A DNA stretch of 64,000 nucleotides. Origin: Hydrogenophaga pseudoflava NBRC 102511. Its GTDB lineage: Bacteria; Pseudomonadota; Gammaproteobacteria; Burkholderiales; Burkholderiaceae_C. The notes under the pieces were generated by a model, which saw nothing but the letters and a program-made list of their open reading frames with translations, was not told where the DNA came from and did no database searches. The stretch lies in the NCBI RefSeq assembly GCF_001592285.1, contig NZ_BCWQ01000007.1, forward strand, positions 1 to 64,000. Reading direction: 5' to 3'. Position 1 is the first letter of the stretch. The number at the start of each line of letters is the position of its first letter. Made by a program: the position numbers and the translations under genes. Of the stretch, positions 1-64,000 are shown piece after piece.

Positions 1-141
1 CCCCCCCCGCGGACGAATCCACCACCCGAGGGATCACCGGGAACGGGTTGTTTCAGGCGCGTAACAGCGTGACATGGCCTTGTGCCGCGACGCCCGCGCA
101 TCGGCGGTCAGCACCGTTTGGGTGCCGATACAAACACACAC

Positions 142-174
142 AAAAAAGCCGGCTCGCGGGGCTGCGGCGCCGGC
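142..174 (-). terminator. intrinsic terminator after queC
   Basis: On the minus strand a GCCGGC...GCCGGC stem is followed directly by six T residues, nine bases past the queC stop codon. This is the usual shape of a rho-independent terminator. The first 182 bases of the window otherwise hold nothing I can support. Confidence 0.6.
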
Positions 175-182
175 CATGGCCA

Positions 183-926
183 TCACACCGCGCGGTACCC
201 CGCCCATCCCCGCGCCCGCAGCTCGCAGGCCGGGCATTGGCCGCAGCCGTAGCCCCAGTCGTGCCGGTGTTCGCGGTCGCCGAGGTAGCAGGTGTGGGTG
301 TGCTCGACGATCAGGTCGACCAGCGCGTTGCCGCCGTCGGCCACGCCCGAATCTTCGCCAAGATCGTGCGCGAGCTGCCAGGTCTGGGCCTTGTCGATCC
401 ACATCAGCGGCGTGTCGATCAGGAAGCGGTGGTCCATGCCCAGGGACAGCGCCACCTGCAGCGCCTTCATGGTGTCGTCGCGGCAGTCGGGGTAGCCGCT
501 GTAGTCGGTCTCGCACACGCCGGTCACGATGACCTGGATGTCGCGCCGGTAAGCCAGCGCCGCGGCCAGGGTGAGGAAGAGCAGGTTGCGGCCGGGCACG
601 AAGGTGTTGGGCAGGCCGCTGGCCCCCATCTTGAAGGCCATGTCGCGGGTGAGCGAGGTCTCGCTGACCTTGCCCAGCACGGCCAGGTCCAGCAGGTGGT
701 CTTCGCCCAGGCGCCCGGCCCAGGCCGGGAACTGTTCACGGATTTTCTGCAGCACCACGGTGCGCGCCTGCAGCTCGACACTGTGGCGCTGACCGTAGTC
801 AAAGCCCAGCGTTTCGACGCGCGGGTAGCGCGCGAGCGCATGGGCCAGGCAGGTGGTGGAGTCCTGTCCGCCGGAGAACAGGACGAGGGCGCTGGTGTGG
901 TGGGCGGTGCGGGTCTGCGCGTTCAT
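183..926 (-). CDS. queC: 7-cyano-7-deazaguanine synthase
   Basis: QueC converts 7-carboxy-7-deazaguanine and ammonia to preQ0 with ATP, in the cytoplasmic queuosine tRNA-modification pathway. The 247-residue protein has the PP-loop nucleotide-binding motif SGGQDS at residues 18-23. Near the C-terminus it has the zinc-binding cysteine cluster CGQCPAC after a GYG segment. Length is typical of the family. Translation starts MNAQTRT. It lies downstream of the HDOD gene on the same strand with a 24-base gap and ends at an intrinsic terminator. No other queuosine gene is visible nearby, so its place at the edge of the flagellar cluster appears incidental. Confidence 0.96.
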
Positions 927-950
927 CCGCGCATGGTAGCGGTCACGGGT

Positions 951-2207
951 TCAGACGCCCCTCAGGGGTGCCATGGGTTCGGGCGCCAGCCCGTGGTCCC
1001 GGCTGGTGGCCAGCATGCGCAGCAGCCCGCGGTTGGCGTGTTCGAGCGAGACCTCGTGGTGCTCGCAGATGCCCGGCAGCCGGTCGATGCGGTCGGCGTC
1101 GCCCTGCGCACGCGCGATGTCCAGCAGCGGGTAGTACGGCCCGGTGCGGCTGAGCAGGGCGTCGGACACGCGCGGCGACAGCGGCAGATGCCCGATCAGC
1201 TGGGCCAGCGGCTCGCGCAGCAGCCGGTCGAGCTGGCCGAAGATGGCGGTGGTGTAGACCTCGGCGCGCAGCGCCTCGTCGGACCCGGGGTCGAGCAGGT
1301 GCTGGGCCAGCCGCGCCTGCATCACGTGGCCGTAGCGCACCGGGTGCAGGGCCATGTCTTCGTCGGCACCGGCCTGCTGCTCGATCAGCCAGCGGTCCAG
1401 CGCCGAGAAGCCCAGCATCATGATGGCGTGGCGCAGCGCGCCGATCTCGTGCCGGCCACCGTACAGCGCCGAGTTGACGCGCAGCAGCAGGCGGTAGGCC
1501 AGCACCGGGTCCTGGCGGATGTAGCGCTCCACCCGTTCGATGGAGGCGTCCTTTTCGAGCGCCTGGCGGATCAGGGCGATGGCCACCGGGTCGCAGCCGG
1601 GGGCGCGGTGGCGGGTGGTGTGCAGCACGTCGTCGTCGGGCCAGCCCAGCACGCCCCAGGCGCCCGCCTCGTCGAGGCAGTGTTCCGCCAGCGCGCGGTT
1701 GCAGACGTTGCGGTAGATCTGTCCTGGCCGGATCGGGCTGGGCCGGGGGGGCACGGGCACGGCCTCGGTGGGCCGGCTCTGCAGGGCCTCCAGGGCGTCG
1801 GTCGCGTCCAGGTGCAGCAGGCTGCGCACGTCCAGCGGCACACCGTATTCGTGGCGCACCTCGGCGAAGTCCGCGCGCCGGATGAGCTGGTGGCCATGGT
1901 GCACGGCCTGCGACAGCAGGGCCAGGCTTTCCGGACGGCCGAACAGCGCCGCCGGCACTTCGAGGCAGGTGTTGGGCACCGGCGCGCAGCGCAGGGCCTG
2001 GTGCATCAGCGAGGGCGATTCCAGCGCTAGGATGAGCATGGGCGCTGCCACCGGCCAGTCGTCGCCCAGCACCTGCATCAGATGGGCGGCGTCGACCGAG
2101 GCCGGGTCGGTCGGCAGCACCGTCAGGCGCACCGCCGCAAGCAGCCGGTGCCGGTTCCAGACCGGCTGGTAGGCCATCGCGACGCTGTCAAGGACGGTGT
2201 GGCTCAT
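951..2207 (-). CDS. HDOD-domain (EAL-HDOD type) signalling protein
   Basis: This 418-residue protein starts MSHTVLDS at the ATG at 2207; upstream in-frame codons run into flgL and are not credible. The N-terminal part (about residues 1-190) has the layout of the degenerate EAL-like half found in EAL/HDOD proteins (opening AYQPVWNRHRLL). The C-terminal part (about 200-400) is an HDOD domain, recognisable by PVLAYRLLLRVNSA and the following LRHAIMMLG helix. HDOD proteins are regulatory scaffolds in signalling, motility and stress, without a proven catalytic role. It begins 19 bases after the flgL stop on the same strand, so it is probably co-transcribed with the hook-filament genes. I infer a motility or signalling role. 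Confidence 0.85.
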   Translation of the reverse strand: MSHTVLDSVAMAYQPVWNRHRLLAAVRLTVLPTDPASVDAAHLMQVLGDDWPVAAPMLILALESPSLMHQALRCAPVPNTCLEVPAALFGRPESLALLSQAVHHGHQLIRRADFAEVRHEYGVPLDVRSLLHLDATDALEALQSRPTEAVPVPPRPSPIRPGQIYRNVCNRALAEHCLDEAGAWGVLGWPDDDVLHTTRHRAPGCDPVAIALIRQALEKDASIERVERYIRQDPVLAYRLLLRVNSALYGGRHEIGALRHAIMMLGFSALDRWLIEQQAGADEDMALHPVRYGHVMQARLAQHLLDPGSDEALRAEVYTTAIFGQLDRLLREPLAQLIGHLPLSPRVSDALLSRTGPYYPLLDIARAQGDADRIDRLPGICEHHEVSLEHANRGLLRMLATSRDHGLAPEPMAPLRGV

Positions 2208-2226
2208 GCGGCGGGTCCGGTGTCGG

Positions 2227-3447
2227 CTACAGGTACTGGAACAGCGAGAGCTTCTGGATCGAGGCGTAGGACTGGAGCGCCGCCTGGGCGCCCACTTCCA
2301 TGGTCTTGAACTCCGAATAGGCCTTGACCAGGTCGATGTCGACCAGCCGGGAGTTCTCGATGGTGTGGTCGGCCTCCCGGTCACCCAGCAGGTTGTCCAT
2401 CGATTCGGCGCGGTTGAGCCACTCGCCGGCCTGCGCGCGGGCCATCAGCATGCGCTCGTGTCCGGCGTCGAGTTCGCCCAGGGCGCGGCCAAGGTTGTGG
2501 GTGCGTTGGGCGGCGTCGCCGCTGCTGCCGCTGTCCAGGCGCAGGGTGTCGATGGCGTCCTGCATCACGCGGAACATGTCGGTCGGCGCGTTGGACGGTG
2601 TGATGTCCAGCTGGTCGCCGGCCCGCGGCTCGCCGTTGAGCCGGAAGGACATGCCGTCGAATTCGATCTGCGATCCGCTGCTGTAGGGCAGACCGGTCTG
2701 GCCGGGCACGGGCGTGCCGGTGGTCACGTCGACCACGCTGTACTGCATGGCGCCGGCGGTGCCGCTGAAATCGATGCGGTAGTCGTGGCCGGTGAGCGCC
2801 GAGGGATCGCTCACCTGGCCGGTGTCGGCGCGCAGGCTGCCGGTGTTGCCGGCGGCCAGGTCGATGGAAAAGGTGCCGTTGCCGGCCGGAATGCGCATCC
2901 AGATGGCCTCGCCGTCCATGGCGTTGGGCAACTGGTTGTCGCCGGCGGCCTTCTGGCCGCGCTGGCCGTCGAAGCGCACCTCGTTGCTGCCGCTGCCGAA
3001 CTCCTGCACGAAGGGCGTGGGCGAGCCACCCAGCCCGCCGAAAAGGCTCTGCCCGCTGCTGTTCTGGCGGTTCACCACCGCGAACAGCTGATCGCGCAGT
3101 CCCTCGATTTCCTTGGCCAGCGCCTGGCGTTCGGTGGGGCCGTAGCCGGCGTTGCCGCCGGCAATGACCAGCTCGCGCACGCGCTGAACCAGGTCGCCCG
3201 CTTCGCCCAGCGCGCTCTCGGCCTGCTGGATGCTGGTGCGCGAGGACTCCAGCGCACGCTGGTCGGTCTGCACGCGCGAGAGCCGGGTCTGCACCGCTTC
3301 GGACAGGGCGGCGGCCACCGGGTCGTCGCTGGCGCGCAGGACCTGCTTGCCGCTGGCGATGCGCTCCTGCTGTGCGGCCATCTCCGCCTGGCGCTTGGTG
3401 AGCTGGGCGATGGTGGTGTCGTAGGTGTGGGCGGTGGCGACTCTCAT
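2227..3447 (-). CDS. flgL: flagellar hook-filament junction protein FlgL (HAP3)
   Basis: FlgL forms the second junction ring between hook and filament outside the cell. The 406-residue protein has the flagellin-like N-terminal helices (MRVATAHTYDTTIAQL, then QERIASGKQVLRASDDPVAA) and the C-terminal helices (LVKAYSEFKTMEVGAQAALQ) that form the D0/D1 core. The middle is the variable domain. It follows flgK by 17 bases as the last structural gene of the flgB-L operon. No separate promoter can be seen in that gap, although in enterics flgKL often have an extra sigma-28 promoter. Confidence 0.96.
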   Translation of the reverse strand: MRVATAHTYDTTIAQLTKRQAEMAAQQERIASGKQVLRASDDPVAAALSEAVQTRLSRVQTDQRALESSRTSIQQAESALGEAGDLVQRVRELVIAGGNAGYGPTERQALAKEIEGLRDQLFAVVNRQNSSGQSLFGGLGGSPTPFVQEFGSGSNEVRFDGQRGQKAAGDNQLPNAMDGEAIWMRIPAGNGTFSIDLAAGNTGSLRADTGQVSDPSALTGHDYRIDFSGTAGAMQYSVVDVTTGTPVPGQTGLPYSSGSQIEFDGMSFRLNGEPRAGDQLDITPSNAPTDMFRVMQDAIDTLRLDSGSSGDAAQRTHNLGRALGELDAGHERMLMARAQAGEWLNRAESMDNLLGDREADHTIENSRLVDIDLVKAYSEFKTMEVGAQAALQSYASIQKLSLFQYL

Positions 3448-3464
3448 GTCGGGGCTCCGGTGGA

Positions 3465-5375
3465 TCAGCGCATGGTCTGCAGCAGCGTGTCGAACGTGCC
3501 CTGGGCAATCTGCATGAACTTGGCGGCGGCCTGGTAGGCCTGCTGGTACTGCAGCAGGCGCGCGGCCTCCTCGTCCAGGTTGACGCCCGAGATCGCGGCG
3601 CGCGCGGCTTCGTTGCTGGCGGCCACCTGGCCGGAGTAGCTGGCGGCGAACTGCGCACCCTGCACCCGCGTGCCGATGTCGGAGAGCACCGCGCTGTAGC
3701 CGTTGGAGAGCGAGACGCCGTCGAAGGTGGCGAGGTCGCGCAGCGCGAGCATGCCGCCGGCGTTGCCGCCGTTCTGCCCGTAGTTGGTGGTGGGCGCGGC
3801 GGTGATGGCGAAGCTGTCGCCGGCGGACGGGTTGCCGCGCAGCGTGAGGCTCCAGCCGTTGAACTGCAGCGGCTGCCCGGGCGTGTAGTTGTAGCTCGGC
3901 GGCGGGCCCGCGTTGTCCGGCGGCGGGTTGCCCGGGCCCAGGCCGGTGGCGGTGAAGCTGCCGTCGGCCAGGAAGGTCAGGGTCACCGGGTCGGTGAGGT
4001 TGGCCGAGGGCTCCACGGGATACAGGCTGACGATGCCCATGCCGCTGGTGTTGCCGCTGCCGGGCGTGACCATCACCGGGCTGGCCGCGGCCAGGCGGTC
4101 GGCCGCGCTGACGGCCATCTGCATGTTGCGGGCGACCGCCGCAAACGGCCGCACGAGGAAGCCATCGTCCGTGGCGGCGGCGCCGCTGTCGATCTGGAAG
4201 CTCAGGCCGTCGAGCTCGGCGGGCAGGCCGGCGAAGGAACTGATCTGGCCGTCGGAGAGACGCACGATGTCGACGCCGGTGGCCGTGAAGTTGACCTGGT
4301 AGTCCGAGGGCTTGAGGGCCGTGGGGTCGCTGACCTCGGCGTGCATCACCGCATTGCCCGTGTTGGTGGGCACGGGCAGGCCGGCCACATCGGCCGGGGG
4401 CACGAAGAAGGGCTCACCGGTGCCGCCTTGCAGGTTCACGCCGAGCGCGTGCTGGGTGTTCACCGTCGTGGCCAGCGCCAGCGCCATGCGCCCGATCTGG
4501 TTGGTGACGTCCTTCAGGTCTTCGTCGATGAACTGCACGACGCCGCCCAGCTTGCCGCCCAGGGCGCTGCCGTCGAGCTCCATCGTGGAGCTGCCCTGCT
4601 GGAACTGGATGCGCTGCTGCGAGCCGTCGGTGCTGTCGGGCACCACGGCCAGGCGGGCGGCGCCGCTGCCCAGCACCAGCGGCTGGCTGCCGGCGACGAA
4701 CACGTGGACCCGGCCGTCGTCGGCGTTCACCGTGCTCACCTGCACCAGCTTGCTGAGCTCGCCGATGAGCTGGTCGCGCTGGTCCAGCAGGTCGTTGGGT
4801 TCGCCGGCGTTGCCCTGGTTCTCCAGGATCTTCTGGTTGATCTTGGCGATGTCCTCGGCCAGCCGGTTGATGTTGTTCACCGTGTCGCCCACCTGCTGGC
4901 GTGCGCTGGTGGTGAGGATGTCCAGCTGGCCGGCGGTGTCGCGCAGGCGCGAAGCGATCTCCTCGCCACGCCCGATCACCACCGAGCGCGCGGCCATGTT
5001 GGTGGGCGCCGAGGCCACGTCGGACCAGGCGTTGAGCAGGTCGTTCATCGCCGCGCCCAGGCCGCTCTCACCGGTCGGGAAGATGTTTTCCAGCTGCGAC
5101 AGCCGCGCCATGCGTTCGCTGTCGGCAGAGGCCACCGAGCTGGAGAGCTGGGCCTCGCGCGTGAGGTAGGCGTCGTGCATGCGGGCCACGGTCCCCAGCT
5201 CGACCCCTCGGCCGAGGTAGAAGCCGCCCATCGACTGGTAGCCTGCGCTGCGCATCTCCACCGTCTGGCGCGAATAGCCGGCGGTGTTGACGTTGGCGAT
5301 GTTGTGCCCGATGACCTGCAGGGCCGACAGGTTGGCATTGAGGGCCAGGCTGCCGATGTTGAGTGCGGATGACAT
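3465..5375 (-). CDS. flgK: flagellar hook-associated protein FlgK (HAP1)
   Basis: FlgK is the first hook-filament junction protein, exported through the flagellar type III apparatus. The 636-residue protein begins with the rod/hook signature ALQVIGHNIANVNTAGYSRQ near residue 20. It ends with the matching amphipathic helix LDEEAARLLQYQQAYQAAAK. The large centre is the exposed variable domain. Length is at the upper end of the usual range. It sits between flgJ (16-base gap) and flgL (17-base gap), the standard order. Confidence 0.97.
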   Translation of the reverse strand: MSSALNIGSLALNANLSALQVIGHNIANVNTAGYSRQTVEMRSAGYQSMGGFYLGRGVELGTVARMHDAYLTREAQLSSSVASADSERMARLSQLENIFPTGESGLGAAMNDLLNAWSDVASAPTNMAARSVVIGRGEEIASRLRDTAGQLDILTTSARQQVGDTVNNINRLAEDIAKINQKILENQGNAGEPNDLLDQRDQLIGELSKLVQVSTVNADDGRVHVFVAGSQPLVLGSGAARLAVVPDSTDGSQQRIQFQQGSSTMELDGSALGGKLGGVVQFIDEDLKDVTNQIGRMALALATTVNTQHALGVNLQGGTGEPFFVPPADVAGLPVPTNTGNAVMHAEVSDPTALKPSDYQVNFTATGVDIVRLSDGQISSFAGLPAELDGLSFQIDSGAAATDDGFLVRPFAAVARNMQMAVSAADRLAAASPVMVTPGSGNTSGMGIVSLYPVEPSANLTDPVTLTFLADGSFTATGLGPGNPPPDNAGPPPSYNYTPGQPLQFNGWSLTLRGNPSAGDSFAITAAPTTNYGQNGGNAGGMLALRDLATFDGVSLSNGYSAVLSDIGTRVQGAQFAASYSGQVAASNEAARAAISGVNLDEEAARLLQYQQAYQAAAKFMQIAQGTFDTLLQTMR

Positions 5376-5391
5376 GGTGGTGTTCCTGCGC

Positions 5392-6423
5392 TCAGTTCAG
5401 GGCCGAGACCTGCGCGCGTTGCAGGCTGAGCGTCATGTTGATCGCCCGGCTGAGCTTGGCCGCGTATTGCGGATCGGTGGCGTAGCCGGCGCGCTGCAGG
5501 CTGCTGGCGAAGCCGTGCACCGAACCGATCTGGTCCATGGCCTTGTCGTAGCGCGGGCTGCGCGTGATCAGGCGTGCGTAGTCGCGGAAGGAGTCGGCGT
5601 AGGAGTCGTAGGCGCGGAAGCGCGCGGTGGTCTTGCGCGGCACGCCGTCGACGTATTCGGTGGTCGTCACCTCGGCCACCTTGCCCTTCCACGAGGACGT
5701 GGCCTTGATGCCGAACAGGTTGTGGGAAGGTGTGCCGTCGCGCATGCGGATCTCGCTCTTGCCCCAGCCGGTCTCGTGGCCGGCCTGGCCGATCATGTAG
5801 CCGGCCGGAATGCCCGATTCGCGCGCCACGGTGGCGGCGGCCTGGTGGTGCTGCTGCACGAAGGCGGCGTGGCGCTGGCTGGGCGAGAGGGCGCGCCGTG
5901 CGGCGGCCGAGGTCTGGTCGGTGGCGGCGGCGGCCTGGGCGCCGGTCGCGGGGGCGGCCGGTGCGTACTTGAGCAGGTTGCGCAGGTCCGAGCGATTGAG
6001 TGGCTTGAACTCCGGCGCGCTGCCGGCACCGGTCGTGCTGGCCGACGGCGCGCCGGCCGGGGCCTCGCCCGACGCGCCGGTGGTGGCGCCGGCCTTGGCC
6101 TGCGCCGCGTTCATCTGGCGGCTGAGCTGGCGCTCGATGGATTCGCTCAGGCCCCCGGGCAGGCCCGAGAGCTGCACCGCCAGTTGCTGGTCGAGCAGGT
6201 CGGTGCCCAGGTCGCTGCCCTCGCCTTCGAGCAGGCCGGACTTCTGGGTCGCGTCGCGCATGCTCTTGATGAGCTCGCGCATGAACAGGGACTCGAACTG
6301 TTTCGCCGCTTCCTTGAGCGCGCCCTTGCCACCGTCGCCCTCGCGCGCCGCACCATATTTCAGTGCGTTGAGCGCGCCCGGGTCGGCGGCCAGGCCTTGG
6401 GTGGTGGGCTGCAGCGAGGCCAT
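5392..6423 (-). CDS. flgJ: flagellar rod-assembly protein / peptidoglycan hydrolase FlgJ
   Basis: FlgJ is a periplasmic two-domain protein. Residues 1-110 are the rod-cap domain that helps rod assembly. A Pro/Ala/Thr-rich linker (about 110-170) follows, then a glucosaminidase-type peptidoglycan hydrolase domain (about 175-343) that opens the wall for the rod. The catalytic glutamate is E217 in GHETGWGKSEI. At 343 residues it is the full dual-domain form of beta- and gammaproteobacteria, not the short rod-cap-only form. It lies 4 bases after flgI in the operon. Confidence 0.96.
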   Translation of the reverse strand: MASLQPTTQGLAADPGALNALKYGAAREGDGGKGALKEAAKQFESLFMRELIKSMRDATQKSGLLEGEGSDLGTDLLDQQLAVQLSGLPGGLSESIERQLSRQMNAAQAKAGATTGASGEAPAGAPSASTTGAGSAPEFKPLNRSDLRNLLKYAPAAPATGAQAAAATDQTSAAARRALSPSQRHAAFVQQHHQAAATVARESGIPAGYMIGQAGHETGWGKSEIRMRDGTPSHNLFGIKATSSWKGKVAEVTTTEYVDGVPRKTTARFRAYDSYADSFRDYARLITRSPRYDKAMDQIGSVHGFASSLQRAGYATDPQYAAKLSRAINMTLSLQRAQVSALN

Positions 6424-6427
6424 GGCG

Positions 6428-7582
6428 TCAGATCACTTCGAGTTCGGCGTTCATGGCGCCGGCGGCCTTGATCGCCTGCAGGATCGCGAGCAGGTCCTGC
6501 GGCGTGGCGCCCAGGCCGTTGAGCATGCGCACCAGGTCGGCCAGCTGCGGCGCGGCGTCCATCTTGATGAGTGCGCCGCTGTCTTGGGTAATGCGGATGT
6601 CGGTCTTCTCGGCCACCACGGTCTGTCCCGGCGACAGCGGGTTGGGCTGGCTCACCACCGGCGTCGCGCTGATGCTGACCGAGAGGTTGCCGTGCGCCAC
6701 CGCAACGGGGCCGAGCGTGACGGCCTGGTTCATGACGATGGAGCCGGTGCGGGTGTTGATGATCACCTTGGCCACCGGCACCGTGGCCTCCAGCGGGATC
6801 TCCTCGATCTCGGCCATGAAGCTCACGCGCGCGTCGGGGTTGGCCGGCGCGCGCAGGCGCACCAGGCGGCCGTCCAGCGCGCTGGCCACGCCGGCGCCCA
6901 TGCGCTCGTTGATCGCCTGCGCCACGCGGCGCGCGGTCTGGAAGTCGGCCGAGTTCAGGCCCAGGTCGATGGTGTCGCCGAAGGCAAACGCCGTGGGCAC
7001 GGCGCGTTCGACCTGCGCGCCCGAGGGAATGCGACCGGCGCTCAGGTGGTTGATCTGCACCTTGCTGCCGCCGCCCGAGGCGCCGGCGCCGCCCACCAGC
7101 AGGTTGCCCTGGGCCAGCGCATAGATCTCGCCGTCCGCGCCCTTGAGCGGCGTGGTGATGAGGGTGCCGCCGCGCAGCGACTTGGCGTTGCCCATGGACG
7201 AGACGGTCACGTCGATCATCTGCCCCGGCTGGGCAAACGGCGGCAGCTGCGCGGTCACCATCACCGCCGCCACGTTCTTCATCTGCACCTTGGCGTCGGC
7301 CGGCAGGGTCAGGCCCAGCTGCTGCAGGTAGTTGTTCATGCCCTGCGAGGTGTAGGGCATCTGGGTGGTCTGGTCGCCCGTGCCGTCCAGGCCCACCACC
7401 AGACCGAAGCCGGTGAGCTGGTTGGTGCGCACGCCCTGCACCGCCGCGATCTCCTTGATGCGCATGGCGTTGGCCGGCAGCGACCAGCCCGTGCCGACCA
7501 GCAGGCCGATGGCCAGCGCGGACCAGGCCAGCAGGCGGCGCAGGCCGGCGTCGAGGGAAAGGGTGCGGTGCTGCGGGTTCAT
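6428..7582 (-). CDS. flgI: flagellar P-ring protein FlgI
   Basis: FlgI forms the P ring around the rod in the peptidoglycan layer. The start MNPQHRTL at 7582 gives 384 residues with a clear Sec signal peptide: hydrophobic core LLAWSALAIGLLVG and cleavage after ANA near residue 39. The mature protein begins MRIKEIAAVQGVRTNQLTG, highly conserved in the family. The frame stays open upstream into flgH but that part is not coding. It lies 20 bases downstream of flgH and 4 bases upstream of flgJ. Confidence 0.97.
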   Translation of the reverse strand: MNPQHRTLSLDAGLRRLLAWSALAIGLLVGTGWSLPANAMRIKEIAAVQGVRTNQLTGFGLVVGLDGTGDQTTQMPYTSQGMNNYLQQLGLTLPADAKVQMKNVAAVMVTAQLPPFAQPGQMIDVTVSSMGNAKSLRGGTLITTPLKGADGEIYALAQGNLLVGGAGASGGGSKVQINHLSAGRIPSGAQVERAVPTAFAFGDTIDLGLNSADFQTARRVAQAINERMGAGVASALDGRLVRLRAPANPDARVSFMAEIEEIPLEATVPVAKVIINTRTGSIVMNQAVTLGPVAVAHGNLSVSISATPVVSQPNPLSPGQTVVAEKTDIRITQDSGALIKMDAAPQLADLVRMLNGLGATPQDLLAILQAIKAAGAMNAELEVI

Positions 7583-7602
7583 GAGGGCAATGCTAGGCAG
7601 GC

Positions 7603-8346
7603 TCAGAACGGGAAAACATTCAAAAAGAACCGTCCCAACCAGCCTATTGAGAGCGCTTCGTCCACGGCGCCTCGTCCTCGCGACTCGATGCGCGCGTTGG
7701 CGACCTGGGTCGAGGCGATGGTGTTGCCCGGGCGGATGTGGCGCGGATCGATGGTGCCGGAGAACTTGAGCACGTCGACGTTGCTGTTGATGCCGATCTG
7801 CTTCTCGCCGGCCACCAGCAGGTGGCCGTTGGGCAGCACCTCCTGCACGGTGACGGTGATGACGCCCGAGAAGTCGTTCTTGTTGGCGTTGTCGCCCTGG
7901 CCGGCGAACTCGTTGCCCGACTCGCCGCCGAGGTTGAAGTTGCGGTCGCGCGTGAGTTCCTTGGCGACGATGCCGGGGATGGCGGAGATCGAGCCCGAGG
8001 CGCTGCCGGTGCGGTTGATGTTGGCCGAGGACGACTGGCTGGCGTTGACCTTTTCGGTGATCTGGATGGTCAGCGTGTCGCCGGGCATCCGCGCGCGCGG
8101 GTCCTCGAACGCGGGCCGGTAGCGCGCCGCCGAGAACAGGCTGCCGCCGGTCTGAGCCGGCGCAGTGGTCTGCACATAGTTGATGGGCCGCACCGGCACC
8201 ACGTCGACCGGCTTGGTCATGCAGCCAGACAAGACAGAGGACAACAGGAGTGCCATCCAGCACACACCGTGGAACCGGCTTTGCCGGGCCACTGGTGGGG
8301 TCCCCCTGGAGGGGGAAGACGCGAAGCGGCGCAGGGGGGTTTTCAT
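7603..8346 (-). CDS. flgH: flagellar L-ring lipoprotein FlgH
   Basis: FlgH forms the outer-membrane L ring. The lipobox LSGC lies about 45 residues in, after a hydrophobic stretch, and the C-terminal part carries the conserved WLGRFFLNVFPF ending. The N-terminal region before the signal core (TPLRRFASSPSRGTP) is translated from a short palindromic repeat, also found inside cheR and cheD in this window. This gives an unusually long, positively charged signal-peptide n-region. Start choice is uncertain: the ATG at 8346 (247 residues), a GTG at 8358 overlapping the flgG stop, or an ATG at 8256 just before the hydrophobic core. None has a good Shine-Dalgarno sequence. Confidence 0.93.
   Translation of the reverse strand: MKTPLRRFASSPSRGTPPVARQSRFHGVCWMALLLSSVLSGCMTKPVDVVPVRPINYVQTTAPAQTGGSLFSAARYRPAFEDPRARMPGDTLTIQITEKVNASQSSSANINRTGSASGSISAIPGIVAKELTRDRNFNLGGESGNEFAGQGDNANKNDFSGVITVTVQEVLPNGHLLVAGEKQIGINSNVDVLKFSGTIDPRHIRPGNTIASTQVANARIESRGRGAVDEALSIGWLGRFFLNVFPF
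8265..8340 (-). repeat. short palindromic repeat (REP-like) within the 5' end of flgH
   Basis: Read on the minus strand the element runs from CCCCCCTGCGCCGCTTCGCG through CTTCCCCCTCCAGGGGGAC to GCCCGGCAAAGCCGG. It has two short hairpins (CCCCCTCCAGGGGG and CCGGCAAAGCCGG). Degenerate copies lie at 49879-49949 and 50807-50865. It is translated in frame as part of FlgH. Confidence 0.75.
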
Positions 8347-8354
8347 GATCTTGC

Positions 8355-9137
8355 TCACAGCTGGCCCAGGCGCTGCAGCATCTGGTCCGATGTCTGGATC
8401 GCCTTGGAATTCATCTCGTAGGCGCGCTGGGTCTGGATCATGGTCACCAGCTCCTGCACCACGTTGACGTTGGAAGTCTCGACATAGCCCTGCATCAGCG
8501 TGCCCATGCCGGCGGTGCCGGGCGCGCCGGTCACCGGGTTGCCCGAGGCCACGGTCTCGGTGTAGAGGTTCTGGCCCCGGGGCTCCAGGCCGGCCGGGTT
8601 GATGAAGGTGGCCAGCTCGATGTTGCCCAGCTGCTGGGGCTGGGCGTTGCCCGGCACCTTGGCGGTGACCACGCCGTCGCTGCCGATGGTCACGCTCTGC
8701 GCTTCGGCCGGCACCGTGATGTCGCCCGCGATCGCCAGGCCGCTGGAGGTCACCAGCCGGCCCTGCGAATCGACCTGCAGGCTGCCGTCGCGGGTGTAGC
8801 CGGTGGTGCCGTCGGGCAGCGCCACCTGCAGGAAGCCCTGGCCGTTGACGGCGACGTCCAGCTGGTTGCCCGACTGCTGCAGGCTGCCCTGGCTGAACTG
8901 GCGCGAGGTGGCCACGGTGCGCACGCCCAGGCCGACCTGCAGGCCGGTGGGCAGGTTGTTCTGCTCGGTGTCGGCCGCGCCGACCTGGCGCAGGTTCTGG
9001 TACATCAGGTCCTCGAACACGGCGCTGGCGCGCTTGAAGCCGTTCGTGGACACGTTGGCCATGTTGTTCGAGATCACGTCCAGCTGCGTCTGCTGGGCCT
9101 GCATGCCGGTCTTGGAAATCCAGAGGGAATTGATCAT
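8355..9137 (-). CDS. flgG: flagellar distal rod protein FlgG
   Basis: FlgG builds the distal rod. The 260-residue protein starts [20 protein letters not shown] with the rod signature [18 protein letters not shown] following. It ends with [27 protein letters not shown], the diagnostic C-terminal helix of FlgG. A length of 260-262 residues is standard. It sits between flgF (12-base gap) and flgH, with which it abuts or overlaps by a few bases depending on the flgH start. Confidence 0.97.
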
Positions 9138-9149
9138 GGTGTGCTCCTA

Positions 9150-9890
9150 TCAGCCGTTCATGTTGAGCAGCCGCGACGCGGTCTGGTCGTTCTTTTCACC
9201 GTTCTGCAGCATGCGCATCTGCGTCTCGAACTGGCGCGAGACCGCGATCATTCCGACCATGGCCTCGATGGGGTTGACGTTGCTGCCTTCCAGCGCCCCA
9301 CCCTGCACGCGGGCGTTGGCGTCGGCGTCCAGCGCCTCGCCCACCGCGGGGCGGAACAGGCCGTCCTCGCTGCGGCGCAGGCGGTTGTCGTCGTTCGGCG
9401 TGACCAGCTTGAGCTTGGCCACGCGCTGCGGCGCCTGGTCGCCGACGCGTGCGGTCAGCGTGCCGTCGGCACCGAAGGTGAGCTGGGCGTTGGCGGGCAC
9501 GCTGATGGGCGAGCCGCCATCGTCGAGCACGGGCAGGCCGTGGGCATTGACCAGGGCGCCGTCGGCACTGACTTCAAACGCACCACCGCGGGTGTAGGCC
9601 TCGGTGCCGTCCAGGCCCTGCACCGTGAACCAGGCGTTGCCGCGCGCGGCCACGTCCAGGCTGCGGCCGGTCGGGTTGATCGGGCCGGACACCTCGGAGT
9701 GGCCGGCGCTGGCTTCGAGTGCGAACACCCGCGAGCTGGTGCCGTCGCCGCGCACCGGCACCGCGCGAAAGGTGGCCAGCTCTGCGCGGAAGCCCGGCGT
9801 GGACGCATTGGCCAGGTTGTTCGCCAGCAGCTGCTGCCGGTGGGCGGCGGCGTTGGCGCCGGTCATGGCGGTGTAGATCATGCGGTCCAT
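9150..9890 (-). CDS. flgF: flagellar proximal rod protein FlgF
   Basis: FlgF is one of the proximal rod proteins joining the MS ring/FliE to the distal rod. The 246-residue protein has the N-terminal helix with QQLLANNLANASTPGFRAEL and the C-terminal EAMVGMIAVSRQFETQMRML helix. Start MDRMIYTAMTGANAA matches the usual FlgF opening. It lies between flgE (28-base gap) and flgG in canonical order. Confidence 0.97.
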   Translation of the reverse strand: MDRMIYTAMTGANAAAHRQQLLANNLANASTPGFRAELATFRAVPVRGDGTSSRVFALEASAGHSEVSGPINPTGRSLDVAARGNAWFTVQGLDGTEAYTRGGAFEVSADGALVNAHGLPVLDDGGSPISVPANAQLTFGADGTLTARVGDQAPQRVAKLKLVTPNDDNRLRRSEDGLFRPAVGEALDADANARVQGGALEGSNVNPIEAMVGMIAVSRQFETQMRMLQNGEKNDQTASRLLNMNG

Positions 9891-9918
9891 GGCGAGCCTC
9901 CTTCTCCGGTGATGTCAA

Positions 9919-11133
9919 TCAACGCATGTTGAGAAGCGTGCTCAGGACCTGGTCCTGCGTCTTGATGGTCTGCGCATTGGCCTGATAGGCGCGCTGCGCG
10001 GTCATCATGTTCACCAGCTCGGCCGTGAGGTCGACGTTGGAGTCTTCCACCGCGCCCGAGCGCAGCAGACCCATGTTGCCTTCGCCCGGTGCGCCGCGCA
10101 CCGGCTCGCCCGAGGCGAAGGTCTGCGTCCAGTTGCCGCCGCCGTTGGGCTGCAGGCCCTGCACATTGCGGAAGTTGACCAGCGCAATCTGGCCGGCCGC
10201 CTGCGACTGGCCGTTGGAGTACTTGGCCATGATCACGCCGTCGTCGCTGATGTTCAGGCTGGTGAGTTCACCGGGGCGGTAGCCGTCCTGTGTGAGGTTG
10301 TTGACCGCGAAGTCGACACCGAACTGGGTGGTGTCGCCGAAGTCGAGGTCGACCATGAAGGTCTGCGCCGGGTCGTTGGGCGAAGCCAGCTGCAGCTGGG
10401 GAATCACCGTGGCCGGGTCCAGGCTGCCGTCGGGCAGGAAGTTCAGCGCAAACGGCACCGAGGCCGCCGGGTCGGCGCCGTTGACGCCGGTGTAGACGTT
10501 CCACTGGTTGTTGGCCGTCTTTTCAAACACCAGGCTGACCGGAATCTCCAGGCCCTGCTGGTCGTAGGCAATGATGGAGGTGCCATAGGTGCCGAACGGC
10601 GTGGGGGGCACGGCGGCCGCGGCGATGGGCGCGCGCGCATCCAGGTTCACCTCGGCCCCCATCGCCGTGGTCGCTCTCGCCGGGATCGGGCCACCCGTGG
10701 GCAGCGTCAGCGGCACCGACTCGAAACCCTGGCGCACGCCGGCGGCATCGGTGGGATAACCCATGAGCTGGCCACCGAGGTTGTTCACGATCTCGCCGTC
10801 GCGGTTGAGCTTGAACATGCCGGCGCGCGAGTAGGCCAGCGAGCCGTCGGGCATGGTGAGCTCGAAGAAGCCGTTGCCGTTGATGGCCACGTCCAGGGAG
10901 TTGCCGGTGACGGAGATGTTGCCCTGCGTGAACTGCTGCGCCACGGCGGACACCTGCACGCCGATGCCGGCGTTGGTGCTGCCGGCGGCGTTGATGGAGC
11001 TGGCATAGATCTCGCCGAATTCGGCGCGGGAGGCCTTCATGCCGACGGTGTTGGCGTTGGCGATGTTGTGGCCGATCACGTCCAGGTTGCGGCTGGCGGA
11101 ATTCAGGCCGGAGAGTCCTTGCTGGAATGCCAT
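9919..11133 (-). CDS. flgE: flagellar hook protein FlgE
   Basis: FlgE polymerises into the universal-joint hook. The 404-residue protein begins MAFQQGLSGLNSASRNLD, followed by VIGHNIANANTVGMK. It ends with LVNMMTAQRAYQANAQTIKT and a terminal STLLNMR. The centre carries the D1/D2 domains, and the length is close to the E. coli and Salmonella proteins. It follows the hook-cap gene flgD by 42 bases. Confidence 0.97.
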   Translation of the reverse strand: MAFQQGLSGLNSASRNLDVIGHNIANANTVGMKASRAEFGEIYASSINAAGSTNAGIGVQVSAVAQQFTQGNISVTGNSLDVAINGNGFFELTMPDGSLAYSRAGMFKLNRDGEIVNNLGGQLMGYPTDAAGVRQGFESVPLTLPTGGPIPARATTAMGAEVNLDARAPIAAAAVPPTPFGTYGTSIIAYDQQGLEIPVSLVFEKTANNQWNVYTGVNGADPAASVPFALNFLPDGSLDPATVIPQLQLASPNDPAQTFMVDLDFGDTTQFGVDFAVNNLTQDGYRPGELTSLNISDDGVIMAKYSNGQSQAAGQIALVNFRNVQGLQPNGGGNWTQTFASGEPVRGAPGEGNMGLLRSGAVEDSNVDLTAELVNMMTAQRAYQANAQTIKTQDQVLSTLLNMR

Positions 11134-11175
11134 GGTGGTGTCCTTCGGGGGGTGGGAATCGGATGCGGGTGTGGC

Positions 11176-11841
11176 TTACATGAAGCCGCGCACCTGGTCG
11201 TACGCCAGGGTGCGGCCGTTGCTCAGCTGGATGCTCATGGCGCCGTTGGACAGGCCCACGGAGGCGATGCGCACGCGCTGCAGTTCGGTGTCGGTGACGG
11301 GGGTGCCGCCGTTGCTGGCGCGCACGGTGAACTTGGCCACCTGGTTCGGGTCGATCGCGCCGGCGGGCCACTCGAAGCCGTGCTGGCCGGCTTCGCGCGC
11401 GCCCAGGTCGAGGGTCTGCAGGGTCTCGCCGTTCTTGCCGATGATGTCGACCTTGACGCTGGTGGCGGCGCCGTCGAGCGTGAAGGCACCCTTGCCGGTG
11501 CTGCCGTCGAAGGCCAGGGCGTCGCCCTCGACCAGCGCGTCCTTGCCGATCAGCGTGGTGCCCTGCATCGCCTGCGACGAGGCCATCTGGTCGGCCATGC
11601 CCTTGAGCGTCTGGTTGAGCTGCTGGATGCCGCTGACCGTGTTGATCTGCGCCATCTGCGTGGTCATCTGGGCGTTGTCCATCGGGTTCAGCGGGTCCTG
11701 GTTGTTGATCTGCGCGACCAGCAACTTGAGGAAACGGTCCTGCATGGCCTGCGGATCGTTGGTGGTGTTGCCACCGGCGCCGGTGCTGCTGCCCACGGTG
11801 GTGCCGAGGTTGGAGAGGTCCAGGGGGCTCATGAGGCTCAT
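11176..11841 (-). CDS. flgD: flagellar hook-capping protein FlgD
   Basis: FlgD is the scaffold cap at the tip of the growing hook, removed on completion. The 221-residue protein has the conserved N-terminal capping motif FLKLLVAQINNQDPLNPMDN near residues 32-51. It is followed by the Q-rich ITQMAQINTV-type helices and a C-terminal FlgD Ig/tudor-like region ending in RVRIASVGLSNGAMSIQLSN. It lies between flgC (16-base gap) and flgE. Confidence 0.97.
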   Translation of the reverse strand: MSLMSPLDLSNLGTTVGSSTGAGGNTTNDPQAMQDRFLKLLVAQINNQDPLNPMDNAQMTTQMAQINTVSGIQQLNQTLKGMADQMASSQAMQGTTLIGKDALVEGDALAFDGSTGKGAFTLDGAATSVKVDIIGKNGETLQTLDLGAREAGQHGFEWPAGAIDPNQVAKFTVRASNGGTPVTDTELQRVRIASVGLSNGAMSIQLSNGRTLAYDQVRGFM

Positions 11842-11857
11842 GGTGGGGTTCCCTTTT

Positions 11858-12262
11858 TCACTGGCCCATCTGCAGCGTCTTGAGCAGCAGCGACTTGGCC
11901 GTGTTCATGACCTCGACGTTGTTCTGGTAGGCGCGCGAGGCCGAAATCATGTTGACCATCTCCTCCACCGGGTTGACGTTGGAGTGGGTGACGTAGCCCT
12001 CGGCGTCGGCGCTGGGGTGGTGCGGGTTGTGCACGCGGCGGCCCGGGGCCTCGCTCTCGGTGATGTTCTGCACCTTGACGCCGGCGGTGGCCTGGTCGCC
12101 CATGGGCACGGTCTGGAACACCACCTGGCGCGCCTTGTAGCTCTGGCCGTCGGGGCCGGCCACGGCGTCGGCGTTGGCCAGGTTGCTGGCCACCACGTTG
12201 AGGCGCTGGGCCTGCGAGCTGATCGCACTGCCGGAGACGCCGAAGATCGAGAACATGGACAT
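11858..12262 (-). CDS. flgC: flagellar proximal rod protein FlgC
   Basis: FlgC is a proximal rod subunit of 134 residues, the usual length. The N-terminus [20 protein letters not shown] leads into [18 protein letters not shown]. The C-terminus [22 protein letters not shown] is the diagnostic rod motif. It starts 10 bases after flgB and precedes flgD. Confidence 0.97.
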
Positions 12263-12272
12263 GAGGCTCTCC

Positions 12273-12674
12273 TTACTGGCCGGTGATGGCGGACAGCATG
12301 GTCTTCACGTTGGAGTTGATGAAGCGCAGCGTCGACTCGTAGCGGATGGTGTTGTCGACGAAGTTGGCGCGCTCGCGGTCGAGGTCGACCGAGTTGCCGT
12401 CCTGGCTGGGCTGGGTCTGCACGGCGTAGCCCATCTTGGGGTCGCCCGGCTGCGGACCCGACAGGCGCATGTGGCCGGCCGCGGTCTGGGCCAGGCCCTG
12501 GCGGTTCGTGCCCCCGCTGGCGTCCTTGAGCGCGGCGGCGAAATCGAAGTCGCGCGCGACGTAGCCCGGGGTGTCGGCGTTGGCGATGTTGCTGGCGATC
12601 ACCTGCTGGCGGTGCGAACGCAGCATCAGCGACTGGCCATAGGCGTCGAGCCGGGCGGTCATCTGTTCGAGCAT
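12273..12674 (-). CDS. flgB: flagellar proximal rod protein FlgB
   Basis: FlgB is the first proximal rod protein, 133 residues. The start is the ATG at 12674 ([15 protein letters not shown]), with a good Shine-Dalgarno sequence (GCAGGAGA) just upstream. A longer frame back to 12854 is not credible because it covers the divergent promoter region. The rod motif [20 protein letters not shown] is present. It heads the flgBCDEFGHIJKL operon, divergent from flgA across 162 bases. Confidence 0.96.
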
Positions 12675-12836
12675 GTCGTTCTCCTGCAGGGTGGACGGAA
12701 GGCGGCGCCACGGGAAAAGGCACCGGGTTGCGGACAAGTGTGCGAAAACTTGAGGGGCGGCAGCGCCGAAAGAAAGCGCAGGTTTGACCCGCATTTCGAT
12801 CCTTTGCGAGCCCTGCCCCCGACCTACAGTGGCCCT

Positions 12837-13580
12837 ATGCGAAATTGCCTTCACTCCCTTTCACGCGCCCTGGGCTGGCTGCTGGCCGGTCTGATGGTCA
12901 CCGGCCTGGCGCGCGCGCAGGTGGTGGCCTCGCAGAGCGAATTTGCGCAGTTCGAACAGATGGCACGCGACTGGGTGCAGCCCGCGCTGGCCTCGGTCAC
13001 CGGGCCGGACGGCGGCGGCGCGCTGCGCCCCGAGATCCTGTTCGGCTCGCTGGACTCGCGCCTGAAGCTCACGCCCTGCACCCACATCGAGCCCTACCTG
13101 CCGCCCGGCACCCGCCTGTGGGGCCGCAGCCGGATCGGCCTGCGCTGCCTGGACGGCCCGGTGCGCTGGAACGTCTTCTTGCCGGTCACCGTCAAGGCCT
13201 GGGGCCCGGGCTGGGTGCTCAAGCGCCCGGTGCCGGCCGGCACGGTGCTGGTTCAGGACGACGCGGAGATGGCCGATATGGACTGGGCGGAGCAGCCCTA
13301 CGCGGTGCTGGCCAACCCGGAGCGCTGGGTCGGCCAGCAGGCGGCCTACGCGTTGCAGCCTGGCCAGGCCATCCGCCAGAATATGGTGCGGCCGGTGCCC
13401 GCCTTCGGGCCGGGCGCCCAGGTGCGGGTCAGCAGCGTCGGCCCCGGCTTCCAGGTCGTCGTCAGTGGCGAGGCCCTGACCGCAGGCATTCCGGGTCAGA
13501 GCGTGCGGGTGCGGCTGAACGGTGGCCGCATCGTGACGGGTACCGTGCGCGACGGCCAGACGGTCGACGTGCGTTTGTGA
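12837..13580 (+). CDS. flgA: flagellar P-ring assembly chaperone FlgA
   Basis: FlgA is a periplasmic chaperone for P-ring formation. The 247-residue protein starts MRNCLHSLSRALGW and has a signal peptide with hydrophobic core LGWLLAGLMVTGL and cleavage after ARA at residue 27. The SAF-like C-terminal domain is typical: VLKRPVPAGTVLVQDDAEMADMD-type segment, then QPGQAIRQNMVRPVPA, ending in TGTVRDGQTVDVRL. It is transcribed away from flgB and is followed after 124 bases by flgM with its own promoter. Confidence 0.94.
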   Translation: MRNCLHSLSRALGWLLAGLMVTGLARAQVVASQSEFAQFEQMARDWVQPALASVTGPDGGGALRPEILFGSLDSRLKLTPCTHIEPYLPPGTRLWGRSRIGLRCLDGPVRWNVFLPVTVKAWGPGWVLKRPVPAGTVLVQDDAEMADMDWAEQPYAVLANPERWVGQQAAYALQPGQAIRQNMVRPVPAFGPGAQVRVSSVGPGFQVVVSGEALTAGIPGQSVRVRLNGGRIVTGTVRDGQTVDVRL

Positions 13581-13636
13581 AACCTTTTTTATCCAGATTC
13601 GGCGGGACTTTTGTGATGCATTCCACAAAAAAGGGC

Positions 13637-13664
13637 TCAAGTCCCCCCGCTTTTGAGCCGATAG
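13637..13664 (+). promoter_or_regulatory. sigma-28 (FliA) promoter of flgM
   Basis: TCAAG (13637-13641), a 15-base spacer, then GCCGATAG (13657-13664) matches the FliA consensus closely, 41 bases before the flgM start. The promoter lies within an inverted repeat, GGCTCAA (13634-13640) and TTGAGCC (13653-13659), covering the -35 and part of the -10 element. FliA control of its own anti-sigma factor is known in many bacteria. Confidence 0.85.
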
Positions 13665-13704
13665 TCATTCCACAACGCCCCAAATGCGGGGCCTGGAGAG
13701 TGAA

Positions 13705-14052
13705 ATGAAAGTCGAATCTTCTGCACCGGACTCCTACATCGGCTCCGTGGCAGGCGGCCCCCAGAAGGCCGCCGAGAAGCCGAACGCAGGCGCCGAAGCC
13801 GCTGCGGCCGGCGGCCTGGCAGCCGCGACGGCCCAGCCCCAGGCCGGCGTGACCGTGACCCTGTCGTCGTCCGCCTCGCAGGCCCTGTCCAGCGGCGGTG
13901 GCAGCGATGTGTTCAACGCCGAGAAGGTGGAGGCCATGAAACAGGCCATCGCCGACGGCAGCTTCAAAGTCAACGCCGAGGCCATCGCCGACAAGATGTT
14001 GTCCAACGCCGCCGAAATGCTCAGCGCCAACACCGGCGCACAGCGCGGCTGA
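13705..14052 (+). CDS. flgM: anti-sigma-28 factor FlgM
   Basis: FlgM binds FliA until the hook is finished and is then exported. The start at 13705 (MKVESSAPDSYIG, 115 residues) is chosen because GGAGAG precedes it; an ATG at 13684 lies before that ribosome site. The C-terminal half has the FlgM helices FNAEKVEAMKQAIADGSFKV and AEAIADKMLSNAAEML, which contact sigma-28. The N-terminal half is Ala/Gly-rich and low complexity, as expected for an intrinsically disordered exported protein. Forms an operon with flgN, 23 bases downstream. Confidence 0.94.
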   Translation: MKVESSAPDSYIGSVAGGPQKAAEKPNAGAEAAAAGGLAAATAQPQAGVTVTLSSSASQALSSGGGSDVFNAEKVEAMKQAIADGSFKVNAEAIADKMLSNAAEMLSANTGAQRG

Positions 14053-14075
14053 TCTTTCTCCCCCAGGAGCAAGCC

Positions 14076-14441
14076 ATGACCCAGCGCACCTCGCCCCACC
14101 CCTGGATTGCCGCCCTGCAGGTCGGCCTGGACGGGCTGGAAAAGGCGCTGCTGCAAGGCGATGCCCCGGCCGTCGAACGTGCCAGCCAGCACGTGCAGGA
14201 TGTGCTGAAAAAGGCCCCGCGCACCGCCGATTTCGGCGTGCCCGGCAGCCGCCTGCGCGACGACATGCAGCAGGCCGCCCACCGCTTCGGTCTGCTGCGC
14301 CAGGCCGTGCTGCGCGCCCAGGCCCAGAGCCAGCGCGCGGTGCAGAGCCTGCTGCCCCAGCAGGCCACCGGCACCTACGGCCGCCTCGCCGGCCAGAACC
14401 CGTCCACCGGTGGCGCAGGCCACGGCTACCTGTCGGCCTGA
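14076..14441 (+). CDS. flgN: flagellar export chaperone FlgN family protein
   Basis: This 121-residue, mainly helical protein directly follows flgM in the place of flgN, the cytoplasmic chaperone for FlgK and FlgL. A Shine-Dalgarno-like AGGAGC lies before the ATG. It has amphipathic helices (WIAALQVGLDGLEKALLQGD, LRQAVLRAQAQSQRAVQSLL) and ends with a Gly/Thr-rich tail. Sequence identity to classic FlgN is low by eye, so the name rests mostly on position and size. It is followed by a strong terminator. Confidence 0.8.
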   Translation: MTQRTSPHPWIAALQVGLDGLEKALLQGDAPAVERASQHVQDVLKKAPRTADFGVPGSRLRDDMQQAAHRFGLLRQAVLRAQAQSQRAVQSLLPQQATGTYGRLAGQNPSTGGAGHGYLSA

Positions 14442-14470
14442 GCGCAGACCCCGTTTCCTTTCACGCTCCC

Positions 14471-14504
14471 CAACAAAAAACCGGCCGAGGCCGGTTTTTT
14501 GTTG
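14471..14504. terminator. bidirectional intrinsic terminator between flgN and the methyltransferase gene
   Basis: A perfect 16-bp stem, CAACAAAAAACCGGCC with its complement, flanks a GA loop. It has an A-tract on one side and a T-tract on the other, so it can stop transcription in both directions between the convergent flgN (+) and the flhB-to-methyltransferase operon (-). Confidence 0.92.
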
Positions 14505-14532
14505 CGCGCCCCGCGCCGTTGGGCGGCGCGGC

Positions 14533-15327
14533 TCACGCCTTCTCGGACGGCGCGTGCATGTGGGTGCCGAAGTAGTTGCTCATGCGGAACAGGGTCTCGG
14601 TGCGCTTGTAGAAGATGATGTACTTCTTGCGCGGGCCGCCGCGCGTGAGGCCGATTTCGGGGGTGCGGAAATCGACGAAACAGCCGTGGTCGGCCGCCAC
14701 CTTGATCAGCGACAGCGGCGTCCAGTAGGCCACGTGCCCCGGCACGAAGGGGTACTGGTGCAGGGCGATGTTGCTGCCGTCGTAGATGTTGGAGCTGCAG
14801 ATCAGGACGCCGTCGTCCTTGAGCAGGCGCAGCAACGACTCGAAGTGCGCCACCGGCTCGGTGAAGTGCTCGATCACCTCGGAGGCGATGACCACGTCCG
14901 ACGGCGTGGCCTCGGCGATGGTCTCGAAGTTCTCGGCCTCCTGCATGTTCTCCAGGTCGACCAGCTTGGTCTGCACCTCGGGGTAGGCGCGCTTGAGCCA
15001 GAGGTGGTCGGTGTTCAGGCCCGAGCCAAAGAAGCTGACGCTGGCGTTGTGCTTGCTCACGATCTCCATGCCCATCTCGGCCATGTAGAACTCGCGGCCC
15101 GGGCGCTCGTCGTTGGCGTTGCGCAGTTCGCGCAGCGCGGCCTCGGACGACTGACGGGCAATGATCTTGGCGTAGTTGCCCAGGTTCTCGGGGTAGCGGA
15201 TCAGGCCGCAGGAGCGGCACTGGTGGCCGCGCATGGTCTTGCCCTGGTACGGCTTGACGCGGCAGGTGTGGGCGACGATGTCTTCTTCACCGCCACAGAC
15301 GGGGCATTGGCTCATGGGGTTCTCCAC
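14533..15327 (-). CDS. zinc-ribbon class I SAM-dependent methyltransferase
   Basis: The 264-residue protein starts MENPMSQ; the second ATG at 15315 is equally possible. The N-terminus has a four-cysteine zinc ribbon, CPVCGG and CRSCGL, about 30 residues apart. A Rossmann-type methyltransferase core follows, with FFGSGLNTDHLWL (SAM-binding Gly loop), VVIASEVIEHFTEP and LLKDDGVLICSSN. This arrangement is common in enzymes of cell-surface glycan clusters that methylate sugars. It is the last gene of the unit that includes fliA, a LicD/fukutin-like protein and a CDP-alditol synthase-like fusion. I infer methylation of the same surface modification; the substrate is unknown. Confidence 0.75.
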   Translation of the reverse strand: MENPMSQCPVCGGEEDIVAHTCRVKPYQGKTMRGHQCRSCGLIRYPENLGNYAKIIARQSSEAALRELRNANDERPGREFYMAEMGMEIVSKHNASVSFFGSGLNTDHLWLKRAYPEVQTKLVDLENMQEAENFETIAEATPSDVVIASEVIEHFTEPVAHFESLLRLLKDDGVLICSSNIYDGSNIALHQYPFVPGHVAYWTPLSLIKVAADHGCFVDFRTPEIGLTRGGPRKKYIIFYKRTETLFRMSNYFGTHMHAPSEKA

Positions 15328-15351
15328 GGTACGGAATGAATGGTTGCGGTG

Positions 15352-16689
15352 TCAGACGCGGGCGATCACGCCCGTGTCGCTGGAACTGAGCAGCTTGGCC
15401 GAGGCCAGCGCCACTTCGTAGGGGCTGAGCAGGGTGCGCTGGTCCTCGCCGGCGAAGTTGCTGCGGCGCATGCCGGTGTCGGTGCGGCCGGGCACGATGC
15501 AGTTGACGCGGATGCCGTCGTCCTTCCATTCGTCCGACAGCGCCTGCGTCAGGTTGACGATGGCCGCCTTGCAGGCCGAGTAGGCCGAGTAGTCGGCGCG
15601 GCCGCGGGTGAACGAGGACGAGGAGAACTGCAGCAGCATGCCCTGCGACTCCTTGAGCGGCGCGTGCGCGCACTGCGCGACGTTGAGCGAGCCGAGCAGG
15701 TTCACCGACACCTGCTGGGCCACGTCGGCGGGCGACTGCTGCTCCAGCGGGCTCTTGATCAGCAGGCCCGCGGCGTTGACCACGTGGTCGATGCGGCCCC
15801 ACTCGTTCATCAGGCGTTCGAAGGTGTCCTCGACCTGGTCGTGGTCGGCGATGTCGCAGCCGGTGCGGCGCGAGACGCTGTGCACCGTGCTGCCGGCTTC
15901 TTCGAGGATCTGCACGATGGCCTTGCCGATGCCGGCGCTGCCGCCGAACACCACCGAGTGCTTGCCCTTGAGGTCCAGGCCGTTGAGGTTGGGCGCGAGC
16001 TGCTGCTGGCGGATGCGGAACAGCTCGTCGGCCAGCACCAAGTCCACCGAGTCGGTGATCTTGATGTTCTCGGAGCTGCCCTTGACGATGCGCACCTGGC
16101 CCATCGGGTGGCAGGCCATGTAGATGCCGCAGTCGTCGGTGAACTCACCCATCTTCTCGGGGCCGATCTCTTCGTAGCTCTTGACCAGGGCGCCGTAGCG
16201 GAAGCCCTGCGGCGTCTGGCCGCGGTAGATGTGGTCGCGCCTGGGGATGTTCTGGATGAAGCCGTCGCGCTCGACAATGATGGTGTCGCTGGTCTTGATG
16301 GCCACATCCACCGCCTCGTGCGATTCGAGCGCGTCGACCACGTCGTGGATGATCTGGTGGCTCAGGAAGGGCCGCGCCGAGTCGTGCAGGATGACGTTCT
16401 TCGGCGGATCGGCGCGCAGGTACTTCAGCGCCGCCCAGGCCGAGGCCTGGCGCGATGAACCACCGACGATGACCTCGGCCCTGGTGCCGCTGAACAGCTT
16501 GCGCGCCATCTCCAGCGCGTCGGCCGGCACTGTGATCACGATGCGCGCCTCGGGCGCGTAGCTGTGCAGGGCCTCGAAGCTGTGCTCCACGATGGTCTTG
16601 CCGGCCACGCGGATGAACTGCTTGGGAATCGGGGAATCGAGCCGGGTGCCGCTGCCACCGGCGAGCAGGACAAAAGCGAAATCGTTCAT
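15352..16689 (-). CDS. bifunctional IspD/TarI-like cytidylyltransferase - SDR reductase (CDP-ribitol synthase-like)
   Basis: A 445-residue two-domain fusion. Residues 1-235 form an IspD/TarI-type cytidylyltransferase with LLAGGSGTRLDSPIPKQF (8-25), HDSARP (102-107) and TPQGFRYG (159-166). Residues 240-445 form a short-chain dehydrogenase with GGSAGIG (249-255), NAAG (305-308) and catalytic YSACK (Y370, K374). This order matches Haemophilus Acs1/Bcs1, which reduce ribulose 5-phosphate and make CDP-ribitol. Fusion to a reductase argues against an MEP-pathway IspD. The start overlaps the upstream LicD-like stop (TGATG), implying translational coupling. It lies in the flhB-fliA transcription unit. 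Product identity (CDP-ribitol or another CDP-alditol) is inferred, not proved. Confidence 0.82.
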   Translation of the reverse strand: MNDFAFVLLAGGSGTRLDSPIPKQFIRVAGKTIVEHSFEALHSYAPEARIVITVPADALEMARKLFSGTRAEVIVGGSSRQASAWAALKYLRADPPKNVILHDSARPFLSHQIIHDVVDALESHEAVDVAIKTSDTIIVERDGFIQNIPRRDHIYRGQTPQGFRYGALVKSYEEIGPEKMGEFTDDCGIYMACHPMGQVRIVKGSSENIKITDSVDLVLADELFRIRQQQLAPNLNGLDLKGKHSVVFGGSAGIGKAIVQILEEAGSTVHSVSRRTGCDIADHDQVEDTFERLMNEWGRIDHVVNAAGLLIKSPLEQQSPADVAQQVSVNLLGSLNVAQCAHAPLKESQGMLLQFSSSSFTRGRADYSAYSACKAAIVNLTQALSDEWKDDGIRVNCIVPGRTDTGMRRSNFAGEDQRTLLSPYEVALASAKLLSSSDTGVIARV

Positions 16690-18302
16690 CACGCCACCTC
16701 TGCAACGGTTCGTTGGTCGTAGGCCGTCTGGAGCAGTTCCAGGGTGTGCGCCGACATGCCGCCGGGGCGGTCCTGGTGCTCGGTCATGATCTGGATCACG
16801 CGCGAGAGCTTCTCGAGCTTGCCCTCGTTGATCGCCTCCAGCGCGCGGATGCGGCCGACGATCTGGAACACCTTGCCACCGACATCGACGGTCGAGGGCG
16901 ACTGCAGGTGCGAGATGTAGTCGGGGTCCGACTGGCGCCAGTTGCCGAAGTTCTCGGCCAGGTTGCGCTCGATGTCGTCGGGCACGTAGAACTCGATGCC
17001 CAGGAAGCCGGTCTTGTGCAGACCGAAGGGCGTGAAGGCGAATTTCTGCAGGTAGCCGAAGTCGGACTGGACACCCGTCACCAGCTTCCCGCCCTCCTCG
17101 TGGTAGACGAAGATGTCGATGCACACCCCGGTCCCGATGTGGCGCACCGGAATGTGGTAGGTCTTGCGGCCGTGCAGGCGCCTCAGGTCCATGCCGAACT
17201 GGCCGCTCTGCAGCAGCGCGTTGACCACCTCGTACTGGTCTTCCCAGCCGATGATGCCGACGTCGATGTCCTTGTCGTGCGCCAGCAGACCGCCTTCGCG
17301 GTGAAACCCCAACAGCGTGCCCGACACCAGAAAGGCCTTCTTGCCGACGGGTTCCAGCGCATTCTGCAAGGCCACCAGTGCCCTGGAGGCCTGCTGCGGA
17401 TCGAAGGTTCGCGACCTTTTGGCCGATGGGGATGCTTTGCCGGTGCGGATCGGATGTTCCGGCTGGGCGGTCTGGGCCGGACCCTGCGGTGCACAGATCA
17501 GCTCAACCACCCGGTCCAGCCAGACCAGTGCCTGGTCCAGGTCACCCAGGAAGCAGTGCGAGCGCGAGATGTCGAAGGCGGCGTGGATGCGCTGTTTCTC
17601 CGCCGTCACGAGTTGGGCCGCCTCGATGGCAGCGGAGTAGTTGCCCGCCTTGAAGTGGCACTGGCTGACGTACAGCGCCAGACGGCTGCGCACCTTGTCG
17701 ACCGCGGGCTGGCGAGCGATCAGGTGGTCGCGGATGCAGCTGTAGGCGCGGGCCAGGGCGCCGGTGTCGGCGGTCTGGGGAATGTGGTTGTGCCGTGAGA
17801 TGAGCACCTGGGTGAAGCGCAGCCAGTCCTGCACGCCGGGCTTGCGGCGCACCAGTTCGCGCACGATCTGCTCCACCAGGTCCAGGCGCAGCTGGTCGAT
17901 GGCCAGTTCGGCGGCGTGGCACCAGTCGTCCAGGGGCCCGTGGCCTTTTTTCAGCGCGGCGGCATCGATCGCGGTCTTCCGGACCACCACCTCGGTGATC
18001 AGGCGCAGCGGATGGCGACCGGGCAGCGTGCCGAGTTCGGCGGTGGGCTCACCCCGCACGATGGACTGGTACACCGCCAGCCAGGCCTGGAAGCGGAAGG
18101 GTTTGGGCAGGTTCTCGACCGCCAGCGAGGCCAGGAAGACGACGGTGGCGTTCCGGCGCAGCACGCGGGCGGCGTCCAGCGTCGGCTCGCTCAGCAGGCC
18201 CTTGGGCATCTCTTCGATGACCAGGGTCTCCAGGGTGGCGTGGTCGCCGCTCTGGAGCAGCTGCTCGATGCGGTTCAGGCGGGGGAATTCGGCTTCGAAC
18301 AT
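16689..18302 (-). CDS. LicD/fukutin-family phosphotransferase-like protein with helical N-terminal region
   Basis: The 537-residue protein has an alpha-helical, TPR-like N-terminal region (about residues 1-290). Its C-terminal LicD/fukutin domain carries SGTLLGFHREGGLLAHDKD and continues into IDVGI, with metal-binding D345 and D347. LicD proteins and animal fukutin/FKRP use CDP-activated alcohols (CDP-choline, CDP-ribitol) to transfer a phospho-alcohol to a glycan. The neighbouring gene looks like a CDP-ribitol synthase, so ribitol-phosphate transfer is the best guess. It starts 30 bases after fliA with AAGGAC as ribosome site and is thus embedded in the flagellar operon. There is no signal peptide or membrane segment, so it should act in the cytoplasm. 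Confidence 0.8.
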   Translation of the reverse strand: MFEAEFPRLNRIEQLLQSGDHATLETLVIEEMPKGLLSEPTLDAARVLRRNATVVFLASLAVENLPKPFRFQAWLAVYQSIVRGEPTAELGTLPGRHPLRLITEVVVRKTAIDAAALKKGHGPLDDWCHAAELAIDQLRLDLVEQIVRELVRRKPGVQDWLRFTQVLISRHNHIPQTADTGALARAYSCIRDHLIARQPAVDKVRSRLALYVSQCHFKAGNYSAAIEAAQLVTAEKQRIHAAFDISRSHCFLGDLDQALVWLDRVVELICAPQGPAQTAQPEHPIRTGKASPSAKRSRTFDPQQASRALVALQNALEPVGKKAFLVSGTLLGFHREGGLLAHDKDIDVGIIGWEDQYEVVNALLQSGQFGMDLRRLHGRKTYHIPVRHIGTGVCIDIFVYHEEGGKLVTGVQSDFGYLQKFAFTPFGLHKTGFLGIEFYVPDDIERNLAENFGNWRQSDPDYISHLQSPSTVDVGGKVFQIVGRIRALEAINEGKLEKLSRVIQIMTEHQDRPGGMSAHTLELLQTAYDQRTVAEVA

Positions 18303-18332
18303 GGGGGTCCTTGGCGGTGGCGAGCGGTCGGC

Positions 18333-19049
18333 TCAGTGCTCCCGCAGCTTGGTGCGCAGGCGGGCGATGGACTGGCTGTGCAGCTGGCAGATGCGCGACT
18401 CGGTGACCCCCAGCACGGCCGCGATCTCCTTGAGGTTCATGTCGTGCTCGTAGTACATGGACATGATGTGCTGCTCGCGCTCGGGCAGGTTCTTGATCGC
18501 CTCCACCAGGGCCATGCGCATGCGCTGGTCCTGCAGCAGGCTCGACGGGTCGGCCTCATCGTCGCCCATGTGGCGGTCCAGGAAGCCTTCGTCGTCGTCG
18601 TCGCGGCCGCTGATGTCTTCCAGGTAGACCAGCTGGGTGCCGCGCACCTTGGCCAGCATGTGCTGGTAGTCGGCCAGGCTCATGCCCAGCTCCGCGGCGA
18701 TCTCGCTCTCCATCGGCGCGCGGTGCAGCTTCTGCTGCAGGCGGTGCACGGCCTGCTCGATGTCCTTCTGGCTCTTGCGCGAGCCGCGGCTCATCCAGTC
18801 GCCCTCGCGCAGCTCGTCGAGCATGGCGCCGCGGATGCGCTGGCTGGCAAAGGTCTCGAACTGCACGCCCTGCGAGGGCTCGAAGCGCGCGATGGCTTCG
18901 GTCAGACCGATCATGCCGACCTGGATCAGGTCGTCGACCTCCACGCTCGGCGGCAGCTTGGCGATCATGTGATGGGCCAGGCGGCGCACCAGCGGGCTGT
19001 ACTTGCGCAACTGGTCGTCCCGGTTGAGGGTGCCTTTGGCGGTGTACAT
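18333..19049 (-). CDS. fliA: RNA polymerase sigma factor FliA (sigma-28)
   Basis: FliA transcribes late flagellar and chemotaxis genes. The start MYTAKGTLNRDDQL at 19049 gives 238 residues; the open frame upstream is within flhG. Region 2 (YSPLVRRLAHHMIAKLPPSV, EVDDLIQVGMIGLTEAI), region 3 and region 4 (NLPEREQHIMSMYYEHDMNL and the HTH LKEIAAVLGVTESRICQL) are all present. It starts 5 bases after the flhG-like gene and is followed by the surface-modification genes. Several matching promoters occur in the window. Confidence 0.97.
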   Translation of the reverse strand: MYTAKGTLNRDDQLRKYSPLVRRLAHHMIAKLPPSVEVDDLIQVGMIGLTEAIARFEPSQGVQFETFASQRIRGAMLDELREGDWMSRGSRKSQKDIEQAVHRLQQKLHRAPMESEIAAELGMSLADYQHMLAKVRGTQLVYLEDISGRDDDDEGFLDRHMGDDEADPSSLLQDQRMRMALVEAIKNLPEREQHIMSMYYEHDMNLKEIAAVLGVTESRICQLHSQSIARLRTKLREH

Positions 19050-19054
19050 GTCGT

Positions 19055-19855
19055 TCAACTCCAGAGTGAGGGCATCGCGCCCACAGGGGACGGCCCGGTG
19101 GCGGCAAACCGGTTGTCGCGCAGACCGTGGAAGGTGTCCAGCCGCTGGGGCCGGGTCAGGGCGTGTTCCTGCGCGCAGGCGGCCCACACGGGCTCGCTCC
19201 AGCGCTCCAGGTCCAGGCCGAGGTGCCGGTCCGCGCAGTCGCAGACCGTGGCCAGCACGGTGTCCGGCGCCTGACCGGGGTCGGCGCTGGCCATGGGCGC
19301 GAGCACCGGGCGGGCACCGGCCATGTGCAGCAGCTTGACCGCGCCGTAGGCGTCGATGGCCGCCTGGGGGTGGGGCAGCACCGGCACCACCACACGCGCC
19401 TGCAGGTCGCTGCACAGCGGCGAGAGCTCGTGGGCGGGGGCGAAGAACAGCAGCAGGGTGCCGCTGGTGAAGGGGGCCAGCAGGCGCGAGAGCGCCACGG
19501 TGCCGCCAGCGGTCAGCGCGGTGCGCTGCAGCGCCCGCAGGCCCTGGGCGGCGGGCATCACCAGCCACTCGTGGCCGTCGGCCGGATGGCCCAGCCCGGA
19601 GATCGCGGGGTCGTTCAGCGCGTGCAGCAGGCCCGGGTGGCTGCCGTCGCCGCTGCGGCGTTCGGCGGTTTCGGTGGCGGTGCCATCCAGGATCACCGGC
19701 AGGCGGCCCTGTGCCCTGAGCTGCGCCGACAGGTGGCACAGCAGTTCGTAGGCGAGGGCGGGCTGGGCCGGGCTGGCCACCGCCAGCAGGGCCGGGCCCT
19801 GGCGCAGCGTGTGGGCGCGCAGGCCGGCCGCCTGGTCGAGGCCGGCTTCAAACAT
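19055..19855 (-). CDS. FlhG/FleN-like protein lacking the P-loop (degenerate MinD-type ATPase)
   Basis: This 266-residue protein holds the flhG position between flhF (8-base overlap) and fliA (5-base gap). The C-terminal half keeps FlhG features: a segment LPHPQAAIDAYGAVKLLHMAG corresponding to the TPEP...DAYA..K motif, and VCDCADRHLGLDLERW corresponding to the RFLG segment. The deviant Walker A motif KGGVGKT is absent: the place near residue 24 reads LAVASPAQPALAYELL. The FlhG acidic Walker B-type residues are also not evident. It should not bind or hydrolyse ATP in the normal way. Known FlhG controls flagellar number with FlhF; a role as a non-catalytic FlhF partner is inferred. Confidence 0.75.
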   Translation of the reverse strand: MFEAGLDQAAGLRAHTLRQGPALLAVASPAQPALAYELLCHLSAQLRAQGRLPVILDGTATETAERRSGDGSHPGLLHALNDPAISGLGHPADGHEWLVMPAAQGLRALQRTALTAGGTVALSRLLAPFTSGTLLLFFAPAHELSPLCSDLQARVVVPVLPHPQAAIDAYGAVKLLHMAGARPVLAPMASADPGQAPDTVLATVCDCADRHLGLDLERWSEPVWAACAQEHALTRPQRLDTFHGLRDNRFAATGPSPVGAMPSLWS

Positions 19856-21362
19856 GGCCAGCCCCCAGCTGGATGCCGCGCGAGGAGGCCTGAGAGAAGT
19901 AGAAGCCCATGTCGGTGGCGACCGGGTCGTAGGCCGATTTGCCCTCGGTGCCCATGGCCACCCGCACCAGGGTGGCGGCGTCGGGGTTCTGCCAGTCCTC
20001 GGGCACGCGCTGGCCGTTGGCCACGCCGCGCAGCACCACCTGGTGGCGGACCAGGGCGTCGATGGCCGGGCCGAGCTTGACGGCCTCGTCGACCTTGGAG
20101 AGCACCACGCCGTGCAGACCGCTGGACTTGAACGAGGTCAGCACATCGTCCAGCGTGTCACCGTGGGAGCCGGCGTTGAGCACCAGCACCTTCTTGACCG
20201 AGGGCATGTCCAGCACGTCCAGCATTTCCTGGATGCGCTGGTCGCGCTGGCCCAGGCCGGCGGTGTCGATGATGACCATGCGCTTGTTCGACAGCAGGTC
20301 CAGCAGGTCCTTGAGCGCGGCGCGGTCGTGCGCCAGGTGGGCGACGACGCCGAGCATGCGGCCGTAGGCGCGCAGTTGCTCGTAGCCCGAGACGCGGTAG
20401 GTGTCCAGGGTGATCAGGCCGACGCTGGCGGCGCCGTGCTGGCGCACGCACTGGGCGGCGAGCTTGGCGGCGGTGGTGGTCTTGCCGACGCCGGTGGCGC
20501 CGATCAGGGCGACCACGCCGCCCTCGTCGCACAGGCCGCTGCCCGGTGTGGCGGTGCGCAGGTTGCGCGTGAGCGTGTCCATCACCCAGCGCACGGCCTG
20601 GCTGGCACCGGTGTCGGCCGGCATGCGTTCGAGCACGGCGCGGGCGATCGCGGGCGAGTAGCCGGCGCGGATGAGCTTGAGCATCATCGTGGACTGGATC
20701 GGGTTCTGCTTGGACGAACCGAGCCAGGCCAGGGTGTTGAAGCGCTCCTCGATCATGTCCTTGAGCGCCGACAGCTCCACCGCCATGCGGCCTTCGCTGG
20801 CCGACGCGGCGCGCTGCTGCAGGTCCTCGCTGTCGGACCAGGCCGGGGCCGGTGCGGCGGGACGGGTGCGGATCGGGGCCGGCTCGGGCGTGGCCATCGG
20901 GGCCTGCGGCATGGCCAGGCGGACCGGCGCGGGGCGCTCGGCCGGGGCCTGCACACGGGCGGCGGGGGCGCGGGGCGCGGCGCTCTCGCGGGCGGCCGGT
21001 GCGCTGTCCCCGGCACCCTCGCCGTCCATGGCGGCGCGGCGCTTGCGCAGCATGCGCTCGCGCACGTACTCCTGGAACGAGAGCGTGCTCATGGCCATCT
21101 GCTCGGTGTCTTCCTGCACCGAGTCGCGGAAGGCGGGCGGATCGGCGCGGCGGGTGCGGATGGCCGGCATGCGCTCCTCGGCGCGGCTGGCCAGCGACCC
21201 GGGCTGGGCCACGGGCGCCAGGCTTTCTTCGGCGGCGGCCATCACTTCAAACCCCCCGTCGGTGGCGCGGCTGGAGAGGATGACGGCGCTGTCGCCAAAG
21301 GCCTGGCGGGCCTTGGCCATGGCTTCGCGCGAGGTCGGGGCGGTGAATCGCTGGATGTTCAT
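19848..21362 (-). CDS. flhF: flagellar GTPase FlhF
   Basis: FlhF is an SRP-type GTPase that sets the position and number of flagella. The 504-residue protein has an N-terminal region (MNIQRFTAPTSREAMAKARQ) and a basic/Pro/Ala-rich B domain to about residue 220. The NG domain follows, with G1 motif GATGVGKTTTAAKLA near residue 285, TLDTYRVSGYEQLRAYG and IDTAGLGQRD. Its start overlaps the flhA stop (ATGA) and its end overlaps the flhG-like gene, indicating coupled translation. Confidence 0.96.
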   Translation of the reverse strand: MNIQRFTAPTSREAMAKARQAFGDSAVILSSRATDGGFEVMAAAEESLAPVAQPGSLASRAEERMPAIRTRRADPPAFRDSVQEDTEQMAMSTLSFQEYVRERMLRKRRAAMDGEGAGDSAPAARESAAPRAPAARVQAPAERPAPVRLAMPQAPMATPEPAPIRTRPAAPAPAWSDSEDLQQRAASASEGRMAVELSALKDMIEERFNTLAWLGSSKQNPIQSTMMLKLIRAGYSPAIARAVLERMPADTGASQAVRWVMDTLTRNLRTATPGSGLCDEGGVVALIGATGVGKTTTAAKLAAQCVRQHGAASVGLITLDTYRVSGYEQLRAYGRMLGVVAHLAHDRAALKDLLDLLSNKRMVIIDTAGLGQRDQRIQEMLDVLDMPSVKKVLVLNAGSHGDTLDDVLTSFKSSGLHGVVLSKVDEAVKLGPAIDALVRHQVVLRGVANGQRVPEDWQNPDAATLVRVAMGTEGKSAYDPVATDMGFYFSQASSRGIQLGAGHV

Positions 21363-23443
21363 GCTGCAAGCTCCCCAAGAATCGGGCCGATACGGATAAG
21401 GTGGGTTTCAGGAATCTCGCTGTGGGCGAGCACCTGCAGGCGCGGCGCGGCGCGGCGCAGCAGGCGGGCCATCGCGGTGCGGATGGCGTCGGGCACCAGC
21501 AGGCAGGCGGGCACGCCCCGCTCTTCCTGCCGGTTGGCGATTTCGGCGGCCGACTTGCTCAGCGTCTCGGCCACACCGGGGTCCAGCGCGCCGGCGCCGT
21601 TGCCGGTCAGCGCCTGCATCAGCAGGCGCTCCAGGCCGGGTTCGATCGCGATGACCTCAAGTTCCTTGACCGAACCGCCGTAAATCTGCTGGACGATGGC
21701 CGGCGACAGCGCGGTGCGCACACGGCGGGCCAGCTCGACGGGGTCGGAGGTGCTGCCGGCGTGTTCGGCCAGGGATTCGATGATGGTGCGGATGTCGCGC
21801 ACGTGCACCGACTCTTCCAGCAGCAGCTGCAGCACTTTCTGGAAGGTGGCGACGGGGACCATTTTTGGCACGACCTCTTCGATCAGTTTCGGGGCCAGGC
21901 GGGTCACGTGTTCGACCAGGTCCTGGGTCTCCGTCCGGCTCAGCAACTTGGCGGCCTGGACTTGCATCAAGTGTGAAAGATGGGTCGCCAGCACGGTCTC
22001 GGAATCAACCACCGTAAAACCGGCCATTTGCGCGTTCTCTTTCTGCTTCTCGTCGATCCAGTGCGCGGGCAGGCCAAATGCGGGGTCCTTGGTGGGGGTG
22101 CCGATCAGCGGCGTGCCCACGCCGCCCGGGTCGATGGCCAGGAACATGCCGGGGAAGACCTCGCCCTCGCCCACCACCACGCCGCGCAGGGTGATGCGGT
22201 AGCCGCTGGGCCGCAGTTCGAGGTTGTCGCGCACGTGCACGGCCGGCGGCAGGAAGCCCACCTCCTGCGCGAACTTCTTGCGCACGCCCTTGATGCGGGT
22301 GAGCAGGTCGCCCTGGCGGTTCTTGTCGACCATGGCGATCAGGCGGTAGCCCAGCTCCAGGCCCAGCAGGTCGACCGGCTGCAGGTCGTCCCAGGTGGCT
22401 TCGCCGTCGCTCGGCGGGGCGGCCGGCTGCTCGGTGGGCTTGGGCCGGCGCTCTTCCTGCAGCCGCCACCAGGCCAGGCCGCCGATGGCCGCGGCAAAGG
22501 CCAGGAACACGAGGTGCGGCATGCCGGGAACGACGCCCAGCAGGAACAGCACGCCCGCGGTGATGCCCAGCACGCGCGAGGACATGAACATCTGCTCGAC
22601 CATCTGCACGCCCAGGTCCTGTTCCTTGCCCACGCGCGAGACCACCATGGCGGCGGCCACCGAGATCAGCAGGCCGGGGATCTGGGCGACCAGCGCATCG
22701 CCGACGGCCAGCAGGATGTAGCTGTCGGCCGCCTCGCCGGCCGACAGGCCGTGCTGGACCATGCCAATGATCAGGCCGCCGATGATGTTGATGAACAGGA
22801 TCAGGATGCCGGCGATGGCGTCGCCGCGCACGAACTTGGAGGCACCGTCCATGGAACCGAAGAACTCGGCCTCCTCGCCCACCTCGGCGCGGCGGCGCTT
22901 GGCCTCCTGCTCGTTGATCAGGCCCGCGCCCAGGTCGGCGTCGATGGCCATCTGCTTGCCGGGCATGGCGTCCAGGGTGAAGCGGGCCGAGACTTCGGCA
23001 ATGCGCTCCGAGCCCTTGGTGATCACCACGAAGTTGATCACCACCAGGATGGCGAACACGATGAAACCGACCGCGAAGTTGCCGCCGATCAGGAAGTGGC
23101 CGAAGGCCTCGATCACCGCGCCGGCGGCGCCGGGGCCGGTGTGGCCCTCCATCAGCACCACGCGGGTGGAGGCGACGTTCAGCGACAGGCGCAGCAGCGT
23201 GGTCAGCAGCAGCACGGTGGGGAAGACCGAGAAGTCCAGCGGCGCCCGCATGTAGGCCGCCACCATCATCACCACCAGCGCGATCGCGATGTTCAGCGTG
23301 AAGAAGGTGTCCAGCACCCAGGGGGCCAGGGGCAGCACCATCATGGCCAGCACCAGCACCACCAGCATCGGGGCGGCCAGGCCCTGGGCCAGCGCGGCGT
23401 GGCGGCCGAACCACTGTTGCAGGAATTTCATTTGGGCGTTCAT
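21359..23443 (-). CDS. flhA: flagellar type III export gate protein FlhA
   Basis: FlhA is the main export-gate protein, with an N-terminal half of about eight membrane helices and a cytosolic substrate/chaperone-docking half. At 694 residues it has typical length. The conserved FHIPEP-family cytosolic loop reads ISEVSARFTLDAMPGKQMAI, followed by DADLGAGLINEQEA. The C-terminal ring domain ends near LIRIGPILGEL. It overlaps flhB by 4 bases upstream and flhF by 4 bases downstream. Confidence 0.97.
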   Translation of the reverse strand: MNAQMKFLQQWFGRHAALAQGLAAPMLVVLVLAMMVLPLAPWVLDTFFTLNIAIALVVMMVAAYMRAPLDFSVFPTVLLLTTLLRLSLNVASTRVVLMEGHTGPGAAGAVIEAFGHFLIGGNFAVGFIVFAILVVINFVVITKGSERIAEVSARFTLDAMPGKQMAIDADLGAGLINEQEAKRRRAEVGEEAEFFGSMDGASKFVRGDAIAGILILFINIIGGLIIGMVQHGLSAGEAADSYILLAVGDALVAQIPGLLISVAAAMVVSRVGKEQDLGVQMVEQMFMSSRVLGITAGVLFLLGVVPGMPHLVFLAFAAAIGGLAWWRLQEERRPKPTEQPAAPPSDGEATWDDLQPVDLLGLELGYRLIAMVDKNRQGDLLTRIKGVRKKFAQEVGFLPPAVHVRDNLELRPSGYRITLRGVVVGEGEVFPGMFLAIDPGGVGTPLIGTPTKDPAFGLPAHWIDEKQKENAQMAGFTVVDSETVLATHLSHLMQVQAAKLLSRTETQDLVEHVTRLAPKLIEEVVPKMVPVATFQKVLQLLLEESVHVRDIRTIIESLAEHAGSTSDPVELARRVRTALSPAIVQQIYGGSVKELEVIAIEPGLERLLMQALTGNGAGALDPGVAETLSKSAAEIANRQEERGVPACLLVPDAIRTAMARLLRRAAPRLQVLAHSEIPETHLIRIGPILGELAA

Positions 23444-24597
23444 TCAGCGGCTCCCCGGGTCGGCGGTTGCTTCCAGTGCGGATCGAGTTCGGGCGGCACC
23501 TGCGGATCGGGCGCGGCGCCGGGCATGGCGCCACGGCCGGCGAGCGCGGCCTTTAGCTGGTAGACGTAGGCCAGCACCTGGGCCACCGCGGTGTAGAGGG
23601 CGGAAGGGATTTCCTGGTCGAGTTCGGCGTGGGCGTAGAGCGCGCGCGCCAGCATGGGCGACTGCAGCACCGGCACCTTGTGGTCCTTGGCCACATCGCG
23701 GATGCGCAGGGCCAGCAGGTCGGCGCCCTTGGCGATCACGCGCGGCGCGCTCATGGTGGCGTCGTCGTACTGGATCGCCACCGCGTAGTGGGTCGGATTC
23801 ATCACCACCAGGTCGGCCTTGGGCACGGCGCCGATGCTCATGCGGTGCGCCAGCTCGCGCTGGCGGCGGCGGCGCTGGCCCTTGACGTGCGGGTCGCCTT
23901 CGTTCTGCTTGTGTTCCTGCTTGACCTCTTCGCGCGACATGCGCAGCCGCTGGGCGTGCAGGAACTTCTGCATCGGGAAGTCGATGAGCGCGAACAGCGT
24001 CACCACCCCCAGCAGGATGCCCACGCCGGTGCGCATCCACTGCGCCAGCTGGCCCAGGCCGCCCTCCAGCGGCTGCAGCAGCAGGCTGGCGAAGCCGGCG
24101 ATGTGCGAAGAGAGGAACTTCCAGCCCACAAAGCCGACGATGACGGTCATCACCGCCAGCTTGACGGTCTCGAACAGCTGCTGCTTGGAGAACAGGCGCC
24201 CCAGCCCGGCGAGGGGGCTGAGCCGGGTCAGGTCCGGGGCCATGGTGTGGGTGGTCAGCGTCCAGCTGCCCGAGGCGAAGGCGGCGAACACGGCCAGCGC
24301 CAGGGTGGCCACGCCCAGCGGCAGGAACACCACCAGGCCCAGGCCCAGGCTGTCGTGCAGGCGCTCGATCAGCAGCTGGGGCTGCAGCAGGGCACCGTGG
24401 TCAAAGCGCAGCTGCGAGGCCAGTGCCACCTGCAGACGGGAAAAGCCCATCGGCAGCAGCAGCATCAGCAGCACCGCGCCCCCGCCCAGCACCGCGAGGT
24501 TGGACAGCTCCTTCGAACGCGGCAGCTGGCCCTCCTCGCGCGCCTTCTTCAGGCGGTGCGCGGTGGCCGGCAGGTTCTTGTCTTGGGAGGAGGACAT
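23440..24597 (-). CDS. flhB: flagellar type III export switch protein FlhB
   Basis: FlhB controls the switch from rod/hook to filament export. The 385-residue protein has four membrane helices in its first 220 residues and a C-terminal cytosolic domain with the autocleavage motif NPTH at residues 267-270 (VVMNPTHYAVAIQY). The tail is Pro-rich. It heads the flhB-flhA-flhF-flhG-fliA-licD-like unit. An inverted repeat directly precedes the start codon, and the visible ribosome site is weak. Confidence 0.97.
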   Translation of the reverse strand: MSSSQDKNLPATAHRLKKAREEGQLPRSKELSNLAVLGGGAVLLMLLLPMGFSRLQVALASQLRFDHGALLQPQLLIERLHDSLGLGLVVFLPLGVATLALAVFAAFASGSWTLTTHTMAPDLTRLSPLAGLGRLFSKQQLFETVKLAVMTVIVGFVGWKFLSSHIAGFASLLLQPLEGGLGQLAQWMRTGVGILLGVVTLFALIDFPMQKFLHAQRLRMSREEVKQEHKQNEGDPHVKGQRRRRQRELAHRMSIGAVPKADLVVMNPTHYAVAIQYDDATMSAPRVIAKGADLLALRIRDVAKDHKVPVLQSPMLARALYAHAELDQEIPSALYTAVAQVLAYVYQLKAALAGRGAMPGAAPDPQVPPELDPHWKQPPTRGAAE

Positions 24598-24600
24598 CGG

Positions 24601-24626
24601 TCTGACTCAGGAAAACTTGAGTCAGA
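24601..24626. repeat. perfect inverted repeat in the flhB leader
   Basis: TCTGACTCA and TGAGTCAGA, nine bases each, flank an 8-base spacer and end 4 bases before the flhB ATG (minus strand). It could form a hairpin covering the flhB ribosome-binding region, or serve as an operator. Function is not known. Confidence 0.6.
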
Positions 24627-24657
24627 TTGTGGAAGTCGGCCCCCGAAATGAATGCGT

Positions 24658-24679
24658 GAAAAGGCGGTGAAGCACCGCC
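24658..24679 (-). terminator. intrinsic terminator after cheZ (overlaps a possible FlhDC box of flhB)
   Basis: On the minus strand GGCGGTG-CTT-CACCGCC is followed by TTTTC, 29 bases past the cheZ stop. It looks like a short intrinsic terminator of the motAB-cheYZ unit. The same bases lie between AATAGGG and CCTTTT, which resemble the half-sites seen before fliF, so it may also be part of the flhB control region. Confidence 0.55.
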
Positions 24680-24707
24680 CTATTCCCCCAGCGCGAAAAC
24701 TGAAAAC

Positions 24708-25322
24708 TCAGAATCCGAGGGAAGCGAGAAGATCGTCGACGTCCTTCTGGTCGGCCACCACGTCGGTGCGGCCTTCGGCGTCGACCACCGGCCCTTCCAG
24801 GGCGTTCATGTCGTAGGCCTTGTCCTGGCCCGGGGCGCCGGCGGGCGCCGACTGCAGCAGCAGGGCCAGCAGCTGTTCCTCGATGGTGGCGGCCAGCTGC
24901 ACCACCCGGTTGATCACCTGACCGGTGAGGTCGTGGAAGTCCTGCGCCATCATGATCTCGGTCAGGCGCGCGTCGCTCTTCTCGCTCAGCTCGACCACGT
25001 CCCTGGACCAGCTCAGCAGCTCGGGCATGGCCCTGGCCAGACCCGGCACCCCGGCAATGGTGGAGGTCAGCTGGCGCCCGCGTTCGGCAATGGCCTCCTG
25101 CTCGGACTTGGCGCCGTCCACGTGGTTGAGCACCTTCTCGGCCGCCTCGCCGGTGAGGCGGGCGATGTAGGAGAGCCGGCTCTGGGCGTCGGGCAGCTGG
25201 TCGACCGTGCCCTTGAGCTTGTCGGCGTACCCCAGTTCCTTCAGGGCGTCGTGCAGCTGGCGCGTGATGGAGCCCAGTTGCTGGAACATTTCCGGATTGC
25301 CCGGGCTGTTGCTGGTGGACAT
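24708..25322 (-). CDS. cheZ: CheY-P phosphatase CheZ
   Basis: CheZ removes phosphate from CheY-P. The 204-residue protein has the catalytic helix motif MMAQDFHDLTGQ at residues 124-135 with the catalytic glutamine Q127. The C-terminal CheY-binding tail is VDDLLASLGF, nearly identical to the E. coli tail. Long helices between them form the four-helix bundle. It follows cheY by 17 bases and is the last gene of the motAB-cheYZ unit. Confidence 0.97.
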   Translation of the reverse strand: MSTSNSPGNPEMFQQLGSITRQLHDALKELGYADKLKGTVDQLPDAQSRLSYIARLTGEAAEKVLNHVDGAKSEQEAIAERGRQLTSTIAGVPGLARAMPELLSWSRDVVELSEKSDARLTEIMMAQDFHDLTGQVINRVVQLAATIEEQLLALLLQSAPAGAPGQDKAYDMNALEGPVVDAEGRTDVVADQKDVDDLLASLGF

Positions 25323-25339
25323 GGGAACTCCCGCTGGGC

Positions 25340-25726
25340 TCAGAGGCCGAGTTTCTTGAAGATGTTGGCGAGCTTGTCTTCCAGCGTGGCCTTGGTGAAC
25401 GGCTTGACGATGTAGCCCGCCGCGCCGCCCTGTGCGGCCATCACGATGTCTTCCTTGCGCGCCTCGGCCGTCACCATCAGGACCGGCAGGTGCTTGAGCG
25501 CCTCGTCCTTCTTGATCTCGGCCAGCAGCTGGAAGCCGTTCATGTTGGGCATGTTGATGTCGCTGACGACAAAGTTGAAGGACCCGTTCCTCAGCTTGTT
25601 GAGCGCGATCACCCCGTCTTCCGCCTCGTCGGCGTCGGCGTGACCGATCTCCTTGAGCAGGTTGCGCACGATGCGGCGCATGGTGGAGAAGTCGTCAACG
25701 ATCAGGAATTTCATCGGGGTGGACAT
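25340..25726 (-). CDS. cheY: chemotaxis response regulator CheY (motor-linked copy)
   Basis: A 128-residue single receiver domain. The start [12 protein letters not shown] at 25726 follows AGGAGA; longer frames are not credible. Acidic pocket D11/D12, phosphorylation site D56 ([12 protein letters not shown]), T86 and K108 (YIVKPF) are all in place. The sequence is of the enterobacterial CheY type that binds FliM. It sits between motB and cheZ. A second, more divergent CheY lies at 47430 before cheA. Confidence 0.96.
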
Positions 25727-25757
25727 GGTGGGGTCTCCTGTCAGGAAACAGTGGCGG

Positions 25758-26840
25758 TTAGCGGGGCTTGACTGGCCCAGCCTCTTCCCGGGGTTTCGGC
25801 ACTTCTGCCAGTTTCTGAAGATCGGGCAGCCCCAGCGGCAGTTGGCGCACCGGCGCGACGAGCGGTTCGGCCTGGGGAACGGCCGTTTCTGCACCGGCCG
25901 GTGGCGCCGGCACGGCCCCTGCGGCAGGCCCGGCGGGCGCCTCGGTGGCGGGCGGGCGCAGCGCGGTGCCGTCGCCGATGGGCGCCATGCGCTCCTCGGC
26001 CTCGCGGGTCATGACCAGGATGCTGATGCGCCGGTTCATCGGTGCGTCGGGCTGGTTGACGTCCAGCAGCCGGCTGGAGGCCAGGCCCTCGACACGGGCG
26101 AGCTTGTTGTCGGGCAGGCCGCCGGCCACCAGCTCGCGGCGCGAGGCGTTGGCGCGGTCGGCCGACAGCTCCCAGTTGCTGTAGCCGCGGTCGCCGCTGC
26201 CGTAGGGCGTGGCGTCGGTGTGGCCCGAGAGGGCGAGCCGGTTGTCGATGTCGCCGATGGCCCCGCCGATCTCGCGCAGGATCTGGCGCATATAGGGTTT
26301 GACCATGGCACTGCCGACGTCGAACATGGGGCGGTTCTGGTCGTCGACGATCTGGATCTGCAGCCCGTCGGCGGTCTTCTCCATGCGGATCTGCGACTTG
26401 AACTCGGACAGCGCCGGGTTGTTCTCGACCAGCTCGTTGAGCTTGGTCTGCAGGGCGTCAAGGCGCAGGGCGTCCCGGCGGGCGAGCTCGGCCCGCGCCA
26501 TCTGCGCGCCCATGAGCTTGGCCGCGCGTTCGGCGTCGCCGGTGTCGACCTGGCCTTGCCGGCGCGAGAGGTCCTGGCCACCGCCGGGCAGCACGGAGTC
26601 GCTGTTGCCGGTGCCGCTGCCGCCCAGCAGCGTGACCTTGACCGGGTTGGAGAAATAGTCGGCGATGCCCTTGAGGTCGCCGGAGGAGGTGGACCCCAGC
26701 AGCCACATCAGCAGGAAGAAGGCCATCATGGCTGTCACGAAGTCGGCGTAGGCGATCTTCCACGCACCGCCGTGCGCAGCGTGCGCGCCTTTCTTGACGC
26801 GCTTGACGATGATGGGCTGAAGCTTCTTGCCGTCGGCCAT
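25758..26840 (-). CDS. motB: flagellar motor stator protein MotB
   Basis: MotB anchors the stator to peptidoglycan and carries the proton-binding aspartate. Starting at the ATG at 26840 ([10 protein letters not shown]; a GTG one codon upstream is possible) the protein has 360 residues. It has a single membrane helix [20 protein letters not shown] with D33 and an OmpA-like peptidoglycan-binding domain ([26 protein letters not shown]). The C-terminal tail after about residue 285 is Pro/Ala-rich. The ATG overlaps the motA stop codon (TGATG). Confidence 0.97.
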
Positions 26841-27700
26841 CACTTCTTCCCTTTGACGTGGTTCTCGAGCTCAGAGAACGAAGGGCGCACATCGGAGAAC
26901 AGCACCTTGCGGCCGAACTCGATCGCCGTCGAGGGCGCATAGCCCTGCATCGAGGCCAGCAGCGTGGTCTTGACGCAGGCGAATTCCTTGGAGGCCTCTT
27001 CGGTCTTCTGCTCCAGCAGGCCGCCCAGCGGTTCGAACACACCGTAGGCCAGCAGGATGCCCAGGAAGGTGCCGACCAGGGCCGAGCCGATCATGCCGCC
27101 CAGCACCGCCGGCGGCTGGCCCACCGAACCCATGGTGTTCACCACACCCAGCACCGCGGCCACGATGCCGAAGGCCGGCAGCGCACCGGCCAGGCGGGCG
27201 ATGGCCGCCACCGGGGCGTGCGCCTCCTGGTGGTGGGTCTCGATCTCGGCGTCCATCAGCGACTCGATCTCGTGGGCATTGAGGTTGCCCGAGACCATCA
27301 TGCGCAGGTAGTCGGTGATGAACTCGACCAGGTGGTGGTCGGCCGAGATCACCGGGTACTTCTTGAACAGCGGCGACTGCTCGGGGTTGTCCACGTCCTG
27401 CTCGATGGCCATCAGGCCTTCCTTGCGCGCCTTCTGCAGGATGTCGAACTGCAGCGCCAGCAGCTCCATGTAGCGCGCCTTGGTGAAACGGCTGCCCTTG
27501 AAGCACTGGCCGAAGCCCTTGAACGTGGCCTTGACCACCTTCATCTGGTTGTTGATGAGGAAGGCGCCGGTGGCGGCGCCGAAGATGGTGATCAGCTCGA
27601 ACGGCAGCGCCGTGAGCACGACGCCGATGTTGCCCCCGTGCATGATGAACACGCCGAAGATGCAGACCATCGAGATCACGAAGCCGATGATGACGAACAT
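26840..27700 (-). CDS. motA: flagellar motor stator protein MotA
   Basis: MotA forms the proton channel with MotB and pushes on FliG. The 286-residue protein has four membrane helices (two near the start, MFVIIGFVISMVCIFGVFIM and the LPFELITIFGAATGAFLI region, and two after residue 165). Between them is the large cytoplasmic loop with the charged residues that contact FliG. PAFGIVAAVLGVVNTM is the conserved third-helix segment. A sigma-28 promoter lies about 60 bases upstream. Confidence 0.97.
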   Translation of the reverse strand: MFVIIGFVISMVCIFGVFIMHGGNIGVVLTALPFELITIFGAATGAFLINNQMKVVKATFKGFGQCFKGSRFTKARYMELLALQFDILQKARKEGLMAIEQDVDNPEQSPLFKKYPVISADHHLVEFITDYLRMMVSGNLNAHEIESLMDAEIETHHQEAHAPVAAIARLAGALPAFGIVAAVLGVVNTMGSVGQPPAVLGGMIGSALVGTFLGILLAYGVFEPLGGLLEQKTEEASKEFACVKTTLLASMQGYAPSTAIEFGRKVLFSDVRPSFSELENHVKGKK

Positions 27701-27758
27701 GGACCGAACCCTGAGTTGAAGCGGAACCTGGAGCAGACGGCCCCAACGACTGTCTTTC

Positions 27759-27786
27759 CTATCGGTCCAACTCTAGGGGCGATTGA
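27759..27786 (-). promoter_or_regulatory. sigma-28 promoter of motAB-cheYZ
   Basis: On the minus strand TCAAT (27786-27782), a 15-base spacer and ACCGATAG (27766-27759) match the FliA consensus with one mismatch in each element, 58 bases before the motA start. It makes motAB-cheY-cheZ a class III unit separate from flhDC. Confidence 0.78.
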
Positions 27787-27802
27787 GGTCCGCCAGAAAC
27801 GC

Positions 27803-27829
27803 AAAAAGGACCCGCAGACGGGTCCTTTT
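27803..27829 (-). terminator. intrinsic terminator after flhC
   Basis: GGACCC and GGGTCC pair around a 6-base loop, with A-rich and T-rich flanks on the two sides, starting 24 bases past the flhC stop. It separates flhDC from the motA promoter and could work in both directions. Confidence 0.8.
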
Positions 27830-27852
27830 CAGGGTTTGAACGGAGAGCCCGT

Positions 27853-28392
27853 TCAGTGCAGGCGCAAGCCGCCCGAGGCGCTGCCCTTGCCGGCGCGGGC
27901 CGGCGGCTCGCACAGCCCGCAGACAAAGCTCTTGGCGTTCTCGTAGGGCTCGGTCACGAAGTGGCCGCCGCAGCAGGAGCACTTGGTCAGGGTCAGCATG
28001 CCGCTGTCGACGAACTTCACCAGACGCCAGGCGCGGGTGACGGACAGCAGGGGCTCGATGGCGCTGGCCTGCATCTGCTCGCTGTAGAGGCGGAAGGCCT
28101 TGATCACGGTGTCGATCTCTTCCAGCTCGCTGGTCTTGGAGAGGTACTCGTGGATGTTCAGGAACAGCGAAGCGTGGATGTTGGGCTGCCAGGTCAGGAA
28201 CCAGTCGGTCGAGAAGGGCAGCTGGCCCTTGGACGGGCTCTTGCCGGCCACTTCCTTGTACAGGCGCAGCAGGCGCTCGTACGACAGGCTGGTTTCGTAC
28301 TCCAGCACCTGCAGGCGGGCACCGAGCTGGATCAGGGCCACGGCACGGGCGATGTCGCGCGACTCGTTGAGGATGCTTTTTGCGGTGGCCAT
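27853..28392 (-). CDS. flhC: flagellar master regulator subunit FlhC
   Basis: FlhC joins FlhD in a hetero-hexamer that activates early flagellar operons with sigma-70. The start MATAKSILNESRDIARAVAL at 28392 gives 179 residues; the open frame upstream overlaps flhD. The zinc site is visible as C138-x2-C141 and C158-x2-C161. The helical DNA-binding N-terminal part includes IQLGARLQVLEYETSLS. It follows flhD by 23 bases. Confidence 0.97.
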   Translation of the reverse strand: MATAKSILNESRDIARAVALIQLGARLQVLEYETSLSYERLLRLYKEVAGKSPSKGQLPFSTDWFLTWQPNIHASLFLNIHEYLSKTSELEEIDTVIKAFRLYSEQMQASAIEPLLSVTRAWRLVKFVDSGMLTLTKCSCCGGHFVTEPYENAKSFVCGLCEPPARAGKGSASGGLRLH

Positions 28393-28415
28393 GGTGCGTG
28401 CTCCGTCCGGTGGGA

Positions 28416-28757
28416 TCAGTGGGCCGACGTGGCCATCGACTCGGCGAACTTGCCGGCCATCAGGATCGAGGCGTGCAGCTGGGTCGTGGTGGCGTTGTCG
28501 ACCTTCTTCACGTTGTGGCTGGTCAGCAGGTTCCACACCAGGTCGTCGTCCACGCGGAAGCGGCACAGCAGCATGTTGGTGGAGGCGATCTTGAGCAGCT
28601 GGGCGGTCGAGAGCATGCCCAGCAGGTCGGCGGCCTCTTCGGTCAGACCCAGGCGGAACAGCGCTTCGGCGCGGTCCTTGCGGATCAGGTTCTGGGCCAG
28701 CATCAGGTAGGTCAGATTGGCTTCGCGGATTTCGGCCAAGAGTTGTTCGCTGTCCAT
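28416..28757 (-). CDS. flhD: flagellar master regulator subunit FlhD
   Basis: FlhD is the partner of FlhC. The 113-residue protein starts MDSEQLLAEIREANLTYLML after the ribosome site TAGGAG. It keeps the characteristic segments QNLIRKDRAEALFRLGL and LLKIASTNMLLCRFRVDD. It heads flhDC, divergent from fliC across a 492-base region. Presence of flhDC means a sigma-70/FlhDC hierarchy rather than the FleQ/sigma-54 system. Confidence 0.97.
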   Translation of the reverse strand: MDSEQLLAEIREANLTYLMLAQNLIRKDRAEALFRLGLTEEAADLLGMLSTAQLLKIASTNMLLCRFRVDDDLVWNLLTSHNVKKVDNATTTQLHASILMAGKFAESMATSAH

Positions 28758-28885
28758 GTGTTTCTCCTAGAGATCGGTCGGCGGTGCTGGCGGGCTGCTA
28801 CATCTGCTGACTTGATGTGAGTAATTGTGTCTGCCGGTAAAAAAACTTGAATCAGGAAACGGCTGTTCGCACTGTCGGCGCACAC

Positions 28886-28907
28886 CCGACACCGTGTCGG
28901 ATTTTTT
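28886..28907 (+). terminator. possible small intrinsic terminator or palindromic operator upstream of flhD
   Basis: CCGACA and TGTCGG flank a 3-base loop, followed on the plus strand by six T residues. No plus-strand gene precedes it, so it would end an antisense or small transcript. The same 15 bases also form a near-perfect palindrome 129 bases upstream of flhD and could be a regulator site. Confidence 0.4.
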
Positions 28908-29044
28908 CCTACAACCCAAGTACTCATTTTGGTGTCGGGCGAGCACCCGCCTGCGCACACCCCTGCGGCCGGGGCAGCGGCACTAAGGCCGGAACAGGGA
29001 CGTGCATCCCTTGCTTATTTCACCGATCCGGTATAGGGCAGGGC

Positions 29045-29071
29045 TAAAGAATATGTCAGGGCCACCGAAAA
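29045..29071 (+). promoter_or_regulatory. sigma-28 promoter of fliC
   Basis: TAAAGAAT (29045-29052), an 11-base spacer and ACCGAAAA (29064-29071) match the E. coli sigma-28 consensus TAAAGTTT-N11-GCCGATAA at the key positions. The predicted transcript begins about 170 bases before fliC, giving a long structured leader. Confidence 0.75.
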
Positions 29072-29249
29072 GCATCTCAACGAACTTCTAAAAGGTTCGT
29101 CGTCCGGCAAGCAACGCGGCGAGACGGTCAGCGGCCCGAGGGCCAACCGGCTGGCAGCGACGAGCACCGGTCATGGCGGCCCGTCGAAAGGCGGGCGTTG
29201 AGATTGGCAGCGATGCCGGATTACCTTAGTCCAACTTTAGGAGTTAACG

Positions 29250-30074
29250 ATGAGCACCATCAACACCAACGTGCAGTCCCTGAACGCACAACGCAACCTG
29301 GCCCAGTCCACCGGTTCGCTGTCCACCTCGATGCAGCGCCTGTCTTCCGGCCTGCGTGTGAACACCGCCAAGGACGATGCCGCTGGTCTGGCCATTGCCG
29401 AGCGCATGAACGCGCAGGTCAAGGGCATGAACGTGGCGATCCGCAACGCCAACGACGGCATCTCCCTGGCGCAGACCGCTGAAGGCGCGCTGGGCAAGAT
29501 CGGCGACGCGCTGCAGCGCATGCGCGAACTGGCCGTGCAGTCGGCCAACGGTTCGAACTCCGACGACGACCGCGCCAACCTCGACGAGGAATACCAGGAA
29601 CTGGCCGCGGAAGTGACCCGAGTGCTCACAGGCACCAAGTTCAACGGCACCAACCTGCTGAACACCTCGGCCTCCCTGACCTTCCAGGTCGGCGCCGACA
29701 ACGTGACCACCGACCAGATCGACATCGACACGACCGACCTGACCGCCGGTTCGGGCGTGACGGCCGTCGTGGGCGGCGCCATCGCCACCAGCTCCGGCGC
29801 GCTGGCCGCCATGGACGACCTGGACAACGCCATCGACGAAATCACGACCGCCCGCGCCACCTTCGGTGCCAAGCAGAACCGCTTCGACTCGGTGATCGCC
29901 AGCCTGCAGATCTCGTCCGAGAACCTCGCGGCCTCCCGCGGCCGCATCATGGACGCGAACTTCGCGGTGGAAACCTCGAACCTCTCGCGTGGCCAGATCC
30001 TGCAACAGGCCGGCACCGCCATGGTCGCCCAGGCCAACCAGCTGCCCCAGGGCGTGCTGTCCCTGCTGCGCTGA
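29250..30074 (+). CDS. fliC: flagellin
   Basis: Filament subunit of 274 residues. The conserved N-terminal D0/D1 helices (MSTINTNVQSLNAQRNL, LSSGLRVNTAKDDAAGLAIA) and C-terminal helices (ANFAVETSNLSRGQILQQAG, ending LPQGVLSLLR) are intact. The central part between about residues 140 and 200 is very short, with Thr/Ser-rich stretches, so the filament should lack large D2/D3 domains. Ribosome site TTTAGGAG precedes the ATG. It is the only flagellin gene in the window and is read from a sigma-28 promoter. Confidence 0.98.
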   Translation: MSTINTNVQSLNAQRNLAQSTGSLSTSMQRLSSGLRVNTAKDDAAGLAIAERMNAQVKGMNVAIRNANDGISLAQTAEGALGKIGDALQRMRELAVQSANGSNSDDDRANLDEEYQELAAEVTRVLTGTKFNGTNLLNTSASLTFQVGADNVTTDQIDIDTTDLTAGSGVTAVVGGAIATSSGALAAMDDLDNAIDEITTARATFGAKQNRFDSVIASLQISSENLAASRGRIMDANFAVETSNLSRGQILQQAGTAMVAQANQLPQGVLSLLR

Positions 30075-30089
30075 TTCACGACACCGTTT

Positions 30090-30111
30090 CGCCACACCTG
30101 CGGGTGTGGCG
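30090..30111 (+). other. hairpin downstream of fliC
   Basis: CGCCACACC and GGTGTGGCG pair around a 4-base loop, 15 bases after the fliC stop, but no T-run follows. It may stabilise the 3' end of the abundant fliC mRNA or lower read-through into fliD rather than act as a full terminator. Confidence 0.5.
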
Positions 30112-30225
30112 ACCGGCGACGGCGGCACCCCGGTGCCCCCGTCGCGTCGTCTTTCGGGGCATGCACCGATCGCATGCAGACCGCGTGCGATGGGTACATC
30201 CCGTCGGGGATGACAAGGAGCGTCC

Positions 30226-31641
30226 ATGGCCACCATCTCGTCACCAGGCATCGGCAGCGGCCTGGACATCCAGAGCATCGTCTCGCAACTCGTCGCCCTG
30301 GAGAAGGCGCCCCTGACCCAGCTCAAGACGCAGGCCACGTCCCTGCAGACCAAGCTCTCGACCATGGGCACCATCAAGTCCCAGGTGTCGGCGCTGGGCG
30401 ATGCCGCGGCCAAGCTGTCCAAGGCCTCGGGCTGGGACCCGGTCAAGGCCACCTCGTCCAACCCGTCGGCCATCGGCGTGACGGTCAAGGCCGGCGCGCC
30501 CGCCACCTCGATCACCATGGAGGTGCAGAACCTGGCCAAGGCCCAGTCCACCGCTTCGGCCGCCGTGACCGCGGGCACCGCCATGGGCACCGGCAGCATG
30601 ACCATCGAACTCGGCCAGTGGAGCGGCAGCAGCTTCACCGCCGGCAGCGGCACACCGGTCACCATCGACATCGACGCCGGCCAGGACTCGCTGTCCAGCA
30701 TCGCGTCCAAGATCAACGACTCCAACGCCGGCGTGAGCGCCACCGTGCTGCGCGATGCCTCGGGCGAACGCCTGCTGGTGCGCTCCAAGGCCACCGGTGA
30801 GGAGAACGCCTTCCGCATCACGGTCGCCGACGACGACGGCGACGACACGGACGCCGCCGGCCTCTCGCGCCTGGCCTTCAGCGTCGGCAATGCCAACGGC
30901 ATGTCGCGCTCGCAGAACGCCGAGAACGCGCAGGCCACGATCAACGGCGTGCCCGTCACCTCGGCCAGCAACACGCTCAGCGGCACCCTCACCGGGATGA
31001 CGATCCAGCTCAGCCAGGAGACCACCGCGCCGGTGACCATCGATGTCACCAACGACACCGAGGCCATCCGCAGCAACGTCAAGGCCTTCGTCGATGCGTA
31101 CAACACGCTCAACTCCACGCTGACCAGCGCCCTGCGCTACGACGAGGCCACCAAGACCGCCGGCCCGCTGCAGGGCGACGCCACCACGGTGGGGCTGCAG
31201 AACGCCCTGCGCGGCATGATGCGATCGGTGTCTGCGAGCACGCCCTACAGCCGACTCTCGGACGTCGGCATCGAGCTCAAATCCGGCGGCAAGCTGGAGA
31301 TCAACGCGACCAAGATGGACGCCGCGCTGGACAACCTGGACGACCTCAAGGCCCTGTTCACGTCCACCAGCAGCGACCCCACGGCGACCGGCTTCGGCTG
31401 GAAGATCAAGAACTTCGCAGAGGGCCTGATCGACGCCGACGGCACGGTCTCCAACAAGACCGATGCCCTGAAGGCCTCGATCAAGCGCAACTCGCTGGAC
31501 CAGGACCGCGTCAACGACAAGGCTGCGCGCACCGAGAAGCGCCTGCTGGCCCAGTACAACGCCATGGACGCCGCCGTGGGCTCGCTCAACGGCCTGAGCG
31601 CCTTCGTCAGCCAGCAGATCATTTTGTGGAACAAGAGCTGA
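30226..31641 (+). CDS. fliD: flagellar filament cap protein FliD (HAP2)
   Basis: FliD forms the filament cap that folds flagellin at the tip. The 471-residue protein starts MATISSPGIGSGLDIQSIVS, the typical FliD opening, and continues into QLVALEKAPL. The C-terminal region has the long helices KAARTEKRLLAQYNAMDAAV and GSLNGLSAFVSQQIILWNKS. Ribosome site AAGGAG precedes the start. It follows fliC by 151 bases with a hairpin between them. Confidence 0.96.
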   Translation: MATISSPGIGSGLDIQSIVSQLVALEKAPLTQLKTQATSLQTKLSTMGTIKSQVSALGDAAAKLSKASGWDPVKATSSNPSAIGVTVKAGAPATSITMEVQNLAKAQSTASAAVTAGTAMGTGSMTIELGQWSGSSFTAGSGTPVTIDIDAGQDSLSSIASKINDSNAGVSATVLRDASGERLLVRSKATGEENAFRITVADDDGDDTDAAGLSRLAFSVGNANGMSRSQNAENAQATINGVPVTSASNTLSGTLTGMTIQLSQETTAPVTIDVTNDTEAIRSNVKAFVDAYNTLNSTLTSALRYDEATKTAGPLQGDATTVGLQNALRGMMRSVSASTPYSRLSDVGIELKSGGKLEINATKMDAALDNLDDLKALFTSTSSDPTATGFGWKIKNFAEGLIDADGTVSNKTDALKASIKRNSLDQDRVNDKAARTEKRLLAQYNAMDAAVGSLNGLSAFVSQQIILWNKS

Positions 31642-31663
31642 CGCAAATGAACACTTCCGTGAC

Positions 31664-31690
31664 TACAGTCCCGGTTGCCGATGCCGATAA
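31664..31690 (+). promoter_or_regulatory. sigma-28 promoter of fliST
   Basis: TACAG (31664-31668), a 14-base spacer and a perfect GCCGATAA (31683-31690) lie 31 bases before the fliS start and just after the fliD stop. The -35 element has one mismatch to T[CA]AAG. It would let fliST be expressed apart from fliD. Confidence 0.7.
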
Positions 31691-31721
31691 AAAAAGGCAT
31701 CAGCAACAAGGAACCGACACC

Positions 31722-32156
31722 ATGTTCACTTCTGCCACCCACCGCGCCGCCTCTGCCTACAAACGCGTTGCCGTCGAAACCAGCGTACAGGGCGCCGACC
31801 CCCACACCCTGGTGGGTCTGCTGTTCGACGCGCTGCTGCAGTCGATCGCCGAAGCCCGCGGCGCCATGGTGCGCGGCGACGCCGCCGTCAAGGGGGCCGC
31901 GCTCGGCAAGGCGGTGCGCATTCTGGAAGAGGGCCTCAAGGCGGGCCTGAACCTGCGCGAAGGGGGCGAGATCGCCGCCAACCTGCGCGATCTCTACGGC
32001 TACAGCACGCTGCGGCTGACCCAGGCCAACCTGCGCAACGACCCCGCGGCGCTGGAAGAAGTGAGCAAGCTCATCGAGCCCGTGGCGCAGTCGTGGAAAC
32101 TCATCGGGGGCCCCGGCCCCGCCTACCTGCAGCCCGTTGCGGGCCGTGGAGCCTGA
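31722..32156 (+). CDS. fliS: flagellin export chaperone FliS
   Basis: FliS binds the flagellin C-terminus and prevents early polymerisation in the cytoplasm. The start MFTSATHRAASAYKRVAVET at 31722 (144 residues) is preceded by AAGGAA; open codons upstream cover the promoter. The family motif AYKRVAVETSVQGADPHTLV and helix LLFDALLQSIAEARGAM are present. It is immediately followed by fliT (2-base gap). Confidence 0.95.
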   Translation: MFTSATHRAASAYKRVAVETSVQGADPHTLVGLLFDALLQSIAEARGAMVRGDAAVKGAALGKAVRILEEGLKAGLNLREGGEIAANLRDLYGYSTLRLTQANLRNDPAALEEVSKLIEPVAQSWKLIGGPGPAYLQPVAGRGA

Positions 32157-32158
32157 TC

Positions 32159-32452
32159 ATGGAGCACAGCTTGCTGGACTACTACAAAGCCATCGAATCC
32201 GCCAGCCAGCGCATGCTGGAGGCCGCCCGGGTGGAAGACTGGGACCAGATCGTGCATCTGGAGGGCACCTGCGCGGTGCTGATCGCCCAGCTGCGCCACA
32301 AGTCGCGCAACCTGCGGCTGGCACCGGACGAGCGCAAGGAAAAGGCCCGGATCATGCAGCGCATCCTGCGCGCCGACGCCGAGATCCGCTGCCTGGCCGA
32401 ACCCTGGCTGGGCGACCTCGAACAGCTGATGGATGCAAAACAGGTGCACTGA
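32159..32452 (+). CDS. fliT: flagellar protein FliT
   Basis: FliT is a small helical chaperone for FliD and, in enterics, a regulator of FlhDC. The start MEHSLLDYYKAIESASQRM at 32159 gives 97 residues. Sequence is helix-rich with W in VEDWDQIVHLEGTCAVLI, as in FliT proteins. It lies 2 bases after fliS and is followed by a strong terminator. Confidence 0.88.
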   Translation: MEHSLLDYYKAIESASQRMLEAARVEDWDQIVHLEGTCAVLIAQLRHKSRNLRLAPDERKEKARIMQRILRADAEIRCLAEPWLGDLEQLMDAKQVH

Positions 32453-32479
32453 ACAAAGCCCGCCACGCGGGCTTTGTTC
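32451..32479. terminator. bidirectional terminator between fliT and fliE
   Basis: A perfect 13-bp stem, GAACAAAGCCCGC with its complement, flanks a 3-base loop and has A/T-rich outer ends. It separates the convergent fliT (+) and fliE (-) and overlaps the last bases of both genes. Confidence 0.9.
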
Positions 32480-32801
32480 AAACCGACATATTCATGATGT
32501 CGGTGTAGGCCTGGACCATGCGGTTTCTGACGTGCATGGTGGCCTGAAAGCCGATCTGGGCCTTCTGCATCGCGAGCATGGTCTCTTCCAGGCTCACGTT
32601 GGGGTTGCCCTTCTGCACTTCGTTCTGCAGCTGGGAGGCCTCGTTCTGGGCCTTGCTCACCGATTGAAGGGCGGTCTTGAAGTTGTCGGCAAAGCCGCTG
32701 CCGACACCGCCCACGCCGGCCGGCGCGCCGCCGCGCGCAGCCGCAGGGCGGCCGATGCCGTTGACGGCCTGGCTGTTCAGGGCATTGATTCGCAGGTCCA
32801 T
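32478..32801 (-). CDS. fliE: flagellar basal-body protein FliE
   Basis: FliE links the MS ring to the rod and is the first exported rod component. The 107-residue protein has an Ala/Gly-rich N-terminus and the conserved C-terminal part LEETMLAMQKAQIGFQATMH followed by VRNRMVQAYTDIMNMSV. Length is standard. It is monocistronic and divergent from fliF across 183 bases, as in most flagellar clusters. Confidence 0.96.
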   Translation of the reverse strand: MDLRINALNSQAVNGIGRPAAARGGAPAGVGGVGSGFADNFKTALQSVSKAQNEASQLQNEVQKGNPNVSLEETMLAMQKAQIGFQATMHVRNRMVQAYTDIMNMSV

Positions 32802-32870
32802 GGCGGTGTCCTTTCACTCTGACGGGTGCAGGACTGGATGCTAGTGAGCGGGCCCCTTCCGCGCGCCGGG

Positions 32871-32896
32871 AATAGGGGGTCAAAGGCGGCCTTTTT
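32871..32896. promoter_or_regulatory. possible FlhDC box between fliE and fliF
   Basis: AATAGGG, a 12-base spacer and CCTTTTT resemble the two half-sites of an FlhDC box (AATAGCG-N10-12-CGCTATT), although the second half is poor. A similar pattern (AATAGGG-N13-CCTTTT) occurs before flhB, and a near-perfect box before fliL. All three are promoters known to be FlhDC-controlled in enterics. Confidence 0.4.
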
Positions 32897-32984
32897 CATG
32901 GCTATGCCGGGGTGAGCGGGACCGGATACTCGGTCGCAACAGGGGAGATTCCCCCATTTGCCGACCCACTTCGAAGCCCCCGCC

Positions 32985-34655
32985 ATGAGCACTGCCGTCG
33001 CCGAAATGGACCTTGCGCCAGAGAACCGCAACGCGCTGAGCGCCGGACTCTCACGTCTGGACCGCGCGCAGAAGATCAAGATGGGCCTGGGCGCCTTCGG
33101 CCTGCTGGCGATCGCCCTCGCCCTGTTCTTCATGGGCCGCCAGCCCGACTGGAAGGTGCTCTACAACAACCTGGGCGACAAGGACGGCGGAGCCATCATC
33201 GCGCAGCTGACGACGATGAACGTGCCCTACAAGTACACCGAGGGTGGCGGCGCCATCATGGTGCCGGCCGACAAGGTGCACGACACCCGCCTGCGCCTGG
33301 CCTCGCAGGGCCTGCCCAAGGGCACGGTCAGCGGTTTCGAGCTGATGGAGGCCAACCGCTTCGGCATGACGCAGTTCCAGGAGCGCCTGACCTTCCAGCG
33401 CGGTCTGGAAGGTGAACTCACCCGCTCGATCCAGTCGCTTTCCTCGGTGCAGGCCGCGCGCGTGCACCTGGCCCTGCCGAACCAGAACGGCTTTTTCCGC
33501 GAGCAGCAGAAGCCCAGCGCCTCGGTGCTGCTGACCCTGCACCCCGGCCGCACCCTGGACAAGGCGCAGATCGCCGGCATCGTGCACCTGGTCGCCTCCA
33601 GCGTGCCCGAGATGAACCCCAAGGCCGTCAGCGTCGTGGACGACGCCGGGACCCTGCTCTCGGCCACGCCCGACGGCATGGCCCAGGGCGCCGACACCCA
33701 GAAGCTGCAGTACACCCAGCAGGTTGAACAGCTCTACACCCGCCGCATCCTGGACATGATCGAGCCCCTGGTGGGCGCCGGCAACGTCAGGGCCCAGGTC
33801 AGCGCCGACATCGACTTCTCGCTGGCCGAGTCCACCTCCGAGCAGCACCGGCCCAACCAGGGCGGCGAGCCCGGCGCGGTGCGCAGCCAGCAGATCGTCG
33901 AGGACGGCACCCCCGCCCAGGCCCAGCCCGCGGGCGTGCCCGGCGCCACCACCAACCAGCCGCCGGCCACCGGCACCGCCCCCATCAACGGCGCCGCCGC
34001 GCCGCTGGGTGTGGCCAGCAACGCCGACAAGGCCGGCACACAGCGCCGCGAATCGGTCATCAACTACGAGATCGACAAGACCGTGCGCACCGTGCGCGAG
34101 GCCAGCGGCACCGTCAAGCGCCTGACCGCCGCCGTGGTGGTGAACCACCGCAGCGTCACCGACAAGACGGGCAAGCTCATCACCACCGCCATCCCGCCCG
34201 AGCAGCTGGAGCAGATGACCGCCCTGGTGCGCGAGACCATCGGCTTCAAGCAGGAACGGGGCGACTCGGTCAACGTGGTCAACGCCGTGTTCAACGTTCC
34301 CCAGCCGGTCGAGGACGTGGCGGTGGCCTGGTGGAAGCAGCCCGAGAACATGGAACTGGCCCGCAGCCTGGCCTGGCCCGTTGGCGCCCTGGGCGTGGCG
34401 CTGCTGATCCTCATGGGCATGGTGCGCCCGGGCATGAAGATGATGCGCGCCCCGGCGGCACCACGCATCGAGGACAAGGCCAAGGCCAAGGCGCCCCAGC
34501 TCGACGCGGTGCTCGACGAGACACCCGAGCGCCCGGGCCTGCCCATGCCGGTCGAGAACCAGCGCCTGGTCGACGCGAAGCGGCTGGCGCTGGAGAACCC
34601 GATGGCGGTGGCGAACATCGTCAAGAGCTGGGTCAACGGCGAAGCGCCGGCGTAA
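32985..34655 (+). CDS. fliF: flagellar MS-ring protein FliF
   Basis: FliF forms the MS ring in the inner membrane and is the assembly base. From the ATG at 32985 (MSTAVAEMDLAPENRNALSA) it has 556 residues. The membrane helices are MGLGAFGLLAIALALFFMG near residue 40 and SLAWPVGALGVALLILMGMV near residue 475. Between them are the ring-building domains with YKYTEGGGAIMVPADKVHDT. The C-terminus binds FliG. The ATG lacks a ribosome site, while AGGGGAG lies 10 bases before an in-frame TTG at 32958, which would add nine residues. Confidence 0.95.
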   Translation: MSTAVAEMDLAPENRNALSAGLSRLDRAQKIKMGLGAFGLLAIALALFFMGRQPDWKVLYNNLGDKDGGAIIAQLTTMNVPYKYTEGGGAIMVPADKVHDTRLRLASQGLPKGTVSGFELMEANRFGMTQFQERLTFQRGLEGELTRSIQSLSSVQAARVHLALPNQNGFFREQQKPSASVLLTLHPGRTLDKAQIAGIVHLVASSVPEMNPKAVSVVDDAGTLLSATPDGMAQGADTQKLQYTQQVEQLYTRRILDMIEPLVGAGNVRAQVSADIDFSLAESTSEQHRPNQGGEPGAVRSQQIVEDGTPAQAQPAGVPGATTNQPPATGTAPINGAAAPLGVASNADKAGTQRRESVINYEIDKTVRTVREASGTVKRLTAAVVVNHRSVTDKTGKLITTAIPPEQLEQMTALVRETIGFKQERGDSVNVVNAVFNVPQPVEDVAVAWWKQPENMELARSLAWPVGALGVALLILMGMVRPGMKMMRAPAAPRIEDKAKAKAPQLDAVLDETPERPGLPMPVENQRLVDAKRLALENPMAVANIVKSWVNGEAPA

Positions 34656-34676
34656 GCACGGCAAGGAAAGACGAAC

Positions 34677-35672
34677 ATGGAAGAACAGGGAATCCAGGAC
34701 GCCGCGATCTTCCTCATGACACTGGGCGAGGAAGAAGCCGCGGAGGTGTTCAAGCACCTGAGCCCCAAGGAAGTGCAGAAGCTGGGCGAGGCCATCGCCA
34801 AGACCCGCGCCGTGTCCCACGAGCGGGTCGACCAGGTGATGCAGAAGTTCACCTCCGTGGCCTCCTCGCAGAGCCTGCTGGTGTCCGACACCGACAACTA
34901 CGTGCGCGCGGTGCTGCGGCGTGCCCTGGGCGATGACAAGGCCTCGCTGCTGATCGACCGCATCCTGCAGGGCGGCGATGTCTCCGGCATCGAGAGCCTG
35001 AAGTGGATGGACCCGCTGTCCATCGCCGAGCTGCTGCGCAACGAGCACCCGCAGATCGTCGCGGCCATCCTGGTGCACCTCGAAGCGGACCAGACCGCCG
35101 ACGTGCTGAAGAACTTCACCGAGCGCACCCGCAACGAGGTGATGCTGCGCATCGCCACGCTCGAAGGCATCCAGCCCACCGCGCTCAAGGACCTCAACGA
35201 GGTGCTCTACAAGGTGCTGGCCGGCGGCGACAAGATCCGCAAGACCTCGATGGGCGGCATCAAGACCGCGGCCGAGATCATCAACATGATGGGCAACCAG
35301 ATCGAGACCTCGGTCATCGAGGCGATCCGCAACTTCGACGCCGACCTGGCGCAGAAGATCATGGACAAGATGTTCACCTTCGAGGACCTGATCAGGCTCG
35401 ACGGCAAGTCGATCCAGCTGGTGCTCAAGGAGGTGGCCTCGGAGTCGCTGGTGATCGCGCTCAAGGGCGCGTCCTCGGAACTGCGCGAACTGGTCTTCGC
35501 CAACATGTCCTCGCGCGCCGCCGAGGGCCTGCGAGACGACCTCGAATCGCGCGGACCGGTCCGGCTGTCCGAGGTGGAGAACCAGCAGAAAGACATCCTG
35601 AAGATAGTCCGGCGCCTGTCCGAAGAGGGCCAGATCGCGATCGGAGGAGGCGACGATGAAGGCTTCGTCTAA
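34677..35672 (+). CDS. fliG: flagellar motor switch protein FliG
   Basis: FliG is the rotor part that meets the stator. The 331-residue protein shows the N-terminal FliF-binding domain (AAIFLMTLGEEEAAEVFKHL) and the middle domain with EHPQIVAAILVHL. The C-terminal domain has IMDKMFTFEDLIRLDGKSIQ and the conserved charged torque helix LVIALKGASSELRELVFANM. It follows fliF by 21 bases and overlaps fliH by 17 bases. Confidence 0.98.
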   Translation: MEEQGIQDAAIFLMTLGEEEAAEVFKHLSPKEVQKLGEAIAKTRAVSHERVDQVMQKFTSVASSQSLLVSDTDNYVRAVLRRALGDDKASLLIDRILQGGDVSGIESLKWMDPLSIAELLRNEHPQIVAAILVHLEADQTADVLKNFTERTRNEVMLRIATLEGIQPTALKDLNEVLYKVLAGGDKIRKTSMGGIKTAAEIINMMGNQIETSVIEAIRNFDADLAQKIMDKMFTFEDLIRLDGKSIQLVLKEVASESLVIALKGASSELRELVFANMSSRAAEGLRDDLESRGPVRLSEVENQQKDILKIVRRLSEEGQIAIGGGDDEGFV

Positions 35673-36366
35673 GCCCAGCACGCACACCCGCTTCATCCCG
35701 CGGGAAGAAATCGACGGCGTGTCGGCCTGGCACTTCTCGTCGATGGACGGCAGCGACACGCTCCCGGTCGCGGCGGCGGTGGAGGCCGAGCCCGAACCCG
35801 ACAAGGCCCTGGAGGAAGCGCTGCAAGAGGCCCGCCAGCAGGCCTACGCCGACGGCTTCGCCCACGGGCACGACACCGGCAGCAAGGAGGTTCGCGACGC
35901 GCTCGAAGCCGCCATGCGCCGCACCATCGAGGAAACCGGGGTGCGCATGGGCCAGATGCTGCACGGCATGGCCGAACAGCTGATCGCGGCCGAGCAGAAG
36001 ATCGGCCGCCAGATCCTGGACCTGGCCTGCGACATCGCGCGCCAGGTGGTGCGGCAGGAGCTGCAGAGCAACACCGTCCACCTGCGCGCCGTGATCGGCG
36101 AGGCGCTGGAGCAGATCGTCGAGGACGGCCTGCCCGCCACCGTGCGCATGCACCCCGACGACCTCGCACTGATGCGCGGTGCGCTGATGGAGACCCTGGG
36201 CGAGAACGCCCCCGACTTCGTGGCGGACGTCACCATCACCCCGGGCGGCTGCCTGCTGCAGACCCCGGGCGCCACAGTCGACGCCACCATCGAAAAGCGC
36301 TGGACACGGGCCCTGGGCAACCTGGGCATGGACGCACCCTGGAACCCGGAGGCGGGCGATGTCTGA
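35656..36366 (+). CDS. fliH: flagellar export ATPase regulator FliH
   Basis: FliH binds FliI and FliN as the export-ATPase stator. The 236-residue protein begins inside the fliG end, with AGGAGG just before its ATG. The Glu/Ala-rich N-terminal part contains [20 protein letters not shown] with the GxxxG-type repeats of the family. A long central coiled coil and the C-terminal FliI-binding domain follow ([31 protein letters not shown]). It overlaps fliI by 8 bases. Confidence 0.94.
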
Positions 36367-37828
36367 ACCCGACGGCCGCTGGGCCCAGTACATGGACGAC
36401 CTGCGCACCGGCGCCAACGTGCACACGCCGCTGGAGACGCGCGGCACGCTCACCCGCCTGGCCGGCCTGGTGCTCGAAGCCGTGGGCCTGCGCGTGCCGG
36501 TCGGTTCGCAGTGCCTGATCGCCAACGGCAAGCGCGAGCCGGTGCTGGCCGAGGTGGTGGGCTTTGCCGGCAACCGCGCCTTCCTGATGCCCGCGGGCGA
36601 CACCCGCGGCCTGGCCAGCGGCGCCAGCGTGACGCCGCTGGCGCCCTACCGCCCGGTGCCGCGCATGGGCCAGGTCAACAAGCCGCCATCGGCCGGCGAC
36701 CGCGGTCTGCTGCGCCTGCCGCTGGGCCGGGGTCTGCTGGGCCGCGTGGTCGACTCGCACGGCCACCCCATGGACCACATGGGGCCGATCACCGAAGTCG
36801 ACATCGAGCCCATGAACCAGGCGCCGCTGAACGCGATGGACCGCGACCCGGTGCGCGAACCGCTGGACACCGGCGTGCGCGCCATCAACGCCCTGCTCAC
36901 GGTCGGCCGCGGCCAGCGCCTGGGCCTGTTCGCCGGCTCCGGCGTCGGCAAGTCGGTGCTGCTGGGCATGATGGCCCGCTACACCAAGGCCGACGTGATC
37001 GTGGTCGGCCTGATCGGCGAACGCGGCCGCGAAGTCAAGGAGTTCATCGAGGACATCCTGGGCGAGGACGGCCGCAAGCGCTCCGTCGTGGTGGCCGCGC
37101 CGGCCGACGCGCCGCCGCTGGTGCGCATGCAGGGAGCCGCCTACGCCACCGCCATTGCCGAACGCTTCCGCGACGATGGCCTGCACGTGCTGCTGCTGAT
37201 GGACTCGCTCACGCGCTACGCCATGGCGCAGCGCGAGATCGCCCTGGCCATCGGCGAGCCGCCGGCCACCAAGGGCTACCCGCCGTCGTGTTTTGCCAAG
37301 CTGCCGCAGCTGGTGGAGCGCAGCGGCAACGGCCTCAACGGCCGCGGCTCGATCACCGCCTTCTACACCGTGCTCTCCGAAGGCGACGACCAGCAGGACC
37401 CGATCGCCGACGCGGCGCGTGCCATCCTGGACGGTCACATCGTGCTCTCGCGCGCGCTGGCCGAATCGGGCCACTACCCCGCCATCGACGTCGAGGCCTC
37501 GGCCTCGCGCGTGATGCACAACGTGGCCACGCCGCAGCACCTGGAGCTGGCGCGCAAGTTCCGCAACTACTACTCGCGCTACATGAAGAGCCGCGACCTG
37601 ATCCAGCTGGGCGCCTACGCCGCCGGCAGCGACCCGGAGACCGACCGCGCGATCGTGCTCTACCCCGGCCTGCAGCGTTTCCTGATGCAGGACATGCGCG
37701 AGGCCGCGACCATGGAACACAGCCTGCAGCAGCTGGCCGTGGCGCTGCAGGAAGACAAGCCCGCACGCGACGGCCGCGGTGCGCGCGGGCACGCCAACCA
37801 CAACCTGTATGAAGGAACCCACGCATGA
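36359..37828 (+). CDS. fliI: flagellum-specific ATPase FliI
   Basis: FliI is the export ATPase, related to F1-beta. The 489-residue protein has Walker [16 protein letters not shown], the glutamate motif [12 protein letters not shown] and Walker [21 protein letters not shown]. ATPase_alpha_beta features include [19 protein letters not shown]. The N-terminal barrel and a C-terminal chaperone-binding region flank it. It overlaps fliH and fliJ by a few bases, so expression is coupled. Confidence 0.98.
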
Positions 37829-38295
37829 GCAACCTGCAGACCCTGCACAAGGTGGTGGACCTGGCCACCCGGCGCCGCGACGACGCGCTCACCGCGCTCG
37901 GCCAGGCCCAGCGTGAACTGCAGGCGGCGCAGGCCCAGATGAACCAGCTGCGCAACTACGCCGACGAGGCGCTGCAGCGCTGGGCGCAGCGCAGCACCAC
38001 GGGCGGCGTGGACGCCAACCTGCTGCACCACCACCGCCTGTTCATGGAGAAGATCACCCACGCCATCGAATTCCAGCAGGCGGTGCAGCGCGGCCGAGAA
38101 GAGGTGGTCGAACGCGCCCAGGCCCAGGTCTACGCCGCCGAGCGCGACGTCGCCGGCCTGCGCAAGTACGCCGAGCGCAAGCAGCAGGCGATCGAACACC
38201 GCGCCATGCGCCAGGAACAGAAAGCCACCGACGAGATGGCGCTGACCATCCACCTGCGCCAGGCCCTGTCGGCCGCCCACGGAGCCCGTTCATGA
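37825..38295 (+). CDS. fliJ: flagellar export coupling protein FliJ
   Basis: FliJ is the coiled-coil stalk inside the FliI hexamer that contacts FlhA. The 156-residue protein is almost fully helical, with [20 protein letters not shown] at the start and a long charged heptad region to the end. It overlaps fliI (ATGA) and fliK (4 bases). Confidence 0.93.
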
Positions 38296-39593
38296 GCAGC
38301 ACCGCCCCCTCTGCCTCGCACCACTCGTCCAACAGCCCGACCCAGGCGGCACAGGCCGCCGGTCGCCACGGCGCCCAGGGCACCCGCAAACCCGGCGGCC
38401 AGGAAACCGGCGCCGACCCGTTCGCCAACCTGCTGTTGCTGCTGAGCGCCAGCGACCCGCTGCCCGCAGACGGAGGCGTGGCCGGCGAGCTGGTGCAGGA
38501 CACGGCCGAGACCCCTGCGGAGGAGTCCGGCGAAGCCCAGCTGGAAGCCATGATGGCCTGGGCCACCCTGCCCTCCGCTGGCGCACCCGCCGCCCCCGGC
38601 GCCCGCGGTCTGGCAGGCACCACCCCGGACGCCGGAGCCCCCGCGCAGGCAGCGACAGCCGACGGCGCGCCCGCAGACACGCTGCAGGGCATGCAGGTGC
38701 TGGACCAGCCCGAGGCGCTGGACGAACAGACCCAGGCCCAGCTCTCGGCGGCCAACGCCGGCCCACCGGCCGCGGGCAACAGCGCCCCGGCGTCGAACGC
38801 CCGGCCCGGCGCCTGGCGCAGCACCGCCCAGATGGCGGGCACCAGCGCGCTCCAGCAGTGGCACCACACCCAGGCCCAGGCGGCCCCCGCCGCCGAGCGC
38901 GCCGCGGTGCGGATCGATGTCGGGCCGGCGCTGCCGCTGCACAGCACGGTCGCGCTCGACCAGCGCTTTGCGCAGGCCGTCAGCGATGACGCCTCGCTCG
39001 ACACCCCGCTGGCGGCCGCAAGCCTGCAGGGCGCGGTGCCCATGGCCGGCGGCGCCGACCACACCGGCCAGCCCGGCACCGGCGGCGAGGCGGGCACCGA
39101 GGGCGGCGACCGCTCCGACACCCGCGACGAGCTGCGCAGCGACGCACGCGACGAGACCTACGACGAGGCGCTGGCGCAGGCCGATGCCGAGGCCGAAGAG
39201 CGGCTCGACAGCTTCGCCTCGCCGCACCTGCGCCAGGCCAGCCTGCGCATCGGCGAGGACGGCGAGAACGCCATCGACGTGCGGCTCTCGCTCACCGGCC
39301 AGGAACTGGATCTGAGCTTCCGCACCGACAGCGCCGAGGCGCGCGCCGAGCTGCGCCAGAGCGCCGAGGGCACGCTGGCCGACCTGCTGCAGCGCGGTGG
39401 CATCCAGCTGGGCGACGTGAGCGTCAGCGACCAGCGCGGCCAGCAGGGGCAGGACGGCCCGGCCACGCCGCCCGCCCGCCCAGGCGCGCCTTCGGCCCGT
39501 GCCGACACCGCGGCGGCACCGGCCGGCAGCGCCGTGCCGGCCACGCCACGGCCCCGCAGCGACGGCAGCCGCCCGCTCGACCTGTTCGTCTGA
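38292..39593 (+). CDS. fliK: flagellar hook-length control protein FliK
   Basis: FliK measures the hook and triggers the FlhB switch. The 433-residue protein has a long Ala/Pro/Gly-rich disordered N-terminal ruler region. The C-terminal Flg_hook domain (about residues 300-385) contains ASLRIGEDGENAIDVRLSL and ELRQSAEGTLADLLQRGGIQ. A low-complexity tail ends in RPLDLFV. It is the last gene of the fliF-K run; a 157-base control region for fliL follows. Confidence 0.93.
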   Translation: MSSTAPSASHHSSNSPTQAAQAAGRHGAQGTRKPGGQETGADPFANLLLLLSASDPLPADGGVAGELVQDTAETPAEESGEAQLEAMMAWATLPSAGAPAAPGARGLAGTTPDAGAPAQAATADGAPADTLQGMQVLDQPEALDEQTQAQLSAANAGPPAAGNSAPASNARPGAWRSTAQMAGTSALQQWHHTQAQAAPAAERAAVRIDVGPALPLHSTVALDQRFAQAVSDDASLDTPLAAASLQGAVPMAGGADHTGQPGTGGEAGTEGGDRSDTRDELRSDARDETYDEALAQADAEAEERLDSFASPHLRQASLRIGEDGENAIDVRLSLTGQELDLSFRTDSAEARAELRQSAEGTLADLLQRGGIQLGDVSVSDQRGQQGQDGPATPPARPGAPSARADTAAAPAGSAVPATPRPRSDGSRPLDLFV

Positions 39594-39623
39594 GAACGCC
39601 AACCGGACCGCGCGGAGCCGGCG

Positions 39624-39648
39624 AATAGCGGGGTTTTCCGGCGCTATT
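39624..39648 (+). promoter_or_regulatory. FlhDC box before the fliLMNOPQR operon
   Basis: AATAGCG (39624-39630), an 11-base spacer and CGCTATT (39642-39648) reproduce the core of the E. coli FlhDC box, AAATAGCG-N10-12-CGCTATTT, as a perfect inverted repeat. It lies 102 bases before fliL. In enterics the fliL operon is a direct FlhDC target. Confidence 0.72.
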
Positions 39649-39691
39649 CAGGGCTACGCCCGGGGGGGGTGGCTCCAATAATTCCTCCACA

Positions 39692-39714
39692 GCCCGCCGG
39701 TCTTTTCGGCGGGC
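39692..39714 (+). other. hairpin in the fliL leader
   Basis: GCCCGCCG and CGGCGGGC pair around a 7-base T-rich loop, 37 bases before fliL. No T-run follows, so it is not a clear terminator. It probably sits in the fliL 5' untranslated region. Confidence 0.4.
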
Positions 39715-39750
39715 ACCGCCCCCCACGGGGCGCTCTTCCGGAGGATGTCC

Positions 39751-40338
39751 ATGTCTGCTGTCGCTGCCGCCGCCCCCGCCAATGGCGAGGCCCCAGCCAA
39801 ACCCAAGAGCAGGAAGCTGCTGTTCATCATCATCGGCGTGGTGGTGCTGGCGCTGATCGGCGCGGGCACGGCGCTCTTCCTGCTGAAGAAGGCGCAGAGC
39901 GAAGACGAGGAAGACGGCACCGAACTCACGGCCGAGGAAGAGCACGCCGCACCGCTGCGCGACCCCAAGACCCCGCCGACCTTCCTGCCGCTGGACAGCA
40001 TGGTGGTCAACCTGGCCGACCCGGGCGGCAACCGCTTCGCCCAGCTGGGCATCACGCTGCAGCTGGCCGACGCCAAGACCGGCGAGGAGATGAAGACCTA
40101 CATGCCCAGCATCCGCAACGGCATCCTGATCCTGGTCTCGCAGCGCACCGCCGAACAGATGCTGCGGACCGACGGCAAGCAGGCCCTGATCCAGGACATC
40201 ATGGCCGAGATCTCCAACGTCATGGGCTACGACTACGAGCGCCCGGGCGCCGAACCCGCCGCCCAGGGCAAGAAGAAGAAAAAGGCCGCTCCCAGCCCGC
40301 TTGAGGGCGTGCTTTTCTCCAGTTTCATCGTGCAGTGA
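39751..40338 (+). CDS. fliL: flagellar basal-body-associated protein FliL
   Basis: FliL is an inner-membrane protein around the stator. The ATG at 39751 is chosen because CCGGAGG lies 6 bases upstream; an ATG at 39745 touches that site. The 195-residue protein has one membrane helix (KLLFIIIGVVVLALIGAGTA). The periplasmic stomatin-like domain contains FLPLDSMVVNLADPGGNRFA and ILVSQRTAEQML, and the protein ends VLFSSFIVQ. It heads fliLMNOPQR. Confidence 0.95.
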   Translation: MSAVAAAAPANGEAPAKPKSRKLLFIIIGVVVLALIGAGTALFLLKKAQSEDEEDGTELTAEEEHAAPLRDPKTPPTFLPLDSMVVNLADPGGNRFAQLGITLQLADAKTGEEMKTYMPSIRNGILILVSQRTAEQMLRTDGKQALIQDIMAEISNVMGYDYERPGAEPAAQGKKKKKAAPSPLEGVLFSSFIVQ

Positions 40339-40356
40339 CCCGGGGGACCTGACGCC

Positions 40357-41364
40357 ATGGCCGATTCGTTTCTTTCCCAGGAAGAAGTCGATGCCCTTCT
40401 GGAAGGGGTCACCGGCGAGAGCCAGAAGCTCGAGAAAGAGGACACGCCCACCGATGGTGTCCGCACCTACAACCTCTCCAGCCAGGAGCGCATCGTCCGT
40501 GGGCGCATGCCCACGATGGAGATCGTCAACGAACGCTTCTCGCGCAACCTGCGCCTGGGGCTGTTCAACTTCATCCGGCGCAGCCCGGAGATCTCGGTCG
40601 GCGGTGTGCAGGTGCAGAAGTACAGCGCCTTCCTGCGCGAGCTGGCGGTGCCCACCAACTTCAACATCATGGCCGTGCGTCCGCTGCGCGGCAACGGCCT
40701 GGTGGTGTGCGAACCCAACCTGCTGTTCGGCGTGATCGACAGCCTCTACGGCGGCAATGGCAAGTTCCACACCCGCATCGAGGGGCGCGACTTCTCGCCC
40801 ACCGAGCAGCGCGTCATCGACCGCCTGGTCGAGGTGGTGGCCGAGGAATACAAGAAGGCCTGGCGCGGTGTGTACCCGATCGAGCTGGCCTACCAGCGCT
40901 CGGAGATGCAGCCCCAGTTCGCCACCATCGCCACCCCCAGCGAGATCGTGGTGTCCACCAGCTTCACGCTGGAGATCGGCGACATCACCGGCTCGCTGCA
41001 CATCTGCATTCCCTACGCCACGCTCGAACCCATCCGCGACGTGCTGTATTCCAGCGTGCAGGGCGACGCCATCGAGGTCGACCGCCGCTGGGTCAAGCTG
41101 CTGGGCCAGGAGATCCAGGCCGCCGAGGTCACGATGGTGGCCGAGCTGGCCCAGACCGACGCCACCGTCGAGCAGCTGCTGGCGATGCAGGTCGGTGACT
41201 TCATCGAGCTGGACCGCAACCCGGCCATCAAGGCCCACGTCGACGGTGTGCCGCTGTTCGAGTGCCAGTACGGCACGCACAAAGGCAAGTACGCGCTGCG
41301 CATCGACCGCAAGCTGAGCAGCAGCACCGACAAGACCTGGCAAGGAGATCCCTATGTCCACTGA
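40357..41364 (+). CDS. fliM: flagellar motor switch protein FliM
   Basis: FliM receives CheY-P and sets rotation direction. The 335-residue protein has the N-terminal CheY-binding peptide LSQEEVDALLEGV (residues 6-18). The CheC-like middle domain includes ERIVRGRMPTMEIVNERFSR, and the C-terminal SpoA domain is close to FliN. It overlaps fliN by 11 bases. Confidence 0.98.
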   Translation: MADSFLSQEEVDALLEGVTGESQKLEKEDTPTDGVRTYNLSSQERIVRGRMPTMEIVNERFSRNLRLGLFNFIRRSPEISVGGVQVQKYSAFLRELAVPTNFNIMAVRPLRGNGLVVCEPNLLFGVIDSLYGGNGKFHTRIEGRDFSPTEQRVIDRLVEVVAEEYKKAWRGVYPIELAYQRSEMQPQFATIATPSEIVVSTSFTLEIGDITGSLHICIPYATLEPIRDVLYSSVQGDAIEVDRRWVKLLGQEIQAAEVTMVAELAQTDATVEQLLAMQVGDFIELDRNPAIKAHVDGVPLFECQYGTHKGKYALRIDRKLSSSTDKTWQGDPYVH

Positions 41365-41782
41365 GAGCCCCGACACCATGAACGATTCCGTCGCCGACGA
41401 CTGGGCCCAGGCCCTCGAAGAACAGGCCGTGGCCAGCGCCGGCGGCGGCGCCCACGACGGCGCACCCGCCTTCGACGACCACCCCTCGACGCCTGCCACC
41501 AACGCGGGCAACGTCATGCAGGACATCCAGATGGTGCTGGACATCCCGGTGCAGCTGACGGTGGAGCTGGGCCGGGTGAAGGTGCCGATCAAGTACATCC
41601 TGCAGCTGGCCCAGGGCTCCATCGTCGAGCTCGACGCGCTGGCCGGCGAGCCCATGGACGTGCTGGTCAACGGCTACCTCATCGCCCAGGGCGAGGTGGT
41701 GGTGGTGAACGACAAGTTCGGCATCCGCCTGACCGACATCGTCACGCCGTCCGAGCGCATGCGCCGCCTCTCCAAAGGCTGA
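41354..41782 (+). CDS. fliN: flagellar motor switch protein FliN
   Basis: FliN forms the lower C ring and docks FliH. The 142-residue protein has a variable acidic N-terminal region and a C-terminal SpoA domain (IQMVLDIPVQLTVELGRVKV, INGYLIAQGEVVVVNDKFGI-like segment here with VNGYL). AAGGAG precedes the ATG inside the fliM end. Typical size and position. Confidence 0.97.
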   Translation: MSTESPDTMNDSVADDWAQALEEQAVASAGGGAHDGAPAFDDHPSTPATNAGNVMQDIQMVLDIPVQLTVELGRVKVPIKYILQLAQGSIVELDALAGEPMDVLVNGYLIAQGEVVVVNDKFGIRLTDIVTPSERMRRLSKG

Positions 41783-41791
41783 AGGGTTCCC

Positions 41792-42154
41792 ATGCTCCAG
41801 AACGCCGCCCCGGCCATCGTGCTGCTCATCGTCATGGTGGGCATCGCCTGGCTGCTGCAACGCTACCGCCGCCACCTGCCGGGCGCGGCGCACCGCGCCG
41901 GCCCGCACCTGCAGGTGCTCGGCGGCGTCGCGCTCGGCCCGCAGCAGCGCGTGGTCACGCTGCAGGTCGGCCAGGGCGAACAGGCGGTCTGCCTGGTGCT
42001 CGGCGTCTCGCCGGGCAACGTCACCGCGCTGCACCAGATGCCGCTGCCGCCCGAGGCCACCGAGGCGCCCGCTGCCCCGGGCCACACCCCCGCCCCCGCC
42101 GGCTTCGCCGCGCGGCTGGCCCTGTTCCGCAAGGACGGTGATGCGAACCGCTGA
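41792..42154 (+). CDS. fliO: flagellar biosynthesis protein FliO
   Basis: FliO helps assemble the FliP ring of the export gate. The 120-residue protein has one membrane helix at the start (AIVLLIVMVGIAWLLQRY). A cytoplasmic domain follows, with LQVLGGVALGPQQRVVTLQV and ending in a short Pro/Ala tail. It lies 9 bases after fliN and overlaps fliP by 14 bases. Confidence 0.93.
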   Translation: MLQNAAPAIVLLIVMVGIAWLLQRYRRHLPGAAHRAGPHLQVLGGVALGPQQRVVTLQVGQGEQAVCLVLGVSPGNVTALHQMPLPPEATEAPAAPGHTPAPAGFAARLALFRKDGDANR

Positions 42155-42908
42155 ACACCCGCGCCGCGCCCGCCTGCTCGGCCTGGCGCTCCTGCTGCTG
42201 GCCGCCGCGCCCGCCTGGGCGCAGCAGACCGGCAACGCATCCCTGCCCATCGTGGTGGGCCAGGGCGCGGGCGGCACCAGCTACTCGGTGCCGATCCAGA
42301 CCCTGCTGTTCTTCACCGCGCTGAGCTTCCTGCCCGCGGTGCTGCTGCTGATGACGGGCTTCACCCGCATCGTCATCGTGCTCTCGCTGCTGCGCCAGGC
42401 CCTGGGCACGCAGTCCGCGCCACCCAACCAGGTGATCATCGGCCTCTCGCTGTTCCTCACCCTGTTCGTCATGGGCCCGACGCTGGACAAGGTCTACAAC
42501 GAGGCCTATCAGCCCTACACCAGCAACCAGATCCCGTTCGACCAGGCGCTGGACCGCGCGCAGGGCCCGATGCGCGAGTTCATGCTCAAGCAGACCCGCC
42601 AGAGCGACTTCGAACTGTTCGCCCGCCTGGCCAAGCTGCCCGAAGACGTGAAGGCCGAAACCGCGCCCTTCCGCGTCATCGTGCCGGCCTTCGTCACCAG
42701 CGAACTCAAGACCGCGTTCCAGATCGGCTTCATGATCTTCATCCCCTTCCTGGTGATCGACATGGTGGTCGCCAGCGTGCTGATGTCGCTGGGAATGATG
42801 ATGCTCTCGCCGGTGCTGGTCGCCCTGCCCTTCAAGTTGATGCTGTTCGTGCTGGCCGACGGCTGGAACCTGCTGCTCGGCTCGCTCGCCGCCTCGTTCG
42901 CCACGTAG
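42141..42908 (+). CDS. fliP: flagellar type III export gate protein FliP
   Basis: FliP is a core export-gate membrane protein. The ATG at 42141 (MRTAEHPRRARLLG, 255 residues) lies 5 bases after AAGGA; a GTG one codon upstream is possible. A cleavable signal peptide (LLGLALLLLAAAPAWAQ) is followed by membrane helices and the conserved MTGFTRIVIVLSLLRQALGT, PSQVIIGL-like and FMIFIPFLVIDMVVASVLMS segments. Confidence 0.97.
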   Translation: MRTAEHPRRARLLGLALLLLAAAPAWAQQTGNASLPIVVGQGAGGTSYSVPIQTLLFFTALSFLPAVLLLMTGFTRIVIVLSLLRQALGTQSAPPNQVIIGLSLFLTLFVMGPTLDKVYNEAYQPYTSNQIPFDQALDRAQGPMREFMLKQTRQSDFELFARLAKLPEDVKAETAPFRVIVPAFVTSELKTAFQIGFMIFIPFLVIDMVVASVLMSLGMMMLSPVLVALPFKLMLFVLADGWNLLLGSLAASFAT

Positions 42909-42921
42909 TCAAGGAAACCCC

Positions 42922-43191
42922 ATGGACCCCCAAGCCGCCCTCACGATGGGCCAGAACGCCCTCTTCATGGTGCTCATGGTGGCCGCGCCCGTGCTGGCCG
43001 TGGTGCTGGGCGTGGGCCTGCTGGTCAGCCTGTTCCAGGCCATCACGCAGATCCACGAAGCCACCCTCTCCTTCGTGCCCAAGCTGATCGCCGCCATCGC
43101 CGTGTTCGCGATCGCCGGGCCGTGGATGATGACCACCCTGGTCGAGTTCATCCGCAACACCATCCTCGCGATTCCCAACCACGCGATCTGA
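42922..43191 (+). CDS. fliQ: flagellar type III export gate protein FliQ
   Basis: FliQ is an 89-residue two-helix membrane subunit of the export gate. It has VLMVAAPVLAVVLGVGLLVS, the conserved FQAITQIHEATLSFVPK loop, and a second helix. AAGGAAA precedes the ATG. It sits between fliP (13-base gap) and fliR (20-base gap). Confidence 0.97.
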   Translation: MDPQAALTMGQNALFMVLMVAAPVLAVVLGVGLLVSLFQAITQIHEATLSFVPKLIAAIAVFAIAGPWMMTTLVEFIRNTILAIPNHAI

Positions 43192-43211
43192 ACGCTCGCG
43201 CGGCCGGCGCC

Positions 43212-43979
43212 ATGTTCTCGTTCACTGAAGCCGACATCATGTCGCTGGTGGCGCCGGTGTTCTGGCCCTTCCTGCGCATCCTCGCGGTGTTCTCCAGCGC
43301 GCCCATCTTCTCGGCGCGCTCGGTGCCCATGCGCGCCCGCGTCGCGCTGGCCATGCTGGTGGCCATCTGCGCCCAGGCCGCGCTGGCCGACCAGCCCGTG
43401 GTCGGCCTGACCGACCCGCAGGCCATGGGCGTGGTGCTGCAGCAGGTGGTGATCGGCCTGGCGATCGGCCTGGCGGTGCGCATCGTGTTCGCCGCGGTGG
43501 AGCTGGCGGGCGAAATCATCGGCCTGCAGATGGGCCTGAACTTCGCCGGCTTCTTCGACCCCACCACCAACCAGCAGACCAGCGCCGTCGGCCGCTTCTA
43601 CGGCAACAGCACCATGCTGCTGTTCGTGGTGCTCAACGGCCACCTCATGGTGCTGCAGGCCGTGGTGGCCAGCTTCGAGACCTTTCCGATCGGCACCGGC
43701 GCGTTCGAGGCCATCGAGCGCATGCGCCTGCACGAACTCGGCTCCGTCGTGTTCCGCTACGGCCTGTGGATCGCGCTGCCCATGATCGGCATGCTGCTGT
43801 TCGTCAACATCGTGCTGGGCTTCATCTCGCGCGTGGCGCCGCAGATGAACGCTTTCGCCATCGGCTTCCCGCTCACCCTCACCACCGGCCTGCTGGGCAT
43901 CGCCGTCACCCTGCCCATGCTGGAAGGCCCGGTGGTGGCGCTGATGAAACTCGCCACCGGCATGTTCACCGGCGGCTGA
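43212..43979 (+). CDS. fliR: flagellar type III export gate protein FliR
   Basis: FliR closes the helical export gate. The start MFSFTEADIMSLVAPVFWPF at 43212 gives 255 residues; upstream codons overlap fliQ. Six membrane helices and the conserved GLQMGLNFAGFFDPTTNQQT and ISRVAPQMNAFAIGFPLTL segments are present. It is the last gene of the fliL-R operon and converges with a lipoprotein gene 9 bases away; no terminator is visible there. Confidence 0.97.
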   Translation: MFSFTEADIMSLVAPVFWPFLRILAVFSSAPIFSARSVPMRARVALAMLVAICAQAALADQPVVGLTDPQAMGVVLQQVVIGLAIGLAVRIVFAAVELAGEIIGLQMGLNFAGFFDPTTNQQTSAVGRFYGNSTMLLFVVLNGHLMVLQAVVASFETFPIGTGAFEAIERMRLHELGSVVFRYGLWIALPMIGMLLFVNIVLGFISRVAPQMNAFAIGFPLTLTTGLLGIAVTLPMLEGPVVALMKLATGMFTGG

Positions 43980-43988
43980 GCCCGCGGC

Positions 43989-44423
43989 TCACTCCCAGCG
44001 CAGGTCGCGCAGCTTCCAGTCCGACCCGTCCAGCGCCCACCGCAACTGCACCGAATAGGGCGAGGCGCGCTCGGGAATCAGGCCCTGCGCACCGGTGAAC
44101 AGCACCTGCGCCTCGGTGATCCCGATGCTCGAACCCGGCGGGTCGATGCGGCTGCTGCGCGTGACCGCGATCACCTTCACATTGGCATAGCGCAGGAACA
44201 TCAGCGCCATGGTCTTGCGCGCCCACTCGGCGTCGTACTCGTCCTGCGCGCGAAAGCGCGTGTCCAGCATCGCCAGCACGGCCTTGCTGTCCTTGGCTTC
44301 GAGGTGGTCCTGCAGCTGCTGCACCGCGGCTTCCAGCGCGGTCTGGGGGTCGGGTTTGCTGCAGGCGGTGAGCAAGCCGGCGGCGGTGGCGAGCAGGGTG
44401 AGGGTGGCGGTGCGGCGGCGCAT
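43989..44423 (-). CDS. small lipoprotein (unknown function)
   Basis: The start at 44423 (MRRRTATLTLLATAAGLLTA, then C) gives 144 residues with a lipoprotein signal peptide and lipobox LLTAC at residue 21. The mature part looks like an NTF2-like alpha+beta fold (TALEAAVQQLQDHLEAKDSK, FRAQDEYDAEWARKTMALMF, PYSVQLRWALDGSDWKLRDL) with no catalytic motif I recognise. GGAAG lies upstream. Function unknown; adjacency to fliR may be chance. Confidence 0.75.
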   Translation of the reverse strand: MRRRTATLTLLATAAGLLTACSKPDPQTALEAAVQQLQDHLEAKDSKAVLAMLDTRFRAQDEYDAEWARKTMALMFLRYANVKVIAVTRSSRIDPPGSSIGITEAQVLFTGAQGLIPERASPYSVQLRWALDGSDWKLRDLRWE

Positions 44424-44425
44424 CA

Positions 44426-45011
44426 CTATCTTCCGCTGAATGCTGGGTCCACGTGCCGCGGGAGCAAGGCAGATGTTGCGGTCATCGCACATCTCACTTC
44501 TTCCTCTACTTTCTTCTGGAAATCATCAACCAGTTGCTTCAAGGGCGGCTCATCCAACACATCTGGTTGGATGACATCACGAACCCAACTGTCGTAAAAA
44601 AAAAGCGATCTCCAAAGCAAGGTCAAACACTGGCACAGGGCGTTCGAAACGCAACGCCCTGTGGGCGCTGTAGTTGTTTCGAAAATCCACCATCTCTTCC
44701 CAATAGGACTTCCACTGCTCCTGAGAGAGGGAGAGAGCCTCGAGTAGGCGTTGCCGAAAGTGCGCTTCGACATTGCCATCCCCCAAGTCGAGCTTTTTCC
44801 AGTGTGTTTCGTTCTGACCGTCGGATCCAAAAAGCATGCACCAAGAAATACTTGCCTGAAGCAGATGTGCCGTGGACGTGTCGTTCCAGAATGAAGTGCC
44901 TTGGCGTAGATTCACCAAATTCGATCGAATCACTCGGTGGCAGACAAGGTGCTTCGTGAAACTGCCCACCAGCGGGTACTGCTCGACAAATATCTCTTTT
45001 TGATAGCGCAT
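44426..45011 (-). pseudogene. hypothetical gene interrupted by a frameshift in an A9/T9 run
   Basis: The first frame reads MRYQKEIFVEQYPLVGSF... to ...VFDLALEIAFF and then hits a run of nine T on the minus strand (44604-44596) and stops at 44577. Removing one T continues in another frame (YDSWVRDVIQPDVLDEPP... to a stop at 44426), giving about 194 residues. GGGGAG lies just before the ATG at 45011; a GTG at 45023 is also possible. The region is clearly less GC-rich than its neighbours, which suggests recent acquisition. I do not recognise the family. The shift could be a true mutation, slippage-based phase variation or a sequencing error. Confidence 0.6.
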
Positions 45012-45064
45012 CAGCTCCCCCACTTGGTTCAGCCCAATCAGCTAGACGACATCACCAGCCCCCG

Positions 45065-45694
45065 TCACACCAGACTGTTCCGAATCGCATACACCGTCAG
45101 CTCCGCGTTGTTCGACAGGTGCAGCTTTTCCAGCACCCGCGCGCGGTAGACGCTCACGGTCTTGGGGCTGAGCATCAGCTCTTCGGCGATCTCCGAGAGC
45201 TTCTTGCCCGAGGCGATCTTCTGCAGGGTCTGCAGCTCGCGCTCGGACAGGCTGGCGTGCAGCTCTTCGGTCTCGGGGGCGTTCAGGTTGTCCACCAGCA
45301 TCTGCGCCACCTCGGGCGTGACGTACTTGCGGCCCTGGTTCACCGTGCGGATGGCGGCGATCATCTCGGCCGGTTCGCCCGCCTTGTTGAGGTAGCCGCG
45401 CGCGCCGGCCCGCAGGCAGCGGATGGCGTACTGGTCTTCCGGGTACATCGAGACCACCAGGGTCTTGACGGGTGAACCTTCCTCGCGCAGCGCAGCCAGC
45501 ACCTCCAGCCCGCCGCGGCCGGGCATGTTGAGGTCCAGCACCAGCACGTCGCACTCGGTCTTGCGCATCTGCTCGCGCAGCTCGGGGTAGCTGCCGGCTT
45601 CGCCGACGACCTGGATGTCGACCGCTTCCGAGATGGTGTCGCGGATGCCGCGCCGGACGACCGCATGGTCGTCGCACAAGATGACCTTGATCAT
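45065..45694 (-). CDS. NarL/LuxR-family response regulator
   Basis: The 209-residue protein has an N-terminal receiver domain with D8/D9, phosphorylation site D54 (VLVLDLNMPG) and K103-type switch (GYLNKAGEP). The C-terminal LuxR-type HTH is SERELQTLQKIASGKKLSEI, then AEELMLSPKTVSVYRARVLE. It is a DNA-binding output protein. Its start overlaps the stop of the upstream kinase gene by 4 bases, so the two form a two-component pair. Targets are not evident. Confidence 0.93.
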   Translation of the reverse strand: MIKVILCDDHAVVRRGIRDTISEAVDIQVVGEAGSYPELREQMRKTECDVLVLDLNMPGRGGLEVLAALREEGSPVKTLVVSMYPEDQYAIRCLRAGARGYLNKAGEPAEMIAAIRTVNQGRKYVTPEVAQMLVDNLNAPETEELHASLSERELQTLQKIASGKKLSEIAEELMLSPKTVSVYRARVLEKLHLSNNAELTVYAIRNSLV

Positions 45695-46806
45695 TGTTCT
45701 TCGTCCCTGTGGTGGTGGTTCCCGTCATCGTCATCGAGCGGCACCGAGAGGATCACGGAGGTGCCCCGCGATGAGCTGCTGATGTCCAGCCAGCCGCCGA
45801 CCTTGGCGGCGCGTTCCTTGAGCCCGAGCAGGCCGAAGGACTTGGCCTTGCGCAGCGCCTCGGCGCTCAGGCCCTGCCCGTTGTCGCTGACTTCGAGGGT
45901 GAGCACGCCCTCGCGGTCGCTCAGGTCGATGTCCACCGCGCTGGCCCGGGCGTGTTTGGCCACGTTGGTCAGCGCCTCCTGCGCGGTGCGGTAGGCCACG
46001 AGCTGCACCGCGTGCGGCACATCGATGTGATCGGACGAACGGCGCACGGTGACACGGGTGCCGTTGCGTTTCTCGAAGCCGGTGGCCATCCACTGCACCG
46101 CGGCCACCAGCCCCTGGTCGAGGATGGGCGGGCGCAGGTTCATCATGATGCGCTGGCTGGCGCCCAGGGCGTGCTGCAGCATCTCCAGCGCGGTGTCCAT
46201 GTGCTGGCGCACCTCGGGGTCGAGCGCCGGGCGGCGGGCGATCCAGGCCAGGTCGAGCTTGACGGCGGCCAGCGAACCGCCGATGTCGTCGTGGATTTCG
46301 CGCGCGATGTCGGCGCGCTCCTGCTCGATGCTGGTCTGCAGGTGCTCGGCCAGTTCGGCCAGGCGGCGCTGGGAGTCGGCCAGTTCGGCGTCGGCCCGTG
46401 CCTTGGCACGGCGGGTTTCGGACACCTCGATGGCGCGCTGGATGACGTGGGCCACCCGGTTCATGCTGTCCTTGAGCAGGTAGTCGCTCACACCGCGGTG
46501 CATGGCCTCGACCGCCGCGGCTTCGCCGATGGCGCCCGAGAGGATGACGAACGGCAGGTCCAGTCCGATCTCCCGCAGCCGGTCCCACGCGTCCAGCCCG
46601 GAGAACCCGGGCAGGTGGTAGTCGGCCAGCACGATGTCGTAGCGGTTCTCGCGCAGCTCGCGCTCGAAGTCGTCGAGGGTGTCGACCAGCAGGATGTCGT
46701 GGTTCAGCCCGCTTTTCTGCAGCGCGAACTTGACCAAGGCGTGGTCGACGCGGGAATCCTCCAGGTGGAGGATGCGGACCGGACGGGATGCGGTGGTATC
46801 GGGCAT
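45691..46806 (-). CDS. cytosolic histidine kinase with N-terminal receiver domain (HisKA_3 type)
   Basis: The start MPDTTASRPVRILHLEDSRV at 46806 gives 371 residues. Residues 10-125 are a receiver domain with D62 (IVLADYHLPGFSG). A short coiled coil follows, then the NarX-type dimerisation domain with the phospho-accepting H172 (REIHDDIGGSLAAVKLDLAW). The ATPase domain follows (RTAQEALTNVAKHARAS, SDNGQGLS, FGLLGLKERAAKVGG). There is no membrane helix. A receiver placed before the kinase means its activity is likely set by another kinase. It is paired with the downstream NarL-type regulator. Confidence 0.9.
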   Translation of the reverse strand: MPDTTASRPVRILHLEDSRVDHALVKFALQKSGLNHDILLVDTLDDFERELRENRYDIVLADYHLPGFSGLDAWDRLREIGLDLPFVILSGAIGEAAAVEAMHRGVSDYLLKDSMNRVAHVIQRAIEVSETRRAKARADAELADSQRRLAELAEHLQTSIEQERADIAREIHDDIGGSLAAVKLDLAWIARRPALDPEVRQHMDTALEMLQHALGASQRIMMNLRPPILDQGLVAAVQWMATGFEKRNGTRVTVRRSSDHIDVPHAVQLVAYRTAQEALTNVAKHARASAVDIDLSDREGVLTLEVSDNGQGLSAEALRKAKSFGLLGLKERAAKVGGWLDISSSSRGTSVILSVPLDDDDGNHHHRDEEQ

Positions 46807-46832
46807 GCGGCTCGCAGTGGTCGAAATGGCGC

Positions 46833-46859
46833 TGAATTCGGGCCGTTTTCTGCCGATAC
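46833..46859 (+). promoter_or_regulatory. possible sigma-28 promoter at the head of the che operon
   Basis: TGAAT (46833-46837), a 14-base spacer and GCCGATAC (46852-46859) resemble the FliA consensus, with a weaker -35. It lies 90 bases before the first gene of the chemotaxis operon, within the start region of the divergent kinase gene. Confidence 0.5.
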
Positions 46860-46949
46860 AGCCTGTCACAGTTCCCGAAAATTGTACTGCCCCAACTCCC
46901 TGGAGCGGCCTCGAGAACAACCCTCAAGCCCGACCACAAGGACCCGCCG

Positions 46950-47381
46950 ATGACGCCCCAGACCTTGCCATCCGTCAATCTGCCAGTGAACCTGGTCGCC
47001 GATCTCCAGGACTCCCTGCTCATGGCGATGACCGACCTCAAGCGTCTGGAGGGTCTGCTGGACCACGCCACCGACAACCTGATGGAGCGGTTTTCCACCG
47101 CCAACCACGCCCTGGCCCACCTGGACGGCAACGAGAACGACGACCTGCTGAGCATCCGCCGCAGCCTGCACCAGGCCGTGACCGAACTCCAGTTCCACGA
47201 CATGGCCACGCAGCTGATCGTGCACACCGGCAAGGTGCTGCAGGGCTGCGCCTGGAAGCTGGCCGAGGAGGCCATGGAGCCGGAAGAGGACGAACTGCCG
47301 ATCTGCGTGGACCCGACCCCCGATCGCCCCAGTCCGGTCACCCAGAACGAGATGGACGCCGGTTCCATCGACCTGTTCTAA
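46950..47381 (+). CDS. chemotaxis-associated protein with CheZ-like helix motif and FliM-like tail
   Basis: The 143-residue, mostly helical protein lies directly before cheY-cheA. A helix with AVTELQFHDMATQLIVHTGK resembles the CheZ active-site helix (AQDFHDLTGQ), but the catalytic glutamine of CheZ is not in the same register. The C-terminal tail TQNEMDAGSIDLF has a core (Q-x-E-hydrophobic-D-A) like the CheY-binding peptide of FliM (SQEEVDALL). I infer a CheY-binding or CheY-regulating protein, but I cannot name it. Its stop codon overlaps the -35 element of the cheY promoter. Confidence 0.7.
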   Translation: MTPQTLPSVNLPVNLVADLQDSLLMAMTDLKRLEGLLDHATDNLMERFSTANHALAHLDGNENDDLLSIRRSLHQAVTELQFHDMATQLIVHTGKVLQGCAWKLAEEAMEPEEDELPICVDPTPDRPSPVTQNEMDAGSIDLF

Positions 47382-47405
47382 AGACACGCACCTGTTTGCC
47401 GATAT
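47379..47405 (+). promoter_or_regulatory. sigma-28 promoter of cheY-cheA-cheR-cheD-cheB
   Basis: TAAAG (47379-47383), a 14-base spacer and GCCGATAT (47398-47405) match the FliA consensus almost perfectly, 25 bases before the cheY start. The TAA of the -35 element is also the stop codon of the preceding gene. Confidence 0.85.
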
Positions 47406-47429
47406 CCGAACGAACCACGGAGAACCCCC

Positions 47430-47792
47430 ATGCAATCCATTCTTGCCGTCGACGACTCGGCCTCCATGCGAAAGATGGTGTCTTTCACCCTCACTGGCGC
47501 AGGCTTTCATGTCGTGGAGGCAGTCGATGGACAGGATGCGCTTGAAAAGGCGCAGTCCCACCACATCGATCTGGTGCTGACCGACCAGAACATGCCCCGT
47601 CTGGACGGTCTGGGCCTGACCAAGAAGCTGCGCGAGAGCGCCAAGTTCAAGGCCACACCGATCCTGATCCTGACCACCGAGTCCAGCGACCAGATGAAGC
47701 AGGCCGGCCGCGCCGCGGGCGCGACGGGCTGGCTGGTCAAACCCTTCGATCCGGGCCGCCTGATCGAGGTCATCCAGAAAGTGATCCGCTGA
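47430..47792 (+). CDS. chemotaxis response regulator CheY (second, operon-linked copy)
   Basis: A 120-residue single receiver domain with D8/D9, D52 (LVLTDQNMPRLDG), T82/T83 and K104 (WLVKPFDP). It is shorter and clearly different from the motor-type CheY at 25340. It resembles CheY proteins encoded directly before cheA, which often act as phosphate sinks or in a different branch. It is preceded by a sigma-28 promoter and followed by cheA after 10 bases. Confidence 0.93.
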   Translation: MQSILAVDDSASMRKMVSFTLTGAGFHVVEAVDGQDALEKAQSHHIDLVLTDQNMPRLDGLGLTKKLRESAKFKATPILILTTESSDQMKQAGRAAGATGWLVKPFDPGRLIEVIQKVIR

Positions 47793-47802
47793 GGAGCGCC
47801 CC

Positions 47803-49872
47803 ATGGCAGAAGCAACCCACGAAAACTCCTCCGCCGGTGGCAACATCGACCTGAGCCAGTTCTATCAGATCTTCTTCGAGGAAGCCGGCGAAAACCTGGA
47901 CCAGATGGAGCAGATGCTGCTCGCGCTGGACCTGGAACACGCCGACGACGAGGAGCTCAACGCCATCTTCCGCTGCGCGCACTCGATCAAGGGCGGCGCC
48001 GCCACCTTCGGTTTTGCCGACGTGGCCGAGCTGACCCACCAGATGGAGTCGCTGCTGGACAAGCTGCGCCGCCACGAGCTGCAGCCCACGCCGCCCATGG
48101 TGGACGTGCTGCTGGAATCGTCCGACGCGCTCAAGCTGCTGCTGGCCCGCCACCAGGGCCAGGGCGTGGAGCCGCCGCCCACGGGCGAGCTGGTGGCGCG
48201 CATCAGTGCGCTGGCCCATGGCACCGCGGTGGCCGCCCCGGCGCCGGCGCCGGTCGCCGCCGCTGCAGCCCCGGTGCAGGCACCGACCCCTGCGCCCGCC
48301 GCGGCACTGGCCGAAGGCGAGCGCAAGCTGACCATCCGCATCGGCCCGCTGGACCAGCTGGCCCAGGCCGACGGCATCGGTGAGCTGTTCCGCGACATCG
48401 CCGGTCTGGGACGCATCGAATCGACGCGCGACGACGGCCAGTTCCGTTCGCTCGAGGTGTTCACCCGCTCCAGCGACAGCGACCTGCTGGACCTGTTCAC
48501 CTTCCACGTGAGCAAGGAGCAGATCCAGATTTCCGAAGCCGGCGCGCCAACGACCGGTGAAGGCAGGGACTTCGGCTTTTTCGACGACGCGCCGGGCACG
48601 CCTGCGGCCCCCGCAGCGGTCGCGCCGGCCGTGCCGGTGGCACAAGCCGCTCCGGCGGCCAAGCCTGCGCCGCGCGCCGAGGCCCGTCCGGCCGCCGCCG
48701 GTGGTCTGGAGTCGAGCACGCTGCGCGTGTCCGTGAGCAAGGTCGACCAGCTGATCAATCTGGTGGGCGAGCTCGTCATCACCCAGGCCATGCTGGCGCA
48801 GAAGAGCCGCGAGCTCGACAGCACCGCCAACCAGCAGTTGCTGGCCGGCCTGGTCGACCTGGACCGCAACACCCGCGACCTGCAGGAAGCGGTGATGTCG
48901 ATCCGCATGATCCCGATGTCGGTGGTGTTCAACCGCTTCCCGCGCATGCTGCGCGACCTGGCCAGCAAGCTGGGCAAGAAGGTCGAGCTGATCACCCACG
49001 GTGAAGCCACCGAGCTGGACAAGGGCCTGATCGAGAAGATCACCGACCCGCTGACCCACCTGATCCGCAACAGCTGCGACCACGGCATCGAGATGCCGGA
49101 GGAGCGCCTGGCCCGGGGCAAGCCCGATCACGGCACCATCACGCTCTCGGCCTCGCACCAGGGCGGCAGCATCCTGATCGAGGTGCGCGACGACGGCAAG
49201 GGCCTCTCGCGCGAGAAGCTGCTCAGGAAGGCCCGCGAAAAGGGCATGGATGCGCCCGATACGATGACCGACACCGAGGTGTGGAACCTGATCATGGCGC
49301 CGGGCTTCTCCACCGCCGAGGTGGTGACCGACGTGTCCGGCCGCGGGGTCGGCATGGACGTGGTCAAGAAGAACATCCTCTCGCTGGGTGGCACGGTGGA
49401 GATCGACTCCGCCGAGGGCTACGGCATGAGCGTCAAGGTGCGCCTGCCGCTGACGCTGGCCATCATGGACGGCATGAGCGTGCGTGTCAGCGACGAGGTC
49501 TACATCCTGCCGCTGTCCTCGGTGATCGAGTCCTTCCAGATCAACCCCGGCGACATCAACACCGTGGCGCAGGGTGCGCAGCTGGTGAAGGTGCGCGAGG
49601 AGTACATGCCGGTGATCGAGCTGGAGAAGATCTTCAGCGTGCCGCGCTTCGAGTTCCACGGCGGCAGCCCGATCATGGTGGTGGTGGAGGCCGAGGGATC
49701 GCGCGTGGCCCTGATGGTGGACGAGCTGCTGGGGCAGCAGCAGGTGGTGATCAAGAACCTGGAGTCGAACTACCGCAAGGTTCCCAACGTCTCGGGCGCC
49801 ACCATCCTGGGCGACGGCAAGGTCGCCCTGATCCTGGACACCTCGGGCCTGGTGCGCCGCTCGAGGCACTGA
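47803..49872 (+). CDS. cheA: chemotaxis histidine kinase CheA
   Basis: CheA phosphorylates CheY and CheB. The 689-residue protein has an HPt domain with H60 (FRCAHSIKGGAATFGF). An Ala/Pro linker and a P2-like domain (about 165-245) come next. The dimerisation domain starts at LRVSVSKVDQLINLVGELVI, and the ATPase domain has DPLTHLIRNSCDHGIE, DDGKGLS and GRGVGMDVVKKNI. The C-terminal CheW-like domain ends near residue 689. Its stop overlaps the cheR start (TGATG). No cheW gene follows, which is unusual. Confidence 0.97.
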   Translation: MAEATHENSSAGGNIDLSQFYQIFFEEAGENLDQMEQMLLALDLEHADDEELNAIFRCAHSIKGGAATFGFADVAELTHQMESLLDKLRRHELQPTPPMVDVLLESSDALKLLLARHQGQGVEPPPTGELVARISALAHGTAVAAPAPAPVAAAAAPVQAPTPAPAAALAEGERKLTIRIGPLDQLAQADGIGELFRDIAGLGRIESTRDDGQFRSLEVFTRSSDSDLLDLFTFHVSKEQIQISEAGAPTTGEGRDFGFFDDAPGTPAAPAAVAPAVPVAQAAPAAKPAPRAEARPAAAGGLESSTLRVSVSKVDQLINLVGELVITQAMLAQKSRELDSTANQQLLAGLVDLDRNTRDLQEAVMSIRMIPMSVVFNRFPRMLRDLASKLGKKVELITHGEATELDKGLIEKITDPLTHLIRNSCDHGIEMPEERLARGKPDHGTITLSASHQGGSILIEVRDDGKGLSREKLLRKAREKGMDAPDTMTDTEVWNLIMAPGFSTAEVVTDVSGRGVGMDVVKKNILSLGGTVEIDSAEGYGMSVKVRLPLTLAIMDGMSVRVSDEVYILPLSSVIESFQINPGDINTVAQGAQLVKVREEYMPVIELEKIFSVPRFEFHGGSPIMVVVEAEGSRVALMVDELLGQQQVVIKNLESNYRKVPNVSGATILGDGKVALILDTSGLVRRSRH

Positions 49873-50804
49873 TGAGCACCCCCGCCGCGCTCCGCACGCC
49901 CCCCTCCAGGGGGCAGCACCTGCAGCCCGGCAGAGCCGGTTCTGCGGTGCTTCCCGTCACGGCCCCACCCTTTGCACTGGACGAGGACGGTCCGCTGGCC
50001 CAGGGGCGCGAGTTCGTCTGGTCCGACGCCGACTTCTCGCGCATCAAGGCGCTGATCTACAAGAAGGCCGGCATCAGCCTGCACGACGGCAAGCACGCGA
50101 TGGTGTACAGCCGCGTCTCGCGCCGCCTGCGCGAGACCGGCCACACCAGCTTCAAGACCTACCTGGACGCGCTGGAACAGCACGACGGGCCGGAGTGGCA
50201 GGAGTTCATCAACGCCCTGACCACCAACCTGACCGCCTTTTTCCGCGAGCAGCACCACTTCGGCGTGCTGCAGGAATTGCTGGCGGCCAATCGCTCGCAC
50301 AACTGGAAGATCTGGTGCTCGGCCGCGTCGACCGGCGAGGAGCCCTATTCGATCGCAATGACCGCGGCGGATACGCTGGGCGCCTCGGGCAGCTTCCACA
50401 TCGTCAACAGCGACATCGACACCAAGGTGCTGGCCACCGCGGCGCGCGGCGTCTACAAGGCCGATGGCGTCAAGGGTCTGAGCCCCGAGCGCCTGCAGCG
50501 CCACTTCATGCGCGGCAAGGGTGCGAACGCCGGTCTGATGCGCGTCAAGCCCGAACTCCAGAAACACATGGAGTTCATGACCGTCAACCTGATCCACGAT
50601 CTGCCGTTCCGCGAGCCCTTCGACATCGTGTTCTGCCGCAACGTGATGATCTATTTCGATGCGGCCACCCAGCGCCAGGTGCTCGAACGCATCCACCGGG
50701 TGATGAAGCCCGGCGGCATGCTGTTCGTCGGTCACGCCGAAAACTTCAGCGACGCGCGCAGCCTCTTCACGCTGCGGGGAAAGACCGTCTATGAAAGGCT
50801 TTGA
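49872..50804 (+). CDS. cheR: chemoreceptor methyltransferase CheR
   Basis: CheR methylates receptor glutamates with SAM. From the ATG at 49872 the protein has 310 residues. The first 35 or so (STPAALRTPPSRG and following) are translated from a short palindromic repeat and are not part of the CheR fold. Conserved parts are the N-terminal helices (FSRIKALIYKKAGISLHDGK), LTTNLTAFFRE, the SAM-site segment WCSAASTGEEPYSIAM and IVFCRNVMIYFD. It overlaps cheD by 14 bases. Confidence 0.96.
   Translation: MSTPAALRTPPSRGQHLQPGRAGSAVLPVTAPPFALDEDGPLAQGREFVWSDADFSRIKALIYKKAGISLHDGKHAMVYSRVSRRLRETGHTSFKTYLDALEQHDGPEWQEFINALTTNLTAFFREQHHFGVLQELLAANRSHNWKIWCSAASTGEEPYSIAMTAADTLGASGSFHIVNSDIDTKVLATAARGVYKADGVKGLSPERLQRHFMRGKGANAGLMRVKPELQKHMEFMTVNLIHDLPFREPFDIVFCRNVMIYFDAATQRQVLERIHRVMKPGGMLFVGHAENFSDARSLFTLRGKTVYERL
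49879..49949 (+). repeat. REP-like palindromic repeat forming the 5' end of cheR
   Basis: Contains CCCCCTCCAGGGGG and CCCGGCAGAGCCGG, the same two hairpins as the repeat in flgH, in the same order, and is translated in the same frame (…TP…PSRG…). This copy is on the plus strand. Confidence 0.7.
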
Positions 50805-51519
50805 AAGCCCCACTGCGGCGCTTCGCGCCTTCCCCCTAGGGGGATTTCAGGCCGCAGGCAGCTCGGGCCAGCGGCCAGGCCTTCCGCCAGCCGCCACACC
50901 GCCCAGGTCCACACTGGATGCGCTGAAGACCCGGGCGCCCAGGCCGGGCGAGGCCTCCTTCTTCTACCGCGACCACCACTTCAACATCGACACCGTCAAG
51001 GTGCTGCCGGGTGAGTACTACGTGACCACCGACGACATGATGGTCATGACGGTTCTGGGCTCGTGCATCGCCGCCTGCATCTGGGACCCCAAGGTCCGCG
51101 TGGGGGGCATGAACCACTTCATGCTGCCCGAAGGCGCGGGCGACACCTCGGGCCGCTACGGCTCGTTTGCGATGGAACTGCTGATCAACGAGATGATCAA
51201 GCTCGGCGCCCGGCGCGAGAGCATGCAGGCCAAGGTGTTCGGCGGCGGCCAGGTGATGCACAGCTTCACCACCATGAACGTGGGCGAGCGCAACACCGCC
51301 TTCGTGCTCGATTACCTGCAGACCGAACGCATCGCCGTGATCTCCAAGGACGTGCTGGACATCCATCCGCGCAAGGTCTGCTACTTCCCGGCGACGGGCA
51401 AGGCCATGGTCAAGCGCCTGGCCCACTCGCATCCGGAGACGCTGGAAACGCAGGAACGCAAGGGCAATGCTGCGGTGGTCGCCAAGACCAACGCCGGCGG
51501 CTCGGTGGACCTGTTCTGA
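50791..51519 (+). CDS. cheD: chemoreceptor glutamine deamidase CheD
   Basis: CheD deamidates receptor glutamines. The 242-residue protein has the catalytic region TVLGSCIAACIWDPKVRVGG with the active cysteine in GSC, and the histidine in MNHFMLPEG. FGGGQVMHSFTTMNVGERNT is also conserved. The first 50 or so residues include peptide from a degenerate copy of the palindromic repeat (SPTAALRAFPLGGF). The C-terminus ends GGSVDLF. It overlaps cheR and precedes cheB by 18 bases. Confidence 0.95.
   Translation: MKGFESPTAALRAFPLGGFQAAGSSGQRPGLPPAATPPRSTLDALKTRAPRPGEASFFYRDHHFNIDTVKVLPGEYYVTTDDMMVMTVLGSCIAACIWDPKVRVGGMNHFMLPEGAGDTSGRYGSFAMELLINEMIKLGARRESMQAKVFGGGQVMHSFTTMNVGERNTAFVLDYLQTERIAVISKDVLDIHPRKVCYFPATGKAMVKRLAHSHPETLETQERKGNAAVVAKTNAGGSVDLF
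50807..50865 (+). repeat. degenerate REP-like repeat within the 5' end of cheD
   Basis: CCCCACTGCGGCGCTTCGCG followed by CCTTCCCCCTAGGGGGA matches the first half of the repeats in flgH and cheR. The second hairpin is poorly kept. It is translated in frame as SPTAALRAFPLGG. Confidence 0.6.
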
Positions 51520-51537
51520 ACCGCAGAAAGAACAGCC

Positions 51538-52638
51538 ATGGCCAAGATCAGAGTGGTGGTGGTCGACGACTCGGCGCTGGTGCGCAGCCTGCTCACCGAA
51601 ATCATCAACCGGCAGCCCGACATGCAGTGCGTGGGTGCCGCGAGCGACCCGCTGGTGGCGCGCGAGATGATCCGCGAGCTCAACCCGGACGTCATCACGC
51701 TGGACGTCGAGATGCCGCGCATGGACGGTTTGGAATTCCTCTCGCGCCTGATGCGGCTGCGTCCGATGCCGGTGGTGATGGTGTCCACGCTGACCGAACA
51801 GGGTGCCGACATCACGCTGCGTGCGCTGGAGATGGGCGCGGTCGACTATGTGGCCAAGCCCCGCATCGGCATCACCAGCGGACTCAACGAGCTGGCCGGT
51901 GACATCGTCGACAAGATTCGCATCGCCGCGGCCGCGCATGTCCGGCGCCTGGCCCCGGCGCCTTCCGCGACCGGCACCATCACCCAGGCCACCCCTGCCA
52001 CGGCCGAGGCGCCGCGGGCGCCGCTGCCGCGCCTGTCGACCACCGAAAAGATCATCTGCATCGGCGCCTCCACCGGCGGCACCGAAGCCATCCGCGAGGT
52101 GCTGACGCCACTGCCGGCCGACTCGCCCGCGATCGTGATCACCCAGCACATGCCCCCTGGCTTCACCACCAGCTTCGCTGCCCGGCTGGACTCGCTGTGC
52201 AAGATCCGTGTCGCCGAAGCCCGCGACGGCCAGCGCATCCTGCCCGGCCACGCCTACATCGCACCCGGCGGGCGTCACCTGCGCATCGACCGCAGCGGCT
52301 CGAACTACGTGGCCGTGGTCGAGGACACCGAACCGGTCAACCGCCACCGCCCCTCGGTAGAGGTGCTGTTCAAGTCGGCCGCGCGCGTGCTCGGCCCCAA
52401 CGCGCTGGGCATCATGCTCACCGGCATGGGGGCCGACGGCGCCCTGGCCATGCGCGAGATGAAGGACGCCGGCAGCTACAACTACGTGCAGGACGAAGCC
52501 AGCTGCGTGGTCTTCGGCATGCCCCGCATGGCCATCCAGGCCGGCGCCGCCCACGAGGTCCTGCCCCTCAAGCAGATCGCCCCGGCCCTGCTCAACCGCC
52601 TGGCCAGCAACCCCGCCCTGGTGCGGCACCGCATCTGA
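51538..52638 (+). CDS. cheB: chemoreceptor methylesterase CheB
   Basis: CheB removes receptor methyl groups and is activated by CheA. The 366-residue protein has a receiver domain with D56 ([13 protein letters not shown]), a linker, and the esterase domain with catalytic S178 ([10 protein letters not shown]), H204 ([10 protein letters not shown]) and D300 (LTGMGADGA). It is the last chemotaxis gene of the operon. Confidence 0.97.
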
Positions 52639-52679
52639 GCCCCTACCCACACACCCGCGCCGATCCGCGGAGTCCTTCC

Positions 52680-53182
52680 ATGAAAAACCGCCGCCTCTTC
52701 ACGGTCAGCGCCCTGCTCTGCGCGCTGACCCTCTCCAGCGCCGCCCTGGCACTGGACGCCCCCAAGGAACGCCCCATCCTCGTCATCAGCGGCAAGATCA
52801 CCACGAAGAACGCCGGCGAGGTGGCGCGCTTCGACATGAAGATGATCGAGGCCCTGCCCCAGCACAGCTTCACCACCAGCACCCCCTGGTTCGACAGGCC
52901 GGTGAAGTTCACCGGCCCGCTGCTGGCCGACGTGCTGGCCGCCGTCAAGGCCAGCGGCAGCAACGTGAGCGCGGTGGCCATCAACGACTACAGGATCACC
53001 ATTCCCGCGGCCGACGCCGCGAAGTTCCAGGTGATCGTCGCCCGCCTGATCGACGACAAGCCGATCCCGGTGCGCGAGAAGGGCCCGCTGTTTGTGGTGT
53101 ACCCGTTCGACAGCAGCGCCGAGCTGCGCACCTCGACGTACTACGAACGGTCCATCTGGCAACTCAAGGCCCTGGACATCCA

Positions 53183-53186
<4 letters not shown>
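52680..53186 (+). CDS. periplasmic protein with molybdopterin-oxidoreductase-like fold
   Basis: The start MKNRRLFTVSALLCALTLSS at 52680 gives 168 residues with a signal peptide cleaved after ALA near residue 24. The mature part has segments typical of the small YedY/sulfite-oxidase-like domain family (TSTPWFDRPVKFTGPLLADV, AINDYRITIPAADA, VREKGPLFVVYPFD). It has no cysteine after the signal, so a cysteine-bound molybdenum centre is not possible. It overlaps the hybrid kinase gene by 4 bases, which suggests it supplies or senses a periplasmic input for that kinase. Function is inferred only. Confidence 0.75.
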
Positions 53187-55471
<2,285 letters not shown>

Positions 55472-55486
55472 GCCCTGTTGCCGGGC

Positions 55487-56134
55487 TCAGACCCGGCGGC
55501 TGAGCAGGCTGCCGGTTTCCAGGGACTGCCAGGTGCTGGCACCCTGCTCGGTGTAGGCCACCGGCGCCTGTTCCCGGCGCAGCGCGGCAGGAACGGCATC
55601 GCTGCCCGGCAGATCCACCTGGGCATCGTTGGCGACGGGTCGCTGGTTCGCGGCCCCGCTGTCCCGCGCCCCGCTGGCTGCGGCGGCATCGACCGCGTCC
55701 GCCGCCTGCTCTCGGCCCAGCACCACCTCGACCACGGCGGCGCTGGCCTTCCACACGGAGGCCAGCACCTCTTGCAACTGGGGCTTCTGCTCCGCCTGCT
55801 CACGGGCCTTTTGTTCTTCTTCCTGGCGCTGCTCGGCACGCAGCCTGGCATCGGCCAGGTTGTCGGCGGGCGAGGTTCGTTCGCTGCCCTTGGGACCGTT
55901 GGGCAGGATGGGCGCCGGCTGGGCCGTGGACACACCAGCACCCGGCTCCTGGTCGCCGCGGACCGGTGACGGAACACCGCTGCGCGCACCCTGGCCACCG
56001 CGGCCCGAATCGGCCTGCGGATCGCGGGCGGACGGCTGCGCAGCCCCGACCGAGGCCACGGCAGGCACCGGCGCCACGGTCACGGGCGCCGCGGTCGGCC
56101 AGCTCACGGGCTGGCTGGTACTGATGTTCAACAT
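55487..56134 (-). CDS. unknown protein with a sigma-28-like promoter
   Basis: The start MLNISTSQPVSWP at 56134 (215 residues) has a strong ribosome site (AAAGGGGG). The N-terminal half is Ala/Pro/Val-rich low complexity. Residues about 95-130 form a charged, Q/E-rich helix (LRAEQRQEEEQKAREQAEQK). A hydrophobic helix (VLASVWKASAAVVEVVLG) follows, and the C-terminus is polar. There is no signal peptide or membrane segment. I do not recognise it. A FliA-type promoter lies 57 bases upstream, so it may belong to the flagellar regulon, for example as an exported or filament-associated protein. Confidence 0.7.
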   Translation of the reverse strand: MLNISTSQPVSWPTAAPVTVAPVPAVASVGAAQPSARDPQADSGRGGQGARSGVPSPVRGDQEPGAGVSTAQPAPILPNGPKGSERTSPADNLADARLRAEQRQEEEQKAREQAEQKPQLQEVLASVWKASAAVVEVVLGREQAADAVDAAAASGARDSGAANQRPVANDAQVDLPGSDAVPAALRREQAPVAYTEQGASTWQSLETGSLLSRRV

Positions 56135-56190
56135 GGAAAACCCCCTTTTCAACGGGTCAGCGGCCATGACAATTCCGCTGGTCTTCCGGG

Positions 56191-56217
56191 TTTTCGACCA
56201 CCTAAACCGGAACTTGA
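56191..56217 (-). promoter_or_regulatory. candidate sigma-28 promoter of the unknown gene at 55487-56134
   Basis: On the minus strand TCAAG (56217-56213), a 14-base spacer and GTCGAAAA (56198-56191) match the FliA pattern with a perfect -35 and a 6/8 -10, similar in quality to the fliC promoter. Confidence 0.6.
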
Positions 56218-56237
56218 GGGGTTTTCACCCCCCAATT

Positions 56238-56777
56238 TCAGCTGGCGGCCAGTTCTTTTTCGTGCATCCAGGCGGCGTGCTTGGGCGCGCGCTTGGTCTG
56301 GGACCATTCATTGAGCATGTCCCACTTCACGTCGTCGAGCTTCTTCATCATCTCGGGCGTGGCGGTGTTGGCCGCCAGTTCCAGGCGGTGACCGTTGGGG
56401 TCGAAGAAGTAGATCGACTTGAAGATGGTGTGGTCGGTCAGACCCACCACCGGGATGCCGGCCGCCTCCAGGCGCGCCTTGGTGGCTTCCAGCTCGGCGA
56501 CGGTGTCGACCTCCAGCGCGATGTGCTGCACCCAGTCGGGGGTGTTGGGGTCCTTGCCCATCTCGGGCGAGTTGGGAAGCTCGAAGAAGGCCAGGATGTT
56601 GCCGCCACCCGCGTCCATGAACAGGTGCATGTAGGGATCGGGCGCGTGGGTGGAAGGCACCTGGTCCTCGGCGATGGCCAGCACGAAGTTCATGCCCAGG
56701 TGCTTCTGGTACCACTCGACGGTTTCCTTGGCGTCCTTGCAGCGGTAGGCGACGTGGTGGATCTTGCGGATGTTCAT
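56238..56777 (-). CDS. VOC-family (glyoxalase/dioxygenase-like) protein
   Basis: The 179-residue protein has two vicinal-oxygen-chelate repeats. The visible elements are KIHHVAYRCKDAKETVEWYQ, WVQHIALEVDTVAELEATKA and IYFFDPNGHRLELAANT, which give the expected metal-binding His/His/Glu. The family includes glyoxalases, extradiol dioxygenases and resistance proteins, and the exact reaction cannot be told. It is the last gene of the monooxygenase operon, so a step in aromatic degradation is likely. Confidence 0.88.
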   Translation of the reverse strand: MNIRKIHHVAYRCKDAKETVEWYQKHLGMNFVLAIAEDQVPSTHAPDPYMHLFMDAGGGNILAFFELPNSPEMGKDPNTPDWVQHIALEVDTVAELEATKARLEAAGIPVVGLTDHTIFKSIYFFDPNGHRLELAANTATPEMMKKLDDVKWDMLNEWSQTKRAPKHAAWMHEKELAAS

Positions 56778-56815
56778 GGGGTTCTCCTGTGGGTGTTCCG
56801 TTGTCGGGTGCGGGT

Positions 56816-57040
56816 TCAGACGCCTTCACGGGCGATGGCCAGGGCTTGTTTCAGGGCCGAGATGTCGCCGACCTGGTTCGCCAGCAACAGGATCAGCTTG
56901 GCATTCAACATCTGGCTCTGTTCGTCGCTGAGGTCTCGGTGGGTCTCGATCAGGGCTTCGTAGAAATCGTCGCCGGGCGTGAAGTCGCGGAAGTAGCGCT
57001 GGCCGGGTTCGGCGAGGTTGGGTTGCAGTTGCAGGCTCAT
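56816..57040 (-). CDS. DUF2783-family small protein
   Basis: A 74-residue helical protein (QRYFRDFTPGDDFYEALIET, SDEQSQMLNAKLILLLANQV). It matches my recollection of DUF2783, a family usually encoded next to flavin-dependent aromatic hydroxylases, as here. It starts 16 bases after the monooxygenase gene. Its function is unknown; a helper of the hydroxylase is a guess. Confidence 0.75.
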   Translation of the reverse strand: MSLQLQPNLAEPGQRYFRDFTPGDDFYEALIETHRDLSDEQSQMLNAKLILLLANQVGDISALKQALAIAREGV

Positions 57041-57056
57041 GAATGTCTCCTCGGGT

Positions 57057-58769
57057 TCAGGCGGCGACGGCTTCGGGCTGGGCGGCCGCGGCGGTCAGGC
57101 CCTGTCCGGTGGCGCGGGCCAGGGCGGCGCGCACGGCGGCCAGGTCGGAGCGGCGCCAGCGGGCGGTCACGTGCTGGTCGGGGCGGACCAGGTAGGTCGT
57201 GCCCGGGCGGGCGTCGTAGCGCTGGGCGAACAGGCCGTCGCGGTCCTGCAGCACGGTGAAACCGACGGCGTTACCGCCATGCGGCGTCACCAGCACCGTC
57301 TCCACCGGCACCGGGCCGGCGGCCAGCGCCGTGGCCTGGGCGCGCAGCGACGGCTCCAGCTGGCCCGGGTCGTCCACGAAGGCCAGCAGCACGAAGCGGT
57401 TGCCCAGCTGGTCGAGCAGCCAGGCGTCGTAGCCGGCCACGCGCACCGGCGCGTCGTCCATCGGCGCGCCAGGGACCATGTTGCCCTCGAAGGTGTCGGC
57501 GTCGGGCGTGTTCAGCGCCGACTGCACCAGGAAGGCAGGCACCGACAGGCGGCCCGAATTGACCAGCTTGCGGGCGAAGGGCTGCGTGCGCGCCAGTTCC
57601 AGTGCGGCGTTGCGGAACAGCTTGCTGACCGCGCTCTTGGGCGTGATGAAGTCGGTGGAGCGGGTGGAGTTGCGGATGTTCTCGTCGGCCGCGTAGGTGC
57701 GGTCGGCGTCGTAGCTGTCCAGCAGTGCCTCGGGCGCCTGCCCCTTCATCACCAGCGCCAGCTTCCACAACAGGTCGTCGGTGTCCTGGAAACCGGAGTT
57801 GGCGCCGCGCGCCCCGAAGGGCGAGACCTGGTGCGCCGCGTCGCCCACAAACAGCAGGCGGCCGTGGCGGAAGTTCTTCATGCGCCGGCACTGGAAGGTG
57901 TAGATGCTGGCCCACTCCAGTTCGAACTCGCGGTCGTCGCCCAGCATGGCCTTGACGCGCGGGATGATCTTCTCGGGCTTCTTCTCTTCCTCGGGGTCGG
58001 CGTCCCAGCCGAGCTGGAAGTCGATGCGCCAGACGTTGTCGCTCTGCTTGTGCAGCAGCACGCTCTGGTTGGGATGGAAGGGCGGGTCGAACCAGAACCA
58101 GCGCTCGGCCGGGAAGTCGGCCTTCATCACCACGTCGGCGATCAGGAAGCGGTCCTTGAAGACATGGCCCTCGATGTCCAGGCCCAGCTGGCGCCGCACG
58201 TTGGAGCGCGCGCCGTCGGCCACGATCAGCCAGTCGGTGTCGATCTCGAAGGCGCCGTCGGGCGTCTCGACGCTGACGCGGGCGCCCTCGCTTCCGTTGT
58301 CACCCAGCGGCTGCACGCCCACCACCTTGTATTTCCAGCGCAGGTCGGCGCCCAGTTCGGTGGCGCGGTGCACCAGCGCTTCTTCGAGGTGGTACTGCTG
58401 CAGGTTGATCATGCCGGGGCGCTTGTGGCCGGCGTCGGGCACGAGGTTGAAGCGGTAGACCTCTTCCTCGCGCAGGAAGGTGCGACCGACGTTCCAGCTC
58501 ACGCCCTTGTCGACGATGGCGTCACCCACGCCCAGGCGGTCGAGGATTTCGAGCGCGCGCTTGGCGTAGCAGACGGCGCGCGAGCCGAAGGAGACGCTGT
58601 CTTCTTCGTCGAACAGCAGCACGTCCAGGCCGTGCAGCCGGGCGTCGATGGCGGCGGCGAGGCCGACCGGGCCGGCGCCGATGACGATCAGGGGTTTGCG
58701 CTGCGGCGCGCCGGCCATGAGGTCGGCGGGGGCGCGGTACGGAAAGGTGGGGTAGGTGTAGGTGCCCAT
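57057..58769 (-). CDS. FAD-dependent aromatic hydroxylase (MhpA/PheA-TfdB type)
   Basis: The 570-residue flavoprotein monooxygenase has the GxGxxG FAD motif IVIGAGPVGLAAAIDARLHG (about residues 28-47) and the DG motif DWLIVADGARSNVRRQLG. The second FAD motif is LLFVGDAAHQVSPFGARGAN. The C-terminal thioredoxin-like domain typical of phenol hydroxylases follows (about 420-560). Such enzymes hydroxylate phenolic acids using NAD(P)H and O2. The exact substrate is unknown. It heads a three-gene operon with DUF2783 and VOC genes, with a palindrome in its upstream region. Confidence 0.9.
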   Translation of the reverse strand: MGTYTYPTFPYRAPADLMAGAPQRKPLIVIGAGPVGLAAAIDARLHGLDVLLFDEEDSVSFGSRAVCYAKRALEILDRLGVGDAIVDKGVSWNVGRTFLREEEVYRFNLVPDAGHKRPGMINLQQYHLEEALVHRATELGADLRWKYKVVGVQPLGDNGSEGARVSVETPDGAFEIDTDWLIVADGARSNVRRQLGLDIEGHVFKDRFLIADVVMKADFPAERWFWFDPPFHPNQSVLLHKQSDNVWRIDFQLGWDADPEEEKKPEKIIPRVKAMLGDDREFELEWASIYTFQCRRMKNFRHGRLLFVGDAAHQVSPFGARGANSGFQDTDDLLWKLALVMKGQAPEALLDSYDADRTYAADENIRNSTRSTDFITPKSAVSKLFRNAALELARTQPFARKLVNSGRLSVPAFLVQSALNTPDADTFEGNMVPGAPMDDAPVRVAGYDAWLLDQLGNRFVLLAFVDDPGQLEPSLRAQATALAAGPVPVETVLVTPHGGNAVGFTVLQDRDGLFAQRYDARPGTTYLVRPDQHVTARWRRSDLAAVRAALARATGQGLTAAAAQPEAVAA

Positions 58770-58866
58770 CGAGGTCGGTCTCCTGCTGGGGGTGCACCGG
58801 CTTCAGGGTCGGCCGGCCGGGATTTGGTCCGGGGCGTACTGTAGCTCAGAATTTCGTATTGGTAAA

Positions 58867-58884
58867 TACGTTTCTCTAAACGTA
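58867..58884. promoter_or_regulatory. palindromic operator candidate upstream of the monooxygenase operon
   Basis: TACGTTT and AAACGTA form a perfect inverted repeat with a 4-base spacer in an AT-rich patch about 100 bases before the hydroxylase start. It is a good candidate site for a MarR, GntR or IclR-type regulator. The only regulator of that type nearby is the MarR protein at 60345. Confidence 0.6.
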
Positions 58885-58951
58885 ATTCGCAAAACCTCCC
58901 AAGAGGTTCTCGGACCTACCTCGCAGGCACGGCGGCACATGGCGCACTGCG

Positions 58952-59174
58952 CCGCTCATGTCCCCCGACGGCCTGCGGCCCTCTCCTCCTTTACTTCGCT
59001 CTGCAGAACGCCATGCACCGCCATGCATACACGTGCAGGCTCGCCAACGGTGGTTCGTCCACAGTCGTGCGGGCGCCAACGGCGCCGGGTGATCACGCAG
59101 CGAAGTAAAGGAGGAGGACCGGCGCAGCCGGTCCGGGGGACATGAGCGGAGTGGTCACCCGGCGCCGTTGGCGC
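58952..59174. repeat. interlocked inverted repeats (REP-type element)
   Basis: Arm A (58952-59000, CCGCTCATGTCCCCC … CTCCTTTACTTCGCT) is imperfectly inverted at 59099-59149. Arm B (59073-59096, GCGCCAACGGCGCCGGGTGA plus TCAC) is inverted at 59151-59174 with 23 of 24 bases matching. The order A-B-A'-B' means the two stems interlock and are hard to form at the same time. Each A arm contains its own small GC hairpin. It probably derives from paired mobile palindromic repeats. Confidence 0.7.
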
Positions 59175-59233
59175 AAAGAGGGGGAGTCCTCAACAACGCA
59201 ACGTACGAAGGCAGGCCGCCGGAGAACAACAGC

Positions 59234-59689
59234 TCACTCGTCTTCTTCGGAAGGCGCGACCGGCTCCCGCACCACCGTCACCGGCACCGGCGAGTGGTCC
59301 ACCAGGTGCTGCGTCACCGAACCCAGCAGGGCTGCCCGCAAGCCCCCGCCGGTGCCAGCGGTCATGATCACCGCCTGACAGCCATACCGCTCGATGATGT
59401 CGATCAAGGTGTTCGCCGGATCGCCCGTGGCCACTTCCTTCTCGACCTTCTGCCCCGCCGCCTCCAGCAGCGCCACCGCCGGCCGCATCAGGTCCAGCCC
59501 CGCGCCCTCGCTCACCTTTTCCAGCACCTCGGGATCGTGCGCCACCACCATCTCGTACAGCGTCGCGCTCTCCTGCACGTTCGCCACCACGAAGCGCGCC
59601 CGCAGCCCCGAATGCACCAGCCGCACCGCGTGGTGCACCGCCAGCAGCGCGTGGGAGGAACCGTCGACCGGGATCAGGATGTTCAGCAT
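59234..59689 (-). CDS. universal stress protein UspA family
   Basis: The start MLNILIPVDGSSHALLAVHH at 59689 gives 151 residues. The Usp fold is clear, with the N-terminal PVDGS motif and the C-terminal ATP-binding loop GTGGGLRAALLGSVTQHLVD followed by PVPVTVV. Such proteins help survive stress, and many bind ATP. It is monocistronic between a structured repeat region and an unknown gene on the other strand. Confidence 0.92.
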   Translation of the reverse strand: MLNILIPVDGSSHALLAVHHAVRLVHSGLRARFVVANVQESATLYEMVVAHDPEVLEKVSEGAGLDLMRPAVALLEAAGQKVEKEVATGDPANTLIDIIERYGCQAVIMTAGTGGGLRAALLGSVTQHLVDHSPVPVTVVREPVAPSEEDE

Positions 59690-59933
59690 GGCGCTCGCCT
59701 CCAGCGAATGGCCCCGCCCCTTGCAGGACCTCCGGACCATGATGCCACGCGCGTGACGCGATGACCATGCCGAGTCCCGTGGCAGCCACAGGGTTGCACC
59801 GTGTGCGGAAAGTCTCGCGCTTCCGCCGGCATCCGCAACAACCTGTCAGTGCTGACAGTGATTCATGCTGGCACACCGGGCAAGATGGCGACAGCAACCG
59901 CTCCCGAACCGTCAGACCACCGTCCACCACGCC

Positions 59934-60281
59934 ATGCGCCCCCAGACCCGAGAGCTGTTCACCGAGTCCGCCTACGGCGCCCTGCCCCAGCCGGACCCGA
60001 GGCTGGCCGCCGCACAGGCCGCCCAGCCCACCGTCGAACCGCCGACCTTCGTCGAAACCCTGGGCTTTCCCAAGGGCACGCCAGCGCTGCCCCTGGCCCT
60101 GGTGCTCGAAGACATCCGCGCCACCGCCCCCGGCACCCGCGTCAACCGCCTGCTGGCGCCCGGCACCCTCAGCCGCCTGTTCAGCCAGGAGGCCGCCGCG
60201 GCCTCCTACGCGCTCGCCATCCTGTCCATTGTCGAATCTCCCGACTTCGAGTCGATCCTGGCGCGCCTGCGCGCGTGCTGA
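59934..60281 (+). CDS. small hypothetical protein
   Basis: The start MRPQTRELFTESAYGALPQP at 59934 gives 115 residues; the frame is open further upstream to 59865. It has a Pro/Ala-rich centre and a C-terminal helical part (LSRLFSQEAAAASYALAILS, then IVESPDFESILARLRAC). I do not recognise the family, there is no signal peptide, and the ribosome site is weak. It ends 63 bases before the marR start. Coding status is likely but not certain. Confidence 0.5.
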   Translation: MRPQTRELFTESAYGALPQPDPRLAAAQAAQPTVEPPTFVETLGFPKGTPALPLALVLEDIRATAPGTRVNRLLAPGTLSRLFSQEAAAASYALAILSIVESPDFESILARLRAC

Positions 60282-60344
60282 GTTTCTGCACCTTGCCGCA
60301 GGTGCGGCTTAAGATCCCGGCATCCAACAGCCGCCGAGCCTCAC

Positions 60345-60806
60345 GTGAACACGGACCCGCCGACCAACCTGACGCTGCAGGCCGAACCCGGCCACCTGAT
60401 CCGCCGCGCGCACCAGCTCGCGGTGTCGACCTTTCACGAAACCCACGGCCGGCAGGTCACGCCGGTGCAGTACGCCGTGCTGCGCGCGCTCAAGGCCGAG
60501 CCCGGCATCGACCAGGTGACGCTGGCCGACCGGGTGGCACTGGACACCTCGACCACCGCCGACATCGCCACCCGGCTCGATGCCAAGGGCTGGATCGTGC
60601 GCGAACTGCTGCCAAGGCGCCAGCGCGCCCTGCGCCTGACCGCCGACGGCGAGTCGGTGCTGGCCGACATGCTGCCGCGCGTGCACCCGATGTACTCGCG
60701 CCTGCTGGAGCCGCTGGAGCCCCACGAACGGGACGAGTTCCTGCGCCTGCTGCGCAAGTTCGTGCACCTCAACGAACAGTCTGCCGCCCCTTCCGATCAG
60801 GGTTAA
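60345..60806 (+). CDS. MarR-family transcriptional regulator
   Basis: The start is a GTG at 60345 (NTDPPTNLTLQAEPGHLIRR), giving 153 residues. The winged helix is visible as TPVQYAVLRALKAEPGIDQV, LADRVALDTSTTADIATRLD and the wing LPRRQRALRLTADGESVL. MarR proteins usually repress catabolic genes and are released by an aromatic ligand. It lies 97 bases before the Rieske oxygenase gene, whose promoter contains a perfect palindrome, so it most likely controls that operon. Confidence 0.9.
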   Translation: MNTDPPTNLTLQAEPGHLIRRAHQLAVSTFHETHGRQVTPVQYAVLRALKAEPGIDQVTLADRVALDTSTTADIATRLDAKGWIVRELLPRRQRALRLTADGESVLADMLPRVHPMYSRLLEPLEPHERDEFLRLLRKFVHLNEQSAAPSDQG

Positions 60807-60846
60807 CCCGGACTTGCGGGGTCTTTTTTTCCTCGCGCCCTGTTCG

Positions 60847-60878
60847 TACAATGCACTTCATTCAGCATACTGAATGAA
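60847..60878 (+). promoter_or_regulatory. promoter and palindromic operator of the Rieske oxygenase operon
   Basis: TACAAT (60847-60852) is a good -10 element. It is followed at once by the perfect palindrome TTCATTCAG-CATA-CTGAATGAA (60857-60878), placed over the expected transcription start. This is the usual place for a MarR repressor operator. No clear -35 is seen, and a T-rich run precedes the region. Confidence 0.75.
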
Positions 60879-60903
60879 GAAACCACCCACGAAGGAGACC
60901 TGC

Positions 60904-61938
60904 ATGTTCCCCGTCAACACCTGGTACGTGGCCTGCTCGGCCGACGAGATCGACGAAAAGCCCCTGGGCCGCACCATCTGCAACCAGGCCATCGTGTTCT
61001 ACCGGGCCCACGAGGGCAAGGTGGCGGCGGTGGAGGACTTCTGCCCGCACCGCGGCGCACCGCTGTCGCTGGGTTACGTGTGCGAAGGAAAACTGGTCTG
61101 CGGCTACCACGGGCTGGAGATGGGCTGCGACGGCAAGACCATCGCCATGCCGGGCCAGCGCGTGGGCGGCTTTCCGGCCATCCGCAGCTTCCCGGTGGAA
61201 GAGCGCTACGGCTTCGTCTGGGTCTGGCCGGGCGAGAAGGACAAGGCCGACCCGGCGCTGATCCCGCACATGGAATGGCACGACAACCCCGAGTGGGCCT
61301 ACGGCGGCGGGCTCTACCACGTCAAGGCCGACTACCGGCTGATGATCGACAACCTGATGGACCTGACGCACGAGACCTACGTGCACGCCACCAGCATCGG
61401 CCAGCCGGAGATCGACGAGACGCCCTGCAAGACCACGGTCAATGGCGACGAGGTGGTGACCAGCCGCTTCATGAGCGACATCCCTGCGCCGCCGTTCTGG
61501 AAGGCCGCACTGCGCGCCAAGGGCCTGGCCGACGACGTGCCGGTGGACCGCTGGCAGATCTGCCGCTTCACGCCGCCCAGCCACGTGATCATCGAGGTGG
61601 GTGTGGCCCACGCCGGCCACGGCGGCTACGACGCGCCGGCCGAACACAAGGTCTACAGCCAGGTGATCGACTTCATCACGCCCGAGACCAACACCTCGAT
61701 GCACTACTTCTGGGGCATGGCGCGCAAGTTCAACCCGGGCGACAAGGCGCTGACCGCGCAGATCCGCGAGGGCCAGGGCAAGATCTTCTCGGAGGACCTG
61801 GAGATGCTGGAGCGCCAGCAGAAGAACCTCAGCGCCTTCCCGGACCGCGCCCTGCTCAAGCTCAACATCGACACCGGCGGCGTGCAGTCGCGCAAGGTGA
61901 TCGAGCGCGTGATCGCCGCAGAACGGGGTGCTTCATGA
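60904..61938 (+). CDS. Rieske non-heme iron oxygenase, O-demethylase type (VanA-like)
   Basis: The start MFPVNTWYVACSADEIDEKP at 60904 follows AAGGAG; an ATG at 60874 lies inside the operator. The 344-residue protein has the Rieske centre C47-x-H49 and C66-x2-H69 (DFCPHRGAP, LVCGYHG) and the mononuclear iron motif with H156 and H161 (DNLMDLTHETYVH). It resembles oxygenase subunits of vanillate O-demethylase and related phthalate-type enzymes, which act on methoxylated or other aromatic acids. Substrate is not certain. Its stop overlaps the reductase start (ATGA). Confidence 0.9.
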   Translation: MFPVNTWYVACSADEIDEKPLGRTICNQAIVFYRAHEGKVAAVEDFCPHRGAPLSLGYVCEGKLVCGYHGLEMGCDGKTIAMPGQRVGGFPAIRSFPVEERYGFVWVWPGEKDKADPALIPHMEWHDNPEWAYGGGLYHVKADYRLMIDNLMDLTHETYVHATSIGQPEIDETPCKTTVNGDEVVTSRFMSDIPAPPFWKAALRAKGLADDVPVDRWQICRFTPPSHVIIEVGVAHAGHGGYDAPAEHKVYSQVIDFITPETNTSMHYFWGMARKFNPGDKALTAQIREGQGKIFSEDLEMLERQQKNLSAFPDRALLKLNIDTGGVQSRKVIERVIAAERGAS

Positions 61939-62900
61939 CCGCCGCCCTGATCCGTGTGCGCGTGGCGGCCCGCCAGGACGAGGCGCTGGACATCTGCAGC
62001 CTCGACCTGGTGCCGGTGGACGGCAGCGCCCTGCCCGCCTTCAGCGCCGGGGCCCACATCGATGTGCACCTGCCCGGCGGCCTGGTGCGCCAGTACTCGC
62101 TGTGCAACACGCCCGGCGAAACCCACCGCTACCGCATCGCCGTGCTGCGCGACGCCGGCTCGCGCGGCGGCTCGGCCACGGTGCACGACCAGCTGCAGGT
62201 GGGCACGGTGCTGGACATCGGCACGCCGCGCAACCTGTTCGAACTTGCCCCTTCGGCGCCGCACCACCTGCTGCTGGCCGGCGGCATCGGCATCACGCCG
62301 CTGCTGGCCATGGCCGAGCAGCTGGCAGCACAAGGCGGCGGCTTCACGCTGCACCACGCCACGCGCTCGCGCGAGCGCACACCCTTCGTGGCGCAGCTGG
62401 CGAGCGCCCCCTACGCGGACCGAGTGCACCACCACTTCGACGACGGTCCGGCGATGCAGAAGCTGGACCTCGCCGCCACGCTGCGCAGCGCGCCGGCCGG
62501 CAGCCATCTCTACGTCTGCGGCCCCACCGGCTTCATGGAGGCGGTGCTGGCCGAAGGCCGCGCCCAGGGCTGGGACGAGGCCCGCCTGCACCGCGAGTAC
62601 TTCGCGGCCGCGCCCACCGGCACGGCGGGCGACGGCGGCTTCGAGCTGGAGCTGGCGAGCAGCGGCCGCGTGATCCCGGTGGCGGCCGACCAGACCGCGC
62701 TGGCCGCGCTGCTGGCGGCCGGTCTGGACATTCCGATGTCCTGCGAGCAGGGCGTCTGCGGCACCTGCCTGACGGGGGTGAAAAGCGGCGTGCCGGACCA
62801 CCGCGACCAGTACCTCACGCCCGAGGAGCGCGCGGCGAACAACCAGTTCCTGCCGTGCTGCTCGCGCGCCAGCAGCGCGCGTCTGGTGCTGGACCTCTGA
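61935..62900 (+). CDS. Rieske oxygenase reductase component (VanB-like)
   Basis: The 321-residue protein starts MTAALIRVRVAARQDEALDI. It has an FMN-binding barrel (VRQYSLCNTPGE), an NAD-binding domain (LLLAGGIGITPLLAMAEQLA, LYVCGPTGFMEAVL) and a C-terminal plant-type [2Fe-2S] ferredoxin domain with SCEQGVCGTCLTG and the last cysteine in FLPCCS. It passes electrons from NADH to the oxygenase encoded just upstream. Its stop codon abuts the stop of the convergent receiver gene. Confidence 0.92.
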   Translation: MTAALIRVRVAARQDEALDICSLDLVPVDGSALPAFSAGAHIDVHLPGGLVRQYSLCNTPGETHRYRIAVLRDAGSRGGSATVHDQLQVGTVLDIGTPRNLFELAPSAPHHLLLAGGIGITPLLAMAEQLAAQGGGFTLHHATRSRERTPFVAQLASAPYADRVHHHFDDGPAMQKLDLAATLRSAPAGSHLYVCGPTGFMEAVLAEGRAQGWDEARLHREYFAAAPTGTAGDGGFELELASSGRVIPVAADQTALAALLAAGLDIPMSCEQGVCGTCLTGVKSGVPDHRDQYLTPEERAANNQFLPCCSRASSARLVLDL

Positions 62901-63338
62901 TCAGGCCCGGCCGGGCCGCTCGTTGAGCACGCACCAGTAGAGTTCGATCTGCTCGGCCACTTCCATGAACTTGCTGAAGCTCACCGGCTTCTCGATGTAG
63001 GAGTTCACGCCCAGGTCGTAGGCGGCGGTGAGGTCGCGGTCTTCGCGCGAGGAGGTGAGGATCACCACCGGGATGCGTCGGAAGCGCTCGTGCGCCTTGA
63101 GCTGGCGCAGCACCTCCAGCCCGTTGATCTTGGGCAGGTTGATGTCCAGCAGGATCACCGCCGGCAGCTGTTCTCCCGCGTCCCAGCGCGCCATGAAAGC
63201 CAGCGCCTCCTCGCCGTCGCGCGCCACCTGCACATGGTTGGTGAGCCGCTTCTTCGTGAATGCCCGGAGCGTCAGGTCCAGGTCCATCGGGTTGTCCTCG
63301 ACCAGCAGGATCGGGGGCGGCTGCAGGGCAGTGTTCAT
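62901..63338 (-). CDS. single-domain response regulator (Rcp1-like)
   Basis: The start MNTALQPPPILLVEDNPMDL at 63338 gives 145 residues. It is a receiver domain with phosphorylation site D65 (VILLDINLPKINGLEVLRQL), TSS switch residues and EKPVSFSKF at the lysine position. There is no output domain. This type usually pairs with phytochrome-like or PAS-containing kinases. It overlaps the kinase gene upstream by 4 bases. Confidence 0.92.
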   Translation of the reverse strand: MNTALQPPPILLVEDNPMDLDLTLRAFTKKRLTNHVQVARDGEEALAFMARWDAGEQLPAVILLDINLPKINGLEVLRQLKAHERFRRIPVVILTSSREDRDLTAAYDLGVNSYIEKPVSFSKFMEVAEQIELYWCVLNERPGRA

Positions 63339-64000
63339 AGCGGGAACTCCAGATAGAAGGTGGCGCCGGCGCCCGGGGCACTCTCGGCCCACACACGTCC
63401 GCCCATGCGCTGCACAGCCTTGGCCACCAGCGCCAGACCGACGCCGGTGCCCGGAAACTCTTCCGCCCGGTGCAGGCGCTGGAAGATGCCGAACATGCGA
63501 TCGTGGTATTTCATGTCAAAACCCACCCCGTTGTCACGCACCCAGAGGACACGGCACCCGTTTTTCAGGCAGCTGCCGATCTCGACCACGGGCGGGCTGC
63601 TGTCCCGGCTGAACTTCAGCGCGTTGCCGATCAGGTTGCGCAGCACCACCGAAATGCCCTCGCGGTCCAGTGCCAGCGTGAAGTCCTCCAGCCCGGTCCA
63701 CACCTGTGCGCCCTGGCGCTCGATGTCGGCGTGGAAACTCTCCAGGATCGATTCGACCAGCGGCCGGATCGCCACCGGCCCGGCGGCCATGTCGCGCCGT
63801 TCCATGCGCGAGTACTCCAGCAGGTCAGAAATCAATGCGCCCATCTGCTGCACCCCGTGGCGGATGCGGCGCACGAAGTGCCGGCCCTCTTCGTCGAGCT
63901 TGTCCCCGTACTCTTCCACCAGCAGCTGGCTGTAGCCGTCGATGCCGCGCAGCGGCGCCTTGAGGTCGTGCGACACGGTGTAGGAAAACGCCTCCAGCTC
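63335..64000 (-). CDS. sensor histidine kinase, C-terminal part (cut by the window end)
   Basis: The visible 220 or so residues hold the dimerisation domain with the phospho-accepting histidine in TVSHDLKAPLRGIDGYSQLL. The ATPase domain follows (VVLRNLIGNALKFSRDSSPP, VRDNGVGFDMKYHDRMFGIF, GTGVGLALVAKAVQRMGG). The frame is open to the window end, so the sensor domains lie outside. The sequence type is that of kinases with PAS or phytochrome sensors paired with small receivers, as here. Confidence 0.92.
   Translation of the reverse strand, partial: ELEAFSYTVSHDLKAPLRGIDGYSQLLVEEYGDKLDEEGRHFVRRIRHGVQQMGALISDLLEYSRMERRDMAAGPVAIRPLVESILESFHADIERQGAQVWTGLEDFTLALDREGISVVLRNLIGNALKFSRDSSPPVVEIGSCLKNGCRVLWVRDNGVGFDMKYHDRMFGIFQRLHRAEEFPGTGVGLALVAKAVQRMGGRVWAESAPGAGATFYLEFPL

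Follow-up and report, generated by a model that had tools for sequence, protein, structure and literature searches.

The type A system of C. difficile (CD0240-0244) and the b-type system of P. aeruginosa PAO1 (PA1088-1091) are described as placing a phosphodiester-linked modification on flagellin, with a CDP donor proposed (PMC10714395, PMC11833859). In Enterobacteriaceae, flagellin glycosylation islands located between fliC and fliA include ribitol biosynthesis genes in two strains (FGI type 12; PMC4875605). Cps7C of Actinobacillus pleuropneumoniae serotype 7 is reported to combine an N-terminal TPR region with an FKRP-like nucleotidyltransferase (NTase) in which two aspartates are crucial, and to transfer polyol-phosphate from a CDP-polyol (PMC11666461). 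Bacterial ISPD-LicD fusion proteins have also been noted (PMC4873967), so the pairing of these two families in bacteria is already known. An earlier note on the locus analyzed here, which proposed a ribitol-phosphate modification encoded within a flagellar gene cluster, held that no such flagellar system had been described. That claim of novelty stands only in tempered form, because flagellin phosphodiesters with a proposed CDP donor, ribitol genes in flagellin islands, a TPR-FKRP-like capsule transferase, and ISPD-LicD fusions are all on record in these accounts.

The window is a 64,000-nucleotide stretch of Hydrogenophaga pseudoflava NBRC 102511 (contig NZ_BCWQ01000007.1, positions 1 to 64,000). 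As the earlier note had claimed, three tightly packed minus-strand genes with open reading frames follow fliA: P0001, a TPR-LicD/fukutin-like phosphotransferase gene (16689-18302, 537 aa); P0002, a fused cytidylyltransferase-SDR predicted to be a CDP-alditol (CDP-ribitol) synthase (15352-16689, 445 aa); and P0003, a Cys4 class I methyltransferase (14533-15327, 264 aa), in which an alternative ATG four codons in is preceded by GGAG and may be the real start. The gene for sigma-28, fliA (18333-19058, minus strand), lies 30 bp upstream of the LicD-like gene, which shares one base with the fused gene in the TGATG overlap already described; 24 bp then separate the fused and methyltransferase genes. 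Upstream of the cassette, flhB, flhA, flhF, flhG, and fliA each overlap the next (flhB to flhG, 19055-24597, minus strand; names from sequence and order).

On the far side, flgN (14076-14441, plus strand) and flgM (13684-14052) were likewise named from sequence and order. Between the module and flgN lies a probable two-way terminator, a perfect inverted repeat of 16 bp that carries A/T tails (14471-14504, unstranded). The claim of a terminator after the third gene thus has this repeat in its favor, but a general terminator scan of the region gave no enrichment (5 found versus 5.5 expected from shuffles). The proposed acceptor, fliC, is encoded at 29250-30074 (plus strand); the one other Flagellin_N match in the genome (3034-3423) is located inside a flgL-like ORF. 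A membrane-like hydropathy window is absent from all three cassette proteins, unlike FlhA and FlhB.

The C-terminal part of P0001 (residues 298-537; 16692-17411, minus strand) forms an FKRP-like nucleotidyltransferase-fold domain in an AF2 model with pLDDT 87.5, the match to FKRP covering residues 298-463. All 13 Foldseek matches at E≤1e-3 were chains of human FKRP; in VIA, the best FKRP chain gave Z 16.0 (rmsd 3.1, 156 aligned residues) and the next fold Z 12.7. Profile A1 also reached FKRP, at E 4.2e-4, ranked below two TPR-like designs. The metal-site motif (17250-17345, minus strand) contains D343, D345, and D347, which align by profile with the DxDxD motif of FKRP; a fourth aspartate, D396, is encoded at 17115-17117, and none of the four varies across the 10 aligned rows. 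The FKRP metal-site residues used for comparison are those of PMC6965139, with D396 equated to FKRP D416 via an h[DE]h motif rather than from a printed alignment. P0001 remains below the Pfam LicD (PF04991) cut-off of 22.6 bits, at 17.9 for the whole protein and 21.2 for its C-terminal 241 aa; relatives in L125 (24.4 bits) and L124 (22.8) pass it. P0001 is an FKRP/LicD-like NTase-fold protein and not a Pfam LicD member, and it is predicted to transfer alditol phosphate from a CDP donor. Fold and profile comparisons, together with metal-site aspartates in the model, bear out the earlier assignment of a LicD/fukutin-type transferase, though by way of FKRP, Pfam LicD being sub-threshold.

The ~270 N-terminal residues of P0001 form a TPR-like helical array that had previously gone unmentioned (residues 1-273; 17484-18302, minus strand). 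It comprises 16 helices in the model, matches TPR proteins, and is less conserved than the C-terminal part.

P0002 contains, in one chain, an IspD/TarI-like domain (residues 1-230; 16000-16689, minus strand; Pfam IspD, E 3.9e-47) followed by an SDR domain (residues 237-445; 15355-15981, minus strand; adh_short, E 1.4e-34), which agrees with the fusion claimed earlier and with the domain order of Acs1/Bcs1. The SDR domain retains the GGSAGIG Rossmann motif, R274, N305, and the catalytic residues N330, S357/S358, Y370, and K374. In a profile ranking against the PDB, two sequences named ribitol-5-phosphate cytidylyltransferase came first (6.1e-44 and 2.3e-41), followed by 3f1c and 2vsh, which bear MEP-enzyme names in the PDB and which we take to be TarI (two of the four TarI-labelled rows in our tree), and then by 4kt7 at 1.7e-33. 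P0002 falls short of the NCBIfam cut-offs both for ribitol-5-phosphate cytidylyltransferase (155.4 versus 166 bits) and for IspD (TIGR00453; 168.4 versus 181.3 bits), so that family membership does not reveal the alditol.

In a tree of fused enzymes, 10 IspD-type rows, and four rows labelled TarI, the P0002-type rows separated from the IspD-type rows at 100/100, placing P0002 outside the clade of true IspD enzymes into which the earlier note had allowed that it might fall. The separation from the TarI rows was equally clean (100/100), with the fused clade itself at only 83/78. One IspD-like row (L127) was dropped for its very long branch in a first tree, and an IspD-type row (L136) was kept, though its 3.7 kb is without an ispF motif. 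The same genome has a separate ispD adjoining ispF; this gene and the parting in the tree rule out that P0002 is the housekeeping IspD. A class-wide search with the IspD-like domain matched 9 of 369 genomes besides the window, all in open frames of only 237-327 aa, and thus yielded no further fused enzyme. We predict that P0002 is a CDP-ribitol synthase, with ribitol as its presumptive alditol.

P0003 matches Methyltransf_23 (E 5e-9), and its cysteines C8, C11, C37, and C40 are invariant in 9 of 9 rows, consistent with the zinc-ribbon methyltransferase of the earlier note. The structure model of P0003 is poor (pLDDT 66.8), so its best matches, the nucleotide-sugar C-methyltransferases KijD1 and TcaB9, serve as a lead.

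In Hydrogenophaga, the slot between fliA and flgN holds variable cargo. Among 51 fliA loci (50 surveyed plus the window), 12 had a co-directional neighbor within 50 bp: LicD-like in seven, Maf-like in three, and a member of cluster c60 in two (GT2 by family scan of one of its two members). Across 67 Hydrogenophaga genomes, 8 of 10 matches to P0001 immediately followed fliA and were accompanied by both partner genes. All four matches to PF01973 (Maf-like) in these genomes occupied the same position; that family is not specific to Maf, being matched also by 4 of the 14 genomes used as controls, all archaea. The slot survey was built on a codon-score gene finder, whose choices set the gene starts, and family scans covered nine plus four slot proteins. 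Chance packing of the cassette behind fliA was ruled out by the 51-locus survey. Of 11 P0001-type genes of near-full length, 10 were accompanied by the fused gene. Many slots hold genes unlinked to glycosylation (receptors, transporter parts), so the slot alone is no proof of a role in flagellin modification. Family scans found no glycosyltransferase among the three cassette genes, and the window's genome gave no match to PF01973 or to PF13844 (GT41).

Outside Hydrogenophaga, the module occupies the same slot behind fliA in another genus (G582). In a sister genus (G087), LicD and AcsF (the fused gene) lie between flagellin genes and the pseudaminic-acid genes pseB/C/F, and in another family (G444) a TPR-LicD protein adjoins fliC-fliD-fliS. 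The locus shares with flagellin glycosylation islands a variable cargo that adjoins flagellin genes or fliA and includes modification genes. The outcome of this neighborhood survey, which had been suggested as a check, favors flagellin as the target. No flagellar gene was present in the stretch read for 10 of 14 relatives in an order-wide search (more distant, partial matches) or for three further relatives in a class-wide search. In keeping with a CDP-linked donor, relatives in L124 and L149 are directly beside a TagD-type cytidylyltransferase (above and below the TIGR01518 cut-off, respectively), one in L148 has a weaker TagD-type match within about 5 kb, and another, recognized as LicD-like by profile A1 alone, includes a CTP_transf_like domain in its own chain. 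Nothing unusual stands out in the flagellins of carriers and relatives (274-284 aa in 11 of 13; the other two were not recovered by the search pattern), and they give no hint on modification sites. The cassette is real and rare, and it appears to have been transferred.

We consider that the cassette probably encodes a cytoplasmic flagellin-modification system, in which the fused enzyme makes a CDP-alditol and the phosphate-linked alditol is put on flagellin, the likely acceptor. The SDR would use NADPH to reduce a pentulose-5-phosphate, with D-ribulose 5-phosphate as the most likely substrate, and the cytidylyltransferase would then activate the pentitol phosphate with CTP to give CDP-ribitol. 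P0003 probably adds a methyl group to the alditol or to a precursor of it. The TPR arm of P0001 may bind flagellin, or a sugar already present on it, while the FKRP-like domain moves alditol phosphate from the CDP donor, forming a phosphodiester and CMP; modified flagellin would then be exported via the FlhA/FlhB apparatus. A more specific form, in which P0001 acts in the cytosol without any core sugar and attaches (methyl-)ribitol phosphate straight to Ser/Thr of flagellin, is possible but doubtful; it would fit the lack of a glycosyltransferase in the cassette and of PF01973 and PF13844 matches in the genome.

The donor for flagellin could also be a CDP-alditol other than CDP-ribitol (based on xylitol, arabinitol, a hexitol, or a polyol C-methylated by the methyltransferase), which we regard as unlikely while taking it seriously: the cytidylyltransferase domain sits between the IspD and TarI rows and below the ribitol-specific cut-off, the low-confidence P0003 model matches nucleotide-sugar C-methyltransferases best, and an IspD-family enzyme with a reductase gives CDP-6-D-glucitol in Campylobacter, as described in PMC10918830. 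Against such a donor, the closest solved structures to P0002 are ribitol-5-phosphate cytidylyltransferases, FKRP, the best fold match of P0001, uses CDP-ribitol, and PMC4873967 states that homologues are fused to ribulose-5-phosphate reductase. It is improbable that the target is instead an envelope glycan (LPS or a capsule linker), as for LicD and Cps7C, with the site of the cassette behind fliA reflecting mere co-expression with motility. Maf-like and GT2 proteins fill the same position in other species, relatives adjoin flagellin genes in two other genera, and the cassette is without a polymerase or exporter gene, although LicD enzymes are described as working on LOS or teichoic acids, Cps7C builds a capsule linker rather than modifying protein despite the same TPR-FKRP architecture (PMC11666461), and distant relatives adjoin TagD-type genes away from flagellar genes. 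Even the strong match of the N-terminal domain of P0002 to IspD models leaves a duplicated MEP-pathway enzyme with unrelated passenger neighbors highly improbable, given the genome's own ispD, the tree, and the joint retention of the LicD-like and fused genes.

If flagellin is modified as we propose, the CDP-ribitol/fukutin chemistry of dystroglycan, teichoic acids, and capsules would also act on a bacterial protein fiber, and both the donor and the transferase family would be new to flagellin modification. Carriers, being cultivable and having a single short flagellin, would offer a simple soluble system for FKRP-type catalysis and acceptor recognition. The Hydrogenophaga slot also supplies a set of candidate flagellin-modifying enzymes replacing one another.

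The cassette resembles CD0240-0244 and PA1088-1091 in that a CDP-activated small molecule is, or would be, moved with its phosphate and a methyltransferase belongs to the set. In those systems, as far as the published accounts describe them, the proposed donor is CDP-(methyl)threonine, a core sugar is attached first, and the transferases are TagF-like (CD0244) or GT2 plus phosphotransferase (PA1091); the cassette instead pairs an IspD-SDR fusion as donor enzyme with an FKRP-like transferase bearing a TPR arm, and it includes no glycosyltransferase. The Enterobacteriaceae islands likewise hold variable, horizontally exchanged cargo beside fliA, whereas they carry glycosyltransferases and, in the PMC4875605 account as excerpted, no LicD/FKRP-like transferase, and the Hydrogenophaga slot extends from fliA to flgN. 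P0001 shares its TPR arm and FKRP-like domain with Cps7C, a likeness drawn from description; Cps7C uses CDP-glycerol, builds a capsule linker from a capsule locus, and has no flagellar link in its published account, whereas P0001 is encoded in a flagellar gene cluster.

The animal ISPD-fukutin/FKRP pathway couples a CDP-ribitol synthase, the activity predicted for P0002, to a ribitol-phosphate transferase that has the fold and metal site of P0001. FKRP, however, acts on a glycan on dystroglycan, and it differs in its N-terminal stem and in a zinc-finger loop, whereas the bacterial P0001 has a TPR arm and no membrane segment. Acs1/Bcs1 of Haemophilus influenzae, likened by description, is a cytidylyltransferase-reductase fusion like P0002 but serves the capsule. 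Lastly, if P0001 did act directly on flagellin, it would be a bacterial protein O-phosphoalditol transferase that resembles OGT in joining a TPR arm to a catalytic domain, with that domain being of the FKRP type.

The module in the window, whose genome is assembled in 43 contigs (4.5 Mb), comprises three minus-strand genes behind fliA, encoding a TPR-LicD/FKRP-like transferase (P0001), a fused IspD-SDR enzyme (P0002) and a Cys4 methyltransferase (P0003). They follow one another at a spacing of 30 bp, then a one-base overlap, then 24 bp; flhB, flhA, flhF, flhG and fliA lie upstream and overlap mutually, and a perfect 16-bp inverted repeat with A/T tails marks the 3' end. Cassette GC content (0.65-0.67) is near that of the surroundings. 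The start of the methyltransferase may be an alternative ATG at 15315, behind GGAG, instead of the GTG at 15327. A scan of 14000-25800 revealed no sigma-70-type promoter, with 0.5 expected by chance, and a terminator count at chance level, and was therefore of little help; the gene organization itself fits a single transcription unit.

P0001 is barely detected by sequence families: its C-terminal part scores 21.2 bits against the Pfam LicD cut-off of 22.6. Its AF2 model, generated from ten homologues, is good (pLDDT 87.5, pTM 0.82), and for it Foldseek returned 13 PDB chains at E≤1e-3, all 13 of them FKRP. VIA-align likewise placed an FKRP chain at the top (Z 16.0, rmsd 3.1, 156 residues), with ANT(2'') second (12.7). 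A profile of ten P0001 rows matched TPR-like designed proteins (1.1e-6 and 2.8e-5) and, third, FKRP (4.2e-4), the last match spanning the D-x-D-x-D motif. The metal-site aspartates of FKRP are D360, D362, D364 and D416, according to PMC6965139. In P0001, D343, D345, D347 and D396 are invariant in all ten aligned rows, D396 being equated with D416 through the h[DE]h motif, without a printed alignment. Residues 1-273 of the model form a helical array that matches TPR superhelices, including OGT (E 1e-3 to 1e-2), and one relative (L125) combines a clear TPR array with a LicD match above cut-off. In nine of nine comparisons, conservation is lower in this arm than in the catalytic part (for example, 46.6% vs 73.8%), as would be expected of an acceptor-binding part; relaxed constraint would give the same picture.

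P0002 joins IspD and SDR domains in one protein, with the SDR catalytic residues intact. Its best solved relative is 4jis, a ribitol-5-phosphate cytidylyltransferase. In the profile ranking, two ribitol-5-phosphate cytidylyltransferase sequences (6.1e-44 and 2.3e-41) precede 3f1c and 2vsh, which carry the names of MEP enzymes in the PDB and which we take to be TarI, followed by 4kt7 (1.7e-33). The genome's own ispD lies elsewhere, beside an ispF motif. Identification of P0002 as either IspD or TarI was rejected because, in a cytidylyltransferase tree of 23 rows (nine fused, ten IspD-type and four labelled TarI), the fused rows fall between the other two types, outside IspD rows set apart at 100/100 and TarI rows set apart likewise at 100/100, and form a group of their own (support 83/78).

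The third protein, METHYLTRANSFERASE (P0003), has class I methyltransferase motifs and an invariant Cys4 set. Its structure model is weak, and the top structural matches are nucleotide-sugar C3-methyltransferases, a lead towards the donor or a donor precursor as its substrate.

Distant relatives of the transferase are paired with other CDP-donor enzymes, which supports CDP-polyols as the probable donors of this transferase group. A TagD-type gene directly adjoins the relative in L124 (184.0 bits against the TIGR01518 cut-off of 165.4) and in L149 (155.5 bits against the same cut-off), and a weaker match (88.7 bits) lies ~5 kb away in L148. In L126, a CTP_transf_like domain occupies the same chain, whose LicD-like part was detected by our P0001-based profile A1 only. 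This cytidylyltransferase-like domain is C-terminal. Genomes of the same genus (family code f16; L126, L128, L130 and L131) carry relatives of 513-524 aa, of which that of L126 alone was scanned, adjoining ORFs that by eye resemble calcium-binding repeats. At L127:8314-10658, a TPR-LicD-like gene overlaps one for an IspD-like protein whose branch is very long, possibly an independent pairing; no flagellar gene was found nearby.

Within Hydrogenophaga, fliA was matched at E≤1e-60 in 52 of 67 genomes, and the region behind it, read from 50 of the 51 other genomes (a fragment in G174 was left out), gave 51 slot loci with the window. One ends at a contig end, and flgN was not found in the stretch read in 11 of 50, including H. 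flava and H. pseudoflava. LicD, fused gene and methyltransferase occupy 8 of the 51 slots, window counted; named carriers are H. flava NBRC 102514 and H. pseudoflava CZa25-1. Four other slots hold a protein of 638-666 aa matching PF01973, the only such matches among the 67 genomes; we call these Maf-like because PF01973 is a domain of Maf flagellin glycosyltransferases. It was also matched in archaeal control genomes. Cluster c60 fills two slots (the L068 copy is a GT2), three are empty (L081, L082 and L092; fliA-flgN distance 95-170 bp), that of L075 measures <0.4 kb, and others contain chemotaxis receptors, a transport binding protein, an acyltransferase and unscanned genes. A co-directional gene starts ≤50 bp from fliA in 12 of 51 loci, and it is always LicD (7, including the window), Maf-like (3) or c60 (2). 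The eighth LicD gene (L024) lies 193 bp away by gene call and ~40 bp by alignment, and the fourth Maf-like gene 110 bp away.

Across Hydrogenophaga (L064-L106 and L024-L033), the slot is a cargo hot spot, ranging from empty (~0.1 kb) to ~10 kb. Its contents include a methyl-accepting receptor (c42), an acyltransferase (c47) and a recurrent gene block (c23) that encodes a periplasmic binding protein. The G185 slot (L064:2388-9069) encodes a HAD-domain protein of 811 aa and another of 1391 aa that has two methyltransferase domains, Methyltransf_11 and FkbM; the two are possibly another flagellin-modification set. Large HAD-domain proteins recur in flagellar loci (L123:5869-8406; cluster c20 in L064, L077, L079, L080, L083 and L094), with N-terminal sequences similar by eye, once directly behind a LicD-fused-gene pair. 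In the G155 slot (L030:3472-6866), HAD hydrolase, glucose/sorbosone dehydrogenase, NnrU and NUDIX genes follow the module.

The module is rare: in a sample of the family, P0001 matched 2 of 150 genomes; its profile matched 14 of 399 genomes order-wide, and a class-wide search gave 5 of 369. In G582, from a different genus of this family, the fliA slot contains the complete module. In G087, LicD and the fused gene diverge from two flagellin genes and adjoin a HAD-domain protein and pseB, pseC and pseF, each above its equivalog cut-off; in G444, of another family, TPR-LicD adjoins fliC, fliD and fliS. The other ten order-wide relatives (eight of one genus, G413 and G487) match mostly through the C-terminal half, and none of the window's set of flagellar genes was found in the stretches read; nor was a flagellar gene seen by eye within the 13 kb read around three new class-wide matches. 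Within the genus, G159 has a divergent transferase copy without a fused gene, on the same contig as a flagellin gene and 11 kb away from it, and no flagellar neighbour was found for a partial match in G211. For all 11 near-full-length homologues (nine from Hydrogenophaga, window counted, plus G087 and G582), the stretch read includes a flagellar gene, and 10 of them adjoin a fused gene. Sequence identities suggest that the cassette moved between genera, because the G582 proteins are closer to those of the window (fused enzyme 84%, methyltransferase 79%) than are those of G153, from the window's own genus (77% and 63%), with the order reversed for FliA (75% and 89%).

The best reading, which we consider reasonably probable, is that a CDP-alditol would be made in the cytosol, optionally methylated, and its alditol phosphate transferred onto flagellin ahead of export. 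All three proteins lack a membrane-like stretch. The window encodes a flagellin at 29250-30074; the second Flagellin_N match is a flgL-like ORF, with none besides these two, and flagellin is present in 12 of 12 carriers and relatives tested. Direct attachment to flagellin is possible, since the window genome has no match to PF01973 or GT41 (PF13844), the two glycosyltransferase families searched; among the eight slot carriers, G162 and G188 do have a GT41 match.

Parts of this scheme have precedents: a CDP-donor phosphodiester logic for flagellin, the TPR-FKRP architecture and ISPD-LicD pairing. A literature search, mostly at title level and covering few subscription journals, found no published report of a LicD/FKRP-like transferase acting on flagellin. 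PMC4873967 notes bacterial ISPD-LicD fusions and PMC4875605 mentions, in one sentence, ribitol genes in flagellin islands of two strains. The capsule protein Cps7C shares the transferase architecture of P0001, as described in PMC11666461. PMC10714395 and PMC11833859 propose a CDP donor, a phosphodiester and a methyltransferase for two flagellins, the type A of C. difficile and the b-type of P. aeruginosa PAO1; the cassette matches these systems in proposed reaction logic, with different enzyme families.
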